Shown here in pieces: positions 1 to 21,934 of a DNA stretch of 21,934 nt. The stretch is taken from the IMG/VR virus record IMGVR_UViG_3300028025_001227, positions 1 through 21,934 of that record. One strand, written 5' to 3'. Source of the stretch: a virus. The first letter of the stretch is position 1. Each line of letters begins with the position of its first letter. Under the pieces are notes generated by a model. The model had not been told where the DNA came from and searched no databases. It saw only the letters and a program-made list of their open reading frames with translations. The position numbers were made by a program, and so were the translations under genes.

Positions 1-1117
1 CGTAACGGTAGTGACGCAAGCACTGCAATCCTTCGTGGCAATTGTCACGGTCAAACCAGCAGTTTCTGAAGATGGTTCTGGCAGCGTTGATACTGTCCAA
101 GATAGGGGTTTTGCCAATGATTTTGGTTTTGTAGCCAGCAGCCCTGACAATTTCTTCAATGCTGCGACCATTGCCAGCCAAAGTCTTATTCTCAGCGTCA
201 TGCGGTAGCCAAAGCGTGTCATAGATATATCCAAACGTTTGCATCTTTGCCAGATACTCGCTCATTGTCTGCTGGTTGCCTTCAATGTAACGAATGATGC
301 GTGTTTCCATGCCCACAAACTGCAAAAACCAAATGGCGGTAGCGTCAGACCAACCCAAATCAAAGATGGCGTGAACAGGCTTTGTGGGGTCGTAGTTGAC
401 CTTTGTGATGCGCCCATCCAACTCAGCCACTTGCATTTCTTTGGCAAACACAGCGCCATCAACTGTTTGGCGGCACAAGCCTTCCCAAACCACGTTGTAG
501 GCTTGCGGGTCACGGTTCTTTAGCTGGTCTTTCTCAAGCCGTAGCGTGTCAGGAAACCAAGGGTTGTCTGACCAGTTAATCTTGACCACGATGCAGTCAT
601 CAGGCGGGTGAAGCACGAACCGCTGATAAGTCTCGTCTGATTCCAACTCAGGGTTGAACGTAATCCAAATCTCAGAGTTTGGCTTGCGGATGGTTGGGAT
701 AAGCACGTTCCAGCTCAAACGGCTGGTTGTCTGCGCTTCCTCAACCCAACAAATGTCCACGCCTTCATAAGACTTGACGTTTGCCACGTTGTTCTTCAAG
801 CCAACAAAGCTGAACTCTGACCCATTCTTGCCACGGATGCTTGTTTGAGTTATTTCGTAGAACGAGCCTAACCCTAGTGATTCAATCTGGTCGCACAACA
901 GCTTGTGGACTGAATCCTTGATTGAAGTCTGAAACTCACGGGCGCACAGAATACGCAATTGGTCTTTGGCGGCTTTAATCAGCAACGCCCTTGCCACACC
1001 CCAAGACTTAGCGCCACCGCGACCACCGTACAAAACTTTATAGCGTGACTTCTCAAACAAGCATTGCAGCTTGATGGGAAACTGTGCATTAGCAATGGCG
1101 GTGTTGACTTCTGACAT
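1..1117 (-). CDS. terL: Terminase large subunit (3' part missing at left edge)
   Basis: This is the packaging motor ATPase and headful nuclease that translocates phage DNA into the prohead. The reading frame stays open from an ATG at 1117 to the left edge, about 372 codons, so the C-terminus lies outside the window. A Walker A motif GGRGGAKS is at residues 31-38 and a Walker B motif VDICWVEEA at about 120-128, the usual ATPase signature. DLGWSDATA starting near residue 253 matches the first acidic motif of the RNase H-like nuclease domain. The PBSX/Terminase_3 type is the likely family. It follows terS and tRNA-Asn in the same direction. The start is supported by a purine-rich AAGGAAAAA just upstream, which begins right at the tRNA 3' end. 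Family identity is secure; the subfamily is an inference. Confidence 0.95.
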   Translation of the reverse strand, partial: MSEVNTAIANAQFPIKLQCLFEKSRYKVLYGGRGGAKSWGVARALLIKAAKDQLRILCAREFQTSIKDSVHKLLCDQIESLGLGSFYEITQTSIRGKNGSEFSFVGLKNNVANVKSYEGVDICWVEEAQTTSRLSWNVLIPTIRKPNSEIWITFNPELESDETYQRFVLHPPDDCIVVKINWSDNPWFPDTLRLEKDQLKNRDPQAYNVVWEGLCRQTVDGAVFAKEMQVAELDGRITKVNYDPTKPVHAIFDLGWSDATAIWFLQFVGMETRIIRYIEGNQQTMSEYLAKMQTFGYIYDTLWLPHDAENKTLAGNGRSIEEIVRAAGYKTKIIGKTPILDSINAARTIFRNCWFDRDNCHEGLQCLRHYRY

Positions 1118-1129
1118 TTTTTCCTTAAT

Positions 1130-1207
1130 TGGCTCTCTGACGTGGGTTCGAACCACGGACCTTCTGATTAACAGTCAGACGCTATCTACCAACTGAGCTA
1201 TCAGGGA
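1130..1207 (-). tRNA. tRNA-Asn (anticodon GTT)
   Basis: On the minus strand the sequence folds as a tRNA. The anticodon arm is TCTGA-CTGTTAA-TCAGA with GTT in the middle. The T arm CGTGG-TTCGAAC-CCACG is perfect. The acceptor TCCCTGA/TCAGAGA has one C-A mismatch, and CCA is encoded. The D stem is short (GCT/AGC) with a loop about two bases longer than usual. It begins one base after the terS stop codon and ends about 12 bases before the terL start, so it must be cut out of a terS-terL transcript or be transcribed separately. Phage tRNAs usually supplement host decoding. Confidence 0.94.
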
Positions 1208-1208
1208 A

Positions 1209-1631
1209 TTATTCTTCTGCTGGCTTCACAAACGTCACGTTAATGCCTGAAAGCAAAGGCGCACCATCAGCACCCGTAATCTCAGTCTTTGTGCTTTCAC
1301 GGTACTTCTTTGGGAATCGTGCAGCCATTGAACGCGACCACAACGATGCGTTTAGGCGGTCACTTTCCTTGTTCTCAACCATGTAAGCAGCGGCTTGTTC
1401 TTCCCACCATGCTTGCTCATAAGTCTTCGCATCATCCAAGGCGTGCAAAAAATCTTCATGTGCATCACGCCATGAATACATTGTTCTTAATGAAACGTTC
1501 AGGATAGCTGCGATTTGCTCAACAGACTTACCAATGCGACCCAATTCAACGACCTTATCGCAATAAGCAGGGTCGTATAGTGACGGGCGACCAACAGGGC
1601 GCTTTTCTTGGGTTTCGGTTATGTCTGTCAT
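1209..1631 (-). CDS. terS: Terminase small subunit
   Basis: This 140-residue protein has the hallmarks of a phage small terminase: an N-terminal GRPSLYDPAYCDKV segment followed by a helix-turn-helix (about residues 30-58, IGKSVEQIAAILNVSLRTMYSW). After it comes an acidic/aromatic helical region (DAKTYEQAWWEEQA) likely used for oligomerisation, and a C-terminal tail that would contact TerL. Its role would be recognising the phage packaging site and loading the large subunit. It lies directly before tRNA-Asn and terL. The HTH and the position next to terL make the assignment strong even though small terminases diverge widely in sequence. Confidence 0.9.
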   Translation of the reverse strand: MTDITETQEKRPVGRPSLYDPAYCDKVVELGRIGKSVEQIAAILNVSLRTMYSWRDAHEDFLHALDDAKTYEQAWWEEQAAAYMVENKESDRLNASLWSRSMAARFPKKYRESTKTEITGADGAPLLSGINVTFVKPAEE

Positions 1632-1653
1632 TTGTATTTACCAGTTATCACAG

Positions 1654-1851
1654 TTAAGCATTAGTTTCACCAAAGTAAGCCAACAGGTCAATGTCTTCAT
1701 TCAGGTTCTTAAACCGTTCCTCAAACGAATACACGATGCCTTTATACAAGCTGACATAGTAGCGGTTGCCGTTCTTTTTGTAGAACTCCAACTGCTTCTT
1801 GGCTATGCCGTAAGCTAGCGCCAGCGTGTAAATGTTCTCTTTGACTATCAT
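1654..1851 (-). CDS. Hypothetical protein, 65 aa
   Basis: A small basic-aromatic protein beginning MIVKENIYTLALAYG. The ATG at 1851 overlaps the stop codon of the GIY-YIG gene by four bases (ATGA), which favours it over an in-frame TTG nine bases earlier. The sequence (KKQLEFYKKNGNRYYV, then FEERFKNLNEDIDLL) predicts two or three helices and no membrane segment or motif I recognise. It lies between a homing endonuclease and terS, so it probably was the gene following the co-chaperonin before the endonuclease inserted. Function unknown. Confidence 0.7.
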   Translation of the reverse strand: MIVKENIYTLALAYGIAKKQLEFYKKNGNRYYVSLYKGIVYSFEERFKNLNEDIDLLAYFGETNA

Positions 1852-2456
1852 GCTTTGCAATGAGCCTTGCTCATTTTCTCTTTTGTTTCAGCACTAATTG
1901 GATTGTTTTTAAATCGCTTTTGTTGCGCTTCACGCATTTTTTGCTTGGTTTCTTCAGAAAAAACACGCCCTGTAAGAATTTTGCTCATATTAGCTTTGTG
2001 TTCTTCGCTGTGTGATTTTCCTTTGAAAGTGCGCTTTTCTTTCATTTTCTCAGTGTCTACACGCTTCTTGTTTGCTTCAGCAACACTTTTACGCATTGCG
2101 TCTGTAACGTGTTCAGCCCTAAATTGACCAGGGCGACCAGTAGCTTTATCGGCAATCTTTTTCTTTGTTTCCACAGAATGTGACATTCCAGAAGCACCTT
2201 CACCACCATTTGTGATGTTTGCCAGCTTGCAACCAAGACGCTTGTAAAAGTCAATTGCTTCCATTTCGACCAAGAAGGCCAATTCTTCTTCAATGTCTTT
2301 TGCTATAAACACAACATCAAAACCACCGTAACACTGGACTTTGTTGTTCCAATGCTTGTTTCTATGATGCTTGAAAAAGGCACGATTTCCGCTTCCCTTT
2401 CCAACATAGAAAGTTTCTTTGGTGATTGGATGCAAATGCTTGTAGACGTAGAACAT
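1848..2456 (-). CDS. GIY-YIG homing endonuclease with NUMOD3 repeats
   Basis: The N-terminus carries the GIY-YIG nuclease signature in a common variant form, FYVYKH at residues 2-7 and FYVGKG at 16-21. The catalytic Arg is probably within the following GNRAFFKHHRN. The C-terminal half contains about four NUMOD3-like DNA-binding modules of the form SxExxKxKxxxxxxGR (for example HSVETKKKIADKATGR and FSEETKQKMREAQQ). This is typical of free-standing phage homing endonucleases of the SegA type, which cut endonuclease-free relatives and spread by recombination repair. It starts inside the stop of the co-chaperonin gene (TAATG) and overlaps the next gene by four bases, so it has integrated neatly into the operon. 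Its lysine-rich, A/T-rich coding sequence differs from its neighbours, which suggests transfer. Confidence 0.92.
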   Translation of the reverse strand: MFYVYKHLHPITKETFYVGKGSGNRAFFKHHRNKHWNNKVQCYGGFDVVFIAKDIEEELAFLVEMEAIDFYKRLGCKLANITNGGEGASGMSHSVETKKKIADKATGRPGQFRAEHVTDAMRKSVAEANKKRVDTEKMKEKRTFKGKSHSEEHKANMSKILTGRVFSEETKQKMREAQQKRFKNNPISAETKEKMSKAHCKA

Positions 2457-2746
2457 TATTCAACTTCTTCAACAAAACACACATCCATCCATGACATTTT
2501 CAAGCATTGGTCATCGCCCAACTTAAGCGGCTCAAACTTCAAGTATTCGTCTTTGGCTGTGTTTGCCACCGTACCAAAGTGGACTTTATCGCCCATTTTT
2601 AGTCCTTGGCGCTCTGCTTCGTCACCCAAGGCGACCACATGGCCTGTCGTTGGGTAGCCTTCCACCTTGCTCAAATCCAACACTTCAGACTTAAAGCGTT
2701 GTTCAGGTTTGACAATGATTTTGTCGCGCAATGGCTTGATGTTCAT
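2456..2746 (-). CDS. GroES-like co-chaperonin (Cpn10 family)
   Basis: The 96-residue length and the beginning MNIKPLRDKIIVKPE match the Cpn10/GroES fold, whose first strand typically reads PL.D.V.V. The segment SEVLDLSKVEGYPTTGHVVALG aligns in position with the GroES mobile loop and following strand; a hydrophobic stretch (VLDL) could contact GroEL. KMGDKVHFG matches the conserved G-D-V strand of the barrel. It would cap the host GroEL to fold phage proteins, as T4 gp31 does for its major coat protein. It is sited a few genes before the terminase, in the head-assembly half of the genome. The start codon overlaps the upstream stop by four bases (ATGA). An alternative is a GroES-fold protein that no longer binds GroEL. 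Confidence 0.82.
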   Translation of the reverse strand: MNIKPLRDKIIVKPEQRFKSEVLDLSKVEGYPTTGHVVALGDEAERQGLKMGDKVHFGTVANTAKDEYLKFEPLKLGDDQCLKMSWMDVCFVEEVE

Positions 2747-2970
2747 GCCGCCACCTTCTTGGTGTATTTGCGTTTGGGCTTGTCTTCCGTCATTTCACGC
2801 ACAGGCAATGCCAACATATCAGGCACAGGCTCTGAGTAAGGCACAGGCGTGAACTCACCGCACCATTCATTTGGTGAACGGGTTTGGAACAACGGAAAAC
2901 GCCGACAAGTTCCAATCGCTTGCCCACTATCACAGAAGTGGTCACAAGCCTTACAATTCTTAACAGACAT
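2743..2970 (-). CDS. Small Cys-rich, probable zinc-binding protein
   Basis: This 75-residue protein has an N-terminal cysteine cluster (C6, C9, C13, C22, C37) in the pattern NCKACDHFC...GTCRRFPLF...EWCGEF, followed by a proline-rich linker and a very basic tail (KPKRKYTKKVAA). Similar short CxxC...CRRxP...WCGEF proteins recur in phages and probably bind one zinc; no function is established. A strong ribosome site (AAGGAG) precedes the ATG, and its stop overlaps the co-chaperonin start. The basic tail suggests nucleic-acid contact, which is an inference. Confidence 0.78.
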   Translation of the reverse strand: MSVKNCKACDHFCDSGQAIGTCRRFPLFQTRSPNEWCGEFTPVPYSEPVPDMLALPVREMTEDKPKRKYTKKVAA

Positions 2971-3039
2971 GGCGAATCTCCTTATTTGCCTTGTTTAGAA
3001 GCCCTTGCAGTTCCTTCTCAACTGCTTGGGCTTCGCTTT

Positions 3040-3255
3040 TTAGCGGTAAGCTGCTTTTTCTTTAACGTAGCAGATGCCAGCAGTGCGACCAGTGTCGAAC
3101 TTCTTGTCAGCGCCCACTGCGTCTTCTTTGCCCATAGCCACGCCGCCTTTGAGCATACCGCTGCGCTCGCCGCTACGGTCAGAAGAAGTTGCGCCCATTG
3201 GTGCTTTAGCGCCAGTAGTGCTAGGGATGCCTTTGTTTGAATCCATCTTACCCAT
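3040..3255 (-). CDS. Hypothetical Gly/Ser/Lys-rich protein, 71 aa
   Basis: The chosen ATG at 3255 (MGKMDSNKGIPSTTG) has AAAGGA eight bases upstream and is preferred over longer in-frame extensions that would run through the promoter. The protein is rich in glycine, serine and lysine and low in hydrophobics (SSDRSGERSGMLKGGVAMGK), so it is probably largely disordered, ending in GICYVKEKAAYR. It is the first gene after the promoter at 3284-3312 and precedes the Cys-rich and co-chaperonin genes. I do not recognise the family. A virion decoration or head-assembly role is possible from position only. Confidence 0.72.
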   Translation of the reverse strand: MGKMDSNKGIPSTTGAKAPMGATSSDRSGERSGMLKGGVAMGKEDAVGADKKFDTGRTAGICYVKEKAAYR

Positions 3256-3283
3256 GATTTTTCCTTTAGGAAGTTGTTTGGTA

Positions 3284-3312
3284 ACTTTATGCCGTTGGTG
3301 GCACAATGTCAA
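3284..3312 (-). promoter_or_regulatory. Probable sigma70 promoter for packaging-side genes
   Basis: On the minus strand there is a perfect -35 TTGACA (3312-3307), a 17-base spacer and a -10 TAAAGT (3289-3284, four of six). A start near 3277 would give a leader of about 22 bases ahead of the gene at 3255. It sits in the only divergent gap within the minus array, upstream of the co-chaperonin and terminase genes. Confidence 0.65.
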
Positions 3313-3334
3313 TGCAATTTTAACAGGAAATCCT

Positions 3335-3499
3335 ATGGCTACCAATTTTAAAGTCTCTGGCGACATGAAATCTAAAAAGACCCCAACAGGTCATTATGAA
3401 CCCGTCAAAGAGCATCGCAACGAAATGAAGCGCATTGCGGCTTTGGAAAAAGAACTGAAGCGCCACGAGAAAATGCCAGCTTCTAAAGCTCACGGTTAA
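3335..3499 (+). CDS. Isolated plus-strand small basic protein, 54 aa
   Basis: The ATG at 3335 is preceded by AACAGGAAA, a good ribosome site, and the frame runs to TAA at 3497-3499. The product (MATNFKVSGDMKSKK...) is highly charged, with a helical lysine/glutamate-rich C-terminal half (RIAALEKELKRHEKM). It is the only plus-strand gene inside a minus-strand block of more than 9 kb, and its end overlaps the convergent HNH-like gene by 17 bases. A weak plus promoter can be drawn (TTGGTA, 18 bases, CACAAT). The minus strand here has no credible alternative gene. It could be an independently expressed accessory (moron-like) gene. Function unknown. Confidence 0.62.
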   Translation: MATNFKVSGDMKSKKTPTGHYEPVKEHRNEMKRIAALEKELKRHEKMPASKAHG

Positions 3500-3803
3500 G
3501 CTCGTCAGGCCATTTGCCTTGGCCTTTTAGCTGTGCAACGGTCTTTTGATAGGCCATTTGCCACAACATTCTGCGCTGTTCTTTGTTAAGCCTTGCGCCT
3601 TGGTCTAGTTCTGTGTGGCATTTTTGACACAAAGCGGCTGTGTATTCGTCACTTGCCTTGATTCCCCTGCCTTTGCCGTGTTCAGCCCAATTGCTGTGGG
3701 CGGCTTGGGTTTCGCCTTCTATGTAGCAGTTTTGGCAAGGTAGGCTTGCTACGTTTTGAAGATGCTTCTTGCTTCTGAAGTAGTTGAACTTGGGAATCAT
3801 CAT
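3483..3803 (-). CDS. HNH-like zinc-binding nuclease-fold protein
   Basis: This 106-residue protein carries CQNCYIEGETQAAH near residues 23-36, then GKGRGIKASDEYTAALCQKCHTEL, a treble-clef pattern of paired CxxC motifs with histidines. The AH...GKGxGxKAxD...C..CH arrangement resembles the phage DUF1364/DUF968 type of HNH-like proteins found near NinB and replication genes. Members are thought to process DNA during recombination or late replication, but the activity is not demonstrated. Two adjacent ATG codons (3803, 3800) are possible starts. The first gives a four-base overlap with the upstream gene, whose C-terminal codons supply GAGGTGA as ribosome site. Confidence 0.75.
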   Translation of the reverse strand: MMIPKFNYFRSKKHLQNVASLPCQNCYIEGETQAAHSNWAEHGKGRGIKASDEYTAALCQKCHTELDQGARLNKEQRRMLWQMAYQKTVAQLKGQGKWPDELNREL

Positions 3804-4033
3804 GCTTCACCTCTTGTTTGGATTGCGTGTATGACACGGCCCGCCGTTGATTCAAGCGTACCAAGAAGCGCAATATGCGCCCTGCGTACACACGCCTCAC
3901 GCTCTTTAGCTGCTACCAGTTTGGCAAAGGCTTCAAGTTGCTTGTTGTTTGCCGCCCACATACCTTGACAGTCACCACAGTCTTCAAAAAACCCCGCTTG
4001 TTTAGCTATCTTAATGATTTCATCTTGTGTCAT
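3800..4033 (-). CDS. Small conserved phage protein, copy A of a paralogous pair
   Basis: A 77-residue protein starting MTQDEIIKIAKQAGF. It contains LEAFAKLVAAKEREAC and ends in AIQTRGEA. The same architecture (MxQDEIIxxA, LExFAKLVAAKEREAC, AIxxRGEA) recurs in the gene at 4769-4981, with strong DNA identity around 3889-3925 versus 4848-4884, so the two are a duplicated pair. Such helical proteins are common in phages of Proteobacteria and have no known function. Copy A has an extra CGDCQGMW segment. The codons of the terminal RGEA contain GGTGA, which acts as ribosome site for the next gene. Confidence 0.78.
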   Translation of the reverse strand: MTQDEIIKIAKQAGFFEDCGDCQGMWAANNKQLEAFAKLVAAKEREACVRRAHIALLGTLESTAGRVIHAIQTRGEA

Positions 4034-4302
4034 AGCGTCACCAATATCAATCTAGCTTCACCACCCGAGCTTGCTGCGTATTTCTGAACTTCTCGGATTG
4101 CATCATCCCTTGTTTCAAACAAAGGCGATGGACAAGCAAGCCAATTTCTGTTTGTATAGTCACTTGGGTATATGACGTTCCAAGACACAAGATGACTTGA
4201 ACGATAAAAAGCCAACCATCCTTTTGGTTTTGGTTCTGAAATGATGATTTCAACAGGTGCGCTTGCGCTACCTTCTTTTAATTCAATTGTTTCGTCTGTC
4301 AT
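4030..4302 (-). CDS. Hypothetical protein, 90 aa
   Basis: The ATG at 4302 follows AGGACAAGAC, and the stop overlaps the next start by four bases (ATGA). The protein begins with an acidic segment (MTDETIELKEG) and has a central hydrophobic/aromatic region (GWLAFYRSSHLVSWNVIYP). It continues with LFETRDDAIREVQKYA, which resembles small beta-alpha folds where a strand is followed by the phrase 'F.T..DAI.E'. I do not recognise a family. It lies between two unrelated small genes in the accessory stretch. Confidence 0.72.
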   Translation of the reverse strand: MTDETIELKEGSASAPVEIIISEPKPKGWLAFYRSSHLVSWNVIYPSDYTNRNWLACPSPLFETRDDAIREVQKYAASSGGEARLILVTL

Positions 4303-4310
4303 GTCTTGTC

Positions 4311-4772
4311 CTATTCAATGTGCGTCACATACTTGCCATGCGACTTTAGGTAGTTACGGGTCTTCTCAATCATCTGTTGGTACTTGGCCCTTGAGACACT
4401 GGTTCTTTGGAGGTCATGGTATTCCATGATGTCACCCAATGCTTTCAGACCTTCACCTGTCAAACCCATTGATTTTGTGGCTTGGTATCGTTTGGCAGCG
4501 CGATACAGGGCTTCATTGGCAATCTCGCAATGCTCCAAGACTTCGGGGCCAATGCCATTCCTGCCCATTGTTTCAGCAATGTTCATCATGTCCACGAGGA
4601 TTTGCCATTCTTGAACACCAGCTTCACCCGTCTTCATGGCTTCCAATGAGCGAAGTTCACCAACCCGAAGCTCATTCAATGAGCCTGAATCAGTGACGCA
4701 AGCTCCAGCGATGGCATGAGCTACTGGGTTGATGTTTGTTGACCACACACGGCGCTTACATTGTTTTTTCAC
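4311..4772 (-). CDS. Conserved phage protein of unknown function, 153 aa
   Basis: The start is GTG at 4772: it overlaps the preceding stop (GTGA) and has GAGGTGAAGC just upstream. The protein has NPVAHAIAGA near residue 15, LRSLEAMKTGEAGVQEWQ, NIAETMGRNGIGPEVLEHC, then GLTGEGLKALGDIMEYHDLQ and a C-terminal SRAKYQQMIEKTRNYL. This helical layout with the 'A..ET....GIG.E' and 'YHDLQ..SVSR..Y' phrases recurs in phages of beta-proteobacteria. No activity is known to me. It is sited beside ninB and other recombination-associated genes. The existence of the gene is secure; its role is not. Confidence 0.82.
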   Translation of the reverse strand: MKKQCKRRVWSTNINPVAHAIAGACVTDSGSLNELRVGELRSLEAMKTGEAGVQEWQILVDMMNIAETMGRNGIGPEVLEHCEIANEALYRAAKRYQATKSMGLTGEGLKALGDIMEYHDLQRTSVSRAKYQQMIEKTRNYLKSHGKYVTHIE

Positions 4773-4981
4773 GCTTCACCTCTTGCTCGGATTGCGTCAG
4801 CACAATCAACACCCGTATAAAGCGCCATGTTCTCGCATAAATTAGCACACGCCTCACGTTCTTTAGCTGCTACCAGCTTGGCAAATATTTCAAGATGAAA
4901 AAGCGCAGATGGATGAAGTGGTTTTCCGTCATCAATTGCGTATGCTTTGTTTGCCATCTCAATGATTTCATCTTGTTTCAT
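4769..4981 (-). CDS. Small conserved phage protein, copy B of a paralogous pair
   Basis: This 70-residue protein, MKQDEIIEMANKAYAI..., repeats the plan of the product of 3800-4033: an N-terminal QDEII helix, LEIFAKLVAAKEREAC in the middle and DAIRARGEA at the end. The loop between these parts differs (DDGKPLHPSALFH here), so the copies have diverged outside the conserved helix. Its terminal codons again carry GGTGA before the next start, here a GTG. It overlaps ninB upstream by four bases. Function unknown. Confidence 0.78.
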   Translation of the reverse strand: MKQDEIIEMANKAYAIDDGKPLHPSALFHLEIFAKLVAAKEREACANLCENMALYTGVDCADAIRARGEA

Positions 4982-5391
4982 ATTGTTTCTTTCAGTTCTA
5001 TGCCGTTTTCAGCGCACCAAGCAAGCAAAAACTCAACAAAATCGCTTGCCTGTTCTTTGGTGAATTTGCGGGTTTGTTGCCCAAGTTGCACCACGCCTGT
5101 CATATCAAGGCTTGGCACAATCTTTCCAGCATCAATCTGTTTATCTTTGCAAAATTGCCACACAAGCAGGCGTTTCCAACTTTCAGCATCCCATTTAGAC
5201 CCCAAATGGCTTGATTGCTTGGCAATTTCGCCAATGATGGCGTGATACTTTTCCTCTTGCTCACGGCTTTTGCTTGCGTCTTTGACTTCTAGCGTCAGCT
5301 TACGCCCTGCCGCCAATGCCGCTTTGACCTTGGGCCACAGGTTTTGCATTAGCGTTGTGGCTTGCCCTGGACTGTCAAGGTCGTATTTCAT
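4978..5391 (-). CDS. ninB: NinB-like recombination protein
   Basis: The 137-residue length and sequence fit the NinB family (lambda ninB/Orf, a recombination mediator that binds ssDNA and SSB and supports Red-type recombination). Family-typical segments are LTLEVKDASKSREQEEKYHA (residues about 32-51), then GEIAKQ, WDAESWKRLLVWQFCKD, KIVPSLDMTGVVQLGQQTRK and KEQASDFVEFLLAWCAENGI. It lies in a nin-like string of small genes downstream of the replication initiator, as in lambdoid phages. It would cooperate with the Erf and exonuclease encoded on the other arm. The start overlaps the previous stop by four bases. Confidence 0.9.
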   Translation of the reverse strand: MKYDLDSPGQATTLMQNLWPKVKAALAAGRKLTLEVKDASKSREQEEKYHAIIGEIAKQSSHLGSKWDAESWKRLLVWQFCKDKQIDAGKIVPSLDMTGVVQLGQQTRKFTKEQASDFVEFLLAWCAENGIELKETI

Positions 5392-5639
5392 TTGAGCCTG
5401 TCACCAACCAAAGTTGCGTAGCCTGCAATGTCGTGCCAATGGTCGTGGTGATTTGGGTTGCCGTTAAGCACACGGGCAATCTTGTGGCAAATCATTTCCA
5501 AAGCCTCAATCTGGTCTGCATCAAGTTCTTGGAAATCATGCTCCCAAAGCACAGCCTTTAGTTTTTGGCTGATTGCTGCGTGTGTTGCAAAGTCGCCATG
5601 TGTCTTCTGACGCTGTTTCAAAGTTTTTTCAATAGTCAT
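5388..5639 (-). CDS. DUF6378-like small phage protein
   Basis: An 83-residue protein beginning MTIEKTLKQRQKTHGDFATHA, which matches the common phage pattern 'ER..THGDF..NA' of the DUF6378-type domain. It continues with an all-helical body (DADQIEALEMICHKIARVLNGNPNHHDHWHDIAGYATL). The conserved histidine and aspartate residues in NPNHHDHWHDIAGY resemble the metal-binding helices of all-alpha NTP pyrophosphohydrolases, so a nucleotide-pool role is possible but unproven. GGAG lies before the ATG, and four-base overlaps link it to both neighbours. Confidence 0.78.
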   Translation of the reverse strand: MTIEKTLKQRQKTHGDFATHAAISQKLKAVLWEHDFQELDADQIEALEMICHKIARVLNGNPNHHDHWHDIAGYATLVGDRLK

Positions 5640-5899
5640 ATCACTCCAATCATGCGAAGCGCCTGTTCTGGCCCTTCAATTCGTTCCAACCTACCACCAA
5701 CCCATTTTGCAAAAAAGTCCTGTTGTAGCTTCGTTAAAGCCTTTTTAGGGCCGCTCTTAACCTCAACCAAGTAAGTTACGCCGCCATAGCCAACCAATAA
5801 GTCCACTGGCAAGCCAATAATCCAGACGTAAGCACCAGCAGCGCGTAAAGCAGAAACGATTTGCTCCTGCGTAGCATCGACCCTAGCGGCATATCTCAT
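5636..5899 (-). CDS. PD-(D/E)xK nuclease, VRR-NUC/Holliday-resolvase-like
   Basis: This 87-residue protein has the core restriction-endonuclease fold signature. It has an N-terminal RVDATQEQIVSALRAAGA helix, PVDLLVGYGG with the first acidic residue D33, LVEVKSG with the E46-x-K48 pair, and an LTKLQQDFFAKW helix with a conserved Gln. These are the metal-binding elements of VRR-NUC and Hjc-like structure-specific nucleases. It would resolve branched DNA made during recombination and packaging, acting beside NinB. The size is near the minimum for the fold. The specific substrate is inferred. Confidence 0.8.
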   Translation of the reverse strand: MRYAARVDATQEQIVSALRAAGAYVWIIGLPVDLLVGYGGVTYLVEVKSGPKKALTKLQQDFFAKWVGGRLERIEGPEQALRMIGVI

Positions 5900-6051
5900 T
5901 TAGTCTCCAAAGGCAAAGTCACAACAGGCAAGGCAATGAGACTTTCTTTTGCCCATTCAACACCTAAGTCGTAAGCGTTTGACATAGCCGTGATTGTGTT
6001 TTCATCGCATCCAACGCCACGAAGCATTGAAATCATGTCATCTTTGCTCAT
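5896..6051 (-). CDS. Hypothetical protein, 51 aa
   Basis: A short open frame from ATG at 6051 to TGA at 5896, filling the gap between two larger genes. It has a strong ribosome site (AAGGAG, eight to nine bases upstream) lying inside the preceding gene's last codons, and its stop overlaps the next start (ATGA). The product MSKDDMISMLRGVGCDEN... is helical, with AYDLGVEWAKESLIAL in the second half. No family recognised. The coupled spacing on both sides is the main support. Confidence 0.72.
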   Translation of the reverse strand: MSKDDMISMLRGVGCDENTITAMSNAYDLGVEWAKESLIALPVVTLPLETK

Positions 6052-6054
6052 GTG

Positions 6055-6663
6055 TTACTCCTTAATGCCGTGTGCGGCTTCGTAAAGAGCGCGGATTGCG
6101 TCTTCATATCCACCAAGTCCAACGACAAAGCCAAACACTTCATCTACCTTGGCTTTGAATTGTTCGTATGTCAGCGGCTTGCGTTGTTGTGGTGTGGTGT
6201 AGAACTTTGTTCCTTCTGGGAATGGCAAATCTTGAGTTACAGGACACCACATTCCAAATGATTGGTCGTCAGTTTGTGACTTGTAGCAAAGTTCACCGCG
6301 ATATACCTTTAACGCCACAGGCTCACCCTGCTCTTGCTTGGGTTCGTCAAGTAAGTCTTTCATTTCACGAAACTTTTCAAGCATTAGTTTTGGCTTTTCT
6401 GTTGTGTACAAAGGTTCAATACACTTGCAATACTCAACCAATGATGGGCGAAGATAGCCATCACCCATGTCCAAAGGGTGTTGTGTCGTGTATTCCCATC
6501 TTGGGTTATCTTCACGAACAGGTTTATATCTCCATGCCACAGGCTCACCCTGCTCTTGCTTGGCTAGTGCTATTACAGATTGAATCATTGCAACAAAATC
6601 TTCATGCACTTCATTGCCAGAGTCATACCATTCAAAAGCCAGCTTCATTGCTTCTTTACTCAT
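6055..6663 (-). CDS. Phage protein with two tandem EPVA...YTTP modules
   Basis: This 202-residue protein starts with an N-terminal helix (MSKEAMKLAFEWYDSGN) and then contains two tandem modules. Each begins KQEQGEPVA (about residues 35-43 and again 109-117) and ends in LYTTEKP or FYTTPQQ. The C-terminus is RKPLTYEQFKAKVDEVFGF... EDAIRALYEAAHG. The 'PVAW ... LYT.P ... LT.EQ' module is widespread in phage proteins of unknown role and appears in varying copy numbers. A 28-base DNA repeat marks the module boundary. The ribosome site GAGGAG precedes the ATG. Function unknown; existence secure. Confidence 0.82.
   Translation of the reverse strand: MSKEAMKLAFEWYDSGNEVHEDFVAMIQSVIALAKQEQGEPVAWRYKPVREDNPRWEYTTQHPLDMGDGYLRPSLVEYCKCIEPLYTTEKPKLMLEKFREMKDLLDEPKQEQGEPVALKVYRGELCYKSQTDDQSFGMWCPVTQDLPFPEGTKFYTTPQQRKPLTYEQFKAKVDEVFGFVVGLGGYEDAIRALYEAAHGIKE
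6314..6563 (-). repeat. Pair of identical 28-base direct repeats inside the EPVA-module gene
   Basis: The 28-base sequence at 6314-6341 recurs exactly at 6536-6563, 222 bases (74 codons) apart and in frame. Both copies encode KQEQGEPVA. The identity at third codon positions points to recent duplication, or to upkeep by recombination, of the module boundary; loss or gain of one module by recombination between the repeats would keep the frame. Confidence 0.9.
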
Positions 6664-6857
6664 GCGTTTTGCTCCTCAATGTATCGGTCAGCAACTTTCT
6701 TTTTAAGTTCTGTTTCATCCATGCCAATAATTTCGGCAATCTGACCCACAATGTGGGCCGCATCGCCTCGTGACATATTTTCATAACCAACAAGGCTACG
6801 GATGTAATCGGCGCTGTATGTGTACGGATAGCGTGAATCAGTTACAGATAAGGTCAT
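6660..6857 (-). CDS. Hypothetical protein, 65 aa
   Basis: The start at 6857 (MTLSVTDSRYPYTYSADYIRS) is chosen because it overlaps the previous stop as ATGA and has AGAGG upstream; longer in-frame forms would run back through the two preceding genes. The protein has an N-terminal aromatic segment and a helical body, GDAAHIVGQIAEIIGMDETELKKKVADRYIEEQ, that suggests a small oligomeric helical bundle. I do not recognise a family. It is one of several translationally coupled tiny genes between the replication and nin-like regions. Confidence 0.7.
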   Translation of the reverse strand: MTLSVTDSRYPYTYSADYIRSLVGYENMSRGDAAHIVGQIAEIIGMDETELKKKVADRYIEEQNA

Positions 6858-6970
6858 AGCGGAGCCTCTGGCAGTTGTGCGAATTTCTCTTGTTGATACG
6901 CTTTGATTTGTTTGGCAGTCCAAGGAACTGCGCCTGTTGCTGGTGGGAAAGGCCAATTAGTCAATGTCAT
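6854..6970 (-). CDS. Tiny hypothetical protein, 38 aa
   Basis: The frame runs from ATG at 6970 to a TGA that overlaps the next start. The product (MTLTNWPFPPATGAVPWTAK..., then QIKAYQQEKFAQLPEAPL) is proline- and aromatic-rich at the N-terminus. The ATG lies inside the end of the CxxC gene (14-base overlap), with no clear ribosome site of its own, so it probably depends on translational coupling. It is the only frame explaining 6860-6956 on this strand. No function known. Confidence 0.6.
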   Translation of the reverse strand: MTLTNWPFPPATGAVPWTAKQIKAYQQEKFAQLPEAPL

Positions 6971-7109
6971 AGCAGTCATCCACTTCTTTTTCAACAGGCT
7001 CAACGCCTGACCCGTGGCAATGGCGGCAAGTTGAACCATCCCACATACCCTCGCCAGAACCGCTACACCATGAGCAATCTTCGTAATCGTCATCTTCGTA
7101 TTCGTTCAT
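6957..7109 (-). CDS. Small zinc-finger protein with CxxCxGxG motifs (DnaJ-like)
   Basis: This 50-residue frame encodes MNEYEDDDYEDC followed by CSWCSGSGEG and CRHCHGSG. That is a pair of CxxCxGxG-type motifs like the zinc-binding centre of DnaJ, here as a free-standing mini-protein with acidic ends (EKEVDDCYDID). Such single zinc-finger mini-proteins occur in many phages, and partner or target are unknown. The ATG at 7109 has AGGAG nine to ten bases upstream and overlaps the preceding stop by four bases. It reads in a different frame from a longer but implausible overlapping frame that ends at 6854. Confidence 0.8.
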   Translation of the reverse strand: MNEYEDDDYEDCSWCSGSGEGMWDGSTCRHCHGSGVEPVEKEVDDCYDID

Positions 7110-7390
7110 TTGATGCAACTCCTGATTGAATGTGAAGCACTAATAACGTCAAATGTTGCCCAAACAACAAATAGAACAACAACGCCAACAAAAAACCATG
7201 CTGAAATTACAACTTGCTTTGCTGCTTTGATTTCTTCTTCTTCAACTTTTTCAACGTAACGTTTCCAAATGTCTTGCACTTCAATTGGCGCTGTATAAAC
7301 AAGCCATTCACGCAAATCTTTTTGTAAACGCTCATCGCTATGAGCTTGGATTGCTTCTTGCAAAGCCTTTGTATTGATTTGATTGCTCAT
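7106..7390 (-). CDS. Small single-pass membrane protein, 94 aa
   Basis: The N-terminal 60 residues are helical and charged (DERLQKDLREWLVYTAP, then VEKVEEEEIKAAKQ). They are followed by a clear membrane span of about 20 residues (VVISAWFFVGVVVLFVVWATF) and a short tail. The protein would be anchored in the inner membrane with the large domain probably in the cytoplasm. GAGGTGAAGCC is upstream of ATG 7390, and four-base overlaps join both neighbours. Its place in an early array suggests a host-takeover or exclusion role rather than lysis, but this is only an inference from position. Confidence 0.75.
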   Translation of the reverse strand: MSNQINTKALQEAIQAHSDERLQKDLREWLVYTAPIEVQDIWKRYVEKVEEEEIKAAKQVVISAWFFVGVVVLFVVWATFDVISASHSIRSCIK

Positions 7391-7575
7391 GGCTTCACCT
7401 CTGCGTCAACAATGCGAATCAGAGCGGCAATCATGTCTTTGGCCTGTTCCTTGGTCAGCGTAACGTGGCAACGGGCAGCTTCAACCACCACGTTTATCCA
7501 AACACCGCCATCATGCGCGTCAACATAAATGTGTCTGCGCTTGCGTGTTGTTTCAATTCTTGTATCGAGTTCCAT
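7387..7575 (-). CDS. Hypothetical protein, 62 aa
   Basis: Two in-frame ATG codons exist. The second, at 7575 (MELDTRIETTRKRRHIYVD), has AAAGG about seven bases upstream and is preferred over 7590, which has none. The body reads as a small beta sheet (RHIYVDAHDGGVWINVVVEAARCHVTL) followed by a helix (TKEQAKDMIAALIRIVDAE). This resembles short phage proteins that pair beta strands with a 'T..QA..L..AL' helix. Its stop overlaps the next gene by four bases, and the terminal codons provide that gene's ribosome site. Function unknown. Confidence 0.75.
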   Translation of the reverse strand: MELDTRIETTRKRRHIYVDAHDGGVWINVVVEAARCHVTLTKEQAKDMIAALIRIVDAEVKP

Positions 7576-7586
7576 TTCATAGCCTT

Positions 7587-7760
7587 TCATTTACGTTCAT
7601 TTACTCGTTGCCTTACGGCTTCAACCAACCCAACCCATAAACCTGACGGGTCATCTTCCAAGTCTTGCGCCCGTTTCTTGGCGTAAGCAATCCAGCCCTT
7701 CTGCAAAGCCATCTTTGTCAGATGCTCCACTTGTTGCTCGAATACTTGGTTGAAATCCAT
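7587..7760 (-). CDS. Hypothetical protein, 57 aa, overlapping the preceding gene
   Basis: The frame runs from ATG 7760 to TGA 7587 and encodes MDFNQVFEQQVEHL... with ALQKGWIAYAKKRAQDLEDD and PSGLWVGLVEAVRQRVNE. The pattern 'GW..YA..RA..LE.D.SGLW.G...AV..R' is a recurring phage small-protein type, which supports this frame as truly coding. It overlaps the gene at 7651-7863 by 110 bases in another frame. A weak AGGCGA is seven bases before the ATG. No function is known. Confidence 0.72.
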   Translation of the reverse strand: MDFNQVFEQQVEHLTKMALQKGWIAYAKKRAQDLEDDPSGLWVGLVEAVRQRVNERK

Positions 7761-7863
7761 CTAGGTCGCCTGTCAGTTCAAGTGCTTTGTTGATTGTGTC
7801 TAGATTATAAGACATTCCATCGCGTGTTTTGTCAAGAATTTGGATTGCCTGCAAATAATTCAT
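7651..7863 (-). CDS. Hypothetical protein, 70 aa (C-terminal half overlaps next gene)
   Basis: The first 37 residues (MNYLQAIQILDKTRDGMSY, then NLDTINKALELTGDLDGF) look like a typical short phage helical protein and are the only explanation for 7761-7863. The rest (SIRATSGASDKDGFAEGLD... GARLGR) is read in a different frame over the 57-residue gene and is less convincing. Its ATG overlaps the replication gene's stop (ATGA) and lacks a ribosome site, so it is probably coupled. Alternatives are a true 110-base overlapping pair, or a once shorter gene that lost its stop. Confidence 0.6.
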   Translation of the reverse strand: MNYLQAIQILDKTRDGMSYNLDTINKALELTGDLDGFQPSIRATSGASDKDGFAEGLDCLRQETGARLGR

Positions 7864-8684
7864 AGTGTGTTGTTTTTCAGCAAGTCAGCGATTCGCGCCT
7901 GAATCTCTGCGTTTGGCTTAACAGCACGTTTGCTGTCTTCCTCAATCTTTCGCAACGCAGCGTCTTGGTTTGGCGGTGGTGGCGTAGTGATGTGGGCTAC
8001 ATCGTATTTGTTCGCAAAAGTCTGGCGCTCGTTAATTTCAAAAACATCCTGCCAGTTGCTTGTAATTGACTTCTCAAGAACAGCCTGAATGTTTTGACCA
8101 TTTGCACGAAAACGGTCAAGTTTTTTAATCAACAGGTCAACAGCATGGTCAGTTGGTACGCGCTTCATTTTCTTTCGCATAGCCAAAAACGCTTGCCAAG
8201 TTTCCAATGGCATCCAATCTGGCAAAACAAGAGCGTCAGCGACCTTTTCTTTTTTAGATGTAGATGAAGAAGAAGATGTAGATGAAGGGGTTGGTTTTTG
8301 CTTATCCTCAAGGTTAACCTTACCCTTATCCATCAAGGCAGGGTTTCCACCCTTAGAACCACCCGCAGCCCTTATCTGGCGTAGGTTTTCATCACGAATC
8401 ATGCGTTTTGAGTAAATCACACCTTCGTCAGTTGTTTCATACACACCAGCCTGTGAAAGCTCCAAAAGCCAATCAGCAACAACCTCTGCATTATCCCCAA
8501 CCATACGGGCAAGGTTCGAAGGAAGGATAACCTTATCTCCAACCTTTAAGTGTCCGTAAGGTGAACCTTCGTGCATGAAACAAATCATGTCCATCCACAA
8601 ACCACGCGCACCTGTTGAACAAGAGCGCAAAGCAGTGTCACGCAACCAATCGCTTGGGTAAAACTGAAATGATGGGCGTTTCAT
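7860..8684 (-). CDS. Replication initiator-like protein
   Basis: The ATG at 8684 is chosen over one nine bases earlier because GAAGGA is correctly spaced only for it, and it overlaps the preceding stop as ATGA. The 274-residue protein begins KRPSFQFYPSDWLRD, a DUF1376-like winged-helix start found in phage replication proteins, with GVIYSKRMIRDENL at the end of that domain. A serine-rich linker (PTPSSTSSSSSTSKKEK) follows. The C-terminal domain LPDWMPLETWQAFLAMRKK... (SITSNWQDVF later) is common in phage initiators. By family and position it should bind the origin and recruit the host helicase, like lambda O; no helicase or loader gene is visible nearby. Confidence 0.78.
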   Translation of the reverse strand: MKRPSFQFYPSDWLRDTALRSCSTGARGLWMDMICFMHEGSPYGHLKVGDKVILPSNLARMVGDNAEVVADWLLELSQAGVYETTDEGVIYSKRMIRDENLRQIRAAGGSKGGNPALMDKGKVNLEDKQKPTPSSTSSSSSTSKKEKVADALVLPDWMPLETWQAFLAMRKKMKRVPTDHAVDLLIKKLDRFRANGQNIQAVLEKSITSNWQDVFEINERQTFANKYDVAHITTPPPPNQDAALRKIEEDSKRAVKPNAEIQARIADLLKNNTL

Positions 8685-9172
8685 ATCAAGCATCCTTCGT
8701 GAATTTTTCTTTTTGCTTCAAGGTAGGCTTGATGTGCTTCTTCTACCGTATTAAACAATCCAAGATGTTTTACTTTTCTGTTAAACGAAATCTGAGCGCA
8801 AAATTTTCCAAATTTCATGCTTACGCCAAGAACTCCAAGAGCATTTGTTTTTCTGGCTTGCCTAATGTTTTGATTGTTTTTTTGACTATTTACAAGTCTC
8901 AAATTTTCAATCTTGTTGTTATCACGATTCCCATCAATGTGGTCAACATCAAGGTCATTCAATGAACCGTTATGAAATACCCATATCAATCTATGAACAT
9001 AAAATTTTTCCATGTCCACTCTTGATACCCTGTATCCGTAAAAGTTAACAAATCCAATTGGCTCGCCTTTTTTAGATTTGCCACGTTGTTTTTTGTTTAA
9101 CAAAAATCCATCTTTGTAATCAAAGAGTTGTTTTAACCTGTCTTGAGTAGGTAATTCTCGTCTGTACTTCAT
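8681..9172 (-). CDS. HNH homing endonuclease with AP2 DNA-binding domain
   Basis: The HNH_3-type nuclease core is at about residues 58-100: YVHRLIWVFHNG, then VDHIDGNRDNNKIENLRLV with the catalytic-type His and Asn residues. An AP2-like DNA-binding domain follows (GVLGVSMKFGKFCAQISF, then HLGLFNTVEEAHQAYLEAKR). The start at ATG 9172 follows GGGGAGCAAA. Free-standing HNH-AP2 proteins are mobile homing endonucleases of phages. The gene is A/T-rich compared with its neighbours and is wedged between the MazG-like and replication genes, with its own structured leader (9172-9288). It may also act on that adjacent element. Confidence 0.9.
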   Translation of the reverse strand: MKYRRELPTQDRLKQLFDYKDGFLLNKKQRGKSKKGEPIGFVNFYGYRVSRVDMEKFYVHRLIWVFHNGSLNDLDVDHIDGNRDNNKIENLRLVNSQKNNQNIRQARKTNALGVLGVSMKFGKFCAQISFNRKVKHLGLFNTVEEAHQAYLEAKRKIHEGCLI

Positions 9173-9288
9173 TTTGCTCCCCAGCAAAAAAGCCCACAGG
9201 GACAGTCTCGGCTTGCGCCGTGGGGAGACACCGCTAGTACGATGCAGACTGCCCTTGTGGGCTTACTAGATTATCGCTCCCCAGCGAT
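9172..9288 (-). ncRNA. Structured leader/terminator-like RNA element before the HNH gene
   Basis: Read on the minus strand, this gap folds extensively. Arms 9264-9246 and 9208-9190 form a 19-base-pair stem with one mismatch and one G-U, ending in a run of six T, like an intrinsic terminator. The inside holds a CGGC-GCAA-GCCG hairpin with a GNRA loop. CTAGTA (9269-9264) and TACTAG (9239-9234) can pair instead, in competition with the long stem. Two small hairpins with identical GCTGGGGAGC cores lie at both ends (9288-9273 and 9189-9172), the second overlapping the ribosome site of the HNH gene. CTCCCC at 9227-9222 can pair with either GGGGAG. Function as terminator, switch or independent RNA is an inference. 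Confidence 0.6.
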
Positions 9289-9304
9289 TTAAAAATTTAG
9301 TGTA

Positions 9305-9610
9305 TCACACTTCTTTAATGAACAAGCCGTCAGCGTTCAGATAACCCTTGCGGTCTTTTATTTCGTTGTAAGCGCCTTGAAAGCACGTTACCAAGTCCAA
9401 GTCAGCAATAGCACAGCCCATGATTAGCGTCACCAAAATGTCGCCATAGGCATCAGCCATAGCAGCGCGGTCGTTGTTGCGGATAGCGTCAATTAGTTCG
9501 TCAAGTTCTTCTTGCGTCTTGATTGCTTGGGCAGCGGGTGTACTGTTTTGCACAATGCCACGGGCTTCACCCCATTGCACAACCTTCATTTCAATTTCTG
9601 AATAGCTCAC
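9305..9610 (-). CDS. MazG-like nucleotide pyrophosphohydrolase
   Basis: The start is a GTG at 9610 with GGAGCTCAA upstream and a GTGA overlap with the HTH gene. The 101-residue all-helical protein carries the MazG metal-binding motifs QEELDELIDAI (E35, E38) and MADAYGDILVTL (D53, D57). Members hydrolyse (d)NTPs to monophosphates and PPi. Phage versions are proposed to clean the nucleotide pool or to lower (p)ppGpp and keep the host in a growth-like state. It is the second gene of the early minus operon, fitting an early metabolic takeover function. Confidence 0.85.
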   Translation of the reverse strand: MSYSEIEMKVVQWGEARGIVQNSTPAAQAIKTQEELDELIDAIRNNDRAAMADAYGDILVTLIMGCAIADLDLVTCFQGAYNEIKDRKGYLNADGLFIKEV

Positions 9611-9774
9611 TTGAGCTCCTTAAAAAGTTTTGGATGTAGCGCCTGAAGCTGCCAGACGCGAGACTGTGGGATGCCATCACGCTTCCACAGCCACACAGCC
9701 CCACGGCTAACGCCAAGAAGCCTTGCAAGCTCACTCTGTGAGCCTACCTTGTTGATAATTGTTTGAATGTCCAT
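9607..9774 (-). CDS. Cro-like helix-turn-helix repressor
   Basis: The ATG at 9774 (MDIQTIINKVGSQSEL) gives a 55-residue protein almost entirely made of a Cro/YdaS-type HTH: SQSELARLLGVSRGAVWLWKRD forms the two DNA-reading helices, followed by GIPQSRVWQLQALHP. YdaS/Cro proteins are short DNA binders that act at the early control region. It faces the divergent recombination operon across the 9775-9909 region and heads the minus operon, as cro does in lambda. No ribosome site precedes the ATG, and the likely -10 is only nine bases away, so the message may be leaderless. No CI-type partner is visible. Confidence 0.82.
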   Translation of the reverse strand: MDIQTIINKVGSQSELARLLGVSRGAVWLWKRDGIPQSRVWQLQALHPKLFKELK

Positions 9775-9782
9775 GATTGAAG

Positions 9783-9809
9783 TGTATAGATAAATTGACA
9801 AGAAAACAA
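9783..9809 (-). promoter_or_regulatory. Probable promoter of the Cro-like/early minus operon
   Basis: On the minus strand a -10 TATACA (9788-9783, five of six) has TTGTTT (9809-9804) upstream with a rather short 15-base spacer. Transcription would start within about five bases of the ATG at 9774 or on it. The element overlaps a perfect TTGACA read on the plus strand (9795-9800), so the two directions probably compete. Confidence 0.45.
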
Positions 9810-9816
9810 CAGATTG

Positions 9817-9828
9817 AAAAATATTTTT
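9817..9828. promoter_or_regulatory. A/T palindrome, possible operator
   Basis: AAAAATATTTTT is a perfect 12-base palindrome midway between the divergent genes, flanked by partly symmetric CAAC/GTTG (9807-9810 region and about 9835-9838). A dimeric Cro-like protein could bind here. No repeated operator set is visible, so this is weak. Confidence 0.25.
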
Positions 9829-9836
9829 GTGATTGT

Positions 9837-9865
9837 TGGTTTTTTGCTGTCTAGTTTGCTATATT
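9837..9865 (+). promoter_or_regulatory. Probable promoter of the plus-strand recombination operon
   Basis: TTGGTT (9837-9842), a 17-base spacer and TATATT (9860-9865, five of six) form a plausible sigma70 promoter, with transcription from about 9872 and a leader of some 38 bases before ATG 9910. A second candidate begins with a perfect TTGACA at 9795-9800 but has only a poor -10 near 9820. Confidence 0.5.
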
Positions 9866-9909
9866 ACACACATCCCGCAGCGCAACGCAAACGGTACTTA
9901 GGAAACAAA

Positions 9910-10110
9910 ATGAAACTTAACGACACCACCCGCACTTACCCCCGCACTATGCAAGAAGCCTACCCAAACACTTATGACGCTATTGAAGCCCGTCAGCGTT
10001 GGGAATGGTTAGAAGGCCACCAATCAGACGCAGCAGCACAAGCTGAATTCTGGGTTTATATTGCCTGCGCTTTTGCCGCTGGATTCGTAGTCTCTCAACT
10101 TTGGGGTTAA
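9910..10110 (+). CDS. Small C-terminally anchored membrane protein, 66 aa
   Basis: The ATG at 9910 is preceded by TTAGGAAACAAA. The protein starts MKLNDTTRTYPRTMQEAYPN, where 'YPRTMQEAFP' is a phrase seen at the start of many small phage proteins. It continues with a charged helix (DAIEARQRWEWLEGHQ) and ends in a membrane span (FWVYIACAFAAGFVVSQLWG). It is the first gene of the recombination operon. Longer in-frame versions would start at a TTG inside the promoter and are rejected. Function unknown. Confidence 0.78.
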   Translation: MKLNDTTRTYPRTMQEAYPNTYDAIEARQRWEWLEGHQSDAAAQAEFWVYIACAFAAGFVVSQLWG

Positions 10111-10112
10111 AC

Positions 10113-10643
10113 ATGAAAAACATCGCATCAGCTTTGGTCAAAGCACAAAAAGCCTTTGGCCCTGCACTCAAGACTTCTACCAATCCACACTTTCGCTCAA
10201 AGTATGCTGACCTTTCAGCTTGCGTTGAAGCTGTGATTGACGCGCTTAACAACAACGGTATTTTCTTGCTTCAAAAGAATTACGACTGCGCCGATGGCAT
10301 CATGTGCGAAACAGTCTTTGTTCACGAATCAGGCGAGATGCTTGAATGTGGCATTGTTCACTTTCCTGCGGTCAAGAAAGACCCACAGGGTTACGCTTCT
10401 GCGCTGACATACGCCAGACGATACAGCTTGATGGCGGCTTGCGGCATTGCTCCAGAAGATGATGATGGCAACAAAGCCTCACGCCCTGTTAAAGAAGAAA
10501 AACCAACGCTAGACGCTAAACGCTTGCAAGGTGCAATTGACAAGATTCTTGCAGGCCAGTACACCACCGAGAAGCTGCGCGATACGTTCACACTTACGCC
10601 AGCACAAGATAAACAAGTTATTGAGGCACTTGCAAATGCTTAA
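10113..10643 (+). CDS. erf: Erf-type single-strand annealing protein
   Basis: The 176-residue product of ATG 10113 has the classical Erf core: ALKTSTNPHFRSKYADLSAC near residues 19-38, a beta-rich middle (CETVFVHESGEMLECG), and PQGYASALTYARRYSLMAAC, the most conserved Erf segment. GIAPEDDDGN and a lysine-rich linker follow, and a small C-terminal helical domain (KLRDTFTLTPAQDKQVIEAL). Erf forms rings that anneal complementary ssDNA, circularising P22 DNA and driving recombination. It is paired with the exonuclease directly downstream, whose start overlaps it by eight bases, giving a Red-like pair. Confidence 0.92.
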   Translation: MKNIASALVKAQKAFGPALKTSTNPHFRSKYADLSACVEAVIDALNNNGIFLLQKNYDCADGIMCETVFVHESGEMLECGIVHFPAVKKDPQGYASALTYARRYSLMAACGIAPEDDDGNKASRPVKEEKPTLDAKRLQGAIDKILAGQYTTEKLRDTFTLTPAQDKQVIEALANA

Positions 10644-11262
10644 AATTCGCGCCAGCTCACTAGCTGAGATAATGACAGACCCAAAAGGCAAGGATGAAAC
10701 CTTGTCGGTTGGAGCCAAGACAGCCATTATTAAGCAAGCAAAAGAGTTTGTTTACGGCTATGACGAACACTTCTCAAGCAAGTACACCGAAAAGGGTTTG
10801 CTTGTTGAAGACCGTTCTATTGAGTTGCTTAACTCTGTGCTGTTCACGGACTTTAAAAAGAACACAGAGCGCAAAACAAACGAATGGCTAACTGGCGAAG
10901 CAGACATTGTTGCTGACCGCGTAATTGACATTAAGTCGCCTTGGTCTTTGTCTACGTTCCCATGCCTAGCATCAGAAGGTGAAAATAAGACTTATGAATG
11001 GCAGCTTCGTGGCTACATGATGCTTTGGGACTTGGATGAAGCACAGATTGCATATTGCCTTGTAAACACGCCTGACCACTTGGTTGGGTTTGAAAACAAG
11101 GCATTGCATCAAGTTGAGCATATTGCGCCAGAGCTTCGGGTTACGTTGCTCAACTACAAACGCGACAAAACACTTGAAGACAAAATAAAATTCAAGGTTG
11201 ACGAAGCGCGTAAGTTTTACGATTTGGTCGTAAAGCAAATTTCAGATGAACATTCTAAATAA
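10636..11262 (+). CDS. YqaJ/lambda-exonuclease-type recombination nuclease
   Basis: The start ATG 10636 lies within the end of erf. The 208-residue protein has the exonuclease motifs in order: SSKYTEKGLLVEDRSIELL (G54, E58), LTGEADIV (residues 86-92, with acidic D90), VIDIKSPW (D98, K100) and EWQLRGYM (Q123). These are the D-(D/E)xK plus Gln arrangement of phage 5'-3' exonucleases, which resect DNA ends to give ssDNA for Erf. Length and motif spacing fit the family. The operon order Erf-exonuclease-SSB is typical for phage recombination modules. Confidence 0.87.
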   Translation: MLKIRASSLAEIMTDPKGKDETLSVGAKTAIIKQAKEFVYGYDEHFSSKYTEKGLLVEDRSIELLNSVLFTDFKKNTERKTNEWLTGEADIVADRVIDIKSPWSLSTFPCLASEGENKTYEWQLRGYMMLWDLDEAQIAYCLVNTPDHLVGFENKALHQVEHIAPELRVTLLNYKRDKTLEDKIKFKVDEARKFYDLVVKQISDEHSK

Positions 11263-11273
11263 GGAAAGAAATA

Positions 11274-11540
11274 ATGAAATTTCCTAAACATGAAGCTGGC
11301 TTGTCACTTGAACACAACGAGCATAAAAACTATTACATAAGCGTTGAACAACACATTACTGATCTTGATTTGCAAGATGCGTTTTTATCTAAAGAAGAAA
11401 TGCAAGAAGCAATTGACACAGATAGCTTATGGGTTTTGCATTGGTATCCTCATACACCCGTTGGATTTTGCAGAATTGCAGCACCAACACTAGAAAAAAT
11501 TTTTAACCACCTGAAAGAAAAACATGGCAACAATTTATGA
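11274..11540 (+). CDS. Hypothetical acidic protein, 88 aa
   Basis: AAGGAAAGAAATA precedes ATG 11274, eleven bases after the exonuclease stop. The protein begins MKFPKHEAGLSLEHNEHKNYY, contains an acidic middle (DLQDAFLSKEEMQEAIDTDSLW) and an aromatic strand region (WVLHWYPHTPVGFCRIAAP) ending in a basic helix. It overlaps the SSB-like gene by 17 bases. Placement between exonuclease and SSB suggests a recombination or replication accessory role; I do not recognise the family. Confidence 0.78.
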   Translation: MKFPKHEAGLSLEHNEHKNYYISVEQHITDLDLQDAFLSKEEMQEAIDTDSLWVLHWYPHTPVGFCRIAAPTLEKIFNHLKEKHGNNL

Positions 11541-11781
11541 AGTAACTGTCCGAGCTGGCACATACCAAAAAGACGGTCAAGAAAAGGTGCGTTATCAGCG
11601 CATTGGCAGCGTCATTGAAACCAAAAAAGGACCAATGCTAAAGTTAGACCAAATGCCATTGGTTGAAGGCGGTTGGGAAGGTTGGGCATACCTTTTTGAG
11701 CCAAAAGAAGGCGAACAGAAGTTTGCGCCAAAGAAGCAATCAAACGATGGCTTATCAGACGATTCAGACATTAATTTCTGA
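11524..11781 (+). CDS. Small ssDNA-binding-like protein
   Basis: This 85-residue protein starts MATIYEVTVRAGTYQKDGQ and continues KVRYQRIGSVIETKKGPMLKL, a run of strands found in a family of short phage OB-like single-stranded DNA binding proteins encoded with Erf or RecT. After a short body (GWEGWAYLFEPKEGEQ) it ends in an acidic tail DDSDINF, resembling the DDDIPF tip by which SSB recruits partner proteins. It would coat ssDNA exposed by the exonuclease and hand it to Erf. Assignment rests on pattern and context, not on a full OB-fold alignment. Confidence 0.72.
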   Translation: MATIYEVTVRAGTYQKDGQEKVRYQRIGSVIETKKGPMLKLDQMPLVEGGWEGWAYLFEPKEGEQKFAPKKQSNDGLSDDSDINF

Positions 11782-11810
11782 TATACAATAATTTTTAGCT
11801 AACTCGACGG

Positions 11811-11838
11811 AGGACAGGGGGGATTGAACCTCCCCCTT
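11811..11838. other. G/C-rich hairpin, terminator or T-arm-like sequence
   Basis: AGGGGG (11816-11821) pairs with CCCCCT (11832-11837), plus a G-T pair, around the loop ATTGAACC. No proper T run follows on the plus strand. Read on the minus strand the centre is GGTTCAATCC, like a tRNA T loop, followed by CCTGTCCTCCG like an acceptor 3' strand. No 5' half of a tRNA is present. Confidence 0.4.
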
Positions 11839-11861
11839 GCTAACTTTAAACAGGTTCACTC

Positions 11862-11879
11862 ATGAAAGGTTCATCATGA
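11862..11879 (+). other. Possible five-codon leader ORF
   Basis: ATG AAA GGT TCA TCA TGA encodes MKGSS, and its stop overlaps the start of the HNH gene at 11876 (ATGA). The start region looks duplicated: AGGTTCACTCATGAAA is followed directly by GGTTCATCATGAAAA. It could adjust HNH translation by coupling, or be a chance product of the small tandem duplication. Confidence 0.25.
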
Positions 11880-12229
11880 AAAAATGCTCGTGTTGCAACG
11901 AAATAAGAAGTTTTGACTTTTTTCACGTTGATAAAACAAAATCTTCTGGATATGCAACTTATTGCAAATCATGCAAAAAAGAAAAAGACAAGATTTTGCA
12001 AAAGTCTAGAGTTCATAAAAACTCAAAAGAACAATGGAGAAAAACTTTTCCTGAAAGAAAAAACGCTCACTCAAAAGTGTTTAGGGCGCTTAAATCAGGA
12101 AAGATTTTTAAACAGCCTTGTTTTGTATGCGGAAACGTAGCAGAAGCACACCACCCTGATTATTCAAGACCTTTAGATGTTGTCTGGCTTTGTCCTTCAC
12201 ATCATCGTCAAGCTCATTTGAGTATCTAA
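11876..12229 (+). CDS. Zinc-ribbon/HNH-like endonuclease protein
   Basis: The ATG at 11876 has AAAGG six bases upstream. The 117-residue protein has an N-terminal zinc ribbon (CSCCNEIRSFDFF, then CKSCKKEKD) and a basic helix. Its C-terminal HNH-like finger is CFVCGNVAEAHHPDYS followed by RPLDVVWLCPSHHRQAH, a pattern common in phage HNH proteins. The coding sequence is A/T- and lysine-rich compared with the operon and is flanked by noncoding gaps on both sides, consistent with a mobile insertion between the SSB-like and winged-helix genes. It may have lost some catalytic residues, so nuclease activity is uncertain. Confidence 0.8.
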   Translation: MKKCSCCNEIRSFDFFHVDKTKSSGYATYCKSCKKEKDKILQKSRVHKNSKEQWRKTFPERKNAHSKVFRALKSGKIFKQPCFVCGNVAEAHHPDYSRPLDVVWLCPSHHRQAHLSI

Positions 12230-12253
12230 CCACCCATTTGCATAGGAACCAAT

Positions 12254-12556
12254 ATGTTTAAATTTATACGAGCAAGAGCAACAGACGCAATCACTAGCTT
12301 TCAAGCGGCTGATTCAATCAAAGACGTAGCCAAGATGCACCAAGAAGTCATTGTGGCTTGCCTGCAACGATTTGGGCCAATGGGTAAGGATGGAATTGCC
12401 AACGCCACAGGGCTTCAAAGCAACCAGGTGGCAAGACGTTTAAGTGAGTTAGAGAAAATGGATTGCATCGAGCAAACAGGAATAACCGTCAAATCAAACA
12501 GCGGTAGGCAAGAGCGTGAATGGCGCTACAAACCAGTGCAAGAGAGTTTCCTATGA
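12254..12556 (+). CDS. Winged-helix DNA-binding protein
   Basis: AGGA precedes ATG 12254. After an N-terminal helical extension (FIRARATDAITSFQAADSI), the protein has a winged HTH: EVIVACLQRFGPMGKDGIAN, then ATGLQSNQVARRLSELEKMD as the recognition region, and a wing ending in GRQEREWRYK. The arrangement is MarR/ArsR-like and common in phage early operons. It could regulate early genes or the switch to late expression. Target unknown. Confidence 0.8.
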   Translation: MFKFIRARATDAITSFQAADSIKDVAKMHQEVIVACLQRFGPMGKDGIANATGLQSNQVARRLSELEKMDCIEQTGITVKSNSGRQEREWRYKPVQESFL

Positions 12557-12606
12557 GCCTTGTACTATTTGGACTTTTTATTGATTGGATGCTAGATGAC
12601 TGTTAA
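12553..12606 (+). CDS. Possible micro-protein, 17 aa
   Basis: The frame MSLVLFGLFIDWMLDDC starts at ATG 12553 within the preceding stop (ATGA) and overlaps the next start by 11 bases. It bridges the otherwise noncoding 12557-12595 by coupled reading. The product would be a short hydrophobic peptide. There is no independent evidence of translation. Confidence 0.3.
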   Translation: MSLVLFGLFIDWMLDDC

Positions 12607-12847
12607 TGCTTTTTCCACAAAATACGTTGAAACGTATATGCCAGAATTTATTTCTTCTATCCGTAAAGAAGCCGCCCAAAAAGCAAATGGCGTGAAGTAC
12701 GGAACGATGGCACGAGCCACACGCGAAAGCGATGGAACAACTAAGTCTAGTCCTTTGAGCGACTTTCCAAAGACTAAGCGCGTTTCGATTGAGCCAACTC
12801 AGTTTTACACTTATGCAAAGGCAGGTATGCCAAAGGGGGTCAAATGA
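12596..12847 (+). CDS. Hypothetical protein, 83 aa
   Basis: ATG 12596 to TGA 12847. The product starts MTVNAFSTKYVETYMPEFIS and continues SIRKEAAQKANGVKYG, then a Ser/Thr-rich, probably disordered stretch (TRESDGTTKSSPLSDF) and a C-terminal SIEPTQFYTYAKAGMPKG. No ribosome site is obvious, so coupling with the short frame at 12553-12606 may matter. The stop overlaps the next start by four bases. Family not recognised. Confidence 0.68.
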   Translation: MTVNAFSTKYVETYMPEFISSIRKEAAQKANGVKYGTMARATRESDGTTKSSPLSDFPKTKRVSIEPTQFYTYAKAGMPKGVK

Positions 12848-13050
12848 ACGAACCAGCGTTTCCATGCGAATGGGATTACATCGGAACTCACCGCGAGATT
12901 GCAAACGGCATGTCATTGCGTGATTATTTTGCTGCCAAAGCGATGCAATCAATTATTGACCAACAAGACGCGCATCGTGGAGAAGTTGATAGCGCGGCTT
13001 GGATGGCATATCGCATGGCAGACGCAATGCTGAAAGCGAGGGAGCAATGA
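12844..13050 (+). CDS. Conserved small phage protein with GMSLRDYFAAKAMQ motif
   Basis: A 68-residue protein beginning MNEPAFPCEWD, with GMSLRDYFAAKAMQ in the middle and AAWMAYRMADAMLKARE at the end. The pattern 'PAFP...GMSLRDYFAAKAM...AY..ADAML.AR' is one of the most frequent uncharacterised small proteins in phages and prophages of Proteobacteria. It is coupled at both ends through ATGA overlaps. Function unknown. Confidence 0.85.
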   Translation: MNEPAFPCEWDYIGTHREIANGMSLRDYFAAKAMQSIIDQQDAHRGEVDSAAWMAYRMADAMLKAREQ

Positions 13051-13241
13051 GCGCAGGTGGAAAAGGACACGCACAACGGCCCACAGACCAAGCAAAGTTT
13101 TCTAGTGGCTATGACAACATTAAATGGACAAAAGAAGAAGATGAAGAATTTGAACGAATCACCGAAATACAAGACGGTTCTAGCCCCCAACGCACCTTGG
13201 CCCAAGCAAGAAGTGCAAAAGAAACCTTACCGCCAGCGTGA
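13047..13241 (+). CDS. Small phage protein with GGKGxxQRPTD start
   Basis: ATG 13047 overlaps the preceding stop (ATGA) and has GGGAG upstream. The product begins MSAGGKGHAQRPTDQAKFSS, matching the common phage phrase 'GGKG..QRPTD...F...WD' of short uncharacterised proteins, then GYDNIKWTKEEDEEFERI. The C-terminal third lies over the next gene in another frame and may be poorly constrained. Confidence 0.72.
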   Translation: MSAGGKGHAQRPTDQAKFSSGYDNIKWTKEEDEEFERITEIQDGSSPQRTLAQARSAKETLPPA

Positions 13242-13386
13242 AGTTGGATTGAAAACGGTAAGGATTTCATCAGAAAATGGGTCTTTAGACTATTTCCTGA
13301 AAACACATGAAGAACTTAATCAATCAAAGATTGCCACAAAATCTCGAATCCGTGACAAGTTATCGGGGCGATTCAAGAGTAATTGA
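13141..13386 (+). CDS. Hypothetical basic protein, 81 aa, overlapping both neighbours
   Basis: This is the only plus frame covering 13242-13306, so some form of it is probably real. From ATG 13141 it encodes MKNLNESPKYKTVLAPNAPW..., then REVGLKTVRISSENGS, and a basic helical end (QSKIATKSRIRDKLSGRF). The start is uncertain: GAAGAAG precedes the ATG, but later GTG or TTG codons are possible. It overlaps its neighbours by 101 and 80 bases. The end, with a KxxRxRDxLxGRFK-like pattern, looks like a short DNA-binding or regulatory tail. Confidence 0.55.
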   Translation: MKNLNESPKYKTVLAPNAPWPKQEVQKKPYRQREVGLKTVRISSENGSLDYFLKTHEELNQSKIATKSRIRDKLSGRFKSN

Positions 13387-13507
13387 AGGCTGGATGGGTC
13401 GTCAGGAACGCCTTGCAAGGGTCAAAGAACAAAGGCTTTGGCATTGCAAGGTGTGTGACGAATACTTTCAAACTTTAGGCGAAGCAAAGGAGCATCGACA
13501 TGGATAA
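13307..13507 (+). CDS. Small zinc-finger-like protein, 66 aa
   Basis: ATG 13307 opens a frame encoding MKNLINQRLPQNLESVTSYR..., with GWMGRQERLARVKEQRLWH and a C-terminal finger HCKVCDEYFQTLGEAKEHRH. The C-x2-C-x12-H-x-H spacing resembles a C2H2 zinc finger. No good ribosome site is visible, so it may be coupled to the overlapping upstream frame. Its stop overlaps the following membrane mini-protein by eight bases. Confidence 0.65.
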   Translation: MKNLINQRLPQNLESVTSYRGDSRVIEGWMGRQERLARVKEQRLWHCKVCDEYFQTLGEAKEHRHG

Positions 13508-13604
13508 TATTGCCGTTCTTTCAGCCATCCTGTTGGGCGGCGCAATACTCTTTGTTGGAGTGTTTGCGCTTGTCGCCGCATTGATGGTTGCGCTTGACAA
13601 TTAA
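13500..13604 (+). CDS. Membrane mini-protein, 34 aa
   Basis: ATG 13500 is preceded by AAGGAGCATCGAC, a good ribosome site. The whole 34-residue product (MDNIAVLSAILLGGAI..., ending ALVAALMVALDN) is one or one-and-a-half hydrophobic helices, so a single-span membrane peptide is likely. It is the last gene of the plus operon. Its TAA and the stop of the convergent endolysin gene share the same TTAA, with a 5-bp inverted repeat (CGCTT 13591-13595, AAGCG 13603-13607) around them. Confidence 0.65.
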   Translation: MDNIAVLSAILLGGAILFVGVFALVAALMVALDN

Positions 13605-14050
13605 GCGTGGTATTCGGCTTCTGTCAGGATGCCAGGCTTGTACTTTCCTTCAGGTTTAAAAATGGTCAACTCTTGCTGACGCATTTCAGGCGCAAACGAA
13701 ATGTGCATCCAGCGACCATATTCGTGAATCATCTGGTCAAACTTGATGCCAGCATTTTTAACAATTTGGCACAACTCGTAAGGCGTGTATGTAGACGATG
13801 AACAGTCAATAGCCCAACCATCCATGTGGCTAGAAATCTTTGAACCGCCCACAGCTTCATTCACGGCTGGCAGACGCAACCAAGAATTTACACGCATAGG
13901 ACCAGACAATTCACGCACCAACTCAAGGTGTTCAGCGGCAATCTTCATGTTTTGAAGCTGCTTTTCGCTTGGCTGGTTGTCAATGTGCATACGAACAGCG
14001 GTTTCGCTGTAAGTGGCTTCTTCAAGGGTAAAGTGCGCTGAAAGGTTCAT
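13601..14050 (-). CDS. Endolysin, M15-type peptidase
   Basis: The 149-residue protein carries the peptidase M15 (VanY/L-Ala-D-Glu type) zinc site: SSHMDGWAIDCS with H75 and D82, and RWMHISF with H116. The conserved NSWLRLPAVNEAVGG substrate region lies upstream. It cleaves the peptidoglycan peptide at lysis. There is no signal peptide, so release needs the holin encoded two genes upstream. It is the last gene of the late operon; four-base coupling with the Rz gene and a convergent overlap with the plus operon leave no gap at its end. Confidence 0.93.
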   Translation of the reverse strand: MNLSAHFTLEEATYSETAVRMHIDNQPSEKQLQNMKIAAEHLELVRELSGPMRVNSWLRLPAVNEAVGGSKISSHMDGWAIDCSSSTYTPYELCQIVKNAGIKFDQMIHEYGRWMHISFAPEMRQQELTIFKPEGKYKPGILTEAEYHA

Positions 14051-14433
14051 TTTGTAAACTTGTTGTAAAGGTCAATACAAGAATTCAATTCAATTATGGC
14101 TTGGTCACCGTCTGCTGTGATGGCGATAAGGTCGTCAGCAGTCTTTGGGTCAAGTTCGGTTCGCGCTTCTGTATCTCCTGCGGCAGTGGTGGCAGAGCAA
14201 CTGGAACGGACTGACAACCTGACAGCGCCAGCAGCAACATCAGCGCGAAGCTGGTTAATTTTTTGTTTGGCATTTTCTTTGTCCTTGTGAAGTTCGTCAG
14301 CAGCCTTTGCCGCCTCGATTGCGCGTTCAGCAACAATGCGGTTAATTTCCTCTTGCTGTTCAAGATAGGCTTGATGGTGTCCAGCGTAAAACGCGCCAAC
14401 CAAGACCAAAACAAAAACGGCAATATTACGCAT
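14047..14433 (-). CDS. Rz: Rz-like inner-membrane spanin
   Basis: The ATG at 14433 is chosen because it starts the membrane anchor directly (MRNIAVFVLVLVGAFYAG). A periplasmic coiled-coil follows (EQQEEINRIVAERAIEAAKAA through KQKINQLRADV), then a C-terminal part with two cysteines (RSSCSATT, ELNSCID). The size of 128 residues fits i-spanins. It would pair with the lipoprotein encoded within it to fuse inner and outer membranes in the last step of lysis. It overlaps the holin gene by eight bases. Confidence 0.88.
   Translation of the reverse strand: MRNIAVFVLVLVGAFYAGHHQAYLEQQEEINRIVAERAIEAAKAADELHKDKENAKQKINQLRADVAAGAVRLSVRSSCSATTAAGDTEARTELDPKTADDLIAITADGDQAIIELNSCIDLYNKFTK
14094..14273 (-). 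CDS. Rz1: Rz1-like outer-membrane spanin lipoprotein, nested in Rz
   Basis: A 59-residue frame lies wholly inside Rz in another frame. From ATG 14273 it encodes MPNKKLTSFALMLLLALSGC, a short lipoprotein signal with lipobox LSGC (Cys20). A proline-rich segment (VPVALPPLPQE) and a short polar tail follow, the layout of lambda Rz1. After lipidation it would sit in the outer membrane and bind the Rz C-terminus. The signal peptide and Pro-rich part make chance unlikely. Confidence 0.88.
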   Translation of the reverse strand: MPNKKLTSFALMLLLALSGCQSVPVALPPLPQEIQKREPNLTQRLLTTLSPSQQTVTKP

Positions 14434-14680
14434 CAGGCTTTTTTTCTTCTTTGTTAAAAGCAGAAATGCCCAAGATTGCGGCAAACGCAATGTGAATAAA
14501 ACCACCATTTGTTAACGTAAGCGGAACCCATTGGCGAAACGCATCATTGGCTGCTTGTGTTTCCCAGAATTGAACAATGGTGAACATCACAGGAAACAAT
14601 ACAAAGTCGGCAATGTTTACCACCATGTAAGTAACACCCATCAAATAGGTCCACTTTTGTTTATGCGTTTCATCCATCAT
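14426..14680 (-). CDS. Holin, three-span type
   Basis: This 84-residue protein has an N-terminal charged start (MMDETHKQKWTYLMG) and three hydrophobic segments (about residues 14-35, 50-60 and 60-74: MVVNIADFVLFPVMFTIV, WVPLTLTNGGFIHIAFAAILG). It ends in a basic-acidic tail KEEKKPDA. The sequence resembles the 3-TM holin family. It would open the inner membrane at lysis and release the endolysin. AAAGGAAAA precedes the double ATG. Confidence 0.85.
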   Translation of the reverse strand: MMDETHKQKWTYLMGVTYMVVNIADFVLFPVMFTIVQFWETQAANDAFRQWVPLTLTNGGFIHIAFAAILGISAFNKEEKKPDA

Positions 14681-14874
14681 TTTTCCTTTCTAAGTTCTTC
14701 TTTCAATTTCCGCAGTTCACGGGCTTCTTTTTTGATTTCCGTCTTCATCCACAGCGTTTCCACATAGGCCATAAAAGACAGAGCAAACACCACAATCAGC
14801 ACAACCAACACAATCAGGTGTGCCAAAAAGACGCTCGTTGAATCGCTTGGTTTTTTACTTGCCACAACAACCAT
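14677..14874 (-). CDS. Small membrane protein with charged helical tail, 65 aa
   Basis: One hydrophobic span (VFLAHLIVLVVLIVVFALSF) is followed by a charged coiled tail (KTEIKKEARELRKLKEELRKEK). The size, position just before the holin and topology suggest an antiholin or lysis modulator, but I recognise no family. The ATG at 14874 lies inside the end of the preceding gene (61-base overlap) with only a weak GGG upstream; its stop overlaps the holin start by four bases. Confidence 0.68.
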   Translation of the reverse strand: MVVVASKKPSDSTSVFLAHLIVLVVLIVVFALSFMAYVETLWMKTEIKKEARELRKLKEELRKEK

Positions 14875-15500
14875 CCCAAAAAAATCAAACCAACCAAAGC
14901 AACGCCAGCATCAATTGACTTTTCTGCAACCTCACGCATCATCAGCTCTTTTTCTCTGAGCAAAGCCGCATCTTCTTTTGCCTGCTTCTCACGCGCCAGC
15001 CTTTGTTCTTCTTCTATTTGCTCACGCATTTCCTCAAACTGCGACCACAACGCACCCAATTCAGGTGGGCTGTGATACACCATCTGTTCACGCAATTCCA
15101 CTTGCATAGCCAACAGTTTCTGACGCACCATAATGCGCTTCAAAGCCATTCGCTTTAATGAAGTGCCAGGCGCTTGAACCTTTTTGGCTTCTCGCTCCTG
15201 TTCCCAGAAAAGTTCTTCAAGCCTGTCAAACGCATCAAACATATTCCCAAGCTCGTCACCAATCTTGAAAATAACTTGGTCAGGGTCAGTCTTTGCTACC
15301 TCTTGAACACGCGCTTTCTCAGCCTCAATCTTTTTAGCTTGTTCCTTAGTAACCGTCTTGCCAGCAAATTGCCCAGAAATTTCATCATAGATTTGCTTTA
15401 CGTTGCCAGCTACACCCTTCACTTCTTTGTAAAGCGCACAGCCTTCTTTGACTAACTGGAAAGCCGTTGTCGCCGCGAATAACGCAGTTCCAATTGGCAC
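14814..15500 (-). CDS. Coiled-coil protein with C-terminal membrane span, 228 aa
   Basis: The start is GTG at 15500, one base after the preceding stop. The protein has an N-terminal Ala-rich segment (PIGTALFAATTAFQLVKEGC) and a long coiled coil rich in Glu, Gln, Lys and Arg (KEQAKKIEAEKARVQEV, then FEEMREQIEEEQRLAREKQ). A late hydrophobic span follows (AGVALVGLIFLGWLLWQV). It sits between the tail fibre and holin. A tail-associated, ejection or lysis-timing role is possible, and I do not recognise a family. Confidence 0.78.
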   Translation of the reverse strand: MPIGTALFAATTAFQLVKEGCALYKEVKGVAGNVKQIYDEISGQFAGKTVTKEQAKKIEAEKARVQEVAKTDPDQVIFKIGDELGNMFDAFDRLEELFWEQEREAKKVQAPGTSLKRMALKRIMVRQKLLAMQVELREQMVYHSPPELGALWSQFEEMREQIEEEQRLAREKQAKEDAALLREKELMMREVAEKSIDAGVALVGLIFLGWLLWQVKNQAIQRASFWHT

Positions 15501-15501
15501 A

Positions 15502-15705
15502 TCACAGACCGATTAGCTTTTTGAAAAACTCAGCACCAACGCCAGGGCCAAGAAGCACGACAGCCATTACCGCATACAACAAGTATTCAATTTTGGTCAT
15601 GCGCTTGTCTCCGTTTTCTAACGTTTCATTGATTTTTTCATATCTAAGCGCACAAATTTCTTCATGCGTAGACAGACGGGCTGCTGTTGCGTCAACTGTT
15701 GCCAT
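15502..15705 (-). CDS. Small membrane protein with coiled N-terminus, 67 aa
   Basis: The product starts MATVDATAARLSTHEEICAL and has a short coiled region (RYEKINETLENGDKRMTKIEY), then a single span (LLYAVMAVVLLGPGVGAEFF). This plan resembles XhlA-like or small phage membrane proteins near lysis genes, and the ARLSTHEEICALRY start recurs among phages. It could assist the holin or anchor a lysis regulator. It lies between the tail fibre and the coiled-coil protein. Confidence 0.75.
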   Translation of the reverse strand: MATVDATAARLSTHEEICALRYEKINETLENGDKRMTKIEYLLYAVMAVVLLGPGVGAEFFKKLIGL

Positions 15706-15707
15706 GA

Positions 15708-16235
15708 TTAGCTCTTTTGGATATATGCCAATGCGTAGTAGGCTGGCAAGTTAGAGCCTGTGCCTGTGGTGTTTGATGTAGCGCCAACCACATAAGAGTT
15801 GCCAGCACCAACCACAAACTTGTCACGCAAGTCAGGTGTGCCGTTTGAGCCGTTACAAATCACATAACCAGATGGAATGGATGCAATAGCACCAGACCAC
15901 ATCAAAATGCAACCTGACGGAACTTGTGAAGTAGCTGGCGCACTTGTCAAGATGCCAGCAATGTTGTCATAGGTTTGAATGACCACGTTTGCAGAATCAG
16001 CTAAAACAAACTTGTATGAACTGCCATCAGTCAACCAAATCTCAGAAGGTGGGCGACCATCAGTTCCCAAAACAATTGGGTTGGTGTTGGCAATTAAACC
16101 TGTGTTGCTTGTGTATGTTGACAAAGGCGTAGACGAACCAGCAACGTATGCGTAAAGCAAACCGCCTGAAAGTGGGATGCCTGTGGTGGTAAAGAACTGA
16201 AAGCCGTTACCAATGGGTGAAAGATTGACTGACAT
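15708..16235 (-). CDS. Tail fibre protein with collar domain
   Basis: The 175-residue protein has an N-terminal part typical of podovirus tail fibres (GNGFQFFTTTGIPLSGGLLY, then ANTNPIVLGTDGRPPSEIWL). The C-terminal half is a phage tail-collar-like domain (SGCILMWSGAIASIPSGYVI, CNGSNGTPDLRDKFVVGAGN). It is short for a receptor-binding fibre and has no depolymerase. It occupies the place of the P22 tailspike directly after the ejection genes. It would form a trimeric, beta-rich, receptor-binding or adaptor fibre. Confidence 0.85.
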   Translation of the reverse strand: MSVNLSPIGNGFQFFTTTGIPLSGGLLYAYVAGSSTPLSTYTSNTGLIANTNPIVLGTDGRPPSEIWLTDGSSYKFVLADSANVVIQTYDNIAGILTSAPATSQVPSGCILMWSGAIASIPSGYVICNGSNGTPDLRDKFVVGAGNSYVVGATSNTTGTGSNLPAYYALAYIQKS

Positions 16236-18244
16236 TATTTTCCTTTACCAATATCTTTTAATTGAACGCCAGCGCCAGGCTGCAATGATTGTTTGAGTTG
16301 TTGAGCTTCTGCACGATTAGCCAAAAACTGACGACCCATGCTGCCCAAAGGCAATGGAATACCAGCTTTAACGCTTCCCAAGTTCAATGCTTGTTCAGCG
16401 CCAGTTTTGGCTTTTTCACCCATCATGGCTGTAAATGTGTTTGATTCATTTACATAGCTGCCCTTTGGTCGAACTTGCGTATATCGAGCAACGTTGCCTA
16501 ATGTCTTCAATTGCTTTTCAACATCAGGGCCAACAATAGCCAGCAACTTAGGGTCAACTTGTGCCAAGGCTTTGTTGTAACCAGCTTGGCTAAAGTTACC
16601 GTTCTCATTGATAACACCAGCCTTGTTTTTAAGCCAGTTGACCATGCCAGCAGCCATTGTTTCACGCGCAGTGGAATCTTGACCAAGAATCTGAATCATC
16701 TGGTCAACATCAGCCTTTTTGCCGTTCACAACATATTTGTTGATGAAGTCATCAGCAGCCACAGTGCCGTTGATGGCTGCTTTGTAAGCCTTGTCCTTGC
16801 CAAGCAAATCAAAGCGTTCTTTGGCGGCTGCGCGAGCAGCATCAGCCAATGGCTTAAGTTCAGAAGCAGCGCCCGTCAAAGGCAAATCTTCCAAAGCCTG
16901 ACGCGCCACGTTACAAGCTGCAATAGTGTTGCCATCGCCAGCGCGTTCAGCCTTACGGACTTCAGCAGCCAAGTTGGTACGCAGTGCTTCAAATTGCTCA
17001 AACGTCATTTGCTCACCGCCTTTGAAGGCTTCCAATTGCTTGGCAATAGGACTTGGCAAATAATCGGTCTTCAATTCTTTTTTGAGATTCTTGAAAGTAT
17101 TGTCAGCAACTGCTGCGCCATCAACAGGGAAATCACCACCAGCAGCATCTTTAAGTGCTGTGTATTTCTGATTGATGCCTGTTTTAAGCTGGTTGTCAAA
17201 TTCTTTGTAAGAATTGATTAAGGCTTGACCATTTTCAACGTGAGTAGTGCCAAAAACATTAGGCGCTGCGTTGTCACGAATGGCGTTCAAGTTCTCAATC
17301 AACTGACCATTCTGCTCATTCAAACGATTAGCCAATTCAGGATTCTTAGCCCTGCCATTCATTTCATTTGAAATTTTGTGAATGTCTTGGGTTGCTTGAC
17401 CCTCAGTCAAACGCACAGGGATTGGCAAAGAATCTGCTTCTACGTGACGTTCAAGAACAGGCAAATTAACCTGATTGACAGGCACATCTTTCAATGACTG
17501 CTGAAGTTCAGGGCTGGCGCTTTCCAATGCAGACACAACGGCAGCTTGGTTTGTTCTGGCGGCAGCGCCACCAGATTGCAAACCACCAGCAGCAGCTTTT
17601 TCAACACGCACAGTTGGCAATTCAGCCTTTAGCTTTTGAAAGCCTGCTTTTAGTTGACCAGGTGCGCCAAGTGCTTGTTCAGTAGCAGCGCCAGCAACAG
17701 AAGCCAAACCAGCAGCTTCAGGAACGCCAACAGGCGGCAATTTGCTTGCTTCAAAGGCTTTTTGCAACCCTTGAATATACTCTTGGCCTTTTTCTGTGCG
17801 TGGCTGATAAGTCATTTGACCCATCAAGTTTGCAGCTTGTTCTTCACCAGCGCGAACGCCCTCTTTAGTGCCAAACTTACCAGAACGAGCCGCAGCAATA
17901 ACACCCGTAGCCGCAGCCAAGGGAGCAGCCACAGCGCCCGTCAAAGCGGTCAAGCCAACTTCACCAGCGCCTTGCAACTTCTGGCGCATTTCAAAACCAG
18001 TTTTAATGGCATCGCCAACAATGCTGCCAGACTGTTGTTTTAGTTGAGCAGGAGTTGCCGCAGGCGTGGATTCCCACAAGTCAGCAATGGTTGAGCCTTG
18101 TGATTGTTGTGGAGCAACTTGCTCGTTGATTTCAATACCGTTTTTGTAGGTGCTGAAAGATTTTTGCTTGGGCGAAATAATGTCAGAAGTGCCACCTTTA
18201 GGCTTTACTTCTGGTTCACCCCAAAGGTCAGCGACTGTTGCCAT
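16235..18244 (-). CDS. Internal virion/ejection protein (gp16 position), 669 aa
   Basis: A long, Ala/Gln/Leu-rich, mostly helical protein. It starts MATVADLWGEPEVKP, and the motif returns as STIADLWEST near residue 50. A hydrophobic, Ala/Gly-rich patch follows (VGLTALTGAVAAPLAAATGV, near residues 97-117) with a second at GLASVAGAATEQALG. The rest is alternating helices (AEVRKAERAGDGNTIAACNV and others). In P22 the order is gp7, gp20, gp16; this gene is third and largest, like gp16 (609 aa), which is injected and helps DNA cross the membrane. The assignment rests on order, size and composition, not on sequence identity. Confidence 0.7.
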   Translation of the reverse strand: MATVADLWGEPEVKPKGGTSDIISPKQKSFSTYKNGIEINEQVAPQQSQGSTIADLWESTPAATPAQLKQQSGSIVGDAIKTGFEMRQKLQGAGEVGLTALTGAVAAPLAAATGVIAAARSGKFGTKEGVRAGEEQAANLMGQMTYQPRTEKGQEYIQGLQKAFEASKLPPVGVPEAAGLASVAGAATEQALGAPGQLKAGFQKLKAELPTVRVEKAAAGGLQSGGAAARTNQAAVVSALESASPELQQSLKDVPVNQVNLPVLERHVEADSLPIPVRLTEGQATQDIHKISNEMNGRAKNPELANRLNEQNGQLIENLNAIRDNAAPNVFGTTHVENGQALINSYKEFDNQLKTGINQKYTALKDAAGGDFPVDGAAVADNTFKNLKKELKTDYLPSPIAKQLEAFKGGEQMTFEQFEALRTNLAAEVRKAERAGDGNTIAACNVARQALEDLPLTGAASELKPLADAARAAAKERFDLLGKDKAYKAAINGTVAADDFINKYVVNGKKADVDQMIQILGQDSTARETMAAGMVNWLKNKAGVINENGNFSQAGYNKALAQVDPKLLAIVGPDVEKQLKTLGNVARYTQVRPKGSYVNESNTFTAMMGEKAKTGAEQALNLGSVKAGIPLPLGSMGRQFLANRAEAQQLKQSLQPGAGVQLKDIGKGK

Positions 18245-19509
18245 TATTGTGTTAATCCCATCTGTTTGAGCAATTTCACACGGTTGCCAAAGTCAGCAAT
18301 TTCGGCCTTTGACATTCTGGCTTTCATTCTAGCCACATCTTCTGGCGTTGCCTCTTGGAACAAGCGTGGGTCAGCCACTTGATTGAATACGTTTAGCTTT
18401 TCTTGATACTTGGCAGAATCTTGAGCAACAGGAGACAAAAACGCAGCCTTGGCTTGGTTCATCTTTTCAATGCCAATCATTTGGTTTGAAATTTCCTTGA
18501 TGGCACGTTCGTTCAGTTTTTTGCTTGGGTTGGCAATTTCAGCCAAAGCCCTTGCTGCGTCAGTGTTGCCGCCAGCCATTGCCAACAATGCTGAGTTCTT
18601 AGCCAATTCTTCTGTGGAAACCTTTTCGGCTTCATAAGCAGAAATGCCAACAGCGTTAAGAATACCAGCCGCCAATTCTTTACGAGCGCCACCAGTGCCA
18701 GTGAAGGCATCAGGTGCAAATTTCTTGATGTTCTGGAAAATGGCAATACGTGGTTGTGCTTCTGTCGCGGCTTTTTGGGTCTTAGACCAATCTTCACTAA
18801 CAACAGTATTTGCCGCAGCAGCGGTTGGAGACAAAGCAGTTGGCAAACGTGGCTTGTTTGTAACTTGTTGACTTTGTGGGCCAACAATGTATTTAGTGCC
18901 TGGCGGTAAGCCAGTGTTATCACCTTCAACAGCAACTGCTTCCGTTGTTGGCGGCAATTGAGTTTCAATGCCAAGACCTTGTGGAGTGCCTGGCGTGATG
19001 CCAGTAAGCATTTGATTGCCCATTTGCACAGGCACTTGCTGGTTGCCAGTGTTAAGCATAGTGGCAGATGGGTACATCTTTTCCAATTGAACTTGCGTAC
19101 CAGCAGCAGTTGCCAACTTTTTAGCCAAGTAAGCACGAAGCTCAGACTGTGTGCCTTTTTCTGGCAAACCAGCCAACGCTTGTTTCACGGCTGTTTCAGG
19201 ACCGCCAGCATTAGTAATTAACTCTGTCACATGGCTTCTTACCTTGTCAGCAGACAAATCTTTGTCACCTAGCAAGGTTTGGATGCCTTGAATTGCGTTG
19301 GTTGTATGCGAAAGCATATTTTTCAACTGAGCGTCACTTGTGCCAAATTGCGCTTGCTTAACTTCTTCCTGTGCTTTTTGAACTTGCAAAGGATTGATTT
19401 GTTGCGCTTGACGATACTGTTGAGCAGAATTAGCCATGTTGAGCATATCGCTCAAACTCATGCCTTGTGGTGGCTTAATACCTAATGCAACTGGTGTGAA
19501 ATCTGCCAT
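18244..19509 (-). CDS. Internal virion/ejection protein (gp20 position), 421 aa
   Basis: AAGGACTAATC precedes ATG 19509. The product starts MADFTPVALGIKPPQGMSLS and continues with a Gln-rich helix (QQYRQAQQINPLQVQKAQEE), a Pro/Thr-rich middle (GTPQGLGIETQLPPTTEAV) and a helical C-terminal third (NERAIKEISNQMIGIEKMNQ). Gln-rich, low-complexity composition and position between the gp7-like and largest protein match the second P22 ejection protein, gp20 (471 aa). It would be packaged in the virion and ejected into the host cell. Its stop and the next start share TAATG. Confidence 0.72.
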   Translation of the reverse strand: MADFTPVALGIKPPQGMSLSDMLNMANSAQQYRQAQQINPLQVQKAQEEVKQAQFGTSDAQLKNMLSHTTNAIQGIQTLLGDKDLSADKVRSHVTELITNAGGPETAVKQALAGLPEKGTQSELRAYLAKKLATAAGTQVQLEKMYPSATMLNTGNQQVPVQMGNQMLTGITPGTPQGLGIETQLPPTTEAVAVEGDNTGLPPGTKYIVGPQSQQVTNKPRLPTALSPTAAAANTVVSEDWSKTQKAATEAQPRIAIFQNIKKFAPDAFTGTGGARKELAAGILNAVGISAYEAEKVSTEELAKNSALLAMAGGNTDAARALAEIANPSKKLNERAIKEISNQMIGIEKMNQAKAAFLSPVAQDSAKYQEKLNVFNQVADPRLFQEATPEDVARMKARMSKAEIADFGNRVKLLKQMGLTQ

Positions 19510-19518
19510 GATTAGTCC

Positions 19519-20337
19519 TTAAGCAGCAAAATAGTCTGGAATTGTTGTTGTTCCTTGACCTGGAACGGTAACAGTATTGTTTCCACCACCAGACCAGCCA
19601 GTGTTGTCATTAAATGTTTGACCTTGTGGTTTCAACATTTGCGAAAGCATATATTGATTTCCCAAGTTTTGAATTGAGCCACCCATAGCATTGGCAGAGC
19701 CAATTTGACCAGCCGCAGCAGCAGAGCCAGCATTTGAAATTGCTTGACCAATGTTTGCGCCAGCTTGTGAGCCTGCTGTGCCTGTCTGACCAAGTGAAGT
19801 CTGACCCAAACCAGCAATTGAAGCCAAGGTGTTGTAGATGTTGCCACGTTGAGTTTGGAAACGATTAAACGCATTTCCATATTCTTGACTTGCTTGCCCT
19901 TGTGTGTAATCTTGCAGACCAGCCAAAGCATTACCACTCAAAGCACCGCCACCAAGGTTTGCTTGACGCATTGCTTGTTCTTGGCCCATTTTTAAACGGA
20001 ACGCATAACCTGGGTCTATGCCAGCAGCGAAGTCTTCAGGCGTAAACTGTTTGGTTAAATAACCAGAACCAGTTTTTAAATCGCCAACAGGGTTTCCAGC
20101 TTCATCATAAGTTTGATATTGACCAGAACCTAACGCACCAATCTGCGCTAAAGACCCTTGACCAGCAGCGCGATAGCCTGTCTGCTGTTGGTTTTGCTTA
20201 TCAAACATGGTCTTTTGCAATGCAGCAGATTCTCTTGCGGATTGAGCTTGCATTTCTGCTGCATTTTCAGCAGCATTTGAACCCATGTAGCCACTTACAA
20301 GCGTTGCACCCGCAACAGCGGTCATTCCCCATGTCAT
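19519..20337 (-). CDS. DNA ejection protein (P22 gp7-like)
   Basis: The 272-residue protein begins with a hydrophobic MTWGMTAVAGATLVSGYMGS, then an Ala/Gln-rich helix. The characteristic segment DPGYAFRLKMGQEQAMRQAN, GGGALSGNALAGLQDYTQGQ and SQEYGNAFNRFQTQRGNIYN is the form usually annotated as phage DNA transfer/ejection protein. A Gly/Ala/Gln-rich tail follows (GQAISNAGSAAAAGQIGSAN). It probably assembles in the virion with the two downstream proteins to carry DNA through the envelope. GAAGGAG precedes the ATG; the start overlaps the cupin gene stop. Confidence 0.82.
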   Translation of the reverse strand: MTWGMTAVAGATLVSGYMGSNAAENAAEMQAQSARESAALQKTMFDKQNQQQTGYRAAGQGSLAQIGALGSGQYQTYDEAGNPVGDLKTGSGYLTKQFTPEDFAAGIDPGYAFRLKMGQEQAMRQANLGGGALSGNALAGLQDYTQGQASQEYGNAFNRFQTQRGNIYNTLASIAGLGQTSLGQTGTAGSQAGANIGQAISNAGSAAAAGQIGSANAMGGSIQNLGNQYMLSQMLKPQGQTFNDNTGWSGGGNNTVTVPGQGTTTIPDYFAA

Positions 20338-20894
20338 AGCTTAACTCCTTCATTTTCCAGTTTTAGCATCTCAACGGATGCAATTAAGCCCAATTCGTCA
20401 TAACTAGGGGCGATAACTTCTTGCTCAATCTTGTTAAGGTTTTCCTCACCAAGATGTTCTGTCATGTGGACTGTTGCCCAAATTGTGTCTTCTTCAGCAT
20501 AAACAGCACGTTTCAAACCTACTTCAGACACAAAAATGCAAGGCGCTTCAAAATACTTTTTGCCAAACTCAGTTGCTACCGATACCTTGCCCTTCATAAT
20601 GAAGTTTAAATGTTGGTGCTTGTGAATCTTGCCAATAATCACTGTGCCTTTTGGAATTAGCATTTCACGGGCATAAGTCCCGCAACCATACTTTTCATCA
20701 ACAGGCGAAAAATGATGCGTCAAAGTGCAATCATCCAATGTTGATTCAACTTCACCGTTAGCAATCATTTCCATCAAACCGTCTTGAAATGTCATCACAT
20801 TTTGACGAAATTTGACTTTTTGAAGTGAGTTTTGACCTTGCTGCGTTTCAACAACATCGCCCTCAACAGCAAGCAAATCAATAGAATTTTCCAT
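20334..20894 (-). CDS. Cupin-fold protein in the tail operon
   Basis: The ATG at 20894 (MENSIDLLAVEGDVVETQQG) lies one base after the preceding stop and is preferred to an earlier in-frame start. The C-terminal half has a cupin barrel: YAREMLIPKGTVIIGKIHKH, HLNFIMKGKVSVATEFG, APCIFVSEVGLKRAVYA and DTIWATVHMTEH. The HKHxH residues could bind metal. Similar proteins occur in podophage tail regions next to gp10; virion component or enzyme is not established. It is placed between the small tail protein and the ejection genes. Confidence 0.78.
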   Translation of the reverse strand: MENSIDLLAVEGDVVETQQGQNSLQKVKFRQNVMTFQDGLMEMIANGEVESTLDDCTLTHHFSPVDEKYGCGTYAREMLIPKGTVIIGKIHKHQHLNFIMKGKVSVATEFGKKYFEAPCIFVSEVGLKRAVYAEEDTIWATVHMTEHLGEENLNKIEQEVIAPSYDELGLIASVEMLKLENEGVKL

Positions 20895-20895
20895 G

Positions 20896-21138
20896 CTATT
20901 GATTGTAATATGGAACCTTAAAAGGTTGACCATTTACTGTGATGTTTATGAACCCAACAGGGTTAGCTGGCAACGTTGGTCCAGCCGCTTCCGTTGTTGC
21001 AGAATCAGACGATGAAAAGTTAATGATGTTCAGAAAGAACTGTTGCCACGCCCGTGTTGGTCTTTTTGTGGCTCCATCAAGGAACTCAGACTGTGGATAT
21101 GGGTTCAGTTGTGGTGAACTTGGTAGACCGCTTGCCAT
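20896..21138 (-). CDS. Small tail-associated protein, 80 aa
   Basis: The product begins MASGLPSSPQLNPYPQSEF, has a helix TRAWQQFFLNIINFSSS, then ends in a short beta strand NPVGFINITVNGQPFKVPYY. The 'VGFI.I.VNG..YKVPYYN' end recurs in short proteins encoded after the tail hub in podophages and probably contributes to tail completion. Coupling to the hub gene by TAATG overlap supports a shared role. Exact function is unknown. Confidence 0.75.
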   Translation of the reverse strand: MASGLPSSPQLNPYPQSEFLDGATKRPTRAWQQFFLNIINFSSSDSATTEAAGPTLPANPVGFINITVNGQPFKVPYYNQ

Positions 21139-21934
21139 TAGTTATCCGCTCCACTTGCTTTAAGGTTTGCAGACACAATCACAGCCTTTACAGGGTCTGT
21201 AATCGCCACTTCAAAGATTCGGTCACGCGCCATGCCCAATCTGCGCCAGATGGCACGATTCTTGTAACGGCCTTGTTTACCAATGCCAACCCAATATTCA
21301 CGCGACCAAGTAGAACCACCGTCATTTGACCAGCGAAGCATGGCTTGTGGGTCTACGTTTGCCGATGCAGTGCCAGTTGAACCGCAAATAGCGATGCCAG
21401 CGATGGCAATACCAGCAATGGCAGAACTGTTAGCCGAGTTAGAAACGCCCGACAAACCTACGCCTGGCTGAAACTGAATCTGCAATTCATCAAAGTATTG
21501 ACGTTGCAAGTCAGAAACCAAGTGTGGGCAACGGCGCAATCTGCGGATTTCACCACCATCGTCTGTGTAATTTTCTGTGTCCAACAAGTAAATCTTGCCG
21601 TTTTCCCAATCGCCAACGTAAACATTGCCGTTAAAAGAAGCAGAACAGTTGGAACGGTGACGGTGATAAACGTTGTTTGAATCGACCCACAGCCACTTAT
21701 GCCACATCGTTGTTGATGTGTCGTAAGCCCATGTAAGGTCAATGCTTGGGAACGAAATCACATAGATTTCATGGCCTTCAAGCTGATATGTGTAGGCAAC
21801 GGCATCCGTGATGTTTTGGTTTAACAGGCTGTTTTCAACTGCGTGAGTAGAAATGCGTGTTGGGGTGTATCCGTTCATCTGAACAATCATGCCTTGACCA
21901 CGGTTGTTCTTTGACAGGTAAGCAAACGAGTTGC
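21138..21934 (-). CDS. Tail hub/packaged-DNA stabilisation protein (P22 gp10-like), 5' part missing
   Basis: The frame is open to the right edge; codons before ATG 21890 (NSFAYLSKNNRGQG) are part of the protein, so the true start is outside. The visible 265 residues include MIVQMNGYTPTRISTHAVEN, FPSIDLTWAYDTSTTMWHKW, VGDWENGKIYLLDTENYTDD and a C-terminal AMLRWSNDGGSTWSREYWVG then RAIWRRLGMARDRIFEVAIT. These match the phage stabilisation protein (P22 gp10) type, which forms the hub that plugs the portal after packaging. A short repeat (AIAGIAIAGIAICG) sits in a loop near its middle. Confidence 0.87.
   Translation of the reverse strand, partial: NSFAYLSKNNRGQGMIVQMNGYTPTRISTHAVENSLLNQNITDAVAYTYQLEGHEIYVISFPSIDLTWAYDTSTTMWHKWLWVDSNNVYHRHRSNCSASFNGNVYVGDWENGKIYLLDTENYTDDGGEIRRLRRCPHLVSDLQRQYFDELQIQFQPGVGLSGVSNSANSSAIAGIAIAGIAICGSTGTASANVDPQAMLRWSNDGGSTWSREYWVGIGKQGRYKNRAIWRRLGMARDRIFEVAITDPVKAVIVSANLKASGADN

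Follow-up and report, generated by a model that had tools for sequence, protein, structure and literature searches.

What is a densely folding stretch of RNA doing directly before an HNH endonuclease gene, and does it belong to the endonuclease or to the phage? The locus that raises the question lies in a virus record of 21.9 kb, IMGVR_UViG_3300028025_001227, which is called the window below. A first-pass annotation of its letters had left the choice between a riboregulator, a conserved structured RNA and the mobile element's own sequence. We suggest that this ~104-nt RNA almost certainly represents a previously undescribed phage family, whose fold and membership are both well supported by sequence comparison, and that the endonuclease is one client of the RNA among several.

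Results

The RNA element and its surroundings

The genes at the site follow the order Cro/YdaS-like, MazG-like, RNA, HNH_3 endonuclease and O-like replication initiation protein, all phage early genes; the features below are on the minus strand. The MazG-like pyrophosphohydrolase gene (9305-9610; Pfam MazG) lies 5' of the RNA and the HNH_3 homing-endonuclease-like ORF (8681-9172, 163 aa; Pfam HNH_3, 2.3e-15; PHROG 99, HNH endonuclease) lies 3' of it, with its stop codon overlapped by the start of the replication initiation O-like gene (7860-8684; PHROG 678). From family membership alone, the HNH_3 protein would be expected to cleave at specific sites and to home. The same phage carries a second probable homing endonuclease (ORF 1848-2456), with NUMOD3 and a GIY-YIG-like start, and a tRNA-Asn (GTT) gene (1130-1207) adjoins a terminase-like ORF.

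The copy of the RNA in the window occupies positions 9289-9186. A 5' hairpin (P0) is followed by an 18-layer stem (P1) built around two hairpins (P2 and P3), and then by a U-run. Two tertiary helices complete the fold: PK2 pairs the P0 loop with the P2/P3 junction, and PK1 pairs the strand 5' of P1 with the P2 loop, the strands in the window being CTAGTA, TACTAG, the P0 loop and TCTCCCCA. P0 (ATCGCT-GGGG-AGCGAT, 9273-9288), a covarying stem at the inferred 5' end of the RNA, contains CTGGGGAG; its loop supplies the 5' strand of PK2 (TGGGGA, 9278-9283), which in every member complements the junction strand and changes in concert with it across subfamilies. The 5' strand of PK1 (CTAGTA, 9269-9264) is supported by covariation, as are P2 (CATCG-TACTAG-CGGTG, 9229-9244), whose loop TACTAG (9239-9234) is the 3' strand of PK1, and the 3' strand of PK2 (TCCCCA, 9221-9226). 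The stretch CTCCCCA in the junction is the complement of the P0 hairpin; both the 5' hairpin and this complement are absent from the first-pass annotation. P3 (CGGC-GCAA-GCCG, 9209-9220) is the GNRA hairpin previously described, and in the alignment its stem and loop differ among members. Folding energy and covariation together support both strands of P1 (9246-9263 and 9191-9208), the terminator stem, which had been reported as 19 layers (9264-9246/9208-9190) and is indeed present with one A.C mismatch and one G.U pair, ending in six T (9186-9191) that complete the shape of an intrinsic terminator, a GC-rich stem and then a U-run on the transcribed strand. A T-run of this kind is found in almost all members. 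As anatomy, then, the earlier view of a terminator placed directly before a gene holds. The 117 nt fold to -58.1 kcal/mol, as against -39.6 +/- 3.6 for shuffled sequences (z -5.15; none of 200 as low). The site was missed by a simple promoter/terminator scan, which looks for a TTGACA-like box and a loop of 3-8 nt, whereas the loop here is branched.

Upstream, an extended -10-like box, TGATACACT (9299-9307), overlaps the mazG stop codon and lies about 4 nt further upstream than is usual for the TATAAT-like box found across the family. Downstream lies a second CTGGGGAG hairpin (TTTGCT-GGGG-AGCAAA, 9173-9188), also missing from the first-pass annotation, whose loop and 3' arm are the Shine-Dalgarno sequence of the HNH gene (GGGGAG, 9182-9177). 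By our reading, about 19 of the 26 subfamily-A sequences have such a Shine-Dalgarno-type hairpin.

Search for relatives

Relatives were sought with an exact 21-mer and then with gapped patterns, which find only copies resembling the first ones and which led to IMG/VR contigs and one Burkholderiales contig. Each pattern match was inspected, 26 distinct close sequences were kept, and covariance model R1 was built from them. R1 matched two copies not previously seen, a second one in the L008 contig (46.9 bits, E 6e-8) and a prophage-like one in another Burkholderiales genome (60 bits). Subfamilies B and C came from model iteration and one more scan, and subfamily D was found by R3 in the record of L067. 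We count about 50 copies, carried by viral contigs and by two Burkholderiales genomes; they come mostly from environmental contigs, include many close relatives and form four sequence subfamilies (A-D) with one fold. The covariance search of homologues that the first-pass annotation had proposed yields a family, with compensatory changes that extend to the P1 stem. Model scans of 399 genomes of the order Burkholderiales gave only two carriers, and genome samples of the class and phylum gave none besides the same two. The L008 contig has its two copies on opposite strands (1035-1138, minus, subfamily B; 3884-3987, plus, subfamily A), each ahead of a different HNH gene.

In Rfam 15, at gathering and relaxed thresholds, the window matched only a tRNA, its best weak match being BcKCsr2 at 15.7 bits against a cut-off of 40, and L130, L140, L131 and L088 gave no match. 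BLAST searches of the variants against cultured phages, and of one variant against plasmids, returned no relatives of the RNA, the weak matches being to HNH coding starts or to chance, and we found no description of a ~104-nt RNA family of this kind in the literature searched.

Most of the extra pattern matches were judged on inspection to be due to chance and were dropped (L031, L033, L036-L038, L040, L042-L044, L047, L049, L063, L066, L068, L073-L083, L085, L086, L089-L091, L093-L116 and several of L132-L151). The element of L028, L032, L035, L039 and L050 was also rejected as a member, since it shares GCTGGGGAGC with the family but not the fold and is unmatched by the models. It is an unrelated, strongly folding block of ~110 nt between two GCTGGGGAGC copies inside CTTGGCA...TGCCAA palindromes.

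Covariation

In a MAFFT alignment of the 26 sequences made without reference to structure, 98.3% of the pairs in the fold, PK1 included, are standard and 13 have changed on both sides; none of 500 shuffles did as well, and slid controls gave 28-44% paired cells. With 36 distinct sequences (alignment A3), the full fold with both pseudoknots reaches 98.0% paired cells against 83.7% when shuffled, with 23 doubly changed pairs and 188 cells against 47 (0 of 500 shuffles), counts that lean towards the nested helices because A3 was fitted to them. PK1 and PK2 lie outside that model, and both are 100% paired in A3. No single line of evidence is stronger than PK2. Representatives of each of the four subfamilies show exact complementarity between P0 loop and junction although the letters differ, with six Watson-Crick pairs each (UGGGGA/UCCCCA, UUGGUC/GACCAA, UUGGCG/CGCCAA and UUGACG/CGUCAA). 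P0 itself varies in the same manner (AUCGCU/AGCGAU, AUUGCU/AGCAAU, AUCUCU/AGAGAU, AUCACU/AGUGAU), P3 occurs as CGGC-GCAA-GCCG or AUGC-UUUU-GCAU, and in L088 PK1 is CGAGU/AUUCG. P1 keeps its 18 layers without a gap in 36 of 36 sequences. The strand is fixed by the frequent G.U pairs, as at column 40-94. The suggestion of a conserved structured RNA is hence strongly supported, every helix showing compensatory changes.

Genes behind the RNA

Upstream of the element, the sole conservation is a TATAAT-like box at -11 to -6, present in most copies, and wherever position 2 of P0 is aligned it is a purine, as it would be at a start site. Three subfamily-C members (L131, L136 and L149) have no -10 box, which fits transcription from the operon. 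Almost all members have the terminator-like end, and the RNA is mostly co-directional with its operon. The distance from P1 to the start codon is 17-25 nt in 31 of the 32 members scored automatically and ~19-28 nt by reading in the remaining copies, or ~17-28 nt overall, even though the genes are unrelated.

In the window, as in most copies of subfamily A, an HNH gene stands directly 3' of the RNA, and the endonucleases include HNH_3 proteins with AP2 or NUMOD4, zinc-loop HNH proteins and the PHROG 374/3377 HNH group. By our count at least 13 copies, three of them directly before replication genes, precede no recognised endonuclease, although several downstream ORFs of 104-127 aa match no family and may include an unrecognised one; three contigs break off within the RNA or within the gene that follows it. 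Primosomal or replication genes follow the RNA in L130, L140 and L159, a DNA helicase gene in L134, a MazG-like ORF in L088 (by our reading; its PHROG matches are unnamed) and ORFs without assigned function in L131, L136 and L145-L149. A conserved 104-aa ORF with no PHROG match lies directly behind the subfamily-C RNAs of L131, L136, L147, L149 and L152. In L130 the order mazG, RNA, replication gene is that of the window minus the HNH insert, and in L140 the order is cro-like gene, RNA, replication gene.

RNAs that are 97-100% identical adjoin unrelated proteins or endonucleases: L001 and L003 have identical RNAs and proteins 45% identical, and L056 and L057 have RNAs 99% identical and unrelated proteins. 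The RNA is therefore what stays constant and the endonuclease what varies, and the copies that precede no recognised endonuclease indicate that the RNA is not a component of the HNH system. The notion that the fold is the mobile element's own sequence thus describes the RNA-endonuclease cassettes of subfamily A, but not those other copies.

Discussion

Because the fold stays the same while the genes behind it change, the RNA probably acts as a built-in gate on gene expression. We somewhat favour the view that the RNA is a cis-acting leader, in which the terminator would stop most transcripts and the folding of PK1 and PK2 would gate read-through; this view is favoured by the terminator end, by a spacing to the start codon that stays constant before unrelated genes and by an operon position that is mostly co-directional. 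Transcription would start at P0, driven either by the local -10 box or from the upstream operon, and P0, P2, PK1 and PK2 would fold first; indeed, the computed fold of a nascent RNA of 70-85 nt already contains the PK2 pairing. The long P1 would then close and, with the U-run, stop most transcripts before the Shine-Dalgarno sequence. As PK1 puts strain on the base of P1, read-through would become more likely when the PK1/PK2 fold is stabilised and termination more likely when P1 closes. In the window phage the gate would determine how much HNH endonuclease is made, the hairpin over the Shine-Dalgarno sequence of its gene would add control at translation, and the endonuclease would have captured a leader that in relatives precedes replication genes. 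In subfamily A a second CUGGGGAG hairpin, with the loop of P0, often holds the Shine-Dalgarno sequence, and we speculate that this loop, being the same, could pair with the junction strand too.

The CTAGTA/TACTAG helix had been taken for a rival of the terminator stem, giving at least two exclusive folds. Its strands are present, but they form the conserved, covarying pseudoknot PK1. In a rigid A-form model PK1 is impossible with P1 fully closed, and ~1-2 basal P1 pairs must open, so that the tertiary fold is in competition with the base of the terminator; the model is coarse and may err by several Angstrom, and the strain it gives is mild. The folds are thus not wholly exclusive, and our own first idea that they were was weakened by the geometry run. 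Nearest-neighbour energies (~-13 to -16 kcal/mol for the lower P1 against ~-2 to -4.5 for PK1) suggest that the default is termination and that read-through would need a partner; without ligand or protein, the RNA may always terminate. The diversity of the downstream genes also counts against a leader, being unusual for one tied to a single signal.

That diversity, together with RNAs 97-100% identical beside unrelated proteins, would be expected if the element were a stand-alone, trans-acting phage small RNA gene running from promoter to terminator, with incidental neighbours and homing endonucleases that merely travel along. The private -10 box of most copies, at a fixed distance, fits such a gene, as do the inferred start at P0, the terminator end and the compact molecule with protected ends. 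A target-binding RNA would not, however, account for a spacing of 17-28 nt that is uniform across all copies, nor for the three members without the box, and the family has no invariant unpaired region resembling a common seed, its loops being taken up by the pseudoknots; we regard this explanation as possible but considerably less probable than a leader. Less likely again is a strong terminator of the ordinary kind, placed at operon junctions, in which the pseudoknots would do no more than stabilise the 3' end and nothing would switch. Its shape, the much greater stability of the lower P1 and the copies that follow an operon's last gene and face a convergent endolysin agree with it, yet a plain terminator needs no P0, P2 or P3, no pair of covarying pseudoknots and no stem of constant 18 layers across subfamilies.

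Fully paired loops are typical of kissing complexes, and with PK1 sterically strained inside one molecule when P1 is closed, PK1 and/or PK2 might instead form between molecules, in dimers or rings like those of phi29 pRNA loop-loop pairing. PK2 is reachable within a single molecule, though, and a role in nascent RNA is suggested by the terminator end and by the location ahead of start codons, so that we consider oligomers highly unlikely. Most improbable of all is an RNA cofactor or guide of the HNH endonuclease, similar to the omega-RNA/HEARO type: the RNA does lie directly 5' of HNH genes in the window and most subfamily-A copies, but it also precedes unrelated endonucleases and non-endonucleases, the protein is HNH_3 and not IscB, and Rfam gave no HEARO match. 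It is the unrelated downstream genes that lead us to reject it.

A bolder reading, which we offer only tentatively, is that the RNA is a new class of phage RNA switch: a metabolite or a phage or host protein would stabilise PK1/PK2, strain the terminator stem open and turn on replication genes, and unrelated families of homing endonucleases would have captured the switch to time their own expression. The family adds to the small set of phage RNAs one backed by strong covariation, with two covarying pseudoknots and ~50 copies. That unrelated homing endonucleases have captured it more than once suggests a ready-made expression gate that selfish genes put to use again, and its position before replication genes in several phages leads to a testable idea on replication timing.

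Several known systems resemble the element in part. Like the HEARO/OMEGA RNA associated with IscB, it is a structured RNA directly 5' of an HNH-domain gene; unlike it, it is not bound to one protein, the window encoding only an HNH_3 nuclease and other copies preceding unrelated genes, and the HEARO covariance model did not match the window RNA. With transcription-attenuation riboswitches and leaders it shares a structured 5' leader, a conserved structured domain before a gene, and an end shaped like an intrinsic terminator; it differs in having no known ligand and no Rfam match, in that the closing stem of the fold is the terminator, and in its diverse downstream genes. The early-operon position in L140, with control of termination at the RNA level, offers an analogy with lambda tR1 and HK022 put RNA. 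The closest known case is that of the RNA structures controlling the homing endonucleases of T4, which are similar but not homologous. In phages, RNA structures and terminators limit the homing endonucleases I-TevI, segB and Aeh1 mobE, the last with a terminator (PMC2988022), and a hairpin over the Shine-Dalgarno sequence, as at 9188-9173 here, together with a terminator and a phage homing endonuclease, is common to both (PMC2988022). The T4-family structures, however, are single hairpins, with the mobE and segF terminators inside the coding region, whereas here a multi-helix, double-pseudoknot RNA of ~104 nt stands before many unrelated genes.
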